Shown here one piece after another: positions 1 to 64,000 of a stretch of 64,000 nucleotides of DNA (its first letter is position 1; each line of letters begins with the position of its first letter). Where the stretch lies: positions 1 to 64,000 of the forward strand of contig JABFQP010000006.1 of assembly GCA_019685655.1 (NCBI GenBank), written 5' to 3'. This stretch comes from Candidatus Bathyarchaeota archaeon A05DMB-5. Lineage in GTDB: Archaea; Thermoproteota; Bathyarchaeia; Bathyarchaeales; Bathycorpusculaceae. The notes beneath the pieces were generated by a model. That model was not told where the DNA came from. It searched no databases and saw only the letters and a program-made list of their open reading frames with translations. The translations under genes and the position numbers were made by a program.

Positions 1-6
1 TTTAAT

Positions 7-112
7 CATATAGAAGTTTGTTCTAGAGAATATTTCGATTCTCGGAATAGTTAGACCCACGAAACACCGCTTAAAACGCTCCACGACACTTTTTCATATA
101 GAAAACTGTTCT
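7..112 (+). promoter_or_regulatory. Direct-repeat promoter region of the winged-helix gene
   Basis: Two copies of an 18-base unit, CATATAGAAGTTTGTTCT at 7-24 and CATATAGAAAACTGTTCT at 95-112, differ at three positions. The second copy contains a TATA-like CATATAGA about 30 bases before the ATG at 131, so it probably overlaps the core promoter. A GAGAAT/ATTCTC inverted repeat (26-31 and 38-43) follows the first copy. Because the downstream gene encodes a DNA-binding protein, autoregulation at these repeats is a reasonable inference but is not shown. Confidence 0.4.
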
Positions 113-130
113 GAAAGAGGAATATAGAAA

Positions 131-472
131 ATGAATCCATGGGGCTCAAATCCCTCCTCTAAACGAAGAGATAAGTTATACATAATTGCAGAAATTTTAG
201 AAATTGCAAAAGACGGTACTTTGAAAACTCAAATCATGTACAGAGCGAACCTAAGCTTCACACAACTTAACGATTATCTCAGGTTCATGCTAAAAATTAA
301 CCTACTAGAAAAAATATTGGAGAATGACAAAGACGTGTATAAGGCAACCGAAAAAGGTTTAGATTTCCTTCAACGTTACCGCGAAATAACGGAACTAATT
401 AAGGCAGAAGGCGAAAACTACAATAAAAACGGCGTTAAGATACCGCCACCACACCTACTCAAGAGAAACTAA
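131..472 (+). CDS. Small winged-helix DNA-binding protein
   Basis: A 113-residue protein made almost wholly of one winged helix-turn-helix domain (about residues 12-90) of the type common in Thermoproteota and Bathyarchaeia. The pattern is an N-terminal helix rich in Ile/Leu, a recognition helix around YRANLSFTQLNDYL, then a wing and a C-terminal helix. There is no ligand-binding domain, so it probably acts as a small dimeric transcription regulator. The ATG has a GAGG about 12 bases upstream. A repeated TATA-like element lies just ahead of the gene, which suggests it controls its own promoter. Targets are unknown. Confidence 0.8.
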   Translation: MNPWGSNPSSKRRDKLYIIAEILEIAKDGTLKTQIMYRANLSFTQLNDYLRFMLKINLLEKILENDKDVYKATEKGLDFLQRYREITELIKAEGENYNKNGVKIPPPHLLKRN

Positions 473-518
473 AAACTCCACATAAAAGCAGAATTCTTCA
501 AAAATTTCTCTCCATGAA

Positions 519-641
519 CTATCTTTTGGGTTTTTGCTCCTTCAAATAAACCTTAACTTTCTCTTTTAACTGTGGAAACTCGTCTAACATGGCTTTTATA
601 ACTTGCCAGCGGATTTCTTCGTTTTTTGAACTAGAACCCAT
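519..641 (-). CDS. Possible 40-residue hypothetical protein
   Basis: A short open frame encodes 40 residues starting MGSSSKNEEIRWQVIKAML and ending in a lysine-rich tail; it looks helical and charged. A GAGGT lies about 13 bases before the ATG, and a TTTATATT TATA box lies about 35-40 bases upstream on the same strand, with an inverted repeat between them. Promoter, ribosome site and sensible amino-acid composition together support expression. No family is recognised and the size makes the call tentative. Confidence 0.4.
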   Translation of the reverse strand: MGSSSKNEEIRWQVIKAMLDEFPQLKEKVKVYLKEQKPKR

Positions 642-664
642 AGTTTTCAATCAACCTCAAATAG

Positions 665-690
665 TGTGTAGCAATACACAATATAAACTT
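665..690 (-). promoter_or_regulatory. TATA box and TGTGTA/TACACA inverted repeat
   Basis: On the minus strand a TTTATATT box lies at about 681-688. It is followed at 665-680 by the perfect inverted repeat TGTGTA-GCAA-TACACA, placed where transcription of the 40-residue ORF would begin. Such a position is typical of an archaeal repressor operator. A similar element, with seven extra bases in the centre, occurs at 50386-50408. The regulator is not known. Confidence 0.35.
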
Positions 691-741
691 TTATTTCCCA
701 GAAGAAATATGTCCATAGAAACAAAAAAAGAAAAAAGGGTT

Positions 742-2064
742 TTAGTGGACGTTTACTATGTTAACTGGCTTCTTTCGCAATTTCATAGCTGCAACGGCAA
801 CTGCTATGATTATTGTAGCTCCAATTAGAATCATCAGCAGATTGGTTGGCATCCACGGAACAACATTTTCAACACCAATCGAAGGGTCATGCTCTAAAAT
901 ATTGCTGCCAAAGTACGGATAACCAATAAATACTCGCATGTGGTGCCCGGCAGGAATGTAGGTTGCTGTGACGTTTACAGGCGTAGTTTCTTGGGTTGTT
1001 GAGTTAATTATAACTGCTTGATCTACAAAGTCAAAGAATCCTGCTAGGGTTTGGCTTCCTTTAGCAAAGCGCAGTCTGTAACGTTCGCGTATTCGGTCTC
1101 TAATAGTCATGGGCGTCTCATCGGTACCTTGAGCTGTTAGATTTTCACGCACTTGAACTCGTTGACCTCCCACAATCATGTCGGAAGCTCTAGAGTTGGG
1201 TTCTATTGCATCGTACGTTGAGCTTGCATCTTGATCGGCTATGGGCATGTCCACGATTTCTATTGATGCCAGGTCAACCCATAAGGCTAGACCAGCACGC
1301 ACTTGTGGAACCGTTATGCCATATTCATCATGTAGAATATTGAAAAGTCCGTTTATCTTGTCAATGTTCCACTTCCAGTTTTTGATGATTAAGTCCATTT
1401 TGAGCTCTCCTGCATTTACTGTGTAATTGTATAAGCCGTAAACGTTCTCCGTAGCATCTGTCGTATAGAATCTGCATCTGATGATTACATTGTCTTTGGC
1501 AAATTCAAATTTTGGCGGCGGAGTGCTTAGAGTAAAGTTAAAAGTGATGTATGAGGTGCCATCTTCTCTGGTTACGTTAGATGGTTCTGTGAGGTTCCAC
1601 TGGCATGCGCTGAATGGCAAATAGGCAGGATGTAAATCTAGAAGCCAATTTAAGTATCCGTAAATTCTGTTCCTTATTTGATTTTGATGCGGTCCTGCTA
1701 AGGCATATTTTGCTTCTAGTCTTTCGCGTATTGTTAAGCCATCTGCTTGATATCTGCGCAAGTAATATGGGTAATCAATGGTTAAGTATTCGATTAAGCC
1801 TTTGAATTTGACAACATAAATATTATTTGTGTCGTTTGAATACCACCAGAGGAACATCGGCTTTTTGCCTCCAGCAGGAAACAGTATTGTTATCAAGTCA
1901 GTTTCGATTCTCCTCCATTTATTGTTTCTATAAAGTCCATAGCTAACATTCAAGGGTTCGCCGTCGCTAACAGCATTGGCTTCATTCAAGAACATTGGAG
2001 AAGCGGCAGAAATCATAAGAAAAGCCAGAAACACTGTTATTATTGATTTTTTCTTGTTTTTCAC
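742..2064 (-). CDS. Secreted, C-terminally membrane-anchored protein of unknown function
   Basis: A 440-residue protein. It has a basic N-terminus and hydrophobic signal segment (about 8-30), a long extracytoplasmic domain with many N-x-S/T sequons, and one transmembrane helix near the C-terminus (about 408-428) followed by a short basic tail. This makes it a type I surface protein. The start is a GTG. No catalytic motif or known fold was recognised. The next gene upstream on the same strand is a membrane-bound ArsR-type regulator, so the two may form a sensing or envelope-response pair; that is inference from position only. Confidence 0.75.
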   Translation of the reverse strand: MKNKKKSIITVFLAFLMISAASPMFLNEANAVSDGEPLNVSYGLYRNNKWRRIETDLITILFPAGGKKPMFLWWYSNDTNNIYVVKFKGLIEYLTIDYPYYLRRYQADGLTIRERLEAKYALAGPHQNQIRNRIYGYLNWLLDLHPAYLPFSACQWNLTEPSNVTREDGTSYITFNFTLSTPPPKFEFAKDNVIIRCRFYTTDATENVYGLYNYTVNAGELKMDLIIKNWKWNIDKINGLFNILHDEYGITVPQVRAGLALWVDLASIEIVDMPIADQDASSTYDAIEPNSRASDMIVGGQRVQVRENLTAQGTDETPMTIRDRIRERYRLRFAKGSQTLAGFFDFVDQAVIINSTTQETTPVNVTATYIPAGHHMRVFIGYPYFGSNILEHDPSIGVENVVPWMPTNLLMILIGATIIIAVAVAAMKLRKKPVNIVNVH

Positions 2065-2163
2065 GGTTTTTCACTGAAAATAACTACATAAAACGGTTTA
2101 TTAAGAAAATCGTTTCGAAAAAGCCCGAATATCACATGTTTAAAGTTCTAGAAATCTCGAACT

Positions 2164-2955
2164 TTATGAGAAACGTCCCAAAATGAATAGTACTGCTATG
2201 TTTAGGTACATGGCTGTTAGGCTTACGACTATGGCTCTATCTAGTCTTATGCCTTTTCCGAAGCAGAAAGCTGCTGAAAGAAGTAGCAAACTCCAAATCT
2301 GCATTATGAACAGAATGTATTGCGCCACAATTTCGGATGTGAAAAGGTAGATGTATGGAAAAATTGCAAGGGGAAATGCTGCTAAACCTATGCACGTGAA
2401 GAGCTGTAAATCATTTCCTAACCGCTTGTAAAGAACATAGATTAAGAATTCCGCAAAGAGGAATAAACCTATCCAGTTGAAAAAGAATGACGCCATTATT
2501 CTAGCAGAACTGTAGATGGAATAGGGAAAATAAAAGAAAAGCGCAGAGTCAAGGTTTGCATTAGATGTGCCAAACGCACCCAAGAGCAATATAGCTATTG
2601 AAACAGGCAAAAGCTTCAAAGGTTTGGCTGTTTGGGCGAAAACAGGTGAGAGGAAAAGCCATTTTCCTAAGCGGTGGCTGAAGGCTTCGCCTATTTCAAG
2701 AGTTGCTGGAACGTTTCCTTCCTTCAAAATTCTATACAATGTTTGTCCACGGTCATTAAGTCTATACTTGCGTTGCTTGTCTTGTGTTATAAAGTTTGAA
2801 AGCATGTCTAAGTGGTAGTAGACTGTTCCTACGCCTAAGCCTAAGGCTTCTTTTAATTCTTTGAATCCAATTTTCTCTTGGGTACCTAAAATTTCAATTA
2901 TTTTTCGACGCGCTGGGTCTCTAAGTAAAGTGTAATATCGCGATAGGTCTTCCAT
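2164..2955 (-). CDS. ArsR-type winged-helix regulator with membrane domain
   Basis: A 263-residue protein. The N-terminal 75 residues form an ArsR-like winged helix (RDPARRKIIEILG, then a recognition helix near GVGTVYYHLDMLSNF). The rest holds about five hydrophobic helices, so the DNA-binding domain is tethered to the cytoplasmic membrane. I chose the ATG at 2955 because GAGG lies nine bases before it; a GTG five codons upstream is possible. Membrane-tethered regulators of this kind are frequent in archaea and usually have unknown signals. The adjacent secreted protein gene is a candidate target. Confidence 0.8.
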   Translation of the reverse strand: MEDLSRYYTLLRDPARRKIIEILGTQEKIGFKELKEALGLGVGTVYYHLDMLSNFITQDKQRKYRLNDRGQTLYRILKEGNVPATLEIGEAFSHRLGKWLFLSPVFAQTAKPLKLLPVSIAILLLGAFGTSNANLDSALFFYFPYSIYSSARIMASFFFNWIGLFLFAEFLIYVLYKRLGNDLQLFTCIGLAAFPLAIFPYIYLFTSEIVAQYILFIMQIWSLLLLSAAFCFGKGIRLDRAIVVSLTAMYLNIAVLFILGRFS

Positions 2956-3159
2956 TATATACGTCCTCACAATTCTTGAAACCTTGTTTTAGACTTGATA
3001 TTTATACATTTTTTATGATTGATAAGCATTAGGCACCTTCTTTAGAAGATGCTCTTCTGTAAGAATATTACTTCATTGGGAATACATGCTTTATTTTCAG
3101 AAACGGTTGTTGAATTGTGAGAGAGGAGAAGCTCTAGAGCTCGGTTATAGGGGATAGGC

Positions 3160-4557
3160 TTGTCCATAAAGCTGGATAGATTAAAAAATTCTAAAGCTGT
3201 TTACTTACTGTTTTGTATACCACTCGTTCTAGCTTATGTTTCTTGGCAGTTTTTCCCTGCGTTCGCTAATTTGCTTATAACTCAAATTTTTAGATATGGT
3301 ATACCAACGCAACCGGCAAATTGGCTTTGGTACACAGTTGTTCGCTTTTTCTATAGTTGGTATACTTTTTTAGCTGTTGGCATTGCTGGATTTTGGGCTG
3401 TTGCTGCAACGCTTGCCAAGATTCAACATGATAAAACTAAGCAAATGCACTATCCTATGGTTTCTCTAGTTGTTCCAGCCTATAACGAAGAGAAGAATAT
3501 TTCCCGTTGCATACAGAGTCTTTTCAAATGTACAGAGAAATACAATGGGTTGTGCGAGATTATTGTTGTTGATGACGGAAGCAACGATTACACTTACGAA
3601 GTTGCGTGGGCAACCATAGAACTTAACCGTAGAAGGTATCCGCATGTACGTGGGAAGGTTGTTAGGCACTCTGCGAATTTAGGCAAGGTTGAAGCAATTA
3701 GGACAGGTGTGAATAAAGCTTTAGGTAGTATTATAGCGATTATTGATGCAGATTCTTGGTGGATGCCCGAAACTCTTGTGCGGCTTGTTAATCATATGCT
3801 CTTGAATGGAAAAAAGGCTGTAACTGGTTATGTGCATCCATCAGACGGAGACGCTGAGGTGAATCCATACGTAGTTTTGCAGCAGCTTGAGTATAGTCAA
3901 GGCTTAGGTGTAGCTCGATGTGCCCAGTCTTTAGGTAATAATGTTTTGGTTGTTTCTGGAACCATCGGCTTGTACGATGCTGACATTTTGCGAGGAATTT
4001 TAGACTCAAAGAATGTTCGTTCTGTTACTGAGGATTTGGAGATTACTTTAGAGATGCATAAGAGAGGTGCAAAAGTTGGTTATGTCGATGTTGCCACAAG
4101 CTTAACCATCGCTCCTACCTCTTTCAATATGTTGTGGAATCAACGCCTGAGGTGGTTTACTGGCTGGCTGCATAACACTTTAAGCATCCATAAAGACTTA
4201 CTTTTCAAGAAGGCTTGGTTAACTTTGCTTCTATGGTATTGTTATATTTTCGAATATGCGGGAGCCTTTATTGATTTGGCTGCGCTATTTGCATTTCCAT
4301 TTCTCTTTTGGTTTGCACCTGACCAGATATTTTTTGTACTTAACTTGCTTGTTTTTGCATCATATGGCCTATTAATAGGTGTCATAAACCAAGCCATCGC
4401 TTTGAAATATGCTTATGATAGGCATAATTATAGGGCATTACTTTTCTATACTCCGTTTTATTCGATTTTAAGATTAATAAACATAATCGCCCGCTTGACT
4501 AGTGGTGTTAAGTATTTTCTAGGTGACCATGGGAATTGGCATCGTATCAAAATATGA
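3160..4557 (+). CDS. Membrane glycosyltransferase family 2, processive type
   Basis: A 465-residue family 2 glycosyltransferase of the cellulose/hyaluronan synthase type. Two N-terminal transmembrane helices precede a GT-A domain with D138-D139, the metal-binding D196-A-D198, the E291-D292 acceptor motif, and the Q328-R-L-R-W motif of processive enzymes. Three or four C-terminal membrane helices follow. It should transfer a sugar from a nucleotide-sugar on the cytoplasmic side and may extrude a polysaccharide or glycosylate a lipid. The start is TTG with a GGGG run seven bases upstream. Substrate cannot be read from the sequence. Confidence 0.88.
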   Translation: MSIKLDRLKNSKAVYLLFCIPLVLAYVSWQFFPAFANLLITQIFRYGIPTQPANWLWYTVVRFFYSWYTFLAVGIAGFWAVAATLAKIQHDKTKQMHYPMVSLVVPAYNEEKNISRCIQSLFKCTEKYNGLCEIIVVDDGSNDYTYEVAWATIELNRRRYPHVRGKVVRHSANLGKVEAIRTGVNKALGSIIAIIDADSWWMPETLVRLVNHMLLNGKKAVTGYVHPSDGDAEVNPYVVLQQLEYSQGLGVARCAQSLGNNVLVVSGTIGLYDADILRGILDSKNVRSVTEDLEITLEMHKRGAKVGYVDVATSLTIAPTSFNMLWNQRLRWFTGWLHNTLSIHKDLLFKKAWLTLLLWYCYIFEYAGAFIDLAALFAFPFLFWFAPDQIFFVLNLLVFASYGLLIGVINQAIALKYAYDRHNYRALLFYTPFYSILRLINIIARLTSGVKYFLGDHGNWHRIKI

Positions 4558-4559
4558 TT

Positions 4560-4814
4560 CTATTTTGCTTCTTCTGCATATTTTAGATATCTCCAAACTA
4601 TGAACCCAAAGAAGGATAGAGCGAAGCTAATCATAACGAAAGTGTCTAAAGTAAGCCACGGAAGGTTTCTGTCCACAGGCCAATCTCCTGACCATGTTTG
4701 AGTTATGTGAATGACAATTATACCGTACACAAAAATCATGAGACCGTAAATGGTCAATGCCTCTGCAATGGATAAGAGCAGTTTATGAATGTTCACTTTT
4801 GCGTCATCCTCCAC
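4560..4814 (-). CDS. Small two-helix membrane protein
   Basis: An 84-residue protein with two transmembrane helices (about 17-36 and 57-77) separated by a short Trp/Pro-rich loop, and charged ends. It lies tail-to-tail with the glycosyltransferase and head-to-head with the HAD gene, so it is probably transcribed alone. No family is recognised. Sensible hydrophobic spacing and exact packing between neighbours support it as a gene. Confidence 0.6.
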   Translation of the reverse strand: MEDDAKVNIHKLLLSIAEALTIYGLMIFVYGIIVIHITQTWSGDWPVDRNLPWLTLDTFVMISFALSFFGFIVWRYLKYAEEAK

Positions 4815-4909
4815 CCTTGTATGCTAATATTAAGGTTTATGTAAATTTTAATTGTTTGTTGCGAAAACCGTTTTATGCTTGCCTTGGATTATGGGTTCAA
4901 GGTGTGCGG

Positions 4910-5629
4910 ATGCAAGTTGAGGCTGTCCTTTTTGATTTGTTTGATACTCTAATTCTAATTGGGGAATACGAGATTTATTATCCGCACTGTTTGAGGAGAC
5001 TTCATGAATCTCTAGTCGAGAACGGAGTTACTGTTCCTTTTGAGGATTTTAGCCGGGTATATTTTGAAGTCAGGGACAAGTTTTATTCTGAGTCGCGTAA
5101 AAGTCTAGAGGAACCTCATTTTAATGTTCGCGTTGCGCAGACGTTGCAGAGGCTCGGCTACAAACTCGATGATTCTGACCCAGTTGTAATGTCAGCCACT
5201 CTGGCTTTTGCTGAAGAGTTTATGCGTTATGTGCGATTGGACTCTGAAGCCCATGAAGTGCTGCAACAACTTAGCGAAAAATACAAGCTCGGGTTGGTTT
5301 CGAACTTTGCTATTCCAGAGTGTGGTCGGATGCTCTTAGAAAAATTTGGCTTGAGAAAAATTTTCAATGCCGTCGTCATTAGTGGTGAGATTAACCGACG
5401 GAAGCCTAGCCCCGAGATTTTCAAAAGAGCACTTGAAGCTTTGAATGTTGAAGCGTCGAAAACGGTTTTTGTTGGTGATACGTTGGATTTGGATGTTATG
5501 GGTCCTCAAAGTGTCGGAATGAGAACCGTTTTCATCAAAAGAAGGTCTATGGAAGAAAGCACGGATATCAAACCAGACAGGGTTATTACTCGTTTAGGCG
5601 AGTTGCCACATGTCCTAGAAGATTGTTAA
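4910..5629 (+). CDS. HAD-superfamily hydrolase
   Basis: A 239-residue haloacid dehalogenase-like hydrolase. The nucleophile is D9 in FDLFDT; the residue two places on is Phe, as in dehalogenase-type and several archaeal members, rather than the Asp of classical phosphatases. Motif II is LVSNF, motif III is the Lys in RRKPSPEIF, and motif IV is GDTLDLD. A helical cap lies between motifs I and II. The frame is open 51 codons further upstream, but the ATG at 4910 begins exactly at the conserved strand and clears the gene on the other strand. Substrate unknown, probably a phosphate monoester. Confidence 0.85.
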   Translation: MQVEAVLFDLFDTLILIGEYEIYYPHCLRRLHESLVENGVTVPFEDFSRVYFEVRDKFYSESRKSLEEPHFNVRVAQTLQRLGYKLDDSDPVVMSATLAFAEEFMRYVRLDSEAHEVLQQLSEKYKLGLVSNFAIPECGRMLLEKFGLRKIFNAVVISGEINRRKPSPEIFKRALEALNVEASKTVFVGDTLDLDVMGPQSVGMRTVFIKRRSMEESTDIKPDRVITRLGELPHVLEDC

Positions 5630-5661
5630 CAACAAGATAATAATGTATATTAGGGTGTAAA

Positions 5662-5675
5662 GAAACATTTATATT
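5662..5675 (+). promoter_or_regulatory. 16S rRNA promoter (BRE/TATA)
   Basis: GAAACATTTATATTGG holds a TTTATATT TATA box at 5668-5675 preceded by a purine-rich BRE-like GAAAC. Initiation is expected about 25 bases downstream, near 5700, giving a leader of roughly 250 bases before mature 16S. It is the best archaeal core promoter between the HAD gene and the rRNA. Confidence 0.65.
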
Positions 5676-5716
5676 GGCTGAGACGCCTTCAAATTCATTT
5701 TGGCGAATGATAGCTA

Positions 5717-5810
5717 GCCCCGCAATTACACGGCGGCGGCTCAACCCCAACTACAAAGGCGTTTAAACGCCCTATAGGATGAGGATGGTTGGCCTCCAGT
5801 TGCGGGGACA
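5717..5810 (+). ncRNA. Folded domain in the 16S leader, H/ACA-like
   Basis: The leader contains a closed stem-loop domain. CCCCGCAA (5718-5725) pairs with TTGCGGGG (5800-5807), extended by two more pairs. Inside are a CCAAC/GTTGG stem and a GGCGT-TTAA-ACGCC hairpin. The basal stem is followed directly by ACA at 5808-5810, as in single-hairpin archaeal H/ACA guide RNAs. A second nine-pair hairpin (5819-5827 with 5838-5846) follows. It may be a processed guide RNA or simply a folded leader; no kink-turn was identified with certainty. Confidence 0.35.
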
Positions 5811-5851
5811 AACATGTGGACCTGACACGCTTACATTTGTTAGGTCTGAAT

Positions 5852-5948
5852 TGGGCTTTGGCGTTTAGTGGTTATTTCCCTCCAAATCCAGTCGGCTTTG
5901 CCGGCTGTACCACAATTAGCGTCTGGCTTGTGGTCAGCATGGAGCGTA
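5852..5948 (+). other. Pre-16S rRNA 5' processing-stem strand
   Basis: TGGGCTTTGGCG at 5852-5863 pairs over 12 positions, with one G-U, with CGTCAAAGCCCA at 7507-7518 downstream of 16S. This is the long helix that brackets archaeal pre-16S rRNA and is normally cut by the splicing endonuclease at a bulge-helix-bulge. Further, interrupted pairing (for example CCCTCC against GGAGG) continues toward the mature ends. The exact bulge position is not resolved by eye. Confidence 0.6.
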
Positions 5949-7443
<1,495 letters not shown>

Positions 7444-7812
7444 ATGTAAGTGTTTGCCTTTGCAAGGCTGGCTGGAGGAGAAAGGTGAGGAGTGCCATGG
7501 TGGGGGCGTCAAAGCCCATTTGTTAGTTAGTGTGTTTGTGTGCGCGGAAAGTTATAGCCCCCCTTATATATAGGTTGAAACGGTGGTTAGAACTTGCTTT
7601 GGGAGAGTTTTTGGACGAATTGTTTGTTTTTTGGGCTCTTAATCCTCATTACGAAAAAATGTTCCTTCATAAATGGTGTTGTTAAATTGGATAATCCTCC
7701 AAAGATTTTACTTGTTCCTTCCTCTCTAAATTTTCACATTTCAGAGAGTACTGAAGGAAATAATCCCTTCGATTAAGGTTTTTAGTTAACTGATATCATT
7801 AAAACCGATAAA
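7444..7812 (+). other. 16S trailer and gene-free stretch
   Basis: After mature 16S the trailer carries the 3' half of the processing stem (7507-7518). A copy of a dispersed element follows at 7553-7579, then a T-rich tract (TTGTTTGTTTTTTGGG near 7619) that could terminate rRNA transcription. The rest, to the end of the convergent gene at 7813, holds no tRNA, no 23S start and no convincing gene. A 60-codon open frame at 7594-7776 lacks a ribosome site and is not supported. Confidence 0.6.
7553..7579 (+). repeat. Dispersed G/C-run plus TATA element, copy 1
   Basis: The segment reads TATAG, six C, TTATATATA, GGTTGAA. It matches 51734-51759 at every base except for one C fewer in that copy. It also matches the reverse complement of 35856-35880 in both flanks, with a shorter central AT segment. 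Here it lies just beyond the 16S trailer. On the minus strand it reads like a TATA box followed by a G-run. Confidence 0.6.
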
Positions 7813-8694
7813 TTATGTTAGCTTTTCGTTAATCAAGGTCGTGTGTTGTGGATATTTTTCTTTTAAGAATGATTTAAGGCGATTTTTATCTTGAATTAGT
7901 TGTCTAAACTGTTCTGTGGTGATATGGAGTTGTCTCGTGCATTTGTCTCTTACCGTTGATTCATGGACGCTATGCTGTTTGGCTATGTCTTTGAAAGCTT
8001 TGTTGAGTTGTTCTCCTTTAAAGACTAAATCAGCGACTTCAAGAACCTGTAGTAGCTTTTGTGGGACTTCCTTAGATGATATTATTTCCTGAATTTTTGG
8101 TCTTATCTCGATTCTTTCTTCAAAAAGCGGTTGGAACTCATGTATGTGAACTTCGATGCTTATGTTTTCTCTAGTGTATGTTTTGAATTCTATTATTGTG
8201 GTTGGAAAGGGTAGCTTTTTACAGATGTAGTCGAGTTCTGGGGTTTTCTGGTCGATTATTATTACTATGGTTGGCTGAATGTCTATTAATTCGGTTAACG
8301 TTTTGTGTAGGTCCTCGATGTTTTGCTGTTTCATTATGGCTGTTTTAAAAAGGTCTTCTCGAATCGCATTATACAAAGTGTTTACGATTTTCCTTCGAGT
8401 TCCTGTCTCTTCATAGGCTATGCTGAATTTTGTTATCTGGGGGATTATGTGTTCAGGAAGGGGATGTTTAGCTAATTCGACTTCAAGGATGAACCATCTG
8501 TTTTTGTCTATGGTTAAAATTATACCGTCGGTCCTTGCTTCTATTCCAATTTGTGTTTTCATGGTTTGAGGGTCAAAATATAGAGCATTCGTGCCAAAAA
8601 TTTCTTTTATATGTTCGATTATCATTTGCGTAAGTTCTTCTTCTGATAAGTATTCGTAGGGTAGGTATTTGACGCCGTCCTTCAAGAGCAACAT
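7813..8694 (-). CDS. Nuclease-like protein with C-terminal HTH, next to restriction-modification gene
   Basis: A 293-residue protein. Around residues 50-76 the pattern I-E-A-R-T-D56-G-I-I-L, then I-L-E71-V-E73-L-A-K, resembles the core of a PD-(D/E)XK nuclease, although the usual Lys position is Glu and a Lys follows at 76. The middle is alpha/beta. The C-terminus (about 225-290) looks like a helix-turn-helix (IAKQHSVHESTVRDKCTRQL). Its gene follows a large adenine methylase/nuclease gene on the same strand after a 112-base gap. It may supply a second restriction or targeting function. Family not recognised with certainty. Confidence 0.55.
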   Translation of the reverse strand: MLLLKDGVKYLPYEYLSEEELTQMIIEHIKEIFGTNALYFDPQTMKTQIGIEARTDGIILTIDKNRWFILEVELAKHPLPEHIIPQITKFSIAYEETGTRRKIVNTLYNAIREDLFKTAIMKQQNIEDLHKTLTELIDIQPTIVIIIDQKTPELDYICKKLPFPTTIIEFKTYTRENISIEVHIHEFQPLFEERIEIRPKIQEIISSKEVPQKLLQVLEVADLVFKGEQLNKAFKDIAKQHSVHESTVRDKCTRQLHITTEQFRQLIQDKNRLKSFLKEKYPQHTTLINEKLT

Positions 8695-8806
8695 TTGTTT
8701 TTCACATTCTCCTTTTTATTCTTCCATTAGGGTTTTAAATTATTCGATTTCTTTAGCTATGGCAGAGTGAAGATAGTTCCAATAATTGATTGGTTTGTTC
8801 GGTTTT

Positions 8807-11767
8807 TTATGAGCCTTCAAACCATTTAGTTATGGTAGCGGTTTTTTCGAGTTTTTCTTCTTTTTCTGTTGCATTTTTTGTCTTTTTGGATGGTTTTCGT
8901 GAGGTTTCTAGGATTTTGTGCATGGTTTCGAGTTCTTTTGCTACTGCGTCGTAGATTTCGTCTAGACGTGGTTTCCAGTTTTCGATTCCAAGCATTTCGA
9001 GAGCTAACTCGTCTATTTCTCTTTGAATAGGGTCATGCTCCTTAATACGCACAAAAAGAGACTTAACATCAACTTTACTAACATTTTTAAAGACTTTTTG
9101 TGCTTTGTTTGCGATTTTATTCAATCTTTCAGATGTTGGGGTATGAATATGATTCCATACTTGTCTCCCATGAAATGTAACCCATGCGCCTTCTGTTTCC
9201 GCCATAAGAGAAATGAGCTGCAAAAAAGTAATTGTGCTATTAAGATAAAGAATTAACGGAACAGTCATTTTATGGTCGGCTATGTTCATGTTAAGTAATG
9301 CCGACGTAGTTCCCAACATTCTTTTGTTCGAGAAAAAGGCGGTCCAAAAGAAATCTGGCGATGTTAACCTAACTTTTCTAACAAGCAGAATGTTACCAGA
9401 AAGGTGGTCATATGCAGATGATATGTCCTTTGTTGCTTTAATCGCATCATTCAATGGAAGAAGACTAGCCATTTTCAGAGTTTCGTGAGGAATTAATTCT
9501 GCATCAATTATTGCAATTTCTTCTTCATCTGTTATGTCCAGATGTCGGACTTTACTGTATGTTCTCAATGAAGACACTGTAGAAGACATTGGAATTTTGA
9601 ACGACGCTTTCGTCCTTCTAACTCTTATAGAAGCCTTTTTGTTGTCCATGCTTTCGATAAAGAAGATAGTGTTTGGACTTCTTGCGCCATATCTGCTTAC
9701 AAAAAGTTTACGGGCAAATGGTTCAATCCCTTTTGTGGTGAATTGCCCCGGATTGTAGACCTTTACCTCAATTTTCTTTTCGTTTATTAAATCTCCTATT
9801 GTCGGATTATCTTTCAATTCATCAAGTAATTCTATGACGAGAGTGTATGCTTTTGGCGTATTAAATCCTACAAGTGGTTTCAAATTGCCGATATGCCGAT
9901 TAACAAAGTCTTTTACATTAGCTATTTTGAGTAAGCTTATTTCTTCTGAATTTAATTTTTTATCTGAAGAAGTCTTAAATTCCATTACTCTGAGGGCTAT
10001 TTTATCGATTTTTCCTCGCAAGTCATCCAATTTTTTCTTTACGACTAATAAAATGAGGTTTTCATTCCTTGCGCTTTTTTGCAGCACAATCAAGTAATCA
10101 CGGTAATGCGCTGATTCGCTAAAAGCGACTTCTACTGCACTTCTTGCGATGTATTTAATAGCATATCCATTCTCAAAAAGGTACTTTCTGACACTCTTAG
10201 CCGATTTACCAACGAAGAATTCCTCAGGTATAACCACTGCTAATATTCCGTTTTCAGCAAGAAGTTTTTCCGATGTAGGTAAAAAGTATGCCCAGTATCC
10301 TGTTTTTCCTTTAACTTCTGGTACAAGCCTTTCCAAATCTTCCTTTTTGGCTGGTATCCGCTCTCTCCTTGTAAACGGCGGATTCATTATTACTACATCA
10401 AAATCTTTCGGTATCCGCTCCTCCCTCATAATCTTTAACCATTTTGTAATTGACTGCTCGGCAATCTTTGGTGGGTCATTATCACCTTCATTTTCTCGCG
10501 CTGACTCAACCATAGTTTTTATTCCGTCTTGACTTACAACATGAGGCTTTAAAGGCACTTCAATATTCTGTGCTGTAAGATTCATCGAAGTCATGTGCGA
10601 AGCAAAATGCATAACATCAATACCATAAATATCCCCAATAAACTTCTCATGCAACTTTTCTCGACTCATCGGCGGAGCCAACTGTGCTTTCCGCTGGTAA
10701 GCCTCAACCAAAAGCGTCCCAGAACCACAAGCAGGGTCCAACACCTTCGCATCCCACTTATCAATCGCAAGAGCCGCCAACAACCTCGCAGCTTCTGGCT
10801 TCGTATAAAAAGCGCCCAGATTCTTTCTTGTCTCAGGCGGAATAGTTTCATGATAAAGCCTTCCAAAAAGGTCTTCCTTAATGTGTTGCGGTCGCAACGC
10901 CTTCAGCGTGGAAACAACCCTCGCTATAGACCAAACAATTCTCAAATCACCACGCAAAACAGGAAACAAATCAAAACCCAAAATATGCGGATAGACCTCT
11001 CGTCCTTTCTTAAGAGTATGTTCGAGAACATCCAGAAAATCCTTCGGCGGATTCATCGGGTCTACATCAGGCAATCTATTATATCCAAGCCTTTCAGATA
11101 TTATGTGATAAAACAGAAGCTGATTCACCAAAATGTAAGATGTTATATCCGCAATGTATAACCGCGCCTCATTCTCTTTCACGCCAGAAAAGTCCTCTAG
11201 CAAACTTTTGTAAATGTCAAACCGTCCAACAACAGCCATCGCACTATCAAGAACGGGTTTCTGTGAAAGACTCTGGCGCAGATACCCTGCAATCTCCCGA
11301 ATCGAGTCTCTAGCAACATCAACTACCAAATCATAGCTAACCCTAGTCTTCTTAGTTTCCACCCAATCCCTAAAAGAAGTCGTAAAAGCTTCAGCCAAAC
11401 TCTCTAATGTTAAGTCCTTCCTCTCTGCAAGCCAATCCGTCAAAACTAAAGCACACACAGGTAAACGCGCATAGTTTCTTTCTAACTCACTCGGCAATAT
11501 TTCACGAATATAACTTGGGAAAAGCAAAGCAACAGCATTCCGCGTTCCTAACTTTCGAGCCTTCTGGTCAGCATCAATAATAGCTTTAGTTAGCTGAATC
11601 TCAGAATCAATCTTCACTTCAGAAATAACCCTAGTACCATCTCCTTCAATAATCAAATCAGGAAACTGCTCACCAACACTCGTTTCAGAAAAACAACGCC
11701 AACCGTACTTATCAAAGACTTTCTCAATATACTCGTAAAGTGTGCGTTCTGTAATCCTAGCAGACAA
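8807..11767 (-). CDS. Single-chain restriction-modification protein (N6-adenine methylase, type IIG-like)
   Basis: A 986-residue protein joining nuclease and methylase. The N-terminus has a PD-(D/E)XK pattern, D37 in FPDLII and E50-V-K52. A helical linker leads to an adenine-N6 methyltransferase: GAFYTKPEAARLL, SAM motif I D344-P-A-C-G-S-G, and catalytic motif IV N462-P-P-F. The C-terminal 350 residues probably form the target-recognition domain. This order is that of type IIG enzymes, which methylate and cut as one polypeptide. The start is TTG. It probably protects against foreign DNA together with the nuclease-like neighbour at 7813. BREX PglX-like methylases are an alternative, but no BREX partner genes are present. 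Confidence 0.82.
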   Translation of the reverse strand: MSARITERTLYEYIEKVFDKYGWRCFSETSVGEQFPDLIIEGDGTRVISEVKIDSEIQLTKAIIDADQKARKLGTRNAVALLFPSYIREILPSELERNYARLPVCALVLTDWLAERKDLTLESLAEAFTTSFRDWVETKKTRVSYDLVVDVARDSIREIAGYLRQSLSQKPVLDSAMAVVGRFDIYKSLLEDFSGVKENEARLYIADITSYILVNQLLFYHIISERLGYNRLPDVDPMNPPKDFLDVLEHTLKKGREVYPHILGFDLFPVLRGDLRIVWSIARVVSTLKALRPQHIKEDLFGRLYHETIPPETRKNLGAFYTKPEAARLLAALAIDKWDAKVLDPACGSGTLLVEAYQRKAQLAPPMSREKLHEKFIGDIYGIDVMHFASHMTSMNLTAQNIEVPLKPHVVSQDGIKTMVESARENEGDNDPPKIAEQSITKWLKIMREERIPKDFDVVIMNPPFTRRERIPAKKEDLERLVPEVKGKTGYWAYFLPTSEKLLAENGILAVVIPEEFFVGKSAKSVRKYLFENGYAIKYIARSAVEVAFSESAHYRDYLIVLQKSARNENLILLVVKKKLDDLRGKIDKIALRVMEFKTSSDKKLNSEEISLLKIANVKDFVNRHIGNLKPLVGFNTPKAYTLVIELLDELKDNPTIGDLINEKKIEVKVYNPGQFTTKGIEPFARKLFVSRYGARSPNTIFFIESMDNKKASIRVRRTKASFKIPMSSTVSSLRTYSKVRHLDITDEEEIAIIDAELIPHETLKMASLLPLNDAIKATKDISSAYDHLSGNILLVRKVRLTSPDFFWTAFFSNKRMLGTTSALLNMNIADHKMTVPLILYLNSTITFLQLISLMAETEGAWVTFHGRQVWNHIHTPTSERLNKIANKAQKVFKNVSKVDVKSLFVRIKEHDPIQREIDELALEMLGIENWKPRLDEIYDAVAKELETMHKILETSRKPSKKTKNATEKEEKLEKTATITKWFEGS

Positions 11768-11943
11768 TATACATCACGTAATAGATTAGAAATCTGAAAA
11801 GATAAAAATATTCATTGCGTTCATCAATCAGCAAGTCCCGCAGTGTCATTTCTGTAGGTTTACCCAAACTCATCCAGCATCAACCATGCCCTACCGTTAT
11901 ATCATAAATTAAACATATATTAGAATTTACTCAAACACCAACC

Positions 11944-12306
11944 CTAACACAAAACCAAAAGCTCCAACGGCTTCAATTCTCCAGTCACTGTGTCCACTTG
12001 CAAACCAAGCTCCTCAAGCGTCGTAACCCCCAACACTTCAGCATCAGAACCCTCACCAAAAACCACAACCGAATAAGTCGTATGACCGTTAATCTCCACT
12101 TCCACCGCGCCAACATCACGCTCAATAACCAGCCCATCAGCAGTCTTAAACCGCCTCTTATCCCCAGCCTCAACACCAAGCCTCTCCAACCGCTCCCGCC
12201 TCAAAATAGTATAAATGGCACCAGCATCCACCAACAAATCCGCCTCAGCTTCAAGCTCAGGCTTATGAACATTACGAACTTTAACCTTCACTTCCACGTA
12301 ACCCAC
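11944..12306 (-). CDS. Retropepsin-like aspartic protease domain protein (clan AA)
   Basis: A 120-residue protein matching the single-domain clan AA proteases of archaea: two beta-hairpins, VDAGAIYTIL with the putative catalytic Asp, and a late LGVTTLEELGLQVD segment typical of the family. Active members normally have D-T-G or D-S-G; here the middle residue is Ala (D27-A-G), so activity is uncertain. The enzyme would work as a dimer. The start is GTG with GAGG four bases before it. Substrate unknown. It lies between the restriction gene and rqcH. Confidence 0.7.
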   Translation of the reverse strand: MGYVEVKVKVRNVHKPELEAEADLLVDAGAIYTILRRERLERLGVEAGDKRRFKTADGLVIERDVGAVEVEINGHTTYSVVVFGEGSDAEVLGVTTLEELGLQVDTVTGELKPLELLVLC

Positions 12307-12349
12307 GATTCCTCACACTACTATAATAAATACACATCACCGTCAAAAA

Positions 12350-14410
12350 TCATTCCACCAAAATTCTACCCTTACCATAAGGAATAAACTCTCTAATCGC
12401 TTCAACAGACGCTTCTGCAACCATTTCCCGATACTCCTTCGACAACTTCAAAGCCAAACTCCTCAAAACCCGCCTAAACAACTCTTTACCCGCCATGTCG
12501 CCGGGCACAACAACAACATAAACATCACTCTTCGCTTTAACAGCGTCAACTGGACCACCACCAACGCGAACCAACCCTTCATCCTCATTCACAGCAACAC
12601 CAATGCCAACCCTAAGCGGAACATTACGCATCCAATTTCTCTCACCATGAACAGCAAAACCCCCACGAGGCACACTCTCACCCGAAGACCCACCCTTACT
12701 CAACTGCGAAGGCTTAATCCAATAAACATCAACTGTGCCGAAGCCTTCACGCCAACCACGCGAGAAAGCAGCAGCAAACTCTCCAGCCTCCCGCAAAGTC
12801 TGCCCACTCGGCTCCTTTCCTTCAGTCTTAACAACAACAAACGGCGCACCAACAACATCCGCATGAAAAACCACATCATCCACACTCGTATACTTCTTAA
12901 TCAAAACCTCATTACTCACCGCATCTTTACCCGCAACAACCAAAAAACCATCAGAAGAAACAAACCACCTAAACTTCTCAAACCACTCCCTATGCTTAAC
13001 CCTACGCTTAGCCATACCCTCCAAAACCTCAGCCGGCTTCACACTTTCCAACATTTCAGCCTCCCTAATTTTAGCCTCAGCCTCCACCAGCTTCTTGCGT
13101 GTCTCCTCCAAAGCCGCTTTGGCTCCTTCCAACTTCTGCCTAGCACGCTTACTCCTCTCAAAAAACCTCGCAGCATTCCCAAACACGCTACTCCGCAAAT
13201 CCAAATCAAACCGTAAACCATCCACACAAACCCACAACACCATATTCTTAGCGTCAAAAGACTCAAAAAACAACCAAGGACTAACCCCCGAACGCTTCTC
13301 AGCCAAAGCCTGCGCAACAACCTCATCCCACTCTTTTCCACCCTTTTTTGCAGCCAAAAACCAATCCATTAAACCCTGAAGCTCACCACTATGCGCATAG
13401 ATTAAATCACCAACACGCCTATCCCTCTCAGCCTTACCCTCACCCTCAACAATCATCTCCTCCTGACCAACAATAATCCGCTTAAGCCTCTCAGCCTCAC
13501 GACGCAAAACATCCACATCAACACCAGCCACAGCCTTCTCCACCGCCGCAACTCTAACATAAAACTCATCCAAAGCCTCATTAAAACTCCCATAAGACTC
13601 AAACCTAAAACCTTCATAACGCCTAAGCTTAACAGGCACAACATCCACCAACCCGCCATCCTCATCCAAAACAACAGAAGGCTCAAGTTTACCATCCAAA
13701 ACCTGAGAAAGCATTCCCCGCAACACATCAAAAATCAAACCAGCTTCAAAGTCACCGAGAACATTACACGGCTTAGTCTTGTCCACTCCCGCTCTAAGCA
13801 AAACTTCTTCCGCATAAAGCCCACCAATACCTAAAAGACGAGTGATTGCCCTAACAACCTCAACATCACCAAACTTCCCAAGCGCATCTTTAAATTCGGC
13901 TTTACCCACTCCTAACGGGTTTTTTCCACCAGAAGGCGCAAAACGAAAAACCCCACCCCGAACAACATCACGGTCTCGCATACGCTTATAACTCAAAGCA
14001 TGCAAAATCACGCCGTTCTCATCCACCAAAACAACGTTACCCTCACCAAAAACCTCCAAAACAAGCCGCAACCCACCAGCCTTAGCTTTAAACGAAAAAA
14101 CCACAACCCTCTCAAACTCATGCTGCTCAACACTTACAAGCCAACTGTTCCGCAAATACTTCCTCAAAGCCATACAAAACGCAGGCGGCATCACAGGCTT
14201 CTCCAAAACATAAGAAGTCAAATGCAAACGTTTACCGGCCTCCAAAACCAGCCGAAACGCAGGCTTATCAGGCTTATGCAATTTAAGAAGCAAAGTTTTC
14301 TCGTCCAACTGGTAAACATTGTTAACACGAGAATCCAAAATAGCCTCTCTTAACTCGCGAACCACCGCTGCCACATCAAAACTTGTAAACTCCCGCTTCA
14401 CCAACAACAC
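12350..14410 (-). CDS. rqcH: Ribosome quality control protein RqcH (NEMF/Rqc2 family)
   Basis: A 686-residue member of the NEMF/Rqc2/FbpA family. The NFACT-N region occupies the first 200 or so residues, followed by a helix-hairpin-helix-like part, a long coiled coil near ARQKLEGAKAALEETRKKL, and a C-terminal NFACT-R domain with the characteristic HREWFEKFRWF and DVVFHADVVGAP segments. The protein binds stalled large ribosomal subunits carrying peptidyl-tRNA and directs C-terminal tailing. The frame stays open 41 codons further upstream into a hydrophobic stretch, but a CCTATTTATAG TATA box lies there; GTG at 14410 with GGAG seven bases before it is the likelier start. Confidence 0.9.
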   Translation of the reverse strand: MLLVKREFTSFDVAAVVRELREAILDSRVNNVYQLDEKTLLLKLHKPDKPAFRLVLEAGKRLHLTSYVLEKPVMPPAFCMALRKYLRNSWLVSVEQHEFERVVVFSFKAKAGGLRLVLEVFGEGNVVLVDENGVILHALSYKRMRDRDVVRGGVFRFAPSGGKNPLGVGKAEFKDALGKFGDVEVVRAITRLLGIGGLYAEEVLLRAGVDKTKPCNVLGDFEAGLIFDVLRGMLSQVLDGKLEPSVVLDEDGGLVDVVPVKLRRYEGFRFESYGSFNEALDEFYVRVAAVEKAVAGVDVDVLRREAERLKRIIVGQEEMIVEGEGKAERDRRVGDLIYAHSGELQGLMDWFLAAKKGGKEWDEVVAQALAEKRSGVSPWLFFESFDAKNMVLWVCVDGLRFDLDLRSSVFGNAARFFERSKRARQKLEGAKAALEETRKKLVEAEAKIREAEMLESVKPAEVLEGMAKRRVKHREWFEKFRWFVSSDGFLVVAGKDAVSNEVLIKKYTSVDDVVFHADVVGAPFVVVKTEGKEPSGQTLREAGEFAAAFSRGWREGFGTVDVYWIKPSQLSKGGSSGESVPRGGFAVHGERNWMRNVPLRVGIGVAVNEDEGLVRVGGGPVDAVKAKSDVYVVVVPGDMAGKELFRRVLRSLALKLSKEYREMVAEASVEAIREFIPYGKGRILVE

Positions 14411-14502
14411 GGCACCACTCCAGAAATCTAACACCACTAAACTATAAATAGGCAACTTTAAATCATAATCCAAAATATAAAATGCAAAGACGCTGAGAAA
14501 CA

Positions 14503-15270
14503 ATGAAACCCCTAACAAAAATTTACTGGTCAAGATTCACACTTGGCATCATAGCCGCTTTGATCTGCATAGGCTACGGCTTCGCCACAGGATTCATTTA
14601 CACAAACCTCGTCCTCAACCACTCCGTGGAAGACGGAGACACAACGCCACAATACTGGTCTTCCTCAAACCAAACACTCACAGAATGGAGCACAAACTAC
14701 CCACGAACAGGAACAAAGAGTTTAAGAATAAACGTTGCCAACTCAAGCGCCGAATGGATTGGCACAGTCAAAGAAGTCCAAGAAAAATACACGTACCATT
14801 TATTGGGGTTCTTCAAAGGAGAAGTTGTTTCAGACGAATTTTTCTTGGCAATCAGATGGTTCTCTGACATGGAAGGACACAACTTACTAGCGCAAGACAA
14901 AATTCCAATACCAGTCGGCAATCAGTCACGTTGGACACTAATTGAAAAAGAGTTTCCCGCACCGCAGGGAACAAAAAGCTGCACAATAGTATTCGGCGCA
15001 ACAAACGCCACCGGAGACCTGTACGGAGACGATTTCGAAATCAAACAGCCAGAAACATTACCACAAAGCCTCGGAATATCTTCAAAACTCTTGACAGGCA
15101 TAGCCTTGGCAATAGTCGTTTACATATTGTCCTATTACGTTATAAAAATGAAGTTCATGCATGTGGTTGAGAAACCGCGAAAACTTTTCATGACAGGAAT
15201 AGGAATATACTTTCTAACATGGCTGGTTTCTTGGATTCTATTCTACACGTTAATAAGCACTTTACTTTAG
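14503..15270 (+). CDS. Membrane protein with extracellular jelly-roll-like domain
   Basis: A 255-residue protein: one N-terminal transmembrane helix (about 12-34), an exterior beta-rich domain of about 150 residues with several sequons, then two C-terminal helices (about 194-214 and 229-251). The middle (YPRTGTKSLRINVAN, then a final GDLYGDDFEI) resembles carbohydrate-binding jelly-roll domains, so binding to surface sugars is possible. It is divergent from rqcH, and both have TATA-like boxes in the shared gap. No enzyme motif seen. Confidence 0.65.
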   Translation: MKPLTKIYWSRFTLGIIAALICIGYGFATGFIYTNLVLNHSVEDGDTTPQYWSSSNQTLTEWSTNYPRTGTKSLRINVANSSAEWIGTVKEVQEKYTYHLLGFFKGEVVSDEFFLAIRWFSDMEGHNLLAQDKIPIPVGNQSRWTLIEKEFPAPQGTKSCTIVFGATNATGDLYGDDFEIKQPETLPQSLGISSKLLTGIALAIVVYILSYYVIKMKFMHVVEKPRKLFMTGIGIYFLTWLVSWILFYTLISTLL

Positions 15271-15271
15271 T

Positions 15272-15703
15272 CTAAGCTTTTCCACCGAGAAACTTCTCCA
15301 TAGTTACTTGACTCTTTTCAACGCTTAAGGCTTCAGACTTCGCTTTTGGATTGTTTGCAATGTCAATTCTGCTGAGCACGCGCATGCAGTCAGCCCAAGC
15401 GGAGAAGAAGCCCCTGTCAAAATCTCCGTGAAGCCCACTTTTCACGTGACCTAGAAACTCTCGCCGATAACTTTGCAGCGCTTGCACGTCGTTGAGGTCT
15501 AATTTTGAAAAGAAAGCGTACGAGTCATTGTTGTTTGCTCGTCTTGCAAGCAGCATTCCATACAAGGCTCTGAAGTAGCCGCGGTTCCATTCTGTTTTGT
15601 GTATTTTATGTTTGAGCCTTTCCAATTCGCGTTCTGCTTCTGAAAATTGTCTATTAACTAAGAGTTGGAAGTAACGTGTGACTAAGGCTGAGGGAATAGG
15701 CAT
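15272..15703 (-). CDS. Hypothetical helical protein beside radA
   Basis: A 143-residue soluble protein that looks wholly alpha-helical, with a tetratricopeptide-like opening (helix pairs around ALVTRYFQLLVNRQFSEAER). It starts two bases after the end of radA on the same strand and is probably co-transcribed with it. No catalytic residues or named family were recognised. Linkage to radA hints at a role in DNA repair or replication, but this rests on position only. Confidence 0.7.
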   Translation of the reverse strand: MPIPSALVTRYFQLLVNRQFSEAERELERLKHKIHKTEWNRGYFRALYGMLLARRANNNDSYAFFSKLDLNDVQALQSYRREFLGHVKSGLHGDFDRGFFSAWADCMRVLSRIDIANNPKAKSEALSVEKSQVTMEKFLGGKA

Positions 15704-15705
15704 TT

Positions 15706-16728
15706 TTAGCGCCCGCGAGATTTTGTTTTTTCTTCTTCGGAAACATCTTCTATGCCGTTCTCAGTTATTTTAAATATTTCCTCTCCTTCTGGCAAGTAGG
15801 GACTAGAAACTAAGCGGGCAATCCGAACGGGACCATGAGCAGCTCTTCGCAAATAAACACGCGTATGGCTCGTGTGCCCTACTATGTGACCGCCGATTGG
15901 GTGGACGGCATCTCCGAAGAACACGTCTGGTTTAGCCATAACTTGGTTTGTGACAACAGCTACTGCGTTGAAGGCTCTTGCTAGTCCAATGAGCTTGTGC
16001 ATGTGTTTGTTTAGTCTCTGCTGTCTCGAAGCTAACATTTCACGTCCGATGTATTCGCTTCTGAAATGCGCTGTTAAAGAGTCGACAATTATGAGTTTCA
16101 CGTTGTTTTCTTTTATCACTTGGTCAGCGTTCTCAAGCAGAAACATTTGGTGGTCAGAAGTGTATGCTTCAGCGTAAATGATGTTTTTAACCACTTGTGC
16201 TGGGTCTAATCCCAAGTGTCTTGCCATCTGCACAATCCGTTCAGTTCTAAAAGTGTTTTCAGTATCCACATACAAGGCTGAACCGTTGAGTCCGCCTCGT
16301 TCTGGAGGCAACTGCACGTTGACGCAGAGTTGGTGGCAGATTTGGCTTTTTCCGCTGCCGTATTCGCCGTAGAACTCGGTTATTGTCTGCGTTTCCAGTC
16401 CGCCATCGAGTATTCTGTCTAAGGCTTTGCTTCCCGATGTTAAACGCAGAACATTCTGGCGCATTTTGAGAAGCTCATCGGCGCGGATGAATGAAATGCC
16501 TATAGAAGACCGTGCAGCTTCGATTATGGTGAGGGCTTTTTTCTCGCTTATGCCCACTGGTTCCAACTCGCGGGCGGTAGCCATAGCCAAAGACTCAACA
16601 GTGTGATAGCCCAACTCCTTCAATTTCTGCGCGGTAGCCGGACCAATGCCTGGCAAATCTTCTAGAAACTCGAATTTTTTCCTCGTTGTGCTTGAACATT
16701 CGCATTCTTTCTTTTCTTCCTCAGCCAT
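15706..16728 (-). CDS. radA: DNA repair and recombination protein RadA
   Basis: The archaeal RecA/Rad51 recombinase, 340 residues. A helix-hairpin-helix domain (about 20-75, LPGIGPATAQKLKELG) is followed by the ATPase core with Walker A GEYGSGKS, Walker B LIIVDSL, the DNA-binding loops near EYIGREMLASRQQ, and the C-terminal GGHIVGHTSHTRVYLRR block. It forms filaments on single-stranded DNA and performs strand exchange. I start at the ATG at 16728, which has GGAG six bases before it; TTG one codon earlier is possible. A Cys-Glu-Cys near the N-terminus is unusual. Confidence 0.96.
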   Translation of the reverse strand: MAEEEKKECECSSTTRKKFEFLEDLPGIGPATAQKLKELGYHTVESLAMATARELEPVGISEKKALTIIEAARSSIGISFIRADELLKMRQNVLRLTSGSKALDRILDGGLETQTITEFYGEYGSGKSQICHQLCVNVQLPPERGGLNGSALYVDTENTFRTERIVQMARHLGLDPAQVVKNIIYAEAYTSDHQMFLLENADQVIKENNVKLIIVDSLTAHFRSEYIGREMLASRQQRLNKHMHKLIGLARAFNAVAVVTNQVMAKPDVFFGDAVHPIGGHIVGHTSHTRVYLRRAAHGPVRIARLVSSPYLPEGEEIFKITENGIEDVSEEEKTKSRGR

Positions 16729-16899
16729 CAAACAAACTCTCCTTCCTAACAGCCCAAGAGAGAGTTACGGCAAGACATATTTAAAACAAGCGAAGTGCAA
16801 TAACGCTGAAACCATAGAGAGATAAGTTAAAGTGAACTTTGGAAATTCTTAAATATTTTAGAACATCACGCTTGATTGTTTAAGCTTGGTGAATCTTTA

Positions 16900-17835
16900 G
16901 TGTCTCAAACAGTCATAACGGTTTCGGGTTTAACAAAATATTATGGAGAATTTAAGGCGTTAGATTCGGTTTCTTTCACAGTGGATAAAAGTTGGGTTTA
17001 CGGTTATCTGGGTCCAAATGGTGCAGGAAAAACAACCACAATAAGAACCATGCTGGGTCTGTTAAAACCCGGCCAAGGCGAAGTTCAAATAGCAAACGTC
17101 AACCCATTAGAAGACCCGGTGAATGCTCTCAAAATCGTGGGGTACGCTCCAGAGTTGCCAACCCTTCAAGCTTTTTTCACTGGAGAGCAATTGTTGGATT
17201 TAATGGGTAAAATGTATGGTCTATCAACACAAGAAAGAAAGGAAAGAATAAGCAAGCTCCTCGAAACTGTGGGCTTGCAAGATTGGGGAAACGTAAAAAT
17301 TGGAAAGTACAGCAAAGGCATGGTTCAGAGATTGTCAGTAGCTTTGGCTCTTGTTGGCGACCCGTTGGTTCTCATCATGGATGAGCCAACGATAGGTATG
17401 GACCCGGAAGCTACAGCGCACTTCCGAAATTTGTTTGCAAGTCTTTCCAAAGAAGGGAAAACAGTTTTTATTTCTTCTCATCTCTTGGATGAGGTTCAAC
17501 GCATATGCACCCATATTGGAATGATTAACAGGGGAAGGCTAGTATTCAGTGGCCCCATATCGCAGGTTTTGGAAGCATTCACAGAAAAGTGGATTGTGGA
17601 AGTTGAGCTGGAAAAAATTACTGAAGAAGTGGTTTCAGCCATAAGAAGACTTGATTATGTTGAGAATGTGAAGATTAACGGAAATAAGTTAATGATATTG
17701 CTGAAGGAAAAGAAGGATTTGCGTGGTGAAATATCCTCAGAAATCTTTAAACACAAAGGAGTTTTGCTGGGCTTAAACCTTCAAAAAGCCACCTTAGAAG
17801 ACGCATATCTTCAAGCTTTGAAAGGAGGCGAATAA
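16900..17835 (+). CDS. ABC transporter ATP-binding protein
   Basis: A 311-residue ATPase with Walker A GPNGAGKT, Q-loop near APELPTLQ, signature YSKGMVQRLS, Walker B LVLIMDEP and switch His in SSHLLDEV. The C-terminal 80 residues match the extra domain of exporter ATPases in the drug/bacteriocin (CcmA/DrrA-like) group. The permease gene follows with no gap, so the two form a complete ABC-2 exporter. GTG at 16900 with GGTGA seven bases upstream is the likely start, although the frame is open from a TTG at 16876. Substrate unknown. Confidence 0.9.
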   Translation: MSQTVITVSGLTKYYGEFKALDSVSFTVDKSWVYGYLGPNGAGKTTTIRTMLGLLKPGQGEVQIANVNPLEDPVNALKIVGYAPELPTLQAFFTGEQLLDLMGKMYGLSTQERKERISKLLETVGLQDWGNVKIGKYSKGMVQRLSVALALVGDPLVLIMDEPTIGMDPEATAHFRNLFASLSKEGKTVFISSHLLDEVQRICTHIGMINRGRLVFSGPISQVLEAFTEKWIVEVELEKITEEVVSAIRRLDYVENVKINGNKLMILLKEKKDLRGEISSEIFKHKGVLLGLNLQKATLEDAYLQALKGGE

Positions 17836-18669
17836 ATGAACGCCATGCAAAGGATAGCCGTGATACTTTGGTATGAGTGGAGAAGAGCCTTAGCAAAGAA
17901 ATGGGTAATAGTGCTATCTATTCTAGCCATAGTTTTTGAAGCGCTACCGTTCATCGCCCTCTCTCAAATTCCATTTTCCTATCTTCCAGAAGAAACTAGA
18001 GAAAACATGTGGGTCGTAGGTGTCTTAAACGGTCAAAGCCTTTTCGTCCAACTCATAGCGATACAGATTGCCGGAAGCTCAATGTCAGAAGAATATGAAC
18101 AAGGAACAGCTGATGTATTGCTTTCAAAACCCATTACGAGGGCAGAGTTTCTTGCCGGGAAATTCTTCGGTGGTTTTCTCTTATTATGTTTAGTGGAAAC
18201 TATCACAACAATTACTGGCGTGGTTTTATCTTTTGTTTTCTTCGGGATTCAGCGGAACATTCATTTTGTTCCGCTCATATTTGCAGCAATCATTTACGCT
18301 TCACTTGTATTCTACTCTTTAACATTCATGTTCAGCGAAGTTCTCAGAAGAAGTAACCTTGCCATGTTTGCTGGTTTCGGCGTATTTTTAGTTTCGGAAA
18401 TAGTGGGCACCTATCTGCTTTTCTTACCAGGGCAGTTTTACAGGGACCTTAGTCAACTACTCCCCACATGGAGTGCAACAGCTCTTCCTACAAGTTTGGC
18501 GATGGATCTTAATTTATTTCCCGGTGGCGGGTTTGTAAGTGGTTTAACATTCACAACTGTTGGAGACGTTAAACTTGCGACTGTCATAATAGCGATTTAC
18601 ACCACCATTTTTGTTGCGTTAACTTATCTCAGATTTGTTAGGTCTGATGTGACGAAAAAAGCTGCCTAG
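17836..18669 (+). CDS. ABC-2 type permease
   Basis: A 277-residue membrane protein with six hydrophobic helices. The segment SMSEEYEQGTADVLLSKPITRAEFLAGKF is shared by ABC-2 permeases of this type: cytoplasmic, after the second helix, with the E-x-G-T and L-x-x-P-I motifs. It is translated directly after the ATPase stop codon, with GGAGGCGA as ribosome site. It should form the membrane channel of the exporter. Nothing indicates the cargo. Confidence 0.88.
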   Translation: MNAMQRIAVILWYEWRRALAKKWVIVLSILAIVFEALPFIALSQIPFSYLPEETRENMWVVGVLNGQSLFVQLIAIQIAGSSMSEEYEQGTADVLLSKPITRAEFLAGKFFGGFLLLCLVETITTITGVVLSFVFFGIQRNIHFVPLIFAAIIYASLVFYSLTFMFSEVLRRSNLAMFAGFGVFLVSEIVGTYLLFLPGQFYRDLSQLLPTWSATALPTSLAMDLNLFPGGGFVSGLTFTTVGDVKLATVIIAIYTTIFVALTYLRFVRSDVTKKAA

Positions 18670-18711
18670 TCCACCTACAATTAATCTTCTGTTTTGCTTA
18701 CAACTCAAGAC

Positions 18712-18722
18712 AAGGTATAAGT
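18712..18722 (+). promoter_or_regulatory. Fumarase operon promoter
   Basis: GGTATAAG at 18714-18721 is a good TATA box about 50 bases before the fumarase alpha start, predicting a leader of roughly 20-25 bases. A strong GAGGAG ribosome site lies seven bases before the ATG at 18767. Confidence 0.45.
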
Positions 18723-18766
18723 ACGTGAATTGTTCATAAAACCGAAAATGCAAGAGGAGAAAAAGC

Positions 18767-19648
18767 ATGGAGAAAACGAAAATTGTGGAAAATGTCGCCT
18801 TTAACATTCTAAAACAAGCCGTAATTTACCTGCCAGACGACGTTAAACAAGCATTAAAGAAGGCTTATGCGGAAGAAACAAGCGAAGTCGGCAATACCCA
18901 GCTGAAGGCAATTCTGGACAACATTGAACTCGCCGAAAAATACCAAGCGCCTGTTTGCCAAGACACTGGCACAATAATATTCTATATAAAAGCTGGTTCG
19001 AAAGCCAAAGACCTTGACAAAATCGAAGAGGCACTAGTAAATGCCGTGCGAAAAGCCACAAAAGAAATTCCGCTGCGCCCAAACGCCGTTGACCCATTCA
19101 CACAGAAAAACAGCGGAGACAACACAGGAAGGTTCATACCACACGTGAACTGGGAAATCGTACCCGGCGACAGCATAGAATTAACTGTTATGACGAAAGG
19201 CGGAGGCTCCGAAAACGTCTGCGTAACAGGAATGCTCGTGCCCGGCGAAGGAATAAAAGGACTGAAAAGGTTCGTCATAGACGCCGTGATAAAGGCTGGA
19301 GCGCAACCGTGCCCGCCGACAATTTTGGGCATTGCAATGGGAGGCGGAGCCGACATTTCCATGAAACTGGCTAAGAAGGCGCTTCTCAAGCCCTTAAACG
19401 AGCCTAATTCAAACCCGGAAATTGCCAAGCTTGAGAAAGAAATTTTCGAAGCTGCAAACATGACTGGAATCGGACCGATGGGACTTGGCGGAAAAACAAC
19501 CGTGTTAGGCGTGCACATTGACTATGCTTTTAGGCATCCAGCATCGTTTCCCGCAGCCGTCGCATTTAACTGTTGGGCTGCAAGACGAGCTTCTGCAAGG
19601 ATTAATGCAGACGGAACCGTGGAATATCTAACTCATAAACTGAAATAG
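18767..19648 (+). CDS. Fumarate hydratase class I, alpha subunit
   Basis: The N-terminal-type subunit (293 residues) of the two-subunit, oxygen-sensitive [4Fe-4S] fumarase. Likely cluster ligands are C64 in VCQDTGTI, C182 in QPCPPTI and C269 in FNCWAAR. The substrate motif GGGSEN is at 146-151. It interconverts fumarate and malate in the citric acid cycle. The beta subunit follows 14 bases downstream in the same operon. Tartrate dehydratase shares the same architecture and cannot be excluded from sequence alone, but fumarase is the expected archaeal function. Confidence 0.92.
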   Translation: MEKTKIVENVAFNILKQAVIYLPDDVKQALKKAYAEETSEVGNTQLKAILDNIELAEKYQAPVCQDTGTIIFYIKAGSKAKDLDKIEEALVNAVRKATKEIPLRPNAVDPFTQKNSGDNTGRFIPHVNWEIVPGDSIELTVMTKGGGSENVCVTGMLVPGEGIKGLKRFVIDAVIKAGAQPCPPTILGIAMGGGADISMKLAKKALLKPLNEPNSNPEIAKLEKEIFEAANMTGIGPMGLGGKTTVLGVHIDYAFRHPASFPAAVAFNCWAARRASARINADGTVEYLTHKLK

Positions 19649-19662
19649 TGAGGTGAAAAAGC

Positions 19663-20262
19663 ATGGCTGTTTACCATCTTAAAACGCCAATCTCGGAAGA
19701 AGAGATTCGCAAACTCAAAGTGAACGACGTAATATACATAACTGGCACAATAGTGACCGCCCGTGATCAAGCGCACAGAAGAGCCCTCGAATATCACAGC
19801 CAAGGCAAACCTTTACCGCTTAACCTTGAAGGACTAGCCGTTTTCCATTGCGGTCCAGTCGTGAGCAAGGAAGGCGAAAAATGGATTGCCGTTGCCGCTG
19901 GACCAACAACAAGCACGAGGATGGACATTTTTGAAGACGAATTCATAAAGAATTTTAAAGTGCGTGTGGTAATAGGCAAGGGTGGAATGGGCAAAAAAAC
20001 AACAGACGCAATGGCAAAGTATGGCGCTGTTTATGGCGCTTTCACCGGAGGAGCCGCAATACTAGCTGCTAAAGCCATAAAAAACGTCAAAAGCGCCGAA
20101 TGGCTTGATTTAGGCACGCCAGAAGCCTTATGGGTTTTTGAGGTTGAAAATTTTGGACCTTTGGCTGTGGCTATCGACTCTCATGGAAACAACATTTTCA
20201 TGGATGTCGCAAAGAAGGTCGAAGAGAACAAGCAGAAGATTTATCAGAAACTTGGAATTTAA
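19663..20262 (+). CDS. Fumarate hydratase class I, beta subunit
   Basis: A 199-residue subunit carrying the C-terminal swivelling domain of class I fumarases: an early GTIVTARDQAHRRA block, then GPTTSTRMDIFEDEFI and VVIGKGGMGK, both typical. It pairs with the alpha subunit encoded just upstream to complete the active site. A GAGGTGA ribosome site precedes the ATG. Length is normal for the split archaeal form. Confidence 0.93.
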   Translation: MAVYHLKTPISEEEIRKLKVNDVIYITGTIVTARDQAHRRALEYHSQGKPLPLNLEGLAVFHCGPVVSKEGEKWIAVAAGPTTSTRMDIFEDEFIKNFKVRVVIGKGGMGKKTTDAMAKYGAVYGAFTGGAAILAAKAIKNVKSAEWLDLGTPEALWVFEVENFGPLAVAIDSHGNNIFMDVAKKVEENKQKIYQKLGI

Positions 20263-20379
20263 CGCCTCTCCATTTTTCTTAATTTCTGTTTTTGATTTTT
20301 GATAGTTAATTACGATTTTGTTTAGTGTATCAGAAGATTTAATATGTTTTTCAACAATCACGTAAACGGGGCCAGAGTC

Positions 20380-20895
20380 ATGCTCAAGAACTTTAAAGAG
20401 AAGATGACCCTTTCCGGAATAATTGTACTAATGATTGGCGTAGCCTTGCTAATAGCCACTTTCATAAGCGCCTATGGATTTCTAACGCAAAGTCTTTCAA
20501 TTTTGACTTCAAGCGACTTGGTCGGGGTCTTCGGCGAGGCACTAGCTCCTCTAATTGCGACGTGCATAAGAATAATGTATCTTGGAGTGATGGGCTGGAT
20601 AGGCTCACTGCTCACAATAAGAGGCGTAACATTACTAGTCAACGCGCCAAAAACCGAAGTTGCCGCTCCTCAAAAACCAGCCATAACCACACCGCAACCA
20701 AAACCAGCACCTCAGAAAGGAAAAGTTGAACCGCAAAAAGAACAGAAGCCAGAAGCTAAGCCTTCAGAGCCAGAGTTTGTCGTCATACCACCAGAACAAG
20801 TAGCCCAACCCCAATCGCAACCGCAACCACAGCCACAAGCTGAACAAAAAGAGCAGCAGAAAAACAATTCTTCTCCCCAACAATCCAATCAATAA
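20380..20895 (+). CDS. Two-helix membrane protein with Pro/Gln-rich tail
   Basis: A 171-residue protein with two transmembrane helices (about 10-35 and 60-80) and a disordered C-terminal tail of about 75 residues rich in Pro, Gln and Lys. An AGATTTAATATG TATA-like box near 20334-20345 suggests that the ATG within it is not the start and that translation begins at the ATG at 20380. It heads a run of three membrane protein genes. The tail may be a flexible linker or binding platform. Function unknown. Confidence 0.6.
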   Translation: MLKNFKEKMTLSGIIVLMIGVALLIATFISAYGFLTQSLSILTSSDLVGVFGEALAPLIATCIRIMYLGVMGWIGSLLTIRGVTLLVNAPKTEVAAPQKPAITTPQPKPAPQKGKVEPQKEQKPEAKPSEPEFVVIPPEQVAQPQSQPQPQPQAEQKEQQKNNSSPQQSNQ

Positions 20896-20928
20896 ACGCC
20901 TTTGTAAAACGCCGGAAAAGGAATAACT

Positions 20929-21708
20929 ATGCAAATACCAATTCGAATAATAGGCGTAGCCACAACAATTTTCTGGATTTTTCTAATCATATTTGCAATA
21001 ACCGCAGTTTACTCCGTTAAAGATGTAAGTTTCGAGTTCGGCGAACCACAGATGAACCTCACCGAGGATGGCGAAATGGTTTTTTCTCTTCCAGTAACAA
21101 TCACAAACAAGGGCTTTTACAACATTGGATTTTTCAACGTGACAACCAAAGTTTCAGACGAGAACGGACATGTAATTGCTGAAGGTTCTTCATCTACACC
21201 ACTCATTAAGAGCGGTGAAAAAGTAACTGCAATCCATAACATGACAGTCAATTTTAGCGATTTGATGCAGAACAACCAAAACTACCTTTTCAACGACACT
21301 GAACTGAAAATTTTCACCGCATTAGGCATGGGTATTGCACAAGCGATTCCAGTTCAAGCCTCAACAAACATGTCTATTCCGTGGGGCGCACCACTCTATA
21401 ATTTCATGTTAGGAACACCAGAGCATGTAGCATTTAACTCGACACACGCGCGGGTTACGGTGCCGGTGAGCTTTGAGAACCACGCATTCTTCGATGTCAC
21501 AGGAACCATGCAAGTTAAAATGTATAATAACGCTGACTTGCTCGTGAGCGAAAGCCAAACCGCTGTTGACGCTTTACAGCATTCTTTCTATGAGGGTTAT
21601 GTGGAGTTTTACGTGCCAACAACAAGGCTGACCCATACTGGATATTTTGAAGTTTACTTTCTAACTCCCGTTTTCAATTATGGACCCTTGGTGATTCCAT
21701 ATGGTTGA
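20929..21708 (+). CDS. Membrane-anchored protein with two LEA-like beta domains
   Basis: A 259-residue protein with one N-terminal transmembrane helix (about 8-28) and two successive exterior beta-sandwich domains. Both open with a pattern of hydrophobic strand, V-x-V, then N-x-G/A-F-F (for example ITNKGFYNIGFFNVTTKV and FENHAFFDVTGTMQVKM), as in LEA14-type or Ig-like repeats. It overlaps the next gene by eight bases, so the two are translationally coupled. It may bind surface partners; no enzyme motif is present. Confidence 0.65.
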   Translation: MQIPIRIIGVATTIFWIFLIIFAITAVYSVKDVSFEFGEPQMNLTEDGEMVFSLPVTITNKGFYNIGFFNVTTKVSDENGHVIAEGSSSTPLIKSGEKVTAIHNMTVNFSDLMQNNQNYLFNDTELKIFTALGMGIAQAIPVQASTNMSIPWGAPLYNFMLGTPEHVAFNSTHARVTVPVSFENHAFFDVTGTMQVKMYNNADLLVSESQTAVDALQHSFYEGYVEFYVPTTRLTHTGYFEVYFLTPVFNYGPLVIPYG

Positions 21709-22153
21709 AGCAACTAATAATCTGAAGACAAAACTTAAGAAATTCACGTTCAAAGCCTTAAAGGCAACAGTGAAAGGCGTCATTTTTTACGTTGTATACT
21801 TTGTTTTATGGACAATGTTTTTAGCACAAGCAGCCACTTTAGTTCCTGGCTTGCAACAAGTTATTGAAGCCTTCGTCATGGTGTATGTTGTTTTAATAGT
21901 TATTGGCGAGCTTACTTCTGGAACAATCTACCGATTCTTTTTTGATGCAGCAAAAGCCTTGTTTGTCATAGGCTACTTGATTTTCTCTTTGAAAGGCGGC
22001 GTGATTGATTTTTCCTTCGAAAACATAAACTTGCTTGTCGACCTCAGAGTATTCTTGTCAATCGCTATACTCCTCAGCCTTTTGGGATTGGCAAAGTCCG
22101 TGCTTGGCGCTATCAACTTCATGAGCGAAAAAGCAGAAATTGCATACGTCTAG
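21701..22153 (+). CDS. Four-helix membrane protein
   Basis: A 150-residue integral membrane protein with four hydrophobic helices (about 24-45, 55-75, 83-103 and 112-137) and a basic, Lys-rich N-terminus that should face the cytoplasm. It overlaps the preceding beta-domain membrane protein, and the three genes from 20380 look like one operon. No family was recognised. It may be the membrane core of a small complex with its two neighbours. Confidence 0.65.
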   Translation: MVEATNNLKTKLKKFTFKALKATVKGVIFYVVYFVLWTMFLAQAATLVPGLQQVIEAFVMVYVVLIVIGELTSGTIYRFFFDAAKALFVIGYLIFSLKGGVIDFSFENINLLVDLRVFLSIAILLSLLGLAKSVLGAINFMSEKAEIAYV

Positions 22154-22155
22154 TT

Positions 22156-22650
22156 TTACTCGTCCCTATCTTGTTTAAGCTCTCGACTCATTAGATAAGC
22201 GTCTTCTCCATCAGCGTAGTAACCGTGAATTGTGCGAGTTACTTGAAAACCAAGCTTCTTGTAAAGGCTTATCGCTTGAGTGTTAGTTACTCTCACTTCC
22301 AGAAAACACTGTTTTGCATTATACAATCGCATGCCTTCCATGGCTTTGCTGACTAAAGCTTCTCCAATACCCTTGCGTCTGTATTGAGGCAGAACAGCCA
22401 CTGAAACGATGTGTCCCTTTTTCACTAAGCCCTTGAAACCAAAATTTGACAAGCCTAACTCCATGCGGCACATTATGTAGCCTACAACTTCGCCGTTTTC
22501 TTCTGCGACAATGAAAGTTTCTGGGAATCTCTGGTGCAAATCGATGAAGAAGAAGTCTGTGTAGTTTTCTGGCAGACAAACCATGTTAATGTGCACTACG
22601 CTTCGAAGGTCGTTCATTGTGAATTTGCGCAGTTTAAAGGTTTGCTGCAA
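22156..22650 (-). CDS. N-terminal protein acetyltransferase (Ard1/RimI type GNAT)
   Basis: A 164-residue GNAT enzyme. The acetyl-CoA site is QYRRKGIGEALV, and the substrate side has LPENYTDFFF, as in archaeal Ard1/NatA-type enzymes that acetylate protein N-termini. The C-terminal EVRVTNTQAISLYKKLGF and HGYYADGEDAYLM blocks are also typical. It probably acetylates N-terminal Ser/Ala/Met of many proteins. Convergent with the membrane operon and just upstream of the LarA-like gene. Assignment to the Ard1 group rather than another GNAT is good but not absolute. Confidence 0.87.
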   Translation of the reverse strand: MQQTFKLRKFTMNDLRSVVHINMVCLPENYTDFFFIDLHQRFPETFIVAEENGEVVGYIMCRMELGLSNFGFKGLVKKGHIVSVAVLPQYRRKGIGEALVSKAMEGMRLYNAKQCFLEVRVTNTQAISLYKKLGFQVTRTIHGYYADGEDAYLMSRELKQDRDE

Positions 22651-22712
22651 GTTTTCGTCTCCCCGTTTGTCTTATTGCATAAACTAGAGAAGAGTTAATC
22701 AATTTTCCGTTT

Positions 22713-24008
22713 TTAACTGTTCGCTGGGATGGTTTGTTCTTCGGTTATTTTGACTTCGGGTAAAGTGAAGTTTCCATAGGGCATAACCCAAACTCTCGCG
22801 TTTTTTCCAGCAATGTTGAAAGCATCGTTTAAAGCGTCATTCACTGCTCTGGCAGTTTTCAACTTGAAAATGCTCGTGGCATAATAGTCTGGCATGGCGG
22901 AGACCAAAATTATCTGAACCTTTTGCAAAGCCTTCATGAGATAATAGGCTTTGTGTCCACCCAAAACAAAATTGCGTTTAATCTCCTTCTCAACAGCCTT
23001 CAAATCTTTAAATTTAACCATCCAATCATAAAACACTTGGTTTCCATGTCCTTCCGGGCATTCGGCAACCAAAATTATCACACCGCCGCGTTTAACGACT
23101 TCCAAAGCGCTGTCAACGCCCTTGTAAGCTTGGAAAAGGTTTAGGTCTGCGGGTTCGCCGCCGGGGCTCACGACAACTATGTCTGCTTTGCGGTCCACGG
23201 TTACGCGGTACATTTCATCAACGACTTTGACTCCTTCGTAAAAGGCTTGTTCTAAGTCACCTGCGAAGGCTTTGACGATTTCGCCTTTGCTGTTTGCTAC
23301 AACGTTTAGAATGAAGTCTACCCTGGCTAATTTTGCAGCTTCAATCATGTCCTCGTGGACTGGATTTCCTTTTAGAACGCCAGTTTTTGCGTCTGGATGT
23401 AGAATCATGGCATGATTGTTCTTTATTGTTTCTTCACCTGAAACTCCGGGCAAGACGCTTTTTCTTCCGCCGCCATAACCAGCATAATAATGAAAACCTA
23501 CGTCACCAGTCAGTATCCTCACGTCTGCTTCGGCGAAAACACGGTTCAAATACACTTTAGTTCCGTATTTCGGCGTTGTGCCAACATAAACTAAATCTTG
23601 AGCTTTGCAATTGTGACTTATTGCTTTCACACGGTTAAGAACAGCTTCGCCTAACAATTTGACGGCTTCTTCTTGAGTTACAGCCCTATGGGTTCCACAA
23701 GCAAAAATTACGGTTATATTTTCATCTTTAACTCCAACAGTGTTCAACTCATCCAATACTGGCGGAACCATAAGATGGCTCGGTGCAGGTCTGGTTGCGT
23801 CGTCAACAACTATCGCCACTTTATGCTCTGGCTTAACAATTTCGCTTAATTTTTTTGAGCCAACAGGTTCTTTTAAGGCTCTTTCAATTTCAGCTTTAGC
23901 GTCTGGCACGCCGGGTTTCTCGTGTGGTTCTATTGTGCCAAGAAAGTTTCGCGTGGGGATTCTTACGCAGACTTCTGTTTTTCCATAGGGAAGCCAAACG
24001 TCAACCAT
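22713..24008 (-). CDS. larA: LarA-family (nickel-dependent lactate racemase-like) protein
   Basis: A 431-residue member of the LarA/DUF2088 family. Visible signature parts are DDATRPAP, CGTHRA, SHNC and GYGGGRKSVLPG, which hold the lysine that binds the nickel-pincer nucleotide and nearby catalytic His residues. Such enzymes racemise or epimerise 2-hydroxyacids. I start at the ATG at 24008 where the family's N-terminal strand begins; 13 extra codons are open upstream. The cofactor genes larB, larC and larE are absent from this window. Substrate may differ from lactate. Confidence 0.87.
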   Translation of the reverse strand: MVDVWLPYGKTEVCVRIPTRNFLGTIEPHEKPGVPDAKAEIERALKEPVGSKKLSEIVKPEHKVAIVVDDATRPAPSHLMVPPVLDELNTVGVKDENITVIFACGTHRAVTQEEAVKLLGEAVLNRVKAISHNCKAQDLVYVGTTPKYGTKVYLNRVFAEADVRILTGDVGFHYYAGYGGGRKSVLPGVSGEETIKNNHAMILHPDAKTGVLKGNPVHEDMIEAAKLARVDFILNVVANSKGEIVKAFAGDLEQAFYEGVKVVDEMYRVTVDRKADIVVVSPGGEPADLNLFQAYKGVDSALEVVKRGGVIILVAECPEGHGNQVFYDWMVKFKDLKAVEKEIKRNFVLGGHKAYYLMKALQKVQIILVSAMPDYYATSIFKLKTARAVNDALNDAFNIAGKNARVWVMPYGNFTLPEVKITEEQTIPANS

Positions 24009-24121
24009 AAGGACACCACTTTGAATATTGAAACACACAAACAGCAACTATTAAGCCTTTATCACAGCACAAGTTCTTTAAAACATAAACACGCTAATTA
24101 TATGATTGTGAGGAATCACAC

Positions 24122-24814
24122 ATGTCAATCGAAAAATCTCCCGCAAAAAACGAAATCCTCTTCGTATGGTTTAATCGCTACGCCGGAGTAACCCTGAAAA
24201 CTCCATCCAAAACATTCGTAATAGATCCTGTTGATGTTAAAGCCAAAAATTTCCAGAACGTAGACGCAATATTAATCACGCATGAACATTATGACCACTT
24301 GGACCAGTCGCTAATTTCAGAAATTCACAAACTAACACAGTGCATGGTCGTGGCAGACCCAACATCCGCAAGAAAACTGCGAAATACAATTCCTTCAGAA
24401 AAACTGCAAGAAGTTCAGCCTGGCTCAGAAATCAAAATTGGCGAAGTCTCCGTAAAAGCGGAAAAATGCAACCATCCACCAGCAACCACACCCACAACCT
24501 TCATAATCACAAGCGAGGACGGCGTCAAAGTTTTCCACACAGCAGACAGCCTACCCTTTCCAGAAATGGCAAGTATGAGTGAAAAAGAAAAATTTGATGT
24601 AGTCTTCTGCACCGTCGGAATAGCGCCCGGTGCATCTCCCGAAACTGGTGTGGAAATTGTAAGATTGACGAAACCTAAAGTAGCCGTTCCATACCACACA
24701 GGCTCACCCGCAGACCAGAAGAAATTTGCTGAATTATTAAAGAAGGAAATGCCCAAAGTCAACTGTTTAATACCGGAGGTTGGCAAAATCTACCAAGTAG
24801 GAAAAAGGACGTGA
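24122..24814 (+). CDS. Metallo-beta-lactamase fold hydrolase
   Basis: A 230-residue MBL-fold protein with the metal motif H54-x-H56-x-D58-H59 (THEHYDHLD), a second His near EKCNHPPA, an Asp in HTADSLPF and a late His in VPYHTG. The layout is that of the UPF0173/UlaG-like group, often called metal-dependent hydrolases. The ATG has GTGAGG upstream, and a TATA-like AATTATATGA lies about 30 bases before the start. It is followed after four bases by pyrE. Substrate unknown. Confidence 0.85.
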   Translation: MSIEKSPAKNEILFVWFNRYAGVTLKTPSKTFVIDPVDVKAKNFQNVDAILITHEHYDHLDQSLISEIHKLTQCMVVADPTSARKLRNTIPSEKLQEVQPGSEIKIGEVSVKAEKCNHPPATTPTTFIITSEDGVKVFHTADSLPFPEMASMSEKEKFDVVFCTVGIAPGASPETGVEIVRLTKPKVAVPYHTGSPADQKKFAELLKKEMPKVNCLIPEVGKIYQVGKRT

Positions 24815-24818
24815 CACA

Positions 24819-25448
24819 GTGCCAGCGACAAAAGACAAAGAAACCGTCAAAATCGAAATCTGCAAAATTCTAAACAAAATAGGCGCTTTACAGTTTGGAG
24901 CCTTCAAACTTACGAGCGGAAAAATAAGCCCATACTATATAGACTTGCGCATAGTGCCAAGCTTTCCAGACGCTTTCAAAGAAATCTGCAACTTCTGCGT
25001 GGATTTCATTAAAACAGAAGTGAACACAAAAAACTTTGAAAGAATAGCCGGCATCCCCGTAGCAGGCATTCCCTTTGCATCCATAATCTCTTACAGTTTA
25101 CAGAAACCATTCATTTACGTCCGTAAAGGCGCACGCTTACACGGAAGACAAAGAAGAATCGAAGGAATCCTAGCACCCGGAGACCACATACTGCTAGTTG
25201 ACGACTTAATCACGACCGGTTTATCTTTAAAGAAAGCAGCAAAAGCAATAACCGCTGAAGGTGGTGTTGTAACTGACGCGGTTGTGCTTCTTGATAGGGA
25301 AGAAGGCGGAAAAGGAAAACTGGCAAAAAGCGGAATAAAACTGCACTCGCTTATCAACATTCACGAAATAGCCAACAAACTGTATGAGACCGGCGTCATA
25401 GATGAGGAACAACTAAAAACCATTTTGAAACAAATCAAAAAGAGATAA
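24819..25448 (+). CDS. pyrE: Orotate phosphoribosyltransferase
   Basis: A 209-residue enzyme that converts orotate and PRPP to OMP in pyrimidine synthesis. The PRPP-binding motif is HILLVDDLITTG, preceded by the flexible-loop-type YVRKGARLHG. The N-terminal FGAFKLTSGKISPYYIDLR is diagnostic of PyrE. The start is GTG. The gene is coupled to the MBL hydrolase upstream. Other pyrimidine genes are not in the window, although prs at 46.6 kb supplies the PRPP. Confidence 0.93.
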   Translation: MPATKDKETVKIEICKILNKIGALQFGAFKLTSGKISPYYIDLRIVPSFPDAFKEICNFCVDFIKTEVNTKNFERIAGIPVAGIPFASIISYSLQKPFIYVRKGARLHGRQRRIEGILAPGDHILLVDDLITTGLSLKKAAKAITAEGGVVTDAVVLLDREEGGKGKLAKSGIKLHSLINIHEIANKLYETGVIDEEQLKTILKQIKKR

Positions 25449-25478
25449 AAAAAGCTAAGAAATGTAGATTTTAATGGT

Positions 25479-26039
25479 TTACTCGTAGAATATGAGTTGC
25501 TGCTCTTCCAGTATATTATGGAGTTTATGCACCGCGTCATAAACATCCTGTTCTTTCTTCGCCCCAGTGCAAACCAACTTTCCACTTGCAAACAACAATA
25601 TGACAACCTTCGGCCCATCCATCCTGTAAATGAGCCCAGGAAACTGTTCAGGCTCATACATTGTCTTTCCAAGCGTGTACGCTGACTTTTCCAAGTCAAT
25701 CATTCCGCCTAGGCTTGCAGACGCCACAATGTTCTGTATTTTCAGCTCCGGCTTACTAATGATTATTATGCCGCCTTTCTTCAGTTCCTTAATCACTTTC
25801 ATGACAGCCCTGCGCGCTTCCTTCTCTGATTTTGCACCGGTGCAAACCATCTTTCCAGAGTTGAAAATCAGCGTAGCCGTCTTCGGCCGCTTAAGCCTAA
25901 ACACTAACCCTGGAAACTGTTCTGGACGGTATTCCACGCCTGGATAACCTTTCACAACCGCGTTCAAATCAACTTTCTGATTCAAGGTTGCAGAAGCAAC
26001 CACGTTTTCTATGTTTATTTGAGCTTTAACTTTCGGCAT
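25479..26039 (-). CDS. tbp: TATA-box binding protein TBP
   Basis: The archaeal general transcription factor, 186 residues, made of two direct repeats. Each repeat holds the IVASA/VVASA, EQFPGL(V/I)(F/Y)R and SGK(M/L)VCTGAK blocks that form the saddle contacting the minor groove. It recruits TFB and RNA polymerase to TATA promoters. The ATG at 26039 starts the conserved MPKVKAQINIEN. Upstream are a TTTATAAAG box near 26073-26081 and a TATTTAAGC near 26060-26068; the latter would give a nearly leaderless message. Confidence 0.97.
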   Translation of the reverse strand: MPKVKAQINIENVVASATLNQKVDLNAVVKGYPGVEYRPEQFPGLVFRLKRPKTATLIFNSGKMVCTGAKSEKEARRAVMKVIKELKKGGIIIISKPELKIQNIVASASLGGMIDLEKSAYTLGKTMYEPEQFPGLIYRMDGPKVVILLFASGKLVCTGAKKEQDVYDAVHKLHNILEEQQLIFYE

Positions 26040-26157
26040 GAACATCACTTCTTATAGTGAATGCTTAAATACCCTTTATAAAGCATTAGGTGGAAAATTC
26101 AACCTTGCTCATCAAACTACACATTACAGTTTTTGCTTTAATTGGGCACTAGCCATT

Positions 26158-26562
26158 TTAGGATGTTTCTATAATTGCCCTAACTAAACCTCCAACTAAG
26201 CCTCCAGCAGCTGCTACAACTACACCGAAAATGTTCAATAGTATCGCCACAATTCTTATGGCAAGATCAAGCGCTTCACTCACAAATCCAACTACGAACT
26301 CGCCAAGCGGCACAAGCCCACTTATCAAAAGCATTGTGGCCATTACTCCGCCAGCGATTCCTGCAAGAAAACCTGCAAAAGCTCCTTTACGCATTCCACT
26401 CCCAACTATTAATCCTGCAAGAAACCCTCCTGCTAAATGAGCAATTATTGGAAGAAAGCCCCCGCAAAAAACGATAACAAGAAACCCCACAGAAAATCCA
26501 AGAAAAAAGCTACTTAATTCGCCGTTATTTTTCGTCTCAGCGTCTTTTATTAATGGTTTCAT
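26158..26562 (-). CDS. Glycine-rich four-helix membrane protein
   Basis: A 134-residue membrane protein with four hydrophobic helices rich in Gly, Ala and Val (for example AGGFLAGLIVGSG and GLVGGLVRAII), resembling DUF5518-like archaeal proteins. The Gly spacing suggests tight helix packing. It overlaps the preceding signal-peptidase paralogue gene by four bases (ATGA), so it belongs to the same operon. It may act with the exported products or the peptidase pair. Function unknown. Confidence 0.65.
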   Translation of the reverse strand: MKPLIKDAETKNNGELSSFFLGFSVGFLVIVFCGGFLPIIAHLAGGFLAGLIVGSGMRKGAFAGFLAGIAGGVMATMLLISGLVPLGEFVVGFVSEALDLAIRIVAILLNIFGVVVAAAGGLVGGLVRAIIETS

Positions 26563-27251
26563 GTGCGTCCATTTCTGTTCTTTCTGAGTTTTGGAATCAA
26601 AAGTTTCACAATTATTATGGCAAATATTAAGATCATTACTACGAGCATTCCAAAATAGCTAGATACAAAAAATACTAGGTGACCAATCCAAGGGACTCTA
26701 AAAATAACTTTGCCGATCAGAAGCTTTTCCGAAATCATGCCGTTCCAAGTGTAGTTTCCACTGTAATCAGACCAAATGTCATATTCTCTTTCGCTTAACT
26801 GTTCAGGCCATTTATGTATTCCTTTTCCGTCACTTTTCGTCTGGAAATATACAGTGCCGTTCACTTCTGTTTTTGCTACAACTCGCGTTATGACTAGTCC
26901 GCTTTCTGGAGAAGGACCCGCTTGTGGCACACGAAACACTACTATGTCGCTGTTGGGATATTCAGAGTTAACATTTTCCGCGTCTACCCCTTGAACCACT
27001 ATTACGTCTCCTCTGTGCAGCGTATGTTCAAAGGGATGCGTAAAACCATCACATGAAACTTGCACAGTGCACATGTCACCTGAAGAAACAATAAGCAGAG
27101 GCTGTTCTGTGTTTAACGCAAATTTTAAGGTGAACCAAAAACCCAAAAGTCCAACAGCCAACAATAAAAGGAATATAACAATTTTTAGAAATCTTTTTTT
27201 GCGGGCTCCTTCGAGTTTTGCAAAACCTATTTTGCGTGGTTTTGACTGCAT
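26559..27251 (-). CDS. Signal peptidase I paralogue lacking catalytic Ser and His
   Basis: A 230-residue membrane protein clearly related to the signal peptidase encoded next door: FALNTEQPLLIVSSGDM matches FALNTEHPALAVVSTSM, and GDVIVVQG, DIVVFR and the late IPWIGHL-like segment (VPWIGHLVFF) also match. However, the residue before the Met, the catalytic Ser in the family, is D59, and the His of the VHR motif is T122 (ITRVV). A 14-residue insertion follows the Met. It therefore looks like a non-catalytic partner or decoy. It overlaps the next gene and follows the active gene by 13 bases. Confidence 0.8.
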   Translation of the reverse strand: MQSKPRKIGFAKLEGARKKRFLKIVIFLLLLAVGLLGFWFTLKFALNTEQPLLIVSSGDMCTVQVSCDGFTHPFEHTLHRGDVIVVQGVDAENVNSEYPNSDIVVFRVPQAGPSPESGLVITRVVAKTEVNGTVYFQTKSDGKGIHKWPEQLSEREYDIWSDYSGNYTWNGMISEKLLIGKVIFRVPWIGHLVFFVSSYFGMLVVMILIFAIIIVKLLIPKLRKNRNGRT

Positions 27252-27264
27252 ATTCCTAAGTGTA

Positions 27265-28260
27265 CTATTCTGTTAATATAGGCTTTTGAGCTTCAATAAC
27301 GGTTTTCGCCTTTTTCTTATGCCTCAGAAATTTCATCAGTTCCCAAACGTCCACCACTATCAAAAGAATTATTGCAGCTTGAGCCCACGAGAAGGTTGCA
27401 ACACCCAATCTTATTCCCTCATGCGAGCCGTCACTTACGTTAGCGTTGATTGTGTATGTTAGGAAATTGGAAATTAGATAAACTTCGTGAACGTTGCTGA
27501 AATCGTGGTGAAACTCTACGTCAGGATACATCCCATGAATTGGAACGTTTTGCGCTGGGTTGGCTCCTGGCTGCCAGAAAGTGAAGGCTCCCCATAAACT
27601 AAAGGCTATGAAAGTTATGATTAGTATGTTTATGACAAGAAGATAAACCATGCTTAGGCTGATTTTTCCAAACAGTTTCTTTTCTTTCCATGTTTCTGTT
27701 TTTTCGCCTTGTTTTTCTTCTTTTTCACTTTCGAAGGGAAACATCAGAAACAACACTATTATAATGATAATTATGATTGTGAACAAATACATGTTTGCCT
27801 TCGACTGCATAAGCAGCGCTAAATTGCCAACCCAGGGAATTTTTCCTACAACTTTTCCGACAAGTAAGGATGCGGGCCAAGGAGAAAATTGGTCTTTTTC
27901 TCCAGGAACGTTGTCTCCTTTTGTGTAGATTATATAGCCACTAGTGGTGTTTTCTATTTTGACGGCTCTGTGGACAATAAGGTCTTCTGGTTTAGATTTG
28001 TTTCTGAAGACGACAATGTCTCCGTCGAGGTAGTTGGCATGTATTTGTTCTGGTGGTATGCCTTGGACTATTATTAGGTCGCCTACTTTTAGTGTTGGCA
28101 GCATACTTGTGGAGACTACTGCTAATGCGGGGTGTTCAGTGTTAAGCGCAAATTGTACAGTGTACCAGAATCCGAAAACTATGCCTAAGATTAGGAAAAT
28201 TGTTATTATAGTTTGGAAATACTCGTTTTTCCACAATTTCTTGAGAGTTGCCGTTGCCAA
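27265..28260 (-). CDS. Signal peptidase I (Sec11-type) with extra C-terminal membrane domain
   Basis: A 331-residue signal peptidase of the archaeal/eukaryotic Ser-His-Asp type. An N-terminal membrane helix (about 17-37) leads to S52 in VVSTSMLPTLKVGD, H97 in LIVHRAV and D116 in TKGDN, the expected triad. It cleaves signal peptides of exported proteins at the outer face. After the usual C-terminal helix there is an unusual extension of about 140 residues with an exterior loop and two more helices. It heads an operon with an inactive-looking paralogue and a small membrane protein. Confidence 0.88.
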   Translation of the reverse strand: MATATLKKLWKNEYFQTIITIFLILGIVFGFWYTVQFALNTEHPALAVVSTSMLPTLKVGDLIIVQGIPPEQIHANYLDGDIVVFRNKSKPEDLIVHRAVKIENTTSGYIIYTKGDNVPGEKDQFSPWPASLLVGKVVGKIPWVGNLALLMQSKANMYLFTIIIIIIIVLFLMFPFESEKEEKQGEKTETWKEKKLFGKISLSMVYLLVINILIITFIAFSLWGAFTFWQPGANPAQNVPIHGMYPDVEFHHDFSNVHEVYLISNFLTYTINANVSDGSHEGIRLGVATFSWAQAAIILLIVVDVWELMKFLRHKKKAKTVIEAQKPILTE

Positions 28261-28345
28261 TTTCGCGCCTTCTTTGGATTGGAAGTTCTTGTTGTTTTAG
28301 GCTTCTATGCTTTAAAACTTACCGCTTTTAATGAATTGAAAAATA

Positions 28346-28359
28346 GGGGGAGGAGGGGG
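28346..28359 (+). other. G-rich tract
   Basis: The 14 bases GGGGGAGGAGGGGG lie in the gap between two minus-strand genes. On the coding strand this is a pyrimidine run downstream of the zinc-ribbon gene, followed by ATTTTTC, so it may help termination. G-quadruplex formation is possible but not testable here. Confidence 0.3.
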
Positions 28360-28386
28360 TAAGTGCGAAGCGCCGGCGAGTGGAAT

Positions 28387-28557
28387 TTAAACTTTCTTCT
28401 TGCTTAGGACTTCTCGGAATGGTTTCTTACATTTGGGGCAGTCGAAAAGTCCGATTTCCAACTGCATTCTCTTTCCTGATTTGTCTGGGCGTCCAGCCAT
28501 TGTCCACTTCTTTTTTGGCGATGATACGACGGTTCCGCATTTTGGACATTTAGCCAT
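28387..28557 (-). CDS. 56-residue zinc-ribbon protein, possibly chromatin-associated
   Basis: A small basic protein opening MAKCPKCGTVVSSPKKKW and containing a second pair in FDCPKCKKPF, that is C4-x2-C7 and C40-x2-C43, a zinc ribbon. Between them lie many Lys/Arg and a strand-rich MQLEIGLF. The IGLF...FRE pattern recalls the crenarchaeal chromatin protein Cren7, and similar zinc-bearing archaeal proteins are sometimes labelled so; this is weak. An excellent GGAGG lies seven bases before the ATG, so expression may be high. Nucleic-acid binding is the safest inference. Confidence 0.75.
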   Translation of the reverse strand: MAKCPKCGTVVSSPKKKWTMAGRPDKSGKRMQLEIGLFDCPKCKKPFREVLSKKKV

Positions 28558-28739
28558 TTAATTTCCTCCAATATTCTCAGTATCCATGGTTTCATATGAT
28601 GGTAGATAAAAAACTTTCCATTGTTTTCGGATAGAAAAGCTTCGCTTGAGCATTTTGTTTAAACATTTTTATTGCAAAAGCATGGTGATGATTTGGCAAA
28701 GACTTTTAAATTAAAGCCTAAAAATGGGTACGTGGCTGG

Positions 28740-30170
28740 TTGGAATCGCTTATGGAAGAGGATTTGGCGCTGTTTGCTGTTGGTTATGCGGTTAAATTGG
28801 GCGCGGATTACGTGGATGTGAGGCTTGAAGACCATTATAATGAGCTTATAACCGTTGCAGATGGCAAGGTTCAACGTGGAGTCATTAATCGGAAACGTGG
28901 ATTAGGCGTTAGAACGCTGGTTAATGGAGCATGGGGTTTTCAATCAACGACAAATTTAAGTAAAAAAGGAGTTGGACAAGCAGCGGAAATTGCATTCAAA
29001 ACAGCAAAAGCATCAAGCCGACATGTCCATGTACCAGTAAAGCTTGCACCCGCTAAGGCATACAAGACTTCATACAAGACTAAGGTGAAAGTTGACTTGG
29101 AAAATGTGGCGTTTGAGGATAAGCTTAAAGAGATGCTGGTGTGGGAGAAGAAACTGCACACTTCAAAAAGGATTGTTCGAGGGTCAGTTGAGTTTACGGG
29201 AATAAAAATTGACAAAGTCTTCGTGAACAGTGAAGGCGCAGACATTCGTTTTTCTAACTCTGTAGCGTGGGTTGGTTTGAAGGCTGATGCTAAGAAAGGC
29301 GATGTGACACAGTTTTATGAGAAGATGGTTGGGCATTCGGGTGGTTATGAAATATTTCAAAAGAATGATATGGAAGAAATAAGTGTGGAAACTGGAAGAA
29401 AAGCGGAGAGTTTGCTGGAGGCTAAGGCTGTCAAAACAGAGAAGGACGCAGTGGTTGTTCTCGACAGTAATTATGTTGCTTTGCTTACGCATGAGATTGT
29501 TGGGCATCCGAGCGAGGCGGACAGAGTTCTTGGGCGTGAGGCTGCTTGGGCTGGGACTACATGGTGGGCGGGCAAGATTGGCGAGAAGATAGGCTCAGAC
29601 TATTTTACTGCGTATGATGACCCTACGGTTGCGGGAACTCTGGGCTACTTTCTTTATGATGACGAAGGCGTGAAAGCCAAGCGAAAAGTGCTCATCGAAA
29701 AGGGTGTTTTGAAAGGGCACATGCATAGCCGCGAGACTGCTGCCGTTTTCGGTGTTGAGCCGAACGCTGGGATGCGGGCGATAACGTTTGAGTATATTCC
29801 GTTGATTCGCATGTCCAACACTTTTCTAGGTGAGGGTGACTGGAAGAAGGGCGAGCTTATTGAGGACACTAAGCATGGATACTTGATTTCGTGTATGCGG
29901 CACCCGTCAATAGATGATAAACGGTATAACTGGACGATTAGTGCACAGGAGGCTTATGAAATAAAGAACGGCGAGTTAACAACGCATTTGCGGGACATAG
30001 CCTTAACGTCAACCGCGCCTAAAGTCTTCAAAAGCATAAACGCCGCTACAAAAGATGCGGAGCTTGTGCCGTTGCCCGGATGTGGCAAAGGCGACCCGAT
30101 GCAGTCGTTGTATGTGGGGAATGGTGGTCCTTACATTCGTGGGGTTGCCACGGTTTTGGGGGTGCAATGA
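28740..30170 (+). CDS. tldD: TldD metallopeptidase
   Basis: A 476-residue member of peptidase family U62. The zinc motif is H251-E-I-V-G-H256 in LLTHEIVGHPSEAD, with GDWKKGELIEDTKHG and the final GNGGPYIRGV also typical. TldD and TldE form a heterodimer that degrades unfolded peptides and, in bacteria, matures some modified peptides. The start is a TTG at 28740, with ATG four codons later as an alternative. The tldE gene overlaps by four bases. Confidence 0.93.
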   Translation: MESLMEEDLALFAVGYAVKLGADYVDVRLEDHYNELITVADGKVQRGVINRKRGLGVRTLVNGAWGFQSTTNLSKKGVGQAAEIAFKTAKASSRHVHVPVKLAPAKAYKTSYKTKVKVDLENVAFEDKLKEMLVWEKKLHTSKRIVRGSVEFTGIKIDKVFVNSEGADIRFSNSVAWVGLKADAKKGDVTQFYEKMVGHSGGYEIFQKNDMEEISVETGRKAESLLEAKAVKTEKDAVVVLDSNYVALLTHEIVGHPSEADRVLGREAAWAGTTWWAGKIGEKIGSDYFTAYDDPTVAGTLGYFLYDDEGVKAKRKVLIEKGVLKGHMHSRETAAVFGVEPNAGMRAITFEYIPLIRMSNTFLGEGDWKKGELIEDTKHGYLISCMRHPSIDDKRYNWTISAQEAYEIKNGELTTHLRDIALTSTAPKVFKSINAATKDAELVPLPGCGKGDPMQSLYVGNGGPYIRGVATVLGVQ

Positions 30171-31576
30171 TTATGGCGTCTGCTTTGGATTATTTGAAGG
30201 AAGCTGGAGAGGCTGTTTTGAGAATTGCTGAGAAGCGGGAATTAAGCGAAGCGGAGGCTTTTCTTGTTTCGAACAAGGTGTTGACGGTTAGGCTTGTGAA
30301 TAATGCAGTTTTTGAGTCTAAAGGCGTGCATGATGTTGGTGTTGGCTTACGCGCCCTCAAAGGCAACATGCTGGGCTTCAGTTCTACAGCAGACTTGTCG
30401 AAAGGCTCTTTGGAGAAGCTTGTTGATGCGGCTTTGGCTACTGCAAAAGCCAGAAAATTGCCGTTCAAATACTCTTTTCCAAAGCCAAGCAAGGTTCCGA
30501 AGGTTTCTGGAGTTTATGATAAGCGATTGGCTGGGCTTCCTTCGGAGAAGGCTGTTGACCTTGCATATGAGATTGTTGAGGCGTCGCTTGGGTATAGCAA
30601 GAAGGTTGTGGATAACGCTGGCGTGCTGAACATTGTGAATTACGAGACGCTTACACTGAACAGTAACGGTGTTTCTGCGGAAAATTGTGGAACATTCTTT
30701 GAAGCTAGTCTAAGCGCGACGGCTAAAAGTGGAAAAGAAGTTTCTGAAGGTTCAGATGCAACTGCTGGACGAAACCTAAAAGAGCTCAAGCCAAAAAATG
30801 TCGGCGAGAAAGCAGCGGAGATGGCTGTTTCTGGATTGAAGGCGAAGAAGTTAAAGGCGGACACTTATACGGTGATTTTGGATTATGAGCCAACCCACTC
30901 TATAATCGGCTATCTCTCAATGCTAGTTAGTCCATTGTTTGCGAAGCTTTTCTCTCCACTTTTGTTGGACAAAATAGGCAAGAAAGTGGCTAGTTCTCAA
31001 GTGACTTTGGTTGATAACCCTTTAATGCCAAACGGTGTAGGCTCGGCGCCTGTGGATGATGAGGGGACTCCGTCCAGAAAGAATGTTGTAATTGATAATG
31101 GTGTTTTGAAAACTTTTGTGTACGACAGTTTTTATGGAGCTATGGAGAAGAAAAGAACAACTGCAAGCGCTGTTCGGGCGTCTTTGGCTGTTGGTGTTAG
31201 CAGTTTTCCAGGCAAGAATTATAATTGCGAGAATGTTCCAGTGCCTAGGAATGCGTATTTTGAAGTTGGAAAGTGGAAGCGTGAGGAGATTTTAGAAGAG
31301 ACAAGGAATGGTTTGCTTGTTAGGCGTTTTCATTATACGCGGTTGACGAATCCGACGCGTGGCGATTTTACGAGTATTTTGCGGATGGGCTTGATGACTG
31401 TGAAGAACGGCGAAATAGTAGGTGCTGTTGCGAAGTCAAGACTACTGGATAATTTGTTGAGTATGCTGCAGAGTGTTGATGCGGTTTCGGATAAGCTGGT
31501 TGTTGCGGGAGGTTGGGGGGACTACACGCATACGCCAGTAATCCGCACAAAAGCGCACATTACACCAATAGATTAG
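30167..31576 (+). CDS. tldE: TldE/PmbA metallopeptidase subunit
   Basis: A 469-residue paralogue of TldD without the HExxxH motif, as expected for the TldE partner. Family blocks include DNPLMPNGVGSAPVDDEGTP (in the C-terminal half) and FEVGKWKREEILEET. It completes the heterodimeric protease with TldD. The ATG at 30167 overlaps the tldD stop (ATGA), showing translational coupling. The frame is open 29 codons further upstream inside tldD but those residues are not conserved in kind. Confidence 0.92.
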   Translation: MIMASALDYLKEAGEAVLRIAEKRELSEAEAFLVSNKVLTVRLVNNAVFESKGVHDVGVGLRALKGNMLGFSSTADLSKGSLEKLVDAALATAKARKLPFKYSFPKPSKVPKVSGVYDKRLAGLPSEKAVDLAYEIVEASLGYSKKVVDNAGVLNIVNYETLTLNSNGVSAENCGTFFEASLSATAKSGKEVSEGSDATAGRNLKELKPKNVGEKAAEMAVSGLKAKKLKADTYTVILDYEPTHSIIGYLSMLVSPLFAKLFSPLLLDKIGKKVASSQVTLVDNPLMPNGVGSAPVDDEGTPSRKNVVIDNGVLKTFVYDSFYGAMEKKRTTASAVRASLAVGVSSFPGKNYNCENVPVPRNAYFEVGKWKREEILEETRNGLLVRRFHYTRLTNPTRGDFTSILRMGLMTVKNGEIVGAVAKSRLLDNLLSMLQSVDAVSDKLVVAGGWGDYTHTPVIRTKAHITPID

Positions 31577-31594
31577 CCTTTTTCTCTTTTTCTT

Positions 31595-32092
31595 TCATTG
31601 CTCAAGGTTTTTGCTGTACCAGATGTAGGTTTGTGCCTCTTTAAAGCCTAATTTTTTGATAAAGCATATTCCCGCTGGATTATTGCTTTCTACATCAACC
31701 ATGACGATGCGTGCGCCTTTCTCTTTAAAGCGTTTCTCCAGTTCTCTGTAGAGTCTTCTTCCCACACCAGTTTTCTGGAAGCGCTTTTGCACGCCAGCCC
31801 AAACAAAATAGCCGTAAGTCCACGGGCTGAATGGACGTTTCAAAATTGTTCCCAAAGCAAAGCCGACTATTTTGTTTGTTTTGGTATGTTCGGCTACGAG
31901 GCAGAGTTCCGGGTCATTGCTGAAAAGCGAAAGCAACTCGTCAGTGTTCCACGTTCTGTAAGTATATTGCAAACTTGACGGAGTGAAAGTTTTCTCGCCC
32001 AAATGCCAAACACTCGGAACGTCTTCCAAAGTCATCTGTCGGATTTCGATATTTGATTTAGGCTTTTTTATAGATTTTTTACGTTTGTTCAC
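31595..32092 (-). CDS. GNAT-family N-acetyltransferase
   Basis: A 165-residue acetyltransferase with an acetyl-CoA loop QKTGVGRRLYREL and the C-terminal ESNNPAGICFIKKLGF typical of RimI-like GNATs. The N-terminal 15 residues are strongly basic. It is convergent with tldE, 18 bases away. Its substrate may be a protein N-terminus or a small amine. It differs from the Ard1-like enzyme at 22156 in the substrate region. Confidence 0.82.
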   Translation of the reverse strand: MNKRKKSIKKPKSNIEIRQMTLEDVPSVWHLGEKTFTPSSLQYTYRTWNTDELLSLFSNDPELCLVAEHTKTNKIVGFALGTILKRPFSPWTYGYFVWAGVQKRFQKTGVGRRLYRELEKRFKEKGARIVMVDVESNNPAGICFIKKLGFKEAQTYIWYSKNLEQ

Positions 32093-32146
32093 TTTTTAGA
32101 ACCCAACGGTTTTTCTTTTTTATTCTAAAACAGTTATGTTTGCTCA

Positions 32147-34699
32147 TTAAATCTTTAGCATGTTGCATCCTTCGATTATGAAGATGTAATCTTGTACTTG
32201 ACTAGTTGGGTAGGGCATTAGGAAAGTTAGGTCTATGGTTTCTAGGAGTAGCATTTGTGTTTTGTAATCGTCGCTTAGGATTAGCCTTAACCAGACGTTT
32301 CCTTGCGTGCTATGTGTTGCGCTTATGAGCGGGCACAGGTAACGGTTTCCATTTATAATGGCGTACAGCTTCACTTGGTCTATGACGGATTCTGAAAATT
32401 CTAAGCCCGGCCAGCCTTCTCGCAAACGAAACTTAACAGTATAACTGCTTACGCCTACTTCCTCCTTTGAAACTTGCACCTCGCGGACCACATCCTCACC
32501 GGTTGGATTATGAATGTCTATGACGCCGTAATCTATCCATGCCGTGTCATTCCAAACAAACAAGGTTGGACACGGTTCGCTTGGACCGCCTCCAGTGAAG
32601 TTGCTGAAGACTGCTGTTAGAGAGTGATCTGTGTTCATCAGAACGTTTATGGTGTTGCTAAAATTGTAGTAGGCTACTCCATCCAGAACCCAACATTTAA
32701 GATAGTAGCCGTTGGCTGTGTCGGGAAAAGCAGTGACCGTTGCATACATGCCCTCCACATACGCGTATGTTCCAGGAGGCGGGTTGGTTGTGCCACCATC
32801 AGAGGCGCTGATGTTCAATATTCTCAACTGCTGAAAACTCACCGACATGCTATAAAAGCCGAAGCCTCCGTTTGTTGCGTTGACTTTTATATACCACCAG
32901 CTGCTTTCTCTTAACTCGTCTCCTTGAACGAGTTCTGCTTGTCCTGCTGGATTTTCAGATATGGAAATGATGTGGCGAGTTGAATTGTAAAGGTAGAGGT
33001 CGTAATTTGTATTGTTAGGTAGTGTTGGTGCAATAGTTACGCATACACGTCTATAGTAAGGAACATAGACTCTATAGTAGTCATCGTGGTCGTAGTCGTC
33101 ATCTATGTAGAGCCAATTATAGGTTCCTTCGTGTATTTCTTCTGCTAGGTCGAAGGAGTTTTTGCCTTTGTCTGGGTTTACTTTGACATCGGTTATTGTT
33201 GTGGTTAGGTTCCATGAATACGCGGCGTAGCCATACTCCACGGTAGCCTTTATTGTTAGAGTGTGAGGCTGGTCTCTCGCAGAGTCGGTAAGCAACCAAT
33301 AGAGGATTACATCTAAGGTGGCGTCTTGAACGTATGATGGATAACCATCTGTACGGTTTGCTGGAACTTTGATGTAAGCGCGTTGTCCATCCACGCGCTC
33401 GACAACATCAGTGGAATTGTATTGGGCTTTTGCAAATTGGTCGTAATATCCCCACGCTAATATAACCGCGCCTACAGGAATCGTTATTGGAGCGACGCTA
33501 AACTCTATCAATTCCCATCTCTGCGCCAAGTAGCCGCCAAAGCCCAACAGCCAATTGCTTGTGCTGGCAAGCAGCCTCTCCCAACTGCCAGTGTCGTCTG
33601 GCTGTGGTGGAGGATCAGTTTTTGTTTTAACGTTGTGTCCTCTGGGGAAGCCAAAAGCGTCTGGTATGCCGCATCGTGAATTAGTATTTGAATCCTGCGC
33701 TTCCAAGTATAGATTTTTTATGAAATTGTAATAGCCTTCTGCTTCAAATTTTATTGTTTTTCCGTTGAAGCTTGCTAGGTTGGATCCGCTGAGGCGTCCT
33801 GCGCCTTTGCTTAAGGAGCCGTCGTGGTTTTCGATGCCGTAGGTGAATGGGCGGTTAATGTTTTCTGTGTGGTTGTAGTTGAAGTAGACTAGGCCATTGA
33901 CTGATGTCTCGAGTCCTTGGCGGTCTTGTTCATCTTCCCAAGCTGTATACATTAAAAGAACGGTTTGAAATGTCAAGCGGGTTGCTGTGTTTTTCACACG
34001 CACGTTTCTCCATGTTACAACAAAATAGTTTCTGTTACTTATCGGCGGGTAGGGCGGAACGTGGTAGTGATAACCAACAATTATTGAGGCTTGCTCGTCA
34101 ACCACAAGATCTGTCCACAAAGGCGCTAAAAACGCGTTCGGCGCTTGTGGATTAGACAGCGAGGCAGGCTCGCCACCCTTATGTTCTGAAACGTCAAAGC
34201 TTATGAACCCGTTGCTGCTTATCCAAACGCAAGTCCACTCGCCATCCGCTTCGACACTTCTATATTTTGCATGATAAAACTTGAACCTGAAATCGTTGCC
34301 TAAAACGCCCCAGAACACTGAAAGGTTAAGCCACACGCCCCAATCGTCGCCCACGCCCGTGTAAACAACCTTCTGGTCATAATCAGACTCGTCTATCCAA
34401 AAATATGGAGTATCCCACATTTCAGAATAATCAAGCTTGCGCGTATTAGCCATCACAGTAACATTAAAACGCACACAATCATAGCCGTCAAACTCACTAT
34501 CTGGATCGTAACTGCGCAACCCAACACCTAAGGCTATGGAAGCATTATCATCCGAGTTCACACCATAAACGTTCTGGTCCCCTAGCTTGATGGATCTATG
34601 CGGTCTTTCAAACTCAAAAGCTGTACACACTTGAAGTAATGTTTGAAAAAAGAAAATTGTGATTAACGCTGATACAAGTATTCTACGGCGGATTTTCAC
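32147..34699 (-). CDS. Large secreted surface protein with nidogen-like, PPC-like and InlB-type repeats
   Basis: An 850-residue exported protein with a signal peptide (about 1-27). The first third resembles a nidogen-like domain (SSNGFISFD, APLWTDLVV, FVVTWRNVRVK). Around 510-640 is a pre-peptidase C-terminal-like domain (NSFDLAEEI, DDYYRVYVP, WYIKVNATNG). Around 640-710 is a divergent InlB B-repeat (GGTTNPPPGTY to HSLTAVF). No membrane anchor or peptidase domain is evident. It starts four bases inside the upstream gene, so the two are coupled. A role in adhesion or the surface layer is likely. Confidence 0.78.
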   Translation of the reverse strand: MKIRRRILVSALITIFFFQTLLQVCTAFEFERPHRSIKLGDQNVYGVNSDDNASIALGVGLRSYDPDSEFDGYDCVRFNVTVMANTRKLDYSEMWDTPYFWIDESDYDQKVVYTGVGDDWGVWLNLSVFWGVLGNDFRFKFYHAKYRSVEADGEWTCVWISSNGFISFDVSEHKGGEPASLSNPQAPNAFLAPLWTDLVVDEQASIIVGYHYHVPPYPPISNRNYFVVTWRNVRVKNTATRLTFQTVLLMYTAWEDEQDRQGLETSVNGLVYFNYNHTENINRPFTYGIENHDGSLSKGAGRLSGSNLASFNGKTIKFEAEGYYNFIKNLYLEAQDSNTNSRCGIPDAFGFPRGHNVKTKTDPPPQPDDTGSWERLLASTSNWLLGFGGYLAQRWELIEFSVAPITIPVGAVILAWGYYDQFAKAQYNSTDVVERVDGQRAYIKVPANRTDGYPSYVQDATLDVILYWLLTDSARDQPHTLTIKATVEYGYAAYSWNLTTTITDVKVNPDKGKNSFDLAEEIHEGTYNWLYIDDDYDHDDYYRVYVPYYRRVCVTIAPTLPNNTNYDLYLYNSTRHIISISENPAGQAELVQGDELRESSWWYIKVNATNGGFGFYSMSVSFQQLRILNISASDGGTTNPPPGTYAYVEGMYATVTAFPDTANGYYLKCWVLDGVAYYNFSNTINVLMNTDHSLTAVFSNFTGGGPSEPCPTLFVWNDTAWIDYGVIDIHNPTGEDVVREVQVSKEEVGVSSYTVKFRLREGWPGLEFSESVIDQVKLYAIINGNRYLCPLISATHSTQGNVWLRLILSDDYKTQMLLLETIDLTFLMPYPTSQVQDYIFIIEGCNMLKI

Positions 34700-35760
34700 G
34701 CTTCATCACTTTGCGTTATAACTGTAACAGTGTATATGAAATGGCCCCCATCTGGTGCAGCTAGTTTTATGTACCGCCAGCCTGTTTTGTTTATCTTTAA
34801 CATGAGTTGTTTTAACGAAGAATTTCCTCTGTTAAGCAGACAAGCCTCAAGCGTTCCGTTTGGACCATAAACGTATGTCTCAATCCCGCCGCCTCCCAAA
34901 TAATTAAGATTGAGTATGACTGTGGTGCCTTCTTCCAGCCAAACTTTATAATAGTCTACACGATCAAAAGGGTCAATTGGGCATCCTACGTAGGCTCTGC
35001 GTGTTTGGTTTACGCTTAATTCCTCTGCGGTTTCGAAGCTGTTGTTATCGTCTGGAAAAACCTTCAGCACGAAAGGCTGAATAACCCTCTTGTAGACTGT
35101 GCCATTAAAATATGTAAATTCCACGTTTATCCTCAATAAATGTGACTGGTTATAGAGGCTGCGCAAAAGCCAGACGGTTGGCTTCCGGAAACTAGCATAC
35201 TGTGGGTTGTTTACGCCCATCAAACTGAAATAAGCTTTCTGCGCTCCAACTAATCCATCAACGCTCTCAACCGTGGAAAGGTTATAAAGGTGAGTGGCTA
35301 GGTCTGGTTCTTTGAATAATCCAACCCGCGAAGCCGTATAATCTTCTTGAAAACTCACATTCACATACACTATGTAACCCCCTTGCACAGAAACCATTGA
35401 AGAAACTACCATCCTGAAACATGAAGAACCAAACTCAAATTCAGATTCACTACAATATGAATAGATTGTGATGGTTGGGTTCGCCAAGAAATCGTTACTA
35501 AAATATAAGGCTGTAATATTCTCGTTTGTGTCATTCTCTGTGACCTTTGTACTAAAGCTTGGTCTCTCAAACTCCCACCTAACCGGTTCCAACGTGACAG
35601 TCTCCGCCACTGTCTGCGCTTCGCTTGTTCTCTCCGTCAATTTAAACGCCACAAACAAACCCACGGGCACCACTATTATTGACAGCAGAACCGCAGTTTT
35701 CCAAGTTTTAAGGTTTGGGGCCTCCAAATAGTATTCCTCTGCATGATTCGCAAAGTTCAA
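34696..35760 (-). CDS. Membrane-anchored surface protein with PPC-like domain
   Basis: A 354-residue protein with a short cytoplasmic N-terminus, one transmembrane helix (about 22-40) and an exterior part with many sequons. The last 120 residues form a PPC-like domain (NNSFETAEELSVNQ, DYYKVWLEEGT, GWRYIKLAAPDG), also seen in the secreted protein encoded next. The matching domains, the four-base ATGA overlap and the shared direction suggest that both act together, perhaps with the membrane protein anchoring the secreted one. Confidence 0.75.
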   Translation of the reverse strand: MNFANHAEEYYLEAPNLKTWKTAVLLSIIVVPVGLFVAFKLTERTSEAQTVAETVTLEPVRWEFERPSFSTKVTENDTNENITALYFSNDFLANPTITIYSYCSESEFEFGSSCFRMVVSSMVSVQGGYIVYVNVSFQEDYTASRVGLFKEPDLATHLYNLSTVESVDGLVGAQKAYFSLMGVNNPQYASFRKPTVWLLRSLYNQSHLLRINVEFTYFNGTVYKRVIQPFVLKVFPDDNNSFETAEELSVNQTRRAYVGCPIDPFDRVDYYKVWLEEGTTVILNLNYLGGGGIETYVYGPNGTLEACLLNRGNSSLKQLMLKINKTGWRYIKLAAPDGGHFIYTVTVITQSDEA

Positions 35761-35855
35761 TAAAATTAATAATCGAAAATCGCCTTATAAGACTTGCGAT
35801 TTTATCTTCTAGCAAAATCTTAAATCTTCGCTTATATGCTAGCGAATATTTTTGG

Positions 35856-35880
35856 TTGAACCTATTTATGGGGGGCTATA
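35856..35880 (-). repeat. Dispersed G/C-run plus TATA element, copy 2
   Basis: On the minus strand this reads TATAG, six C, ATAAATA, GGTTCAA. The flanks match the copies at 7553 and 51734; the central AT part is two bases shorter than theirs. It lies in the gap between two divergent genes, about 95 bases from each. Confidence 0.55.
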
Positions 35881-35972
35881 GTTAAAAAAGCCTAAATGAG
35901 CGCATCAACCATGCAAAACACTTTTACCTATCGCTTTGCGCTATTCTCTATCAGCATTGAGGCACATCTCCA

Positions 35973-38852
35973 TTGAAACAACCGTCACAAAACGCTTTTG
36001 ACTTACTTGTCAAGCCCGTTCGAAGGCTTGTTGAGCAGAGAGGATTCTCTAAACCAACAGAGCCACAAGAAAAAACCATACCAAAAATCCTCGAAGGCAA
36101 AAACGTTCTGCTCATCTCGCCCACAGCCACAGGCAAAACAGAAGCTGCATTCCTCCCAGTCCTAAGTATGCTTCTCCAAGGACAACAAGGAACACTAGGC
36201 ATAAAAGTCCTCTACATCACGCCCCTACGCGCATTAAACCGCGACATGCTTGAAAGGCTCGAGTGGTGGTGCAACAACCTCGACATAAAACTCGCTGTTA
36301 GGCATGGCGACACAGAAACAAAAGAACGCACAAGACAACGCATGAGCCCGCCGGACATTCTAATCACCACTCCAGAAACACTCCAAGCAATACTAATCGG
36401 CTGGATAATGCGCCAACACCTACAAAGCGTAAAATGGGTAATCATCGACGAAGTACACGAAATGGCAGACAGCAAACGCGGAAGCCAACTCGCCTTAGCA
36501 TTAGAACGCCTACGCACAATGATAGGCAAAGACTTTCAACTGATGGGCTTATCCGCCACGATAGGTAGCCCAGAAAAAGTCGCGCAGTTCCTCGTAGGAA
36601 ACCACAGACCAGTCGAAATCGTCCGCGTCCCAGTCGCAAGAACAATGCACCTAAAAACCGTTTACCCCAAACCAGAAGAAGACGACGCCAAACTCGCCGA
36701 CCAACTATACACACATCCAGAAGTCGCCGCACGCCTACGCATAATCCGCGACTACATAAGCAAACACAAATCCGTACTATTATTCACAAACACACGCGCC
36801 ATATCCGAAGTACTAGCAAGCAGATTCAAAGTCTGGGACATCGACTACCCAGTATCCATACACCACGGCTCACTCGCAAAACCATCACGCATAGCCGCAG
36901 AAAGAGGACTAAAAAACGGCGAACTAAAAGGCTTAGTATGCACAAGCAGCCTAGAACTAGGCATAGACGTTGGCAGAATAGACCTCGTCATACAATACAT
37001 GAGCCCAAGACAAGTAACCCGCCTAATCCAACGCGTCGGCAGAAGCGGACACAGAATAGGCAAAATAGCCCAAGGAATAATCGTCGCAATGGACTCCGAT
37101 GACACACTAGAAGCCTTAGCCATCGCAAAAAAAGCCCTAAAAGAAGACTTAGAACCAGTTGACATCCCACCTAAACCCTACGATGTCCTAGCACACCAAA
37201 TCGCGGGTTTGCTACTTAAAAACCGCAGACTAGAATTCAACGAAATCCAAGAAATGTTCAAAAACGCCTACCCATACGAAAACCTAACAATAGAAGACAT
37301 AGAAAAAATCCTACGCTACATGCACCAACGCTTCCCACGCTTAGCATGGGTATCCTTCGAAGACAAAGTCGTCCTAAAACCACGCAGAACAAAAGCACTC
37401 TTCGAATACTACTTTGAAAACCTATCCATGATACCTGAAGAAAAACAGTTCCTCGTAGTAGACGAATCAAGCGACGCAGCAATAGGCGTATTAGACGAAG
37501 CATTCATGGCAGAATACGGCAAACCAGGAACAAAATTCATAATCCGCGGAACACCATGGCGAATCCAACACGTCTCAGAAGAAAAAGTCCACGTAAAACC
37601 AGTCGACGACCCAACAGGCGCAATACCAAGCTGGATAGGAGAAGAAATCCCAGTCCCATTCGAAATCGCACAAGAAGTAGGCAAAATCCGCAGCTTTGTC
37701 GAAGAACAACTGCAGAAAGGCGCATCATCAGACGAAATTGCCACTAAACTAAGCGAAGAATATCCAGCAGACAAAGACACGATACTACGCGCAATAACAG
37801 AAACAATAGAACAAGTCTCAGCAAGATTCCCCGTGCCCACACAAAATCGAATAACCATCGAAGACTGGGAAGAATTCGTAATAATCCACGCCAACTTCGG
37901 TTCACTTACGAACAGAGCCCTCGCACAGCTACTCGGTCAACTACTCTCCGAAAAAATCGGCTACGGCATCGTAGTCCAACACGACCCCTACCGCATATTC
38001 ATCCAAACCATGGGCGCCACAAACGCAAACCAAACAATCGAACTACTCAACGAAATCCGCGCCATGCCAGACCAAACAATAAGAGACACACTAACACGCG
38101 CAACCGTAAAAACCGGACTCTTCAAACGCAGAATGATTCACGTTGCAAGACGCTTCGGCGCACTCAAAAAATGGGCAGACTTCAGCAGCGTAAGCCTACA
38201 ACGCCTAATAAAAAGCTTCGAAGACACACCAATTTACGAAGAAGCCCTAAAAGAAGTGTTCACAAAAGACTTAGACTTGGAAAAACTACTCTTTGTTTTA
38301 AGGAAAATTCGCGAAGGCGAAGTCCAACTGCAGAAAGTTGAGACAGGCGGAAACGCAACACCAATAGCGCGTGTCGGCATCGAACGTGTAAGCATGAAAA
38401 CCGACTTGATTCCGCCAGAAAGAATGCGCGCTGTCCTCATCGAATCCACCAAAGCAAGATTACTAAACGAAACATGCAATTATGTTTGCACAAACTGCTG
38501 GAACTACATGGAAATGATACGCGCGAAAGACTTGCCAGACAAGCCCAAATGCCCAAGATGCGGCTCAACAGCCATAGGCTTACTAAAAGTAGAAGAAGAA
38601 AAGGCTATGCCACTCATCGGAAAGAAAGGCGAAAAACTAGCGAAAAGCGAAGAAAAACTGCACAAACAAGCAACGCAAACAGCACAGTTAATAACCAAAT
38701 ATGGAAAAGCTGCAGCTGTAGCCTTGTGTGCCCGAAAGGTTCAGCCTTCCGATGTTAAAGAAGTTCTTGAAGAAGAACCTAAACTCAACGATAGATTCTA
38801 CGAGCTCGTTCTGGAAGCAGAACGCAAAGCCCTAAGCAAAAGATTCTGGTAA
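35973..38852 (+). CDS. lhr: Lhr-family superfamily 2 DNA/RNA helicase
   Basis: A 959-residue helicase. Motif I is SPTATGKTEAA, motif II D159-E-V-H, motif III SAT (194-196), motif V SSLELGIDVG and motif VI QRVGRSG. After the two RecA-like domains come a winged helix and the Lhr core region; near the C-terminus is a zinc ribbon (CTNCW...KCPRCG). Lhr proteins move 3' to 5' and act in DNA repair or replication restart. Start is TTG with GAGG about 11 bases upstream. The extra zinc ribbon is seen in archaeal Lhr-type or related helicases. Confidence 0.9.
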   Translation: MKQPSQNAFDLLVKPVRRLVEQRGFSKPTEPQEKTIPKILEGKNVLLISPTATGKTEAAFLPVLSMLLQGQQGTLGIKVLYITPLRALNRDMLERLEWWCNNLDIKLAVRHGDTETKERTRQRMSPPDILITTPETLQAILIGWIMRQHLQSVKWVIIDEVHEMADSKRGSQLALALERLRTMIGKDFQLMGLSATIGSPEKVAQFLVGNHRPVEIVRVPVARTMHLKTVYPKPEEDDAKLADQLYTHPEVAARLRIIRDYISKHKSVLLFTNTRAISEVLASRFKVWDIDYPVSIHHGSLAKPSRIAAERGLKNGELKGLVCTSSLELGIDVGRIDLVIQYMSPRQVTRLIQRVGRSGHRIGKIAQGIIVAMDSDDTLEALAIAKKALKEDLEPVDIPPKPYDVLAHQIAGLLLKNRRLEFNEIQEMFKNAYPYENLTIEDIEKILRYMHQRFPRLAWVSFEDKVVLKPRRTKALFEYYFENLSMIPEEKQFLVVDESSDAAIGVLDEAFMAEYGKPGTKFIIRGTPWRIQHVSEEKVHVKPVDDPTGAIPSWIGEEIPVPFEIAQEVGKIRSFVEEQLQKGASSDEIATKLSEEYPADKDTILRAITETIEQVSARFPVPTQNRITIEDWEEFVIIHANFGSLTNRALAQLLGQLLSEKIGYGIVVQHDPYRIFIQTMGATNANQTIELLNEIRAMPDQTIRDTLTRATVKTGLFKRRMIHVARRFGALKKWADFSSVSLQRLIKSFEDTPIYEEALKEVFTKDLDLEKLLFVLRKIREGEVQLQKVETGGNATPIARVGIERVSMKTDLIPPERMRAVLIESTKARLLNETCNYVCTNCWNYMEMIRAKDLPDKPKCPRCGSTAIGLLKVEEEKAMPLIGKKGEKLAKSEEKLHKQATQTAQLITKYGKAAAVALCARKVQPSDVKEVLEEEPKLNDRFYELVLEAERKALSKRFW

Positions 38853-38940
38853 CAGTTTAAGATATACAACAACTTTTAAATGAAGGCTTATCCTATTTTG
38901 CCTAAGCACCATCTGCTTGCTGATTAGGGAGATTAAAAGT

Positions 38941-39267
38941 TTGGAAATAAGCCGAAAAAAACTCCGAGAAGAAGTTCTTGAAAGAATCAAATACGTAAAA
39001 ACTTGCGTTCTAGCCAGAGAATTATGCCTTCTGGTTCGCACAAACAGAGCTGTGCTGGAACCAAAAGACGTGCGTGACATCTGCTCCTACATATCCAGCC
39101 TATGCAAAGAAGAAGGATGCGAAGAACAAAGCGAACTATGCCGCAAAGCCGCTGAAGCGGTTAATTCCAAAGACGAAGCAAAATACCTTGAACTATGCGC
39201 GCAAAGCTGCATGAAATGCGGAGAAGCCAGAAGACCACAACCCAAAAAAGCCACATACGTCGCTTAA
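38941..39267 (+). CDS. Small cysteine-rich protein
   Basis: A 108-residue helical protein with about eleven Cys, spaced as in four-helix metal- or disulfide-binding proteins (for example CSYISSLCKEEGC, CAQSCMKCGEA). The TTG at 38941 has GGGAG nine bases before it and is preferred; the frame is open eight codons further upstream. Close to the lhr gene and in the same direction but with its own leader. It may bind a metal such as copper or zinc. No named family recognised. Confidence 0.6.
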   Translation: MEISRKKLREEVLERIKYVKTCVLARELCLLVRTNRAVLEPKDVRDICSYISSLCKEEGCEEQSELCRKAAEAVNSKDEAKYLELCAQSCMKCGEARRPQPKKATYVA

Positions 39268-39333
39268 ACCGCACAAAAGCCTTTAAAATCACAAAACATA
39301 GGTTACAATTAAGTTTAAACGGGGGCAAATGAA

Positions 39334-39810
39334 CTGTTCATCGCACCATACGTTCCAAGTCCGCCGCAAGTAATACGCCAAATGCTCATTCTCGCCGAAC
39401 TAAAACCCGGCGAGGTATTCTTCGATTTAGGCGCAGGAGACGGCAGAACAGTCATTATGGCTGCGAAGGATTTTGGCGCAAGGGCTGTCGGTGTTGAGTT
39501 GCGAGAAGACCTTGTTAAGAAAGCGCTTAGCTCCATTTACGAGCAAGGACTGCAAGATAGAGTAACAATAGTGAACGGTGACATGTTTAACGTAGACCTA
39601 ACTTCGGCTGATGTTGTCTTTCTCTATTTAACAACAAGCGCTAATGAGAAGGTTAAGCCGAAGCTCGAAGCTGAACTCAAAAAGGGAGTTCGTGTGGTTT
39701 CTCATGATTATGAGATTGTTGGTTGGAAACCTATTAAGGTTTTGAATTTCTGTGAAAACCAAACTTTAGGGTATCCTTCGCACACTATCTATTTGTATAA
39801 GAAAGTTTAA
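39334..39810 (+). CDS. SAM-dependent protein lysine methyltransferase-like (aKMT4 type)
   Basis: A Rossmann methyltransferase with motif I FFDLGAGDGRTV, the acidic GVE, and RVVSHDYEIVGWKP, which matches archaeal aKMT4, a broad protein lysine methyltransferase acting on chromatin and other proteins. The family's N-terminal signature is also present upstream of the first ATG (39382) as FIAPYVPSPPQVIRQM in the same frame. The real start must therefore be earlier; a CTG at 39334 is the only near-start codon there, and an ATG at 39329 is out of frame. Either a rare start or a one-base error is likely. It abuts the thioesterase gene. Confidence 0.8.
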   Translation: MFIAPYVPSPPQVIRQMLILAELKPGEVFFDLGAGDGRTVIMAAKDFGARAVGVELREDLVKKALSSIYEQGLQDRVTIVNGDMFNVDLTSADVVFLYLTTSANEKVKPKLEAELKKGVRVVSHDYEIVGWKPIKVLNFCENQTLGYPSHTIYLYKKV

Positions 39811-40250
39811 TGTTGCATTCTTTAGTGATAGGCATGCCGCGTACCACTTTTAAAACTTCTTTTAGAGTCACATGGGCAGACACGGACGCTGCTCAAGTCG
39901 TGCACTATTCAAACTATTTCAGATTCTTCGAAAGAGCAGAAGAAGAATTTTACAGGCATTTAGGCTTCAGCTTCACCGACATTAACAAAATGGGAATTTG
40001 GCTTCCAAGAGTTGAATCTTTCTGCCAATTTAAAAAACCAGCAAGATTCGGCGACTTAATCGAAGTGGAATTGACAATTGAGGAGCTGAAGGAAAAATCC
40101 ATAAAATACGAGTTTAAAATCTTCAACAAGGAATCGGCAGTTTTGTTGGCTGATGGATACATAGTTATTGTGGCAGCCGATAAGCACATGGAAAAAGCCG
40201 TGCAAATTCCAAAAGAAATCGTTGAAAAACTGAAGCCTTTCTGCAAATAA
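39810..40250 (+). CDS. Acyl-CoA thioesterase, 4HBT hot-dog fold
   Basis: A 146-residue hot-dog thioesterase. WADTDAAQVVHYSNYFRFFERAEEEF is the YbgC/4-hydroxybenzoyl-CoA thioesterase signature, with the catalytic Asp in the first part. It hydrolyses acyl-CoA thioesters. Start ATG at 39810 overlaps the preceding stop by one base; the ATG at 39834 (MPRTTF) fits the family length better and may be the true start. Probably co-transcribed with the methyltransferase. Substrate not deducible. Confidence 0.86.
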   Translation: MLHSLVIGMPRTTFKTSFRVTWADTDAAQVVHYSNYFRFFERAEEEFYRHLGFSFTDINKMGIWLPRVESFCQFKKPARFGDLIEVELTIEELKEKSIKYEFKIFNKESAVLLADGYIVIVAADKHMEKAVQIPKEIVEKLKPFCK

Positions 40251-40293
40251 ATTTTTAAGAAAAAGTTTTCTTAGAATTTTTAGCGAAACAGAA

Positions 40294-40815
40294 ATGTTGT
40301 TTGTTCCATGGCAGTACATAGCTGATTGGAAATGCAACTCTTGCGGAATCTGCTGCAGAGCCTACAGTGTAGTTCTGAAATTTCCTGAATGGCTGAGAAT
40401 AGTCAAAAATTACGGTGTTGGCGCAACGGTTTCGGGCTTGGATAAGCTGTTTCTTAAAAGGAAAAGTGACGGCTCTTGTATCTTTCTATATAGCCTATCT
40501 GGCATGTATCTATGCGGTCTACAACACATGAAACCTAAAGCATGCAAGCTTTGGCCTTTCAAAATTCTTGGCAAACCACAGTATGGTTATGCAAGCGATG
40601 CGGTTTATAGTTATGGTGAAAATCAACTTTTTATATATGCTGATTCAACATGTAGCGGCTTAAGATATGGAAAGCCAACATTAGAGTTTTCTGAGCATAC
40701 ATTAAAAGAGTTTATAGAAATCGCATTGGGAACACGCAATAATCAGTTTAAGACCACTGCAGATTTAAGTTTTGTAAGAACTAGTTTTCATCATAAACAA
40801 TTCAGGTTATTCTAA
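40294..40815 (+). CDS. YkgJ-family cysteine cluster protein
   Basis: A 173-residue protein with the C-x2-C-x3-C-C pattern CNSCGICCRAY near the N-terminus, and later a Cys in the MYLCGLQHMKPKACKLWPF block, typical of the YkgJ (UPF0153) family thought to bind iron or zinc. The C-terminal 35 residues look less conserved. It follows the thioesterase gene after 43 bases. Biochemical role is not established for the family. Confidence 0.82.
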   Translation: MLFVPWQYIADWKCNSCGICCRAYSVVLKFPEWLRIVKNYGVGATVSGLDKLFLKRKSDGSCIFLYSLSGMYLCGLQHMKPKACKLWPFKILGKPQYGYASDAVYSYGENQLFIYADSTCSGLRYGKPTLEFSEHTLKEFIEIALGTRNNQFKTTADLSFVRTSFHHKQFRLF

Positions 40816-40874
40816 AGAAGATTTAATTATTCACATATATTTAGAAACTAAAAATAAAAAAGGCTTTTTCAATG

Positions 40875-41354
40875 CTACTTTTTGCTTGTTGCTGGTTTTT
40901 CTTCTTCTAATTCTTCTTCTAATTCTCTTACTCGTGTTTCAATGAACTCTTTGACTTTTTCTTGGCTGTACTCTTTTTCTTCTTGCTGTTTTTGCAATTG
41001 TTCTCTGATGACTGCTATGACCTTTTTTACGTCAAAGGGTTTCACTATGTAAGCGTGTGCGCCTTTGTTTAGGGCTTCTACAGCGTTTTGCAATGATGGG
41101 TAACCCGTAACCATTATCTTGCGCATTTTCGGCGTTGTGTCTTTCAGTTTTGTTAGAAGTTCTGTTCCTTCCATGTCTGGTAGTCTTATGTCTATTAGAG
41201 CTACATTGTAGAATTTCTCATTTGTTTTCTTAATTGCTGTCTTTCCGTTTTCCGCCGTGTCTACAGTGAATCCTTCGTCTTCTAGAATTGTTGCTAAGAC
41301 TTTTCTGATTCCTTCATCGTCGTCAACGACAAGGATTCTGGCACGTTTATCCAA
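40875..41354 (-). CDS. Response regulator, CheY-like receiver with coiled tail
   Basis: A 159-residue receiver protein: acidic pocket D11-D12 in VVDDDEG, phosphoacceptor D55 in LIDIRLPD, Thr in MVTGYP and Lys in VKPFD. There is no DNA-binding domain; instead a charged coiled coil (about 115-155) follows. The start is TTG with GGAGGTG about seven bases upstream, and it lies 61 bases inside the end of the kinase gene. Output is probably through protein contact, perhaps back to the kinase or to a downstream partner. Confidence 0.88.
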
Positions 41355-43690
41355 GTTTTTTCACCTCCTTCTTCTTTTATTCTTGGTTCTATAGGAAGTG
41401 TTAGAGTGAAAGTTGTGCCTTCACCCACCGTACTTTCAACTGAAATTTTTCCGCCATGAGCTTCAACAATTCGTTTGCATATGGGTAAACCTAATCCCAT
41501 TCCCTTGGCTTTCGTTGTGAAAAAGGGTGTGAAGATTTTCTCAATTGTTTCCTTTGTCATTCCTATTCCAGTGTCCTTGAAAATGAATTCTGCGCTACCA
41601 TTTGTTCTGCGGCTTGTTATTGTGAGTTTGCCACCATTGGGCATGGCGTCAATCGCATTAGTGATTAAGTTGTTGAACACTCTTGTCATTTTTTCTATGT
41701 CAATGTGTATCTTAGGTTCTGGTTCTGTTTGGTCTATTATCTGAATGCTCTCTGGTAGCTTAATTAGACGCAGAGTTTCTGTCACGATAGTTTTGGGGTT
41801 TGTTTCAGTTAATTCCAGATGCACTTCTCTCGAGTATTCCAGCAAGTCAGTTATGATTTTATTCGCGTATTGTATGTCTGCTTCGATTAATTCAAGCATT
41901 TCTCTTGTTTTTGCATCCATTTTGGAGCCTAGTTTTGTTTTTAAGTAATATGCAGCGCCTTTTATTCCTGTTAAGGGATTACGCAAGTCATGACCAACCA
42001 TGGCTGCTACTTCTCCGATAGCGGCAAGTCTTTCAGATTTTATTAGTTTCTCTTGTGCTTCTTTCAACTGTCTAGTTCTTTGTTCAACAAGCGCTTCCAG
42101 ATGTTGAGAGTACTCTTCCAGTTTATTCTGCATTTGCTTTCTTTCTGTAATATCTCTAGCTATGCCCAAAATTTCGATTCTTTGTCCAATTTTTATCGGA
42201 ATGGTTGAAATTTCAACAAAAACTCTGCTTCCATCTTTTCTTATGAGTTCGAACTCGTCTGGTCCAGTTCTTTGTCCGCGCAAGTTCTTTTGAACAGCGT
42301 TAATAGCTTTTGGCACGTATTTTTCTGGAAGAAGCCCAGCTTCCAGCATATTCTTTCCGATTAATTCTTCTTTCTTGTAGCCCGTCAGAATTTCTGCTTG
42401 TTTGTTTCCTTCCAAAATCTTTCCATTAAGGTCGTTAATGTAAATTGCATCTGGCGCATATTCTATCAATGCCCTTAGCCTTTCTTCAGACTCCCGCAGT
42501 CTTTCCTCCATTTTTTTGCGTTCTGTAATGTCTCTAAAAACTGCTTGAATGCCTGTTACCTTTCCGTTCACAAGTATGGGAGCAACATTAATTTCAATAG
42601 TAGCCATGGTTCCGTCTCTTTTAGGAAGTTCTAACTGTAAACCTTCAAGGCTTTTACCTTGCATCAAATCTGTGAACAACTGCGAGGCATTAGAAAGCGT
42701 GTCTGAAGAGAAATATTCCAAGAAGGATTTGCCGATGACTTCGCTTTGTGGATAACCCAGAACCTTTCCTACAGAAGGAGAAGCATACGTGATTTTTCCT
42801 TCAAAATCAACAAGGGCTATTGCATCAAAACTTCTTTCCGCTATACCCCTGAACTTCTCCTCAGACTCTCGTATTTTCTCTTCCATTAGCTTGCGTTCTG
42901 TCACATCCATGATTATTCCAAGAGTCCCTGCGAAGTTTCCATCCTCATCCCAAAATGGTGACGCAGACACTTGAACAAAACGTGGTTCACCATGTTTACA
43001 GTATAACTTAATTTCATATCGGCTTGTAGCGCCCTTCTTCCTAGATTTTGTTTCTTTCCTAATCTTTTCGAAACCTTCTTCGTCGACAAGTTTACGTAAA
43101 TTTGCGCCAATCAGCTCTTCTTGCTTGTAACCCAGCATCTCAGCAAATGCCTTATTCACAAAAGATAAGTTATCATTTGCATCAGCAATAGTTATTCCTT
43201 CCATCGCCGTTTCAAACAACATTTCCAGTTTTCGGTTAGTCTCCTTCAGCCTTTTTTCTATCTGTTTTCTTTCAGTTAAGTCTACAATTATTGCTTGGAA
43301 ACCCACTGTTTTTCCATTAATTGTAAACCTTGAGGGTTTGCTCCAAAGATCGAGAACACTACCATCTTTTCTCACTGCACGAAACTCTAAATGTCCAGGT
43401 TCTCTTCGCAAAACAATAATGCGCAAAAATAGGCGCATCACTTTTCCTCGATCAGCGGGATGTATAAAATTTTTGAATGGTTGATTAAACAATTCGGAAA
43501 CGGAATAACCTAACAAATCAGCCAATGCTTTATTTACATACTTCAATCTTCCCTTCAAATCAGAAACAGCGACGCCTACAAATGCATTTTCGACCAGACT
43601 ACGAAATGCTTGCTCGGATTCGAGGAGAATTTCACCCAAATCTTCATCTTTTGCACTATCGTACTGCGTAGCCATGAGGTTAGCTTCCAT
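41294..43690 (-). CDS. Multi-PAS sensor histidine kinase
   Basis: A soluble sensor kinase of 798 residues. Four PAS domains in series each end with a DxTERK-type PAC motif and short helical linker ([24 protein letters not shown], and so on). A coiled coil is followed by the phosphoacceptor H567 in [10 protein letters not shown] and an ATPase domain with N-box [11 protein letters not shown] and G-boxes. No membrane helix is present, so it senses a cytoplasmic cue, possibly redox or a ligand bound by PAS. ATG at 43690 or 43675 is the likely start; a longer open frame to 43819 has no family support. The gene overlaps its receiver. Confidence 0.92.
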
Positions 43691-43901
43691 AGTAAATACT
43701 GTTCTTTCATTTAGGTTTCTTTGACTGTTACATTTAACTTGTATGAAAGCGAAGTCTGAATTATTAGTAACAATGCATAATTGGAATCTAACTCGGATTT
43801 CACATGTTTCTCTTAACAAAAACTTTCATTACAAAACAAGTTAAGTTATAAATCAGAAGTTAGAAGTCTAAATTTCTGCCAGGCGCAATGGGGATTAGTC
43901 T

Positions 43902-44684
43902 ATGGCAACATCCAAAATCGGGCTTTCCATGCTCTACTGTTTAAGCGAACCTTTCAAGAGAATGACTAAACATCTCACGAATATAGAAACAAACTATGTG
44001 GAAATTGTTGACGATGGACTTCACACACTGAATAGACAACGAATTAAAACACTAAAGGATATCGCCGGCTCGCACAGTCTAAAATATTCTGTTCATGCAC
44101 CATTCGCAGACATAAACATTGCATCACCATCTAAACCATTACTAAGAGCTGTTTGTAAGCGATTGAAAGAATCAATAGCCTATGCACGTGCCTTGGACGC
44201 TTACATGTGGATTCTTCATCCTGGACTAAAAACGGGCATCAGCATGTTCTATCCAGACATGGACTGGCACCAAAACATTGAAACAGTACGTTTGCTCTTC
44301 AAAGTTGCAAACGATTACGGTGTTAGAATAGCTATTGAAAACGTGCCTGAACCGTATCCATTCTTAATGAAAAGCGTGGAGCAATTTACTAGGTTTTATG
44401 AAGAAATCAACGAAGATATAGGCTTAGTTTTAGACGTTGGGCATGCAAACATTAATTGTCAAATAGAACGTTTCATAGAAACCTTCGCAAACAAAATCGT
44501 GCATGTTCACGCACATGATAATGATGGAAAAACCGACCAACATTTAGGCATCGGCTATGGAACTGTAAACTGGGAAAACTTTGCAAAAAAATTAAGAATG
44601 ATTTCTTATGACAAAGTTGTCGTAATCGAATCTATTATGTATGTTAATAAAAGTGTGCAAAAAATGAAAAAGTTACTTGCGTAA
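43902..44684 (+). CDS. Sugar phosphate isomerase/epimerase-like TIM-barrel protein
   Basis: A 260-residue AP-endonuclease-2-type TIM barrel. Metal-ligand-type residues appear in SVHAPFADINI, ILHPGLK, IAIENVPEP, VLDVGHANI, VHAHDNDGKTDQHLGIGYG and VVIES. Such proteins isomerise sugars or inositols, or cut abasic DNA; the compact form and the lack of endonuclease IV signatures favour an isomerase or epimerase. It is divergent from the kinase and convergent with rnz. Substrate unknown. Confidence 0.83.
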   Translation: MATSKIGLSMLYCLSEPFKRMTKHLTNIETNYVEIVDDGLHTLNRQRIKTLKDIAGSHSLKYSVHAPFADINIASPSKPLLRAVCKRLKESIAYARALDAYMWILHPGLKTGISMFYPDMDWHQNIETVRLLFKVANDYGVRIAIENVPEPYPFLMKSVEQFTRFYEEINEDIGLVLDVGHANINCQIERFIETFANKIVHVHAHDNDGKTDQHLGIGYGTVNWENFAKKLRMISYDKVVVIESIMYVNKSVQKMKKLLA

Positions 44685-44688
44685 TCAA

Positions 44689-45612
44689 CTATGTTTCCTT
44701 CAAAGGAATCTCTATCTTCATAAAATCTTCCGCTACCAACGTGTTTTTGAAAAATTTCCGCGCCTCCGCGAGAAGTTTACTCGTGTCTTCATACCTTGCG
44801 CTAACATGCGTAAGAACCAGCTGTTTTACTTTCGCTTTTTTGGCATTTTTAGCAGCTTGGCTTGGTGTGGAATGCCCATCTTCCTCTGCTCTCTCAGCCA
44901 AATCGTCATCCAGAGTAGCATCGTGAATAAGCAAGTCTGCATTAGTAGCAAACTTCACGAAGCCTTTAAACGGTCTTGTATCGCCAGTGTAAACAATTTT
45001 TCTTCCTGGTCTAGGCAACCCAGTAACATCTTCCGGCTTTACCACTTTACCATTTGACAATCTAACCTTGTGTCCATGTTGTAGTTTAGACCATAAAGGG
45101 CCTTCTGGAACACCTAACGCCTTGGCTTTTTCTGGAAAGAATCTTCCCGGTCGAGGCTTTTCTATAAAGGCATAGGCTAAGCTTGGGATTACATGGTTTG
45201 CCCACACCGCTTGAACTACATATTCGTTTTCTTCGCACACAACACCTTCCTTGTATATCTCGTGAACCTCGACTGGAAATGTCAAAACAAACTGGACTGT
45301 TTCCCTAATATTCTCTAAGAAACGCTTGATTCCAGACGGTCCGTAAATGTCAAGTTTCTTTTCTCTGTCAAGCAGCGCCATGGTTTGCAGAACCCCGGGC
45401 AAGCCAAGAACATGGTCGCCGTGCATGTGTGTTACAAAAATTTTCATTTTTTTGTGAAAACCTGCTTTAGCCTTTATCATTTGCCTTTGCACCCCCTCGC
45501 CGCAGTCAAACATTATTTGTTCGCCTTTGCGTTGGATAAGCACAGCAGGTAGGCTTCTTTTTGGTGTCGGAACACTTCCGGCTGTGCCCAGGAAAACAAC
45601 ATGCAAACTCAT
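44689..45612 (-). CDS. rnz: Ribonuclease Z
   Basis: A 307-residue tRNA 3' endonuclease. It has the MBL motif THMHGDHVLGLPG with H62-x-H64-x-D66-H67, VFLGTAGSVPTPKR at the N-terminus, and the later YTGDTRP, LIHDATLDD and DGHSTPSQAA blocks. It removes tRNA 3' trailers; the CCA transferase at 53 kb then acts where CCA is not encoded. ATG at 45612 (MSLHVVFLG) is preferred over one six codons upstream and leaves a four-base gap to the tRNA methylase gene. It is the last gene of the prs operon. Confidence 0.94.
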   Translation of the reverse strand: MSLHVVFLGTAGSVPTPKRSLPAVLIQRKGEQIMFDCGEGVQRQMIKAKAGFHKKMKIFVTHMHGDHVLGLPGVLQTMALLDREKKLDIYGPSGIKRFLENIRETVQFVLTFPVEVHEIYKEGVVCEENEYVVQAVWANHVIPSLAYAFIEKPRPGRFFPEKAKALGVPEGPLWSKLQHGHKVRLSNGKVVKPEDVTGLPRPGRKIVYTGDTRPFKGFVKFATNADLLIHDATLDDDLAERAEEDGHSTPSQAAKNAKKAKVKQLVLTHVSARYEDTSKLLAEARKFFKNTLVAEDFMKIEIPLKET

Positions 45613-45616
45613 GTGT

Positions 45617-46654
45617 CTACACCTTTTCAAACACTGCTATTTCTCTTGTTAGGCTTCTGTGAACATAAACGAAATGGGATTCTAAATGTTTGTAGCCTAA
45701 AGTTTCACCTGTTTTTTTGATGTTTAACGTTTTTGGTGCGGCCAAACAAACTCGCTGTCCCTTGCCAAGCATGCCATGAACAGCCGTCAATACTTCCTCA
45801 ACTATTTGCTTCGTGGAACGCTTAAGAGTTGTTGAAGACCTCCCATAAGGCGGGTCAGCCACAACGCAGTCAACTTTTGTTATAGGTGGATTACGTGCAT
45901 CCGCAAGGATGACTCCTTCAGGCTTTATTCCAAAATAATCTAAATTTCTGAGGGTTCCTCTCACCATTCGCCTTTGAATATCCAAACCTAAAACGCGGCA
46001 TCCGATTAATGCAGCTTCAATCAGAGTGCTTCCGGTTCCGCAGAAAGGGTCAAAAACAAGTTCTCCAGTTTTTGGTTTGGCCAAATTTACCATGCACCTA
46101 ACGAGTTTTGCCAGCATGGCTGATGGGTGGAAGAATGGTTTTTTCTTTGGGCGTCTCTCAACGAATGGTTTTGGTGGAATCTCAGCAAGTGCTATGCCGA
46201 AAATGAATTTTTCTTCGGTTAAGAATCCTATGAAGGTTTTATCTGGATTTTTAAGGTTCACTTTTGTTTTCCCTATTTTGTTGAGTATGAGTTCTCCAAG
46301 TTTTCTTTCAAGAAACATGCTGTCAATGTTGGACGCGTAGTCTTTTACGTGGTGCACGCGGACGGCAAAGGTTTCTCTGTCTTTTAGAACATCTTTTAAG
46401 TTTGCTGTGCGTATATTTTTCAGTATCATATTTGTTTCGGCTTTGCAGGTGAATAGTTCGAGTCCGCAAAGTCTTGTGAAAGCTGCTCTACGTTTTACGG
46501 TTTCTACACATTTTGAATCTGTTTCAAGCCTTAGAATTTGGTCAAGTTTCTCCAAAATTTTGAACGCATAATCTTCCGCTTCAAGTATTGCCTTTACCTC
46601 GGAAACTGGCAGAGTTTCATGTTCGCCTGAAAGCAGAAAGAAAAGTTTAGCCAC
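45617..46654 (-). CDS. tRNA (guanine10-N2)-methyltransferase, Trm11/TrmG10 type
   Basis: A 345-residue protein with an N-terminal ferredoxin-like/THUMP region (about 1-155) and a C-terminal Rossmann methylase with DPFCGTGSTLIEA and the catalytic ADPPYGRS. That combination is found in archaeal enzymes forming m2G/m22G at tRNA position 10, related to eukaryotic Trm11. It overlaps prs by eight bases and sits just ahead of rnz. Thus tRNA modification and 3' trimming are co-expressed. A role on another guanosine is possible. Confidence 0.9.
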   Translation of the reverse strand: MAKLFFLLSGEHETLPVSEVKAILEAEDYAFKILEKLDQILRLETDSKCVETVKRRAAFTRLCGLELFTCKAETNMILKNIRTANLKDVLKDRETFAVRVHHVKDYASNIDSMFLERKLGELILNKIGKTKVNLKNPDKTFIGFLTEEKFIFGIALAEIPPKPFVERRPKKKPFFHPSAMLAKLVRCMVNLAKPKTGELVFDPFCGTGSTLIEAALIGCRVLGLDIQRRMVRGTLRNLDYFGIKPEGVILADARNPPITKVDCVVADPPYGRSSTTLKRSTKQIVEEVLTAVHGMLGKGQRVCLAAPKTLNIKKTGETLGYKHLESHFVYVHRSLTREIAVFEKV

Positions 46655-47531
46655 TTTGGCGTTCCTTCAATTGCTTGGCTATTAAGGGTGCAAGAGAAAC
46701 TTTGCTAACATGACTTGGAACGCTGTCCGTGCCTACTATCTCCTCAACTCCAGCCTCAAGAATTCGTTTTTCTGCGTCACCTATCAAAAGTGGATGTGCA
46801 CACGCAGCAAACACTTTTCCAGCTCCAAGCTCTTTCAGAATTTTTGCTGCTGCAACTATTGTGCCGCCAGTGCTGATTATGTCGTCGAAGATTATCACGG
46901 TTTTTCCTTTAACGTTGAATGTTTTCTTTTCAACGCTAATCTGTCCAGTGTAGCGGTCTCTGTGTTTTTCTAAGTAGCCGCATTCTCCATCGAGCACTTT
47001 TTTCGCTTCTTCTGCGATGTAGATTGCACCCATGTCTGGAGCCAGCGCAAAAGCTTTTGCAAAACCTTTCTGCTTAAAATATTCTGCCAGTAATGGAATG
47101 GTTGAAACGTTTTTTGCTTGAAAAGGAAATCTATTTAATACTTTCTCTTGGTGCACGTTCACTGTTATTAGGCTGTCAACTCCAACAGCGTTAAGCATCT
47201 GCGCTATGGCTTCTATGCTTACTGCTTCGCCTTGAAGGAAAATCTTGTCTTGGCGTGCGTAGGCAAGATAAGGCACGACAGCTGTTACTTTTTTTGTACC
47301 ATGGCGTTTGGCTGCATCGACGATAAATGCTAGCTGCATTAAACGGGTATCTTGTGGTGGACTTGTGGTTTGGATTATTACCACTTCTTCATTCTTTACT
47401 GAGCCTTCTAATCTTACGTATGATTCTCCGTCTGGATGAGTTTTAAAAGTCAGCGGAATCGCTTCTACGCCTAAGAGTGCAGCTATTTTTTCGCCTAACT
47501 CTCTTGACGCTGGACCTGGTATTATCTTCAT
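46647..47531 (-). CDS. prs: Ribose-phosphate pyrophosphokinase
   Basis: A 294-residue archaeal-type PRPP synthetase. The ATP/metal region YLAYARQDKIF and the PRPP loop IIFDDIISTGGTI are clear, as is the N-terminal GPASRELGEKIA. It makes PRPP from ribose 5-phosphate and ATP for nucleotide and histidine synthesis. It leads the operon prs / tRNA methylase / rnz. Length and motifs fit the short archaeal class II/III-like type rather than the longer bacterial form. Confidence 0.95.
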   Translation of the reverse strand: MKIIPGPASRELGEKIAALLGVEAIPLTFKTHPDGESYVRLEGSVKNEEVVIIQTTSPPQDTRLMQLAFIVDAAKRHGTKKVTAVVPYLAYARQDKIFLQGEAVSIEAIAQMLNAVGVDSLITVNVHQEKVLNRFPFQAKNVSTIPLLAEYFKQKGFAKAFALAPDMGAIYIAEEAKKVLDGECGYLEKHRDRYTGQISVEKKTFNVKGKTVIIFDDIISTGGTIVAAAKILKELGAGKVFAACAHPLLIGDAEKRILEAGVEEIVGTDSVPSHVSKVSLAPLIAKQLKERQSG

Positions 47532-47570
47532 TTTGTTCGCCGTGGTTAAGAATGCGGTTCTCTTGGTTTT

Positions 47571-48848
47571 TTAGATTTTCCCAGATGCCTTGTACTGTTC
47601 GATAAGTTCTTTTGCTCTGTCCATGCGGATTTTGCGTTCTTCAACCATTTTTTCTGCTACTAAATCGATTAGTTCGCCTGTTGCGCCTGCTGCTACGGCT
47701 ATGTTTCTCGCGTGAAGTGACATGTGTCCGCGTTGTATTCCTTCATGTGCTAACGCACGTAATGCGCCAAGATTCTGTGCTAAACCAACAGCTGCTAAAA
47801 CTTCTGCGAATTCGTTTGCAGTTTTTACGCCTAAGATTTTTATTGCTATTTTCGCGATTGGGTGGGTTCGCACTGCTCCACCGATTAGGCCTACAGCCAT
47901 CGGCAGTTCAACTGAGCCTACTAGGTCGCCGTTTTCGTTTTTCTCCCATGTTGAAAGCGTTGTGTAGTGTCCGTTTTTTACTGCATAAGCGTGGGCTCCT
48001 GCTTCGATTGCGCGGTGGTCGTTGCATGTGGCGATTATGACAGCTATTATGCCGTTCATTATGCCTTTGTTGTGGGTTGCGGCTCGGTATGGGTCTGCTG
48101 CTGCGAAAGCGGATGCGTTTACTATGCCGTCTACGACTTCTTCTCCGCCAACTGAGTCTTTGGGCACTATGCACCATGCTCTGGCTAAGCGTTTAACGGC
48201 TAAATTGGAGATTATTCGCAGGTAAACACGTCCGCCTGTTATGCGTTCTATTAATGGCGCGACAGCTTCAGCCATCGTGTTAACTGCGTTGGCACCCATG
48301 GCGTCGCGGCAGTCAACATGCAATTCTGTGATGAGCATTGGTCCTTGGGTTGTTTGGATCACTTTTGCGTCTAGGTCTTTTGCGCCGCCGCCGACGGAAA
48401 CGAGCACTGGGTCTTGGTCATTTGCCTTCTTTATGATTTCTTCTTTTGCTTGTAAAATGCGCATTTTGGCTGCGTATGGGTCTTTTATGCCGACTGCTTG
48501 TATTTGTCCGATCATTATTGGTGGTGTGCTGCTTGTGTGGAAGCCTCCACCGTCGCGTGCCATTTTTGCTGCGTAGCTGGCTGCTGCGACAACGGATGGT
48601 TCTTCAATAGCCATGGGAATCAGATAGTCACGTTTGTTTATGAGAAAGTTTACGCCGATGCCTAATGGTATTGGAATGGCGCCGACAACATTTTCTATCA
48701 TGCGGTCAGCTAAATCCAAAGACAAAGAACCAGTATTCTGCAACAAAGACGCTTCTTCATCCGTTAAACCAGCAAACTCCCTAACAAATTGCAAACGCTC
48801 TTTAGTACTAAGCTTATAGAAACCTGAAATTAGAGACGATTTATTCAT
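47571..48848 (-). CDS. mvaA: Hydroxymethylglutaryl-CoA reductase, class II
   Basis: A 425-residue enzyme converting HMG-CoA to mevalonate. Catalytic features are ENVVGAIPIPLGIG (Glu), DCRDAMGAN, HNKGIMNG and the late HARNIAVAAGA, with the general-acid His near the C-terminus. The overall sequence is the class II (bacterial, Pseudomonas-like) type, not the class I form usual in archaea. It would feed archaeal isoprenoid lipid synthesis. ATG at 48848 has GAGG five bases before it. Cofactor may be NADH or NADPH. Confidence 0.92.
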   Translation of the reverse strand: MNKSSLISGFYKLSTKERLQFVREFAGLTDEEASLLQNTGSLSLDLADRMIENVVGAIPIPLGIGVNFLINKRDYLIPMAIEEPSVVAAASYAAKMARDGGGFHTSSTPPIMIGQIQAVGIKDPYAAKMRILQAKEEIIKKANDQDPVLVSVGGGAKDLDAKVIQTTQGPMLITELHVDCRDAMGANAVNTMAEAVAPLIERITGGRVYLRIISNLAVKRLARAWCIVPKDSVGGEEVVDGIVNASAFAAADPYRAATHNKGIMNGIIAVIIATCNDHRAIEAGAHAYAVKNGHYTTLSTWEKNENGDLVGSVELPMAVGLIGGAVRTHPIAKIAIKILGVKTANEFAEVLAAVGLAQNLGALRALAHEGIQRGHMSLHARNIAVAAGATGELIDLVAEKMVEERKIRMDRAKELIEQYKASGKI

Positions 48849-49015
48849 ATTGAACCTCATGTTTCTATTGTAAGTAAAGATACTTCTGTCTATCATTTAT
48901 AACTTTGTTGAAAAATAAAAAAGTGAGCCAAAGTTTCCACTTCTGTTTTAATGGCCCATTCTTTACTCTTATAAATGATTCTTAATTAATAAAAAGGAGG
49001 AAAATGTGTGGAGCA

Positions 49016-49573
49016 TTAGTTTTTGACTAGTATCATTATTTTTACATCCACAGTATTTGTCTCTGCAGCGTCGCTTACCCATCGAATTACCCATTCAATT
49101 CGCCAGTTTGCATTTGCTGGAATGACGACATCTCCTGTACTGTCTACGCCTTGTAGATTTCCTGGCAAGTATATCATGTTACCTTGTAGAGCGTTACTTT
49201 CGTCATAGATGGCGATGGTTATATATTCAAGTGCACTACTGTTAGAGATAGTCCATGAATCAAACTTCATCTCAAACGTATGCGATGAAGAACCAACATT
49301 TGTAATGCTTACGGGTTCATAGTATGTCTTGTTAACTCCCTGTCCCCCAGTCATGGAGCCGAACTTTACTACTGTCTTAGAGGGATTGAGCCAACCTCCT
49401 GCTATTGAGAAGTTGGCGCCTGCCACAAATTGAAGATCTTTGGGTGTGACGTCGACACCAACATGCGACTCAATGTACATTTGACTGTAAAAATCTGCGC
49501 TTACTACAGCAATCAGTATCGATACTATTACCAGTGTTACAAATTTCAGACTTTTCTTGTAGTTTATTTTCAT
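49016..49573 (-). CDS. Secreted beta-rich protein, possibly TasA/camelysin-like filament subunit
   Basis: A 185-residue exported protein. A basic N-terminus and hydrophobic segment (about 8-27) precede a single beta-sandwich-like domain with VTPKDLQFVAG, SITNVGSSSHTF and WRIEWVIRWVSDA. The pattern of a one-domain secreted beta protein with an N-terminal strand recalls TasA/camelysin and archaeal bundling pilins, though identity cannot be proved by eye. A very strong AGGAGGTGA ribosome site suggests abundant product. Its ATG overlaps the stop of the 7-TM gene. Transcription probably ends at the T-run just downstream. Confidence 0.6.
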   Translation of the reverse strand: MKINYKKSLKFVTLVIVSILIAVVSADFYSQMYIESHVGVDVTPKDLQFVAGANFSIAGGWLNPSKTVVKFGSMTGGQGVNKTYYEPVSITNVGSSSHTFEMKFDSWTISNSSALEYITIAIYDESNALQGNMIYLPGNLQGVDSTGDVVIPANANWRIEWVIRWVSDAAETNTVDVKIMILVKN

Positions 49574-50277
49574 TTTGTTGTTTCACCTCCTTTCCTTCTT
49601 TTTCTTTCTTTAAGCGTGTCTATCCATATTCTTGCGAGCACGTAGACGCTTACGCCTAAGACTAAGATGCAGGCTATTGCTAAGGCTACGGCTGAAGTTA
49701 CGAAGGCTGCCTCCCCCCAAGAAGGCTTAAGAACTGCGTAAACGCTTGCGCTTGTTATTGCTGTGCCTGCACCTAGGGCTATGTACCACCATTTTGGCTT
49801 GAAGAATATGTATGCGCCTAACCCCACGACGAGCGTGTCGAACGCGACTATTGCTATGAAGGTTGTTTCCCATGTCATGTGTGGAAGCATCACTAATGGA
49901 TGAACAGCTATGTCGGCGTAGTTGGTTACGAAGAAGGTAGCTAAGACTATTGAGGGCAAGGTGACGGTGAACAGGAAAACTTTAGCGTAGTTCAGCAGTT
50001 TCTTTACTATTCCAAGATAAGCGTTGACTGCGACGATGTTCGCCAAAGCCACAACCAAATACAATAGACTGTACCAGAACCGCATGTACTCGCCAAACGA
50101 CAGCATGAACTCTTTGCTTACGATTAGTTGTCCAAACCCAGCCAAAGCCGCAACTTGATACAAGTACGGTAGATGCCACGGAAAATGACGGTCTAATAGG
50201 CATGTTAGCAAGCTTACGGCTAGGAAAAGGTCTATGCCCAGCAGTGCGAAGAACTCTGGTTGTAGTGGGGAAGGCAA
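49570..50277 (-). CDS. Seven-helix membrane protein
   Basis: A 235-residue membrane protein with seven hydrophobic helices and a basic cytoplasmic tail (KERKRRKGGE). The start is a TTG with a purine/G-rich stretch before it. It heads a two-gene operon with the secreted beta protein, overlapping it by four bases. A TATA box and a 25-bp palindrome lie just upstream. It does not show the retinal Lys context of rhodopsins. It may assist export or assembly of its partner; unknown. Confidence 0.65.
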   Translation of the reverse strand: MPSPLQPEFFALLGIDLFLAVSLLTCLLDRHFPWHLPYLYQVAALAGFGQLIVSKEFMLSFGEYMRFWYSLLYLVVALANIVAVNAYLGIVKKLLNYAKVFLFTVTLPSIVLATFFVTNYADIAVHPLVMLPHMTWETTFIAIVAFDTLVVGLGAYIFFKPKWWYIALGAGTAITSASVYAVLKPSWGEAAFVTSAVALAIACILVLGVSVYVLARIWIDTLKERKRRKGGETTK

Positions 50278-50308
50278 TTTCGGTACCGCACCCGAAAGTC
50301 TGGTTTCT

Positions 50309-50350
50309 TTTTATTTAAGACATATGAATTCGGAATTCGAATCCGAATTC
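50309..50350 (-). promoter_or_regulatory. TATA box and 25-bp palindromic operator
   Basis: On the minus strand, CTTAAATAAAAAG (about 50308-50320) is a TATA box some 35 bases before the TTG start. Immediately upstream of it, 50326-50350 is a near-perfect palindrome starting and ending with GAATTC; it matches its own reverse complement at 23 of 25 positions. Its place ahead of the core promoter fits an activator or repressor site. Confidence 0.5.
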
Positions 50351-50385
50351 TATAATAGAAAACGTGAAAATGGAAAATAATCTGT

Positions 50386-50408
50386 TGTGTAGCAATGTGC
50401 AATACACA
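50386..50408. promoter_or_regulatory. TGTGTA/TACACA inverted repeat
   Basis: TGTGTA-GCAA-TGTGCAA-TACACA. Removing the seven central bases TGTGCAA gives exactly the element at 665-680. It lies between the exonuclease gene and the promoter of the 7-TM operon. It could be a second operator or part of a terminator hairpin. Confidence 0.3.
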
Positions 50409-50448
50409 CAGTAAAAGTGCTGATGCGACAGATAAGTGTGTTTGTGGG

Positions 50449-51450
50449 TTATTTTTTGGGCAGTGCTATGGCGGAGATTCCGAAGCGTTTATGGATTTCT
50501 TTTGCGAGGATTTCTGCGTGTCCTACGCGGTAGTTGTCGGTTATGACGAGTTTTGGTTTTGAGCGTCTAACGTATTCGAGTAGTCCGTTGAAGTCTGAGT
50601 GGTCGCTCAGGGCGATTATGTATTCTTTTTCGTTGATTTCGCGGCATGGAGAGTTAAATTCCCAACCGCTAACGTAAACTCTGAAGGCGTCATGACCTAC
50701 TTTGCTTCTTGAGCCCATGTGGTAGAAGGCTATGCATGACACGTTTTTTTCCAGCATTTCTTTGGCTTCCCGTTCTTCAGAAAGCATTAAACGCCCAAGA
50801 CGCATGCCATGTTTTTCGCAAACTTTTGACACATGAAAGACTTTTTCCGGCACAACAAAAGGCGCTTTTACACCAGCTTTGTGTAGGATTTGCATGACTT
50901 CTTGGAGTTTGCCGTGATAGCCAAAAACGTAAACGGTGCCTTGTTCTAATCCATGTTCTATGACGGAGATTAGGAGGTTTTTGATGTCTTTGGCAAATGA
51001 GCGTTTGCATGTTGGACCTCCATACGTGGCTTCCATGACAAGCGTGTCTGCGTCTAAAATTGGGGTTCCGTCGATTCTGAAGTCACCTGTGAAAACTGTT
51101 TTTGCTCCTTCCTTGTCTTCTACGAGCACTTGTGCTGCGCCTAGGATGTGGTCGGCGCCGAAAAGCGTGATGTATTCGTCATTGTATTGGAAGGTTTTGC
51201 CGTATTCGTGTGTTTCCACGTTGCCTTCCATCAGGAAAAGTGGTCCCATCATGACGTCGATTAAGTCTTTTGTTGCTTTTGTCATTAGCACTTTTTCGCA
51301 TGTTCGGAGGCTTTGTTTTAAGCCGGTCATGTGGTCAGCGTGGGCGTGCGTGACCACTCTTAATGGTCTTGTTTTGTCGAAGGCGTCGCATGCGACATGT
51401 TTTCCCAAAAGCACAGCGCCAGTTTCTGTTATTGTGGCTTGCGTGGACAA
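50449..51450 (-). CDS. MBL-fold exonuclease-like protein (RNA/DNA processing)
   Basis: A 333-residue metallo-beta-lactamase protein with H35-x-H37-x-D39-H40, GADHILGAAQ, VFTGDFRIDG and a late SDHSDFNGL, which together match the exonuclease group related to mRNA 3'-end factors and SNM1-type nucleases. It likely cuts nucleic acid with two zinc ions. It lies 13 bases downstream of the COG1325 RNA-binding gene and is probably co-transcribed, favouring RNA processing. Start is TTG. Confidence 0.83.
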   Translation of the reverse strand: MSTQATITETGAVLLGKHVACDAFDKTRPLRVVTHAHADHMTGLKQSLRTCEKVLMTKATKDLIDVMMGPLFLMEGNVETHEYGKTFQYNDEYITLFGADHILGAAQVLVEDKEGAKTVFTGDFRIDGTPILDADTLVMEATYGGPTCKRSFAKDIKNLLISVIEHGLEQGTVYVFGYHGKLQEVMQILHKAGVKAPFVVPEKVFHVSKVCEKHGMRLGRLMLSEEREAKEMLEKNVSCIAFYHMGSRSKVGHDAFRVYVSGWEFNSPCREINEKEYIIALSDHSDFNGLLEYVRRSKPKLVITDNYRVGHAEILAKEIHKRFGISAIALPKK

Positions 51451-51463
51451 GGTTACGCACCGG

Positions 51464-51865
51464 TCATGTGGTTTTTGGCGCGAGCCAATCGATTAATTCT
51501 CTTGGGTTTTCGCATTCTATTTTGACTTTTATTGGTCCTAAGGGCGATTCTGCCACTTCTTTAGAAAAAGATACATGCCCTGCGTATGCAACTTGCTTGT
51601 TTAAGCAAAAGTTTATGGTTTTTCCACTTAGTCCTTCGAATAATACTGCTCTTGCGGCGTCGCGGATGCGTTCTCTGCGGAGTAAATTGTAAAGTTTAGT
51701 GAGGGCTTCTTGTTCTGTTGCTTCTGCGGTTAGTATAGCCCCCTTATATATAGGTTGAACTTTGGTTTGAATGTTGCCGAAAATGTTTTCGATGGCGCGT
51801 TTTACTTTTTCTTCGCTTTCTGTTGGGTTGATTTCCGCTTCCACGTAGACTTTTATTTTGTCCAT
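51464..51865 (-). CDS. COG1325/DUF54 RNA-binding protein
   Basis: A 133-residue protein of the archaeal COG1325 family, predicted to bind RNA and often found near exosome genes. It starts with VEAEINPTESEEKVKRAIENIF and has the family blocks RRERIRDAARAVL, FCLNKQVAYAGHVSF and PLGPIKVKIE. The segment coding VQPIYKGAIL coincides with a dispersed repeat (51734-51759). It overlaps the kinase-like gene upstream by 13 bases. Confidence 0.85.
   Translation of the reverse strand: MDKIKVYVEAEINPTESEEKVKRAIENIFGNIQTKVQPIYKGAILTAEATEQEALTKLYNLLRRERIRDAARAVLFEGLSGKTINFCLNKQVAYAGHVSFSKEVAESPLGPIKVKIECENPRELIDWLAPKTT
51734..51759 (+). repeat. Dispersed G/C-run plus TATA element, copy 3, inside a gene
   Basis: TATAG, five C, TTATATATA, GGTTGAA. 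It matches 7553-7579 exactly apart from one C fewer. It lies within the COG1325 gene, read in frame on the minus strand as part of VQPIYKGAIL. The 26-base length makes chance similarity unlikely. Confidence 0.6.
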
Positions 51866-52419
51866 TTGTGTTCGACTTTCCTGAGAACTTCTCTGGCTTT
51901 CTGTTTTACTAGCTCATATTTTTCTTCGTTTACTATTAAGTGTTCAGCCATTGCTATGGCTTCGCCTAACCCGACGCTTAATTCACGCGTGTCTCTTTCA
52001 TGGAAGATTTCCCAACTGGCTGGGTCGTCGCTTCTTTGTCTGTGATAAAGTCTTTTGAACCTTGTTTCCGGCGGCGAATGAACCGCTATGAGCGTGAATT
52101 TTGGAAAATGCCTTTTGAATTCTTCAACTTCGTTTAAGCTGCGTATACCATCTACGAGAATTTTGCTTTCTTGTGCGTTTTCTATTTTTGGAATGCACAT
52201 TTTTGCTATGACACTTTTTCCCTCTTTCTCACGCAATTCAAGCATTATTTTGCCAATGTTTTGGGGGTTCAGTTCTAACCCTCTACGCGTTGTTTCCTCT
52301 CGCACCACATCACCCATCACAACAATGCCATAACCCATCTCTTTAGCGGCAGAAACCACTAAGGATTTTCCAGCTCCGGGCATACCAGCTAAACCAACAA
52401 CCAGTTTATTGCTGCTCAC
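51853..52419 (-). CDS. UPF0200 P-loop kinase-like protein
   Basis: A 188-residue nucleotide kinase-like protein of the archaeal UPF0200/COG0237-related group. The P-loop GMPGAGKS is at about residues 12-19, followed by GDVVREET and the Lid-type RQRSDDPASW. It may be a dephospho-CoA- or nucleotide-kinase-like enzyme. GTG at 52419 with GAGGG ten bases upstream gives the family length; a long upstream frame is discarded. It heads the RNA-binding/MBL gene cluster. Confidence 0.83.
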   Translation of the reverse strand: MSSNKLVVGLAGMPGAGKSLVVSAAKEMGYGIVVMGDVVREETTRRGLELNPQNIGKIMLELREKEGKSVIAKMCIPKIENAQESKILVDGIRSLNEVEEFKRHFPKFTLIAVHSPPETRFKRLYHRQRSDDPASWEIFHERDTRELSVGLGEAIAMAEHLIVNEEKYELVKQKAREVLRKVEHKWTK

Positions 52420-52522
52420 TTTGCATTTCCCTCTGTGGACAGATTTTGTCAGTAACAGATAGTCTTTTACATTAAAAGCATTTATGAGAAAGTTACATGA
52501 AGAATAAGCGAAGGAATACTTG

Positions 52523-53086
52523 ATGTCTGAGGCCATAAGAAGTTTTATAGCTTTTGACATGGACAGCGAACAAGTTCTTAAAAGGATAACAGACATCCAA
52601 TCTCTCCTAACCAAAACTGGAGCAGACCTAAAACTAGTTGAACCTAAAAACATTCACATAACCGTCCGATTTCTCGGAAACATAACCCAACCCATGGTAG
52701 ACAAGATTTTTGAAGAAATGAAAAAGGTTCAGTTTGTCCCTTTCAACATTAAAATTCGTGGAACTGGCGCTTTTCCTAACTTGCGTTATCCGCGAGTTTT
52801 GTGGGCAGGAATAACTGAAGGCGTCGACCAATTGAGAAACATTTTCAACCAGCTAGAACCCCGTTTACGCAGTTTAGGATTTACACCTGACCCGAAAGGC
52901 TTTAGCCCTCACCTTACGATTGCCCGTGTCAAGTCTGGAAGAAACAAGGCTGAACTCGCTAAATTCCTAAACGAGAACGCAAATTACGAGTTTGGAATTG
53001 TACTGGCTGAATGTTTAAGACTTAAAAAGAGCGATTTGACGCCGAAGGGACCAATTTACTCAACACTTAAAGAGGTTTGTCCATAA
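52523..53086 (+). CDS. thpR: RNA 2',3'-cyclic phosphodiesterase
   Basis: A 187-residue 2H phosphoesterase with the two catalytic motifs HITVRFLG and HLTIARVK. Archaeal ThpR (LigT) opens 2',3'-cyclic phosphate ends of RNA and may act in tRNA end healing. ATG at 52523 has AAGGA seven bases upstream; a TTG one codon earlier is possible. It is followed 16 bases later by the CCA transferase gene, a pairing common in archaea. Confidence 0.92.
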   Translation: MSEAIRSFIAFDMDSEQVLKRITDIQSLLTKTGADLKLVEPKNIHITVRFLGNITQPMVDKIFEEMKKVQFVPFNIKIRGTGAFPNLRYPRVLWAGITEGVDQLRNIFNQLEPRLRSLGFTPDPKGFSPHLTIARVKSGRNKAELAKFLNENANYEFGIVLAECLRLKKSDLTPKGPIYSTLKEVCP

Positions 53087-53102
53087 AAATAGAGAAAGGG
53101 CA

Positions 53103-54533
53103 ATGTTTATGGAGAGAAAGATAGCGGATGTCTGCGCAACTGTTCTAAAACGTGTCACGCCAGACAAGAAAAGGCGCGCAAAAATTGAGGTTTTAGCTAG
53201 AAAACTGGAGAAGAAAGTTGCTAACGCATCTAAAGCTTTGGGTGTTGAAGCTATAGTGCGCGTGGAAGGTTCTGTTGCGAAGGACACTTGGCTCAGCAAA
53301 GAGCCAGACATAGACATTTTCATGCGTGTTCCAACAACTATACCGCGTAAATCGCTTGGAGAAGTCTGCCTAAAAGTAGCCAGAAAAGCCACCGAAGGCG
53401 CAAAACAGATTGAAAGGTTTGCTGAGCATCCGTATTTGGAGGCGATAATTAACGGTGTCAGAGTGAATATTGTGCCTTGTTATAACGTTAAGCGTGGAGA
53501 ATGGTTAAGCGCCACAGACCGGACGCCTTACCATACAGATTATGTTAAAAAGCATTTGAAAATGCCAATGCATGCTGAAGTGCGTTTGCTGAAAAAGTTT
53601 ATGTCAGGAGTGGACGTTTATGGCGCTGAAATAAAAGTCGGCGGGTTCAGCGGTTACCTATGCGAACTTCTAATTTTACACTACAGATCCTTTGCAGAGA
53701 CACTGAAAGCTTTTGCGCAGTATAAGCAAATAAAAGTCATAGACATAGAAGGCTACTACAGAGAAAGAGAAAACGAGCTACCGCTGTTATTCACGGAACC
53801 ATTGATAATCATCGACCCAGTAGACAAAGGAAGAAACGTAGCTTCAGCAGTACAACCACAGAAACTCTACACTTTCATAGCCGCAGCACGAGCTTTCCTA
53901 GAAAAACCCCACTTAGCCTTCTTTTATCCGCCAAAAACAACAGCCTTAACAGCGAAAGAACTGAAACAAACATTAAAGCAGCGTGGCTCCGCCATTGTCC
54001 TCGTAACCTTTGGAAACGTTAACGCTGTCCCAGACGTTTTATGGGGACAACTATACAAGTCTCAGCGTTCTCTCCGCAAGCTTATTGAATTAAACGATTT
54101 CAAAATTTTAAGAGACGCAACGTGGAGTGACGAAAAAAACCTCAACACGTTCCTCTTCGAACTTGAAAACCACCACACCGCACCAGTCAAGAAACACCTT
54201 GGGCCTCCTCTGGAGAGAGAACGTGAATGCAGAGATTTTTTGGAAAAATACACGCATAATTCTGATGTGGTTTCTGGACCATACATTGCGGATGGACGAT
54301 TGGCTGTGCAGCTAAAAAGAAAATACACCGATGTGCGTGTATTGCTCAAGGAAAAGCTGAAGGATGGAGGAAGAAACGCTGGTGTAGCTGAAAAAATTTC
54401 ACACGTCTTAAAGAATGATTTCAAAGTTTTGGTAAACGAAGAAATAGCCGAAATATACACCAAAAACAGCAAATTTGCAGAGTTCTTAACTGATTTTCTT
54501 TCTGGTAAACCAAAATGGTTAGAAACCACTTAG
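53103..54533 (+). CDS. cca: CCA tRNA nucleotidyltransferase, archaeal type (class I)
   Basis: A 476-residue archaeal CCA-adding enzyme. The nucleotidyltransferase motif is GSVAKDTWLSKEPDIDIFM, with the metal-binding D-I-D. It adds CCA to tRNA 3' ends without a template and works after RNase Z. ATG at 53103 is taken; a second ATG two codons later has better AAGGG spacing. Its last 15 bases overlap the opposing uppP gene. Note that tRNA-Asp in this window already encodes CCA. Confidence 0.95.
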   Translation: MFMERKIADVCATVLKRVTPDKKRRAKIEVLARKLEKKVANASKALGVEAIVRVEGSVAKDTWLSKEPDIDIFMRVPTTIPRKSLGEVCLKVARKATEGAKQIERFAEHPYLEAIINGVRVNIVPCYNVKRGEWLSATDRTPYHTDYVKKHLKMPMHAEVRLLKKFMSGVDVYGAEIKVGGFSGYLCELLILHYRSFAETLKAFAQYKQIKVIDIEGYYRERENELPLLFTEPLIIIDPVDKGRNVASAVQPQKLYTFIAAARAFLEKPHLAFFYPPKTTALTAKELKQTLKQRGSAIVLVTFGNVNAVPDVLWGQLYKSQRSLRKLIELNDFKILRDATWSDEKNLNTFLFELENHHTAPVKKHLGPPLERERECRDFLEKYTHNSDVVSGPYIADGRLAVQLKRKYTDVRVLLKEKLKDGGRNAGVAEKISHVLKNDFKVLVNEEIAEIYTKNSKFAEFLTDFLSGKPKWLETT

Positions 54534-55319
54534 GCTCAACGCTATTAATGCGACGCCAAAAAGCCAGCAGTATAACGCGAAAAAGTGAAACTTCTTTTTA
54601 GCAAGGATTTTCCAGAGCAACTTTATTGTTAAATAGCCAACAATCATTGCAGCAACGACTCCCACGAGGATTTCTGTCCATCCTAAACCCGCAGTTACAA
54701 GTGTCCCGTAATCCTTGTATGCCGTGTAGCCGATGGCGCCGATTATTGCTGGTATCGAAAGCAGAAATGAGAATTTGAAGGCTTTTTCACGTTTTATTCC
54801 TAACAACAATGCAATAGCGATTGTTGCCCCACTTCTGGAGACGCCTGGAATTATAGCTAAGCCTTCTGCCACACCAACAATTACCGCAGTCAAATAGTCT
54901 ATGCCATCTTTTTCTTCCTTTCCAATCTTCGACAAGTAAAGCACTAAACCGAAAACAACGAACGCTACAGCAATTGGCAGCAGATTTTGGAACGTTTGCT
55001 CCACGGGCTCTTTAAGTAAAACGCCTACAACCACGGCTGGGATTGTTCCCACGATTATTAAAGATAATAGTTTGCCGTGTTCTGTTTTGAAATCAAAGCG
55101 AACCAGAGCTGCAAAGATTTTTTTGATGTCCTCTCTGAAGAAGAACAATACTACGAGCAATGTTCCAATATGCAGCATAAACTCGAAAAGAAGCGAATTC
55201 TGTGTGCCGAGAAAATGTAGAAAATGTTCGGCTACTTTCAAGTGTCCGGTGCTTGAGATGGGTAGCCATTCTGTTAAGCCTTGTATTGTGCCGAGAATTG
55301 CTGTTTCCACCAGACCCAA
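54519..55319 (-). CDS. uppP: Undecaprenyl-diphosphatase-like UppP/BacA
   Basis: A 266-residue membrane protein with seven or eight helices and the family motifs GLTEWLPISSTGHL (Glu and Ser) and GVSRSGAT (Ser-Arg). It dephosphorylates polyprenyl diphosphate to recycle the carrier lipid; in archaea the carrier is dolichol-like. It would support glycan export and protein glycosylation, which fits the surface proteins in this window. ATG-to-stop length is normal. Confidence 0.94.
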   Translation of the reverse strand: MGLVETAILGTIQGLTEWLPISSTGHLKVAEHFLHFLGTQNSLLFEFMLHIGTLLVVLFFFREDIKKIFAALVRFDFKTEHGKLLSLIIVGTIPAVVVGVLLKEPVEQTFQNLLPIAVAFVVFGLVLYLSKIGKEEKDGIDYLTAVIVGVAEGLAIIPGVSRSGATIAIALLLGIKREKAFKFSFLLSIPAIIGAIGYTAYKDYGTLVTAGLGWTEILVGVVAAMIVGYLTIKLLWKILAKKKFHFFALYCWLFGVALIALSLSGF

Positions 55320-55412
55320 ATGTTATCGCCGCTTTCCTTTCTTGTATTTTCGAGTTATGTTTAAAAGATTAATTCAAGTAACACATTAATTCTTCAATGC
55401 TGGTGTAAATGA

Positions 55413-55952
55413 ATGAGTGGGTATCCGCCTGGAAGCCGCGAAGACCGTGAAATGCTGGCTAAAATGCCCATGGAAAAGCTGCTTGACTATTTCTTTCTGG
55501 AAATCCGAAACCTGTGGAGAGTTGACGGCTTATACTTTCTTGGCATAGAGAAAAAGTTTGGCACAGAAGCAGCTACAGAAATTGACGCTGGAGTTTGGGA
55601 AACAATGGCTGCAATAGAAGCCAAAAGCCTGCAAAAAATGTTCAACATTGGCGAAAATCCGGATGTCCCAACAATTATTGATTTACTGCGAAAATCAAGT
55701 TGGGCTTTAGATCAGCCGTTCAAAACTGTCGAGGTAAGCAGTAAAAGAGGCACTTTAAGCGTTGACCGTTGCAGAACACAAGAAACACGCTTAATCAAAG
55801 GATTAAGCGAGTTTCCATGCAAAAAAGTCAGATTCGGCTATTTGAAAAACTTCGCAAAGACGCTCAACCCAAACGTGGAAGTAGACTGCATAGTTTGCCC
55901 GCCAGACAAGCACCCCAAAAATCTATGGTGCAAATGGGAGTTTCGCTTATAA
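55413..55952 (+). CDS. Hypothetical protein, DUF6125/ATC-hydrolase-like
   Basis: A 179-residue soluble protein. The pattern LRNLWRVDGLYFLGIEKKFGTEAATEID, with a helical core and three Cys near the C-terminus (FPCKKVRF, VDCIVCPPDKHP, LWCKW), resembles archaeal DUF6125 proteins and, more distantly, L-2-amino-thiazoline-4-carboxylate hydrolase-like proteins. The CxxC suggests metal binding. It is divergent from uppP. I would not assign a reaction. Confidence 0.65.
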   Translation: MSGYPPGSREDREMLAKMPMEKLLDYFFLEIRNLWRVDGLYFLGIEKKFGTEAATEIDAGVWETMAAIEAKSLQKMFNIGENPDVPTIIDLLRKSSWALDQPFKTVEVSSKRGTLSVDRCRTQETRLIKGLSEFPCKKVRFGYLKNFAKTLNPNVEVDCIVCPPDKHPKNLWCKWEFRL

Positions 55953-56049
55953 TTTTTAGTAAATTACAGTTTGTTTCCTCTTTCTAGCACGTACTTAAAA
56001 CCATAGAATAATCGCATAGAAAACACCTTGCTTGCTTTTGTGTGTATTA

Positions 56050-56508
56050 TTATGTTGTTGCCTCGCGCAAAAAGTGTTCTTTTGGGGTTTTAGTCGAAAA
56101 ATAGATTGAGCATCCTATAGCGTAAACGAAAGGGAAGGGTAGAAATAGAATTCTTGCTATGCTCAGATATTGATACCACGGGTCGCCACTTTCCAAATAA
56201 AGCATGTAACGCCATACTCCCATAAAATTGTAACACCATATGAAAAACAAGACAAAAACTATCCAAAATATTATTGAGCTGTGCCAAGCGTACCTTGCCC
56301 GGGCAAGTATCATAAATGAAACACTGAAAGCAAAAACCGCAAGCATTAGCGGAGCGTAAAATATTGGTGAAAGTTGGGCTGATGTGCCAGAGGAATACGG
56401 TCCACCAACCATAGCAACTACCCAAAACAATAAGAAAATAAAAAGCAAAGCTATTCCACTCAAGACAGTTAGCCAAGCTACTACTGTCACGCCAATCGGT
56501 CTTTTCAC
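56050..56508 (-). CDS. Four-helix membrane protein
   Basis: A 152-residue integral membrane protein with four hydrophobic helices (about 8-30, 48-68, 75-96 and 118-138). The start is GTG with GGGG about five bases before it. No motif for transport or catalysis was seen. Inverted repeats lie 30-58 bases upstream. Long C-terminal tails are absent. Function unknown. Confidence 0.65.
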   Translation of the reverse strand: MKRPIGVTVVAWLTVLSGIALLFIFLLFWVVAMVGGPYSSGTSAQLSPIFYAPLMLAVFAFSVSFMILARARYAWHSSIIFWIVFVLFFIWCYNFMGVWRYMLYLESGDPWYQYLSIARILFLPFPFVYAIGCSIYFSTKTPKEHFLREATT

Positions 56509-56537
56509 AACTGCCCCTTCACCTTTATAGTATGGCA

Positions 56538-56566
56538 GTTCGCACAGATAAAGGTTAAGCGAACCT
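56538..56566. promoter_or_regulatory. Overlapping inverted repeats upstream of membrane gene
   Basis: GTTCGC (56538-56543) and GCGAAC (56559-56564) are perfect inverted repeats 15 bases apart. Inside the second arm, AGGTT (56552-56556) and AACCT (56562-56566) form an alternative, mutually exclusive hairpin. A CTATAAAGG TATA-like box lies closer to the gene at about 56525-56533. It may be an operator or a small RNA switch. Confidence 0.25.
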
Positions 56567-56707
56567 AAGCATACGTGATAAGGATGCCCTCCTTACCATA
56601 TCTCATCAATTTGGCCAAAATCTCTCAAGAAACATAGAAAAGAGTTTCCACTAAATTAATAAAAAACGTGGGAAAACTGGGTTACGAATTAAAGCTATTA
56701 GCTTAAC

Positions 56708-56848
56708 CTAATATCTTCTTCTTTGGCCTCTTCTTTTCGACCAGCACTCTCGGCAGTAAACGGGCCTATTTGGGTCAGGCTTGAAGGGGACTTCACATTC
56801 CTGTCCACAATCAGCACAAACTGCCTTGTGCATCTCTTTCTCTGACAT
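56708..56848 (-). CDS. 46-residue CxxC-x17-CxxC zinc-binding protein
   Basis: A small basic protein with AVCADCGQECEVPFKP and VYCRECWSKRR, that is two CxxC pairs (C11/C14 and C32/C35) 17 residues apart, plus an Arg-rich end. It matches the CxxC-x17-CxxC zinc-ribbon group seen repeatedly in archaeal genomes, probably nucleic-acid binding. GGAG precedes the ATG by about 13 bases. The stretch around it is otherwise gene-free. Confidence 0.75.
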   Translation of the reverse strand: MSEKEMHKAVCADCGQECEVPFKPDPNRPVYCRECWSKRRGQRRRY

Positions 56849-57038
56849 TTTACTATTTCAACTCCTTACGCGTTTATCGTGCAAAAATCGCTTCTTGCAC
56901 AACGCAATCATCCACTACACTGACGCTTATAAAACTTGTTATCAAACGTTCAAAATCTAAACAAGCCACATCTACACGCAAACATGTTAAGGTTCTTATT
57001 TATGAAAGCCGTAAAAAGTAGTTAGAGAGGCGCTGTTG

Positions 57039-57584
57039 ATGGCTAGTCAGCAACCAGAAATAATCTCTCGACTTCGTGAGTTTTCTCCGACAAAAACTGC
57101 CGGCTTAATTTCTGACACACATGTTCCAGCAAGAGCCAGAGAACTTCCCAAAAAAGTGTTCGAAGTCTTCGACAAAGTAGACTTCATTGTGCATGCCGGA
57201 GACCTTGTGCAGTTGTCTGTCATCGACGAGTTGGAACAGCTTGCGCCAGTCTTGGCTGTTTACGGCAACATGGATGGACCAGAAATCCGCGGAAAACTAC
57301 CAAAACTCGACTCCGTAAAAGTTTTCGACTGGAAAATAGGAGTAATACACAATCCAGGCGCGCTTTTCGGCTTAGCAAAAATGCGTGAAATCGCTGAACG
57401 GAACGCATTTAACGTGCTTGTTTATGGGCACACGCATAGCTCTAACATAAAATGGGAAGGAAACACTCTTTTCATAAACCCAGGAAGCCCAACCAATCCT
57501 ATTCCGCCTTTCATTAACAAGCCCACTGTAGCTTTGCTTAGAATTACAAAGGAGAAAATAATACCGGAGATAGTTCAGATTTAG
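57039..57584 (+). CDS. YfcE/MJ0936-type metallophosphoesterase
   Basis: A 181-residue calcineurin-like phosphoesterase. Metal ligands lie in GLISDTHVP (D-x-H), HAGDLV, VYGNMDGP (N, D), IGVIHNPGA and VYGHTHSSNIK. This compact type hydrolyses phosphodiesters such as cyclic nucleotides or model substrates. ATG at 57039 has GAGAGG eight bases before it; TTG just before it is possible. It overlaps the convergent CoA-binding gene by four bases. Confidence 0.9.
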   Translation: MASQQPEIISRLREFSPTKTAGLISDTHVPARARELPKKVFEVFDKVDFIVHAGDLVQLSVIDELEQLAPVLAVYGNMDGPEIRGKLPKLDSVKVFDWKIGVIHNPGALFGLAKMREIAERNAFNVLVYGHTHSSNIKWEGNTLFINPGSPTNPIPPFINKPTVALLRITKEKIIPEIVQI

Positions 57585-58024
57585 ACAAGTTTACGCTTCT
57601 CAATTAATCGACGGTGCTCTTGCATCATGCACTTGTCCATAATCACGGTTAAGCCTGCTTTTCTTGCTTTTTCAGCCGCCTGCTCGTTAACGATTCCCAA
57701 CTGCATCCAAACCACATACGGCACGCCATGCAGCTTCTTTAACTGAATTGCTTGCTCCACTAATGGCAAAACCTCCGCAGACGGTCTAAAAATGTCCACA
57801 ACCTCAACACTTTTCTGCACTTCAGCCGGCATATCCAGCAAGCTCTTATAGCTTTTCTCTCCCAAGACTTCATTGGCAGAGGGGTTTACTGGTATAATGC
57901 GAAAGCCATGAGCTTTTAGGTATTCAGCCACTCTGTGGCTGTCTTTTGAAGGGTTTTTGGACAACCCAACAACAGCGACGGTTCTGTATCTTGTTAAAAT
58001 CTCTTCAATAACATTTTGACTCAA
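57581..58024 (-). CDS. CoA-binding domain protein (YccU type)
   Basis: A 147-residue Rossmann protein: TVAVVGLSKNPSKDSHRVAEYLKAHGF, VVDIFRPSAEV and PYVVWMQLGI are typical of the COG1832 CoA-binding group related to the CoA-binding domain of succinyl-CoA synthetase. It probably binds CoA or a CoA ester; no catalytic role is known. Its ATG overlaps the stop of the surface protein gene, so they are co-transcribed although the functions seem unrelated. Confidence 0.88.
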   Translation of the reverse strand: MSQNVIEEILTRYRTVAVVGLSKNPSKDSHRVAEYLKAHGFRIIPVNPSANEVLGEKSYKSLLDMPAEVQKSVEVVDIFRPSAEVLPLVEQAIQLKKLHGVPYVVWMQLGIVNEQAAEKARKAGLTVIMDKCMMQEHRRLIEKRKLV

Positions 58025-58518
58025 CTTTCCGGCTCCTTACAATAAAAGATTGAATTAATGGATTTACCAGCTTTGCGAAGAATTATTGCCACAAGTAATA
58101 TGGTAAAGAGTAAAGTCAATAGCAGTAATGGATTCTGAAATTCGGGGATTTGCACTGGTCCATACCATGAACCGTATCCATCAATATTGCGGTGAGCTCG
58201 AACTGTTGCAGTTGGCGTTCCAGAAATAGCTCCTAAATTGCAGTGGACTATAAAGGTTGTTTCTGGTCGAAAGTTCACCGGAAAAGTTTGGGTATCTCCG
58301 TCAACGTTTACTTCTATGTAGTCAAGATAGTGTGGGATAGTTTGGCTCTGTGGAGAATGAGAAACCGTGACGTTCAAAACGGTGTCGCCGTCGTCGTTCC
58401 AGGCAATCACGTTTGTTACAGTTGGGATTCCTGCAAATGCTCGTGATGTGGAGTTCGCGATGTATAAGATTAACATGCCTAAAGCTATTATGTAAATGAG
58501 TCTTTTTGTTTTGTTCAA
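58021..58518 (-). CDS. Secreted protein with PEF-CTERM-like C-terminal anchor
   Basis: A 165-residue exported protein with a signal peptide (about 1-29), a single domain of about 90 residues, then VQIPEFQNP followed by a hydrophobic helix and a basic tail. IPEF-helix-Lys/Arg is the form of PEF-CTERM archaeal sorting signals. The domain (VLNVTVSHSPQSQTIPHYLDYIEVNVDG) resembles the superoxide reductase/desulfoferrodoxin fold, but the usual C-N-x-H-G iron-ligand segment is not intact, so enzyme activity is doubtful. ATGA overlap with the CoA-binding gene. Confidence 0.6.
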   Translation of the reverse strand: MNKTKRLIYIIALGMLILYIANSTSRAFAGIPTVTNVIAWNDDGDTVLNVTVSHSPQSQTIPHYLDYIEVNVDGDTQTFPVNFRPETTFIVHCNLGAISGTPTATVRAHRNIDGYGSWYGPVQIPEFQNPLLLLTLLFTILLVAIILRKAGKSINSIFYCKEPES

Positions 58519-58550
58519 TTATTCCACTTTCTAATTCTTACCAATCAAGG

Positions 58551-58970
58551 TTAAGGTATAAGATTTGTGTAGAGAAATATATAGACTAAAATGCCGAAGA
58601 GCAATGTCATTAGCCATAGAATCATAGTAACCCTCATTATTTTCTTTCTTTTCATGCAAGACTGGAAGGATGATTGTAAATGCCATGAAGCGACAAGCCA
58701 AACCGCAAAACTTTCAGCCAAAACTCCTAAGATTACGTGTGTCATGGTGACAAGAGAGAACAAGTTAAAACTGTAATTTAGTCTTAAAGAAGAAGGCAAC
58801 ATCACAACCGCAAATGAAGCCGTATTAAAAACCAACGCAATCAGCATCGTTATTCCATGCAAATACAACTTTCTCTTACTTTTCAACATAAGGCTTACAG
58901 AAAGTATAGCCAAAACAATAATCTGAAAGGCAAGGTTAACTTGAGCCACAAACAAATCCACAAACTTCAC
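58551..58970 (-). CDS. Four-helix membrane protein, DUF420-like
   Basis: A 139-residue membrane protein with four helices (about 10-29, 39-58, 72-95 and 112-133). LYLHGITM and TMTHVILG, with His in two helices, resemble DUF420-type proteins linked to heme biology or membrane redox. Evidence for heme binding is weak. It is probably the first gene of a short minus-strand run ending at 57581. Upstream is a TATA-rich region. Confidence 0.6.
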   Translation of the reverse strand: MKFVDLFVAQVNLAFQIIVLAILSVSLMLKSKRKLYLHGITMLIALVFNTASFAVVMLPSSLRLNYSFNLFSLVTMTHVILGVLAESFAVWLVASWHLQSSFQSCMKRKKIMRVTMILWLMTLLFGILVYIFLYTNLIP

Positions 58971-59119
58971 CGTAGTTAATAGTAAACATGACTAACGGTA
59001 TAAGATTTTCACTTTAACTTATCTCTCTCCAGAATGTTGGAGTGTCGGTTCATAGAGTGTTTTAAAAGCAGAAAATGCGAAGCGTTTTAACTGCAGTTTG
59101 CGAGTGGAGGTGCGCGTAT

Positions 59120-59257
59120 ATGGAGCGTTGTAGAAACCCGTGGAATAAGGAATGTAAGAACCCTAACATTGAAGTTTACATTCTCTTCAAGGGAGAAAAA
59201 ACACCCATTTGCAAACGTTGCTGGAGTAAGCTTGCGAATAAAGAGTTGGAGTGGTGA
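59120..59257 (+). CDS. 45-residue zinc-binding protein
   Basis: A small protein with MERCRNPWNKEC and PICKRCWSKLA, giving Cys at 4, 12, 31 and 34, arranged as a zinc site. GGAGGTG lies seven bases before the ATG at 59120; the frame is open 15 codons upstream but the strong ribosome site fixes the start. The last part resembles the 46-residue zinc protein at 56708. It is followed after six bases by the next small gene. Possible nucleic-acid or ribosome binding. Confidence 0.68.
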   Translation: MERCRNPWNKECKNPNIEVYILFKGEKTPICKRCWSKLANKELEW

Positions 59258-59263
59258 AAACTG

Positions 59264-59509
59264 ATGGAAAGATTCAGTATGAACACGGCGAGATCCTTTC
59301 TCGGAAAAAACGTAAACCTTCACTTGAAAGACGGTTCAATTATAGTGAATGTTTTGCTTTCAGAGATTCTAAAAGACGAGTTTGGAAGGGTGACTTTCGT
59401 TAAATGTGTGCCTTACAAGAAAGAAAGCGAGTTCAAGATACCATTAAAGAGCATAGCATGGGCTGAACTTTTGAATCTCAACTTGATTCTCATCGGCGAT
59501 AACAATTAG
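59264..59509 (+). CDS. 81-residue Lsm/SH3-like small protein
   Basis: A compact beta-rich protein. ARSFLGKNVNLHLKDGSIIVNVLLSEI has the flow of the Sm1 motif of Lsm proteins: L-G-K, a strand, K-D-G, a strand. The Sm2 signature is not clear. GGAGTGGTGA six bases upstream of the ATG supports translation. It is coupled to the zinc-binding gene upstream. RNA binding is possible but unproven. Confidence 0.62.
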   Translation: MERFSMNTARSFLGKNVNLHLKDGSIIVNVLLSEILKDEFGRVTFVKCVPYKKESEFKIPLKSIAWAELLNLNLILIGDNN

Positions 59510-59608
59510 GACACAGCCGTAATAGCCTTCTATTTTTGGATAGTTTTTAAACGATATTGTTAAACAACCTTAAATAATTCTCGGCAGACTCTCTAAACGG
59601 CGATAAAA

Positions 59609-60610
59609 ATGCCGTGCACAGTTATAGCTGGAGCCTTCTGGGGAGACGAAGGAAAAGGAAAAATAATCTCTTACTTAGCCTTGAAAGACAAACTTGACGT
59701 TTGCGTGAGAACGGGTTCTGTTAACGCCGCCCACACAGTATGGTATAAAGGTAACCGTTACGCGTTGCATATGGTTCCCGCAGCCTTTGTCTATGAAAAA
59801 TGCCGTTTACTAATCGGTGCGGGTTCAAATGTTGAAGTTAAACAGTTACTCGAAGAAATAGAACAAACAGGCACCAAAAACCGCATAGGCGTAGACGCTC
59901 AAGCTTCCATAATCGAAGAAAAACACTCAATGCAAGACAAAGCAAGCGCACATCTCAAACAAGTCGTAGGCACAACCGGCAGAGGCGTAGGCCCAGCAAT
60001 CGAAGAACGCGTCCGCAGAACAGCAAAACTTGCAAGAGACATTCCAGAACTCAAGCCATACTTAACAGACGTGTCGAAAGAGGCTAACGAAGCAATAGAT
60101 AAAGGCAAAAATGTCATGCTCGAAGGAACACAAGGCTTGTTGCTTTCGCTTTATCATGGAACATACCCCTACGTGACAGGACGAGACACAAGCGCAGCAG
60201 CAATCTGCTCCGAAGCAGGAGTAGGTCCAACAAAAATTGATGAGGTCTTAATAGTATTCAAGTCCTTCATGACACGTGTCGGTGCAGGCCCACTGCCTGG
60301 AGAAATAACAAAAGAAGAAGCCATAAAACGTGGATGGTTCGAAACCGCTGCTGGAACAGGCCGTGACAGACGCTCGGCTCCATTCAATTTTGAACTCGCA
60401 AAGAAAGCTGTTATGCTTAATAGCGCAACTCAAGCCGCGGTCACAAAACTTGACGTTCTCTTCCCAACATGCAAAGGCGCGAAAACATATGATGACCTTC
60501 CAAAGGACGCTAAACAGTTCATAAAGGAAATTGAAAAATCCACAGGCATTCCAGTTGTGTTAATAGGCACCGGACCAGAAGCCTTAGACATAATTGACAG
60601 AAGAAAATAA
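59609..60610 (+). CDS. purA: Adenylosuccinate synthetase
   Basis: A 333-residue PurA. The GTP P-loop is GAFWGDEGKGK, and the IMP/Asp site includes VGTTGRGVGPA, EGTQGLLLS and the final-third RDRRSAPFN. It converts IMP, Asp and GTP to adenylosuccinate, the first step to AMP. At 333 residues it is of the short archaeal form, about 90 shorter than the bacterial one. It uses ATG with GGCGAT upstream. No other purine genes are close. Confidence 0.95.
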   Translation: MPCTVIAGAFWGDEGKGKIISYLALKDKLDVCVRTGSVNAAHTVWYKGNRYALHMVPAAFVYEKCRLLIGAGSNVEVKQLLEEIEQTGTKNRIGVDAQASIIEEKHSMQDKASAHLKQVVGTTGRGVGPAIEERVRRTAKLARDIPELKPYLTDVSKEANEAIDKGKNVMLEGTQGLLLSLYHGTYPYVTGRDTSAAAICSEAGVGPTKIDEVLIVFKSFMTRVGAGPLPGEITKEEAIKRGWFETAAGTGRDRRSAPFNFELAKKAVMLNSATQAAVTKLDVLFPTCKGAKTYDDLPKDAKQFIKEIEKSTGIPVVLIGTGPEALDIIDRRK

Positions 60611-60694
60611 TCCTAATAACCTCTTAGGTAAAACAGATTTTCTCGACAAAAAGCATAAAACATCAACAATTATACTAAAGTAAAATTCCAACAA

Positions 60695-61903
60695 TTGGAA
60701 GTCAGATTGTTGACAGCAGCTAACTATCGAAAAATTCTAAGGTCGAGCTTTCCATTTGAAGTGTTAAACAAAGACTTGAAACTAATTTTTACCTCTGACT
60801 TGTTAGGTTCTTTTGGTGACGGGCTTTACGCTTATCTCCTGCCAGTTTACTTGACTGAAAGCCTCGGAGCCAACGATGTAGAAGTCGGCATAGTCTATGC
60901 CATAGTAAGTTTAGTTGCAGCATTAACTTTGCTTGTGGCTGGAACACTTGCAGACAAGTATGACCGTAAAAAAATCATGATAGCCGGCTGGATAGCATGG
61001 GTGCCCGCACCCTTAATTTTCTCCCTCGCAAACAATTGGTTGCAAACATTACCTGGCATCGTTTTGTGGGGAGTTTGGCTCGGTGGACCAACAAGCACAG
61101 CATACATTGTAACAACTGCTGAAAAGACTAAGTTGACATTGACTTTCACTTTGATTTCTTCAGCGTGGTCTTTCGGTTACATTTTTTCGCCGGCTGTCGG
61201 AGGATATTTAGCAGGAACTGTTGGAATGCATGTTGTTTTTTATTTAGCCTTCGTTTTCTACGCTCTTGCAGGACTAGTCCTAGCCTTCATAAGCAGTCAA
61301 CATGCAATTCGCTTAACTCAAGAACCATCAGAAAAGAATTACTCTTTCTTCAAACTTTTAAAAACAAAGAGGTTGCTCAAACTTTCGATTCTATTTGCTT
61401 CTCTAATTTTCGTCACACTCATGTTTAGACCGTTCATTCCCAAATTCCTCGCAGATGTCTATCGTTACGGCAAGTTTGAAATAGGCATCTTAGGCTCCAT
61501 TTCCTTCTTCAGCTCAACAATTTTAGGCATCCTCTTAGGCAAGCTTGGAGATAAATGGAAAAAATCCGTTGCTCTCTCTATAGCTATGCTTCTAAGCAGC
61601 TTATCATTAATTCTTCTTCTACTGTTCAGCGAATTCTATATTCTAATAATCGCCTTTTTCCTAATAGGAGGCTCCTATATTCTGTGGTCTCTGATGAGCG
61701 CCATAATTGGGCCTCTTGCTCCAGAACACATGAGGGCACGATGGATTTCCATACCACAAACTGTCAGCATTTTCACCTCTTTCGTAGCGCCCTACGTCGG
61801 CGGCGTCCTATACAGCATTTCTCAATCTTACTTGTTTATAATAGCCGTAGTGGTAACGCTCTTTTTTTCATTGTTGGTTTTCTCGAAAGTTTTTGAGACG
61901 TAA
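60695..61903 (+). CDS. Major facilitator superfamily transporter
   Basis: A 402-residue membrane carrier with about twelve helices and the MFS loop motif GTLADKYDRKKIMIAG between helices 2 and 3, and a similar GKLGDKWKKS in the second half. It should carry a small solute or drug by proton or ion coupling. Starts are TTG (60695 or 60707). It precedes the HtrA-type protease gene but the latter has its own ribosome site. Substrate cannot be inferred. Confidence 0.87.
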   Translation: MEVRLLTAANYRKILRSSFPFEVLNKDLKLIFTSDLLGSFGDGLYAYLLPVYLTESLGANDVEVGIVYAIVSLVAALTLLVAGTLADKYDRKKIMIAGWIAWVPAPLIFSLANNWLQTLPGIVLWGVWLGGPTSTAYIVTTAEKTKLTLTFTLISSAWSFGYIFSPAVGGYLAGTVGMHVVFYLAFVFYALAGLVLAFISSQHAIRLTQEPSEKNYSFFKLLKTKRLLKLSILFASLIFVTLMFRPFIPKFLADVYRYGKFEIGILGSISFFSSTILGILLGKLGDKWKKSVALSIAMLLSSLSLILLLLFSEFYILIIAFFLIGGSYILWSLMSAIIGPLAPEHMRARWISIPQTVSIFTSFVAPYVGGVLYSISQSYLFIIAVVVTLFFSLLVFSKVFET

Positions 61904-61983
61904 AAAAAGTGCCACCAGCAAGTTTTGCGGAACTTTTATTTTTCAGCAGTACACTCGGTTATCGTTTAAGAGAGGTGAAACAG

Positions 61984-63123
61984 TTGAGCATCTCTAGTGA
62001 ACGCGGTTTCAAGTTTTCTTTAACCTTTGTACTGCTAATGCTTGTTGTGGGATTGATTGCTGGAGGACTGGCCACATACCTAATAGCTTACCAGCAAATT
62101 GAGAATCTAAACAATGATATTGCAAATCTCAAAAATCAAGTCTCCAAACTGTGGGGTTTCCAAAACGCAACCTACCAGAATATCACAATTTATCAAAATG
62201 CCACAGCTTTAACAGAAATTTATGAACACGTAAAAGACTCAGTTGTTTTAGTGCGTGGAACAACAAGCTCAGGAACCGTTCAAGGCTCAGGATTTGTCTA
62301 CAATTTCTCTGGCTTGCCAGTTGTAATAACAAATTACCATGTTGTCCACGGAACAATAACCGTGAGCGTAACGTTTTCGAACGGAAACGGCTATGCAGCA
62401 GAAGTAAACGGAACAGACCCCTACGCGGATTTAGCTGTTCTATTGGTCAACGCTCCACAAGAAGAATTCAAACCCATCGAAATCGTAAGCTCTTCAACAT
62501 TAAAAGTTGGCGACCCAGTCATAGCAATAGGAAACCCCTATGGCTTAGTTGGGTCGATGACCACGGGCGTAATAAGCGCTCTTGGAAGAACAATAACAGA
62601 GGAATACACAGGCGGCTTCGGCATAGCCAACATAATACAGACAAGTGCGCCTATAAACCCAGGGAACTCGGGCGGTCCACTATTGAATTATAACGGCAAG
62701 GTCATCGGAATAACAACTGCAATAGTCGCAGACTCTCAAGGCTTAGGTTTCGCCATCCCCTCAAACACTATCCTCCGAGAAATTTATTCGCTTATAAAAG
62801 AGGGCACCTATGACGGGCACTCTTACATGGGCGTGAGAGGAACTGACATGAACTATGAAACAAGCCAAGAAATGGGTATAAACGTAACCTATGGATGGCT
62901 AATAGTCGAAGTCATATCAGACGGACCATCAGATGGAAAATTACAAGTCAACGACACAATAATCGCAATGAATATGACCCGCATCAAAAACGGCGACGAC
63001 CTAGCAAGCTACTTGGAAGAAAACACGCTGCCAGGCGACAATCTAATAATTACAGTCGTAAGAGCCAACGTCACAGAGAATGTTACAATAACCTTAGAAA
63101 GAAGACCTAGCCCATTTACGTGA
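61984..63123 (+). CDS. HtrA/DegP-type serine protease with PDZ domain
   Basis: A 379-residue membrane-anchored protease. A transmembrane helix (about 12-36) and short coiled coil (about 38-55) precede a trypsin-like domain with H119 in ITNYHVV, D149 in DPYADLAVL and S229 in PGNSGGPLL. A PDZ domain follows (about 270-370). It degrades or refolds damaged surface proteins. TTG at 61984 with GAGGTGA five bases upstream is the start; 25 open codons before it lack support. Placed after the MFS gene, but probably separately translated. Confidence 0.92.
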   Translation: MSISSERGFKFSLTFVLLMLVVGLIAGGLATYLIAYQQIENLNNDIANLKNQVSKLWGFQNATYQNITIYQNATALTEIYEHVKDSVVLVRGTTSSGTVQGSGFVYNFSGLPVVITNYHVVHGTITVSVTFSNGNGYAAEVNGTDPYADLAVLLVNAPQEEFKPIEIVSSSTLKVGDPVIAIGNPYGLVGSMTTGVISALGRTITEEYTGGFGIANIIQTSAPINPGNSGGPLLNYNGKVIGITTAIVADSQGLGFAIPSNTILREIYSLIKEGTYDGHSYMGVRGTDMNYETSQEMGINVTYGWLIVEVISDGPSDGKLQVNDTIIAMNMTRIKNGDDLASYLEENTLPGDNLIITVVRANVTENVTITLERRPSPFT

Positions 63124-63222
63124 GAATCCATCGATGAATCGACTCCTCTTACAGAATTTTTTAAACAGAAGATTTTTTGAGAAAGGATGCCGTAATATTT
63201 GAGAGAGGTGAAGTTAAGGAAC

Positions 63223-63336
63223 ATGAGTAGAGAACAGAATTCCCGTAGAAAAGCCAAAGAGAGCGTCCGCCGTGACAAAGCAAGAGGGCATCAAACGAGA
63301 AGAACTCGCGGAGGAAAGAAACAGAAGAGAAGATAA
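63223..63336 (+). CDS. 37-residue strongly basic protein
   Basis: A tiny protein, MSREQNSRRKAKESVRRDKA followed by an Arg/Lys-rich end; about half of the residues are Arg or Lys and none are hydrophobic enough for a fold core. It looks like a ribosomal or nucleic-acid-binding peptide. GAGAGGTGA lies about 10 bases before the ATG, and the frame opens from a TTG eight codons earlier. No family recognised. It lies between the protease and tRNA-Asp. Confidence 0.5.
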   Translation: MSREQNSRRKAKESVRRDKARGHQTRRTRGGKKQKRR

Positions 63337-63535
63337 CGCTGTCTAACAAGTATGCAATTGCTTCTAGGTCGTCTATTTAGATGCTAATAGGATTTTTAGC
63401 GATGATGGCACGGGAAATGGTCTATGTTTTTTCTTGCCAGTTTTGCGCGTGGCGCTTTCAATTGAACTGTGCTTTTCAAGAAAGCTTAATTAATCAAGGT
63501 TTTTCTATTATTTTTCGGCGCTTTAGCCATTGGTA

Positions 63536-63613
63536 GCCCTGGTAGTATAGTCCGGTCTAGTATAAGCGGCTGTCGCCCGCTGGACCCGGGTTCAAATCCC
63601 GGCCAGGGCGCCA
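63536..63613 (+). tRNA. tRNA-Asp (GTC)
   Basis: A complete tRNA: acceptor GCCCTGG/CCAGGGC, a four-pair D stem, anticodon stem AGCGG/CCGCT with loop CTGTCGC (anticodon GTC), and T stem CCGGG/CCCGG with TTCAAAT. It has 75 bases plus encoded CCA (63611-63613). The structure closes with no intron. Upstream is AT-rich and may hold its promoter. Confidence 0.97.
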
Positions 63614-63769
63614 TTCTTTTTGACAGTTTCATGTAAGGAAAGCATAAGAGCAAGTTTCGACCAGAATTTTAATGATAAAAAATTGAGCACTTCTTATAGG
63701 CAGACAGACAAGCGTTCACCCAACGTTTGGTTACTTGATATTTTAAAGGGTTCCAATCTTGGCGCTGAT

Positions 63770-64000
63770 GTGAAATATGATGAAGATTTTTTGGTTACAA
63801 AAGCGTCCAGAAACGGCTTATGTGTTGCCTGTAAAGGCTCCAGATTTCTATGTGGCAAATCTCGTTGTCCAATAATTGTTAAAGCTAACTATTTTTTGAA
63901 GAGCATTCCATTAATGCAAAGCGAAGACATTGCGGGAGCTTCGCCTCCAAGCGTTTTTGTTGGAAGAATCGGCTATCCATATGTTTACGCTGGTCCGTTG
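63770..64000 (+). CDS. nreA: DNA repair protein NreA (5' part, cut by window end)
   Basis: The frame runs to the window edge and ends ...YVYAGPL. CVACKGSRFLCG with C-P and SVFVGRIGYPYVYAGPL are hallmarks of archaeal Nre proteins, which act in DNA repair and bind the PCNA clamp in some species. The GTG at 63770 is likely: a TATA-like GATATTTTAAAG lies about 30 bases upstream. An in-frame TTG at 63683 is an alternative that would add 29 residues. Confidence 0.85.
   Translation, partial: MKYDEDFLVTKASRNGLCVACKGSRFLCGKSRCPIIVKANYFLKSIPLMQSEDIAGASPPSVFVGRIGYPYVYAGPL

Follow-up and report, generated by a model that had tools for sequence, protein, structure and literature searches.

In the genome of Candidatus Bathyarchaeota archaeon A05DMB-5, a Sec11-type signal peptidase with its catalytic residues in place (P1) is followed directly by a paralogue (P2) in which the catalytic serine and histidine have been replaced. 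Comparison with related genomes indicates that P2 descends from a different, insertion-bearing type of signal peptidase, which P1-type enzymes appear to have displaced at the same locus. In the explanation that we consider best, and whose chance of being correct as a whole we judge to be about even, the displaced enzyme died catalytically and persists in a few genomes as a non-cutting protein, kept by selection, that binds peptides beside P1.

The window, i.e., the whole stretch of 64,000 nucleotides that was analysed, belongs to contig 6 of a genome of 1.51 Mb that is 98.6% complete. The genes considered here lie on the minus strand in the order P1, P2, P3, TBP:

27265..28260, minus strand: P1, Sec11-type signal peptidase, apparently active; 331 aa, TTG start
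26559..27251, minus strand: P2, signal peptidase paralogue, apparently dead; 230 aa, ATG start
27021..27077, minus strand: codons of P2 residues 59-77, Asp59 plus the insert with C61 and C67 (derived from the ORF start)
26886..26888, minus strand: codon of P2 Thr122, at the catalytic His position (derived from the ORF start)
26158..26562, minus strand: P3, DUF5518 membrane protein; 134 aa, PF17647 E value 1.1e-7
25479..26048, minus strand: TBP gene, landmark of the locus (presumed from its repeat sequence)

The name TBP (TATA-binding protein) is one that we assume from the repeat sequence of the protein rather than from a family search, and the other gene names used here beyond TIGR02228 and DUF5518, among them pyrE and MBL, are likewise presumed from sequence. 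Only 13 nt separate P1 from P2, so that the two genes probably share one transcript, and the start of P3 overlaps the end of P2 through an ATGA. Both peptidase ORFs stand where the preliminary description of this DNA had placed them as tandem paralogues, with the motifs FALNTE, GDxIxVQG and DIVVFR in common. A further, short signal peptidase is encoded on contig 3 of the same genome. The order peptidase, TBP, then (convergent) pyrE and MBL-like genes (25479-28260 in the window, and related loci) is found repeatedly in several families of the same taxonomic order, and in most related loci the TBP gene follows a P1-type, insertion-type or dead peptidase gene.

Judged from its residues and predicted fold, P1 is an active-looking, intact archaeal/Sec11-type signal peptidase. 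It scores 81.2 bits against TIGR02228 (archaeal type I signal peptidase), above the curated cut-off of 51.85, and in a PDB search it matches SEC11A (7p2p) with an E value of 1.9e-11, with S52 and H97 aligned to the SEC11A Ser and His that we take to be catalytic. D116, within the motif TKGD, is the candidate catalytic Asp, and S52, H97 and D116 are all present. The AlphaFold model of P1 (pLDDT 84.2) matches SEC11C with a VIA Z score of 9.3. A mutated His-Asp-Ala triad is mentioned for SEC11 in the available text of PMC13385932, and the available text of PMC4343526 describes a Ser/His/Asp mechanism for SPI of M. voltae and for Sec11a and Sec11b of H. volcanii. P1 belongs to these archaeal type I signal peptidases, which are also the ancestral family of P2; the H. 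volcanii pair differs from P1 and P2 in that both of its members are active in vitro (PMC4343526, same text, in which the word 'inactive' does not occur). P1 has no insertion and carries a C-terminal extension after residue ~200. This extension (residues ~200-331, 27265-27660 in the window) is conserved, is predicted to consist of a transmembrane (TM) segment, a small beta domain and another TM segment, and is common to P1-type enzymes of two families (f1 and f5), whereas short signal peptidases are without it; it is possibly a built-in accessory domain.

P1 and P2 align with 30% identity over 210 residues (E about 1e-20), and Ser52, His97 and Asp116 of P1 align with Asp59, Thr122 and Asp141 of P2. 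This alignment confirms the earlier reading that the longer protein keeps its three catalytic residues, while the shorter one carries Asp for Ser and Thr for His. P2 scores 31.4 bits against TIGR02228, below the cut-off of 51.85, and the best E value in a sequence-only PDB search with P2 was 1.2. Its topology comprises a TM segment (residues 10-46), an outer domain (~47-195) and a second TM segment (199-227). The P2 model (pLDDT 90.5) gave a single Foldseek match below 0.001, to 7p2q_A (E 4.4e-7, for the predicted fold), and VIA Z scores of 11.6 to SEC11C (rmsd 3.0, 146 aligned), 10.9 to SEC11A and 8.9 to SipA, and the predicted model has the outer-domain fold of SEC11. SPCS1-3 are not among the matches listed for P2 in the PDB and structure searches, an absence that does not exclude homology. 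The S1-pocket residues Val52, Met57 and Phe61 of SEC11 have V55, M60 and L78 as counterparts in P2, identical to those of active relatives, and the counterpart of pocket residue Val95 is I121 (SEC11 pocket residues from the available text of PMC13385932). P2 is thus SipA-like in that the catalytic Ser is gone and the cleft residues are kept, and it also retains the cysteine pair of the insert (C61, C67).

Dead P2 orthologues occur in four genomes from three genera of one Bathyarchaeia family, namely the genome of the window (G000), a second genome of the same genus (G050), G077 and G002. Conservation of the Ser-to-Asp and His-to-Thr changes in orthologues had been proposed as a check, and D59 and T122 are found in 4/4. 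A sequencing error in a single genome was rejected as the origin of the dead protein, given its presence in four genomes of three genera. Altogether, 123 distinct signal-peptidase-like ORFs from the loci were classified as 84 insertion-type, 24 P1-type, 4 dead and 11 other. Ser and His are both present in 84/84 insertion-type and 24/24 P1-type ORFs; the 11 others, which are partial, short or diverged, have Ser in 6/6 that show the site and His in 8/9, the ninth being an X. A profile of the dead clade, run over 256 genomes of the class, scored the four at 416-444 bits and the next best at 239, and 398 genomes drawn from the phylum yielded no further dead P2; outside the family, catalytic residues were checked in five genomes only (G127, G131, G132, G133 and G149).

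The insertion follows Met60 of P2 and amounts to 14 residues relative to P1, as described previously, but it is not peculiar to the dead protein. It is present at some length in the 84 insertion-type ORFs, and at least two Cys occur in it in 73/84, a count from all 84 ORFs, since several rows left out of the 60-row alignment used below lack the Cys pair. Some insertion-type enzymes, at L146, L150, L158-L160, L162-L164 and L171, have inserts of greater length, reaching 36 residues, or inserts in which one or both cysteines are missing. The insertion was rejected as a marker of the dead protein because active relatives carry it, and a change of TKGD to TKSD was rejected as a diagnostic because that Ser is also present in one P1-type ORF whose catalytic Ser and His are intact. 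As the insertion is common in active relatives, P2 is not a copy of P1 that gained a loop and instead belongs to the insertion-bearing branch. Trees of 67 and 65 of the 123 ORFs (hand-chosen, with two very long rows removed from the second) recover the dead clade as monophyletic (100/100) and nested within the insertion-type enzymes (99/92); its exact sister is uncertain (89/70), and P1-type enzymes form a separate, weakly supported group (92/37). Orthologues with intact Ser and His, which the preliminary description had named as grounds for refutation, did not turn up, the intact proteins being separate branches.

The pattern of substitution was examined in an alignment of 60 of the 86 available rows (P2 + 85), hand-picked for size and also used for folding, of which 56 are active insertion-type proteins taken from the 84. 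Compared with these 56 active-looking rows, only five of the positions conserved in at least 80% are uniformly altered in the four dead proteins (S59D, W70F, V121I, H122T and V178L), and 32 of the 49 positions conserved in at least 90% are retained in all four. By these counts, the uniform changes cluster around the active site and the structural framework of the protein is left in place.

Within the family, 90 genomes, most of them fragmented assemblies, were scored for peptidase type, giving 23 with a P1-type gene, 59 with an insertion-type gene bearing Ser and His, and 8 with neither by script, one of which (G083) contains a partial insertion-type gene. Both types in active form were found together in 0/90 of these genomes. 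P1 and an insertion-type gene coexist in four genomes, exactly those whose insertion-type copy is dead, although this pattern does not amount to 90 independent trials because the genomes are related. An insertion-type gene lies between 200 nt overlapping and 130 nt upstream of TBP in 39/59 genomes; among the rest, some genes are at contig edges or have intervening genes before TBP. P1-TBP gaps without an intact P2 hold traces of the old gene in 3/14 cases (G001, G042 and G087). The trace in G001 (L109 675-872) is a 65-codon frame in which the first TM segment is fused to the C-terminal tail of the G002 protein (E 3e-12 and 6e-11), an in-frame internal deletion by which the entire outer domain of the dead peptidase has gone. 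G042 and G087 contain C-terminal TM fragments, for which the HMM test gives E values of 0.0017 and 0.00025, respectively, the best value among 50 shuffles being 0.05; by tblastn the G042 fragment reaches 9e-7, and that of G087 reaches 0.006, no better than controls (three hits, the best two at 0.005 and 0.009, in 10 randomised sets). Such fragments are what displacement of an insertion-type enzyme by P1 would be expected to leave. Family f5 has P1-type genes as well (G127 and G131-G133), and one arrival of P1 and several arrivals are both compatible with the data. Tandem pairs of active-looking insertion-type genes lie upstream of TBP at L014, L030, L146 and L150 (genera g5 and g16), and doubling of the peptidase gene is recurrent at the TBP locus.

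The ancestor of P2 would have been an insertion-bearing signal peptidase encoded upstream of the TBP gene, until an insertion-less P1 with a C-terminal extension took over the same locus. After this takeover P2 would have lost its Ser and His, a loss seen by comparison with the active relatives. Most P1 lineages would then have lost the old gene or kept fragments of it, and a few would have retained an intact, selected protein.

Close measurements of selection come from a single pair, G000 and G050 (NG86). The dN/dS of the whole of P2 is 0.34 (bootstrap 0.22-0.50), that of its outer domain (46-195) is 0.22 (0.12-0.39), and that of its TM segments and tails is 0.59 (0.31-1.06), i.e., weakly constrained; for the same pair, P1 has 0.14 and six other neighbours 0.01-0.15. 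Purifying selection on the P2 domain fits a retained non-catalytic role, and because the shape is still under selection though both cutting residues have changed, P2 probably does something other than cutting. The main rival explanation is that P2 is a slowly decaying relic, whose catalysis and function were lost after P1 took over and whose frame is kept open by recency alone. It accounts for the graded series among P1 genomes, which runs from an intact dead protein (G000, G050, G077, G002) through an excised domain (G001) and TM fragments (G042, G087) to nothing recognised in the others, as well as for the weak constraint on the TM segments and tails. Yet the frame is open in all four lineages, with identities falling to about 45%, both substitutions and most structural positions are the same in all of them, and even the upper bound on the domain dN/dS of 0.22 reaches just 0.39, so that we regard mere decay as somewhat unlikely. 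Over time the gene has nevertheless proved dispensable. G075 and G076, which a three-gene tree places near genomes with a dead P2, lack it, the outer domain has been lost in frame in G001, a congener of G002, and P2 of G002 itself forms a long branch in the tree, as might be expected of a gene that is being lost.

P2 could also be a negative regulator, acting either as a competitor of P1 for preproteins or by binding to P1 itself. The retained pocket residues and the 13-nt spacing, with its probable single transcript, are compatible with such a role, but sequence does not tell a regulator of this kind from a helper, and we consider it an unlikely answer. Less probable still, and in our view very unlikely, is that P2 has remained a hydrolase, with Asp59 and Asp141, Asp158 or Thr122 forming a new active site. 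D59, T122, D141 and D158 are indeed invariant across the four orthologues, but D141 and D158 are inherited from active insertion-type relatives, in which they are present in 56/56 and 54/56 rows, and in SipA the matching Asp was changed to Ala or Ser without effect, according to the available text of PMC4049620. By this precedent, no chemical role is required of Asp59.

P3 scores 32.4 bits against PF17647, over the Pfam gathering score of 27, and homologues are found in 29/90 family genomes including that of the window. None of the homologues in the 28 other genomes is listed at the signal peptidase locus, and P3 is missing from the other three dead-P2 loci. The earlier proposal of a coupled membrane gene holds in that the ORF overlaps P2, but not in that the arrangement is conserved, and a DUF5518 gene as a third component was rejected because it is found at the locus in the window's genome only. 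At the G050 locus (L103 7047-8096), a convergent ORF of 350 aa overlaps the end of P2 in place of the DUF5518 gene; it lies on the opposite strand, its start resembles a signal peptide, and its C-terminal part contains a TM-like stretch.

The nearest functional analogues of P2 are the bacterial proteins SipA and SpsA. In SipA of S. pyogenes (4n31), the catalytic Ser is replaced by Asp48 and the cleft is kept, and the available text of PMC4049620 reports that peptidase activity was not detected, that the protein is needed for pilus polymerisation and that direct binding of peptide could not be detected; because of the latter, peptide binding is an inference for SipA too. SipA and P2 share the signal peptidase fold, the Ser-to-Asp change and the kept cleft (VIA Z as above), but SipA is a bacterial Ser-Lys enzyme from a pilus operon, with an independent origin judging from its family, whereas P2 belongs to the Sec11 type with Ser, His and Asp, and no pilus or sortase genes were seen among the nearest annotated neighbours of P2. 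In S. aureus, spsA is adjacent to spsB, and Asp replaces the Ser of SpsA. The available text of PMC12445088 describes SpsA as an inactive type I signal peptidase paralogue without two catalytic residues. Like P2, it is an inactive paralogue of an active peptidase, but it is bacterial and of separate origin. In the eukaryotic complex of SEC11A/C and SPCS1-3, which has non-catalytic subunits, the models of P1 and P2 match SEC11 best. To our knowledge, SPCS1-3 are not dead SEC11 copies, unlike P2, which is a dead SEC11-type copy. The available text of PMC13385932 treats them as separate subunits. A search of the open-access literature found no pseudo-signal-peptidase that was archaeal or belonged to the Ser-His-Asp type, which is weak evidence.

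Returning to a displaced enzyme that was retained, P2 would be inactive in the test tube, and the cleft of its outer domain would still bind signal-peptide-like or other segments of exported proteins without cutting them, most likely segments like those that the ancestral enzyme cleaved. Its role next to P1 would be that of a non-catalytic partner, a chaperone or a decoy; scaffold, decoy and chaperone roles look alike at the level of sequence and cannot be told apart there. It is plausible, as the preliminary description suggested, that P2 serves the neighbouring peptidase as a scaffold or as a regulatory subunit. More specifically, and only tentatively, since we think it rather unlikely, active P1, with its TM-beta-TM tail, and dead P2 might form a heteromer in which P2 captures the signal peptides, so that displacement at a fixed locus would have given rise to a signal peptidase complex in these archaea.

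A few Gram-positive bacteria are known to possess dead signal peptidases. Here the loss is placed on a tree, and a SipA-like Ser-to-Asp change is seen to have arisen in a different branch of the family. Across neighbouring genomes the gene is active-looking, intact but dead, collapsed, fragmented or gone, and these states, together with the placed loss, make it testable by comparison when a dead enzyme gets kept for a new job. P2 is also a candidate for a non-catalytic partner of an archaeal signal peptidase.
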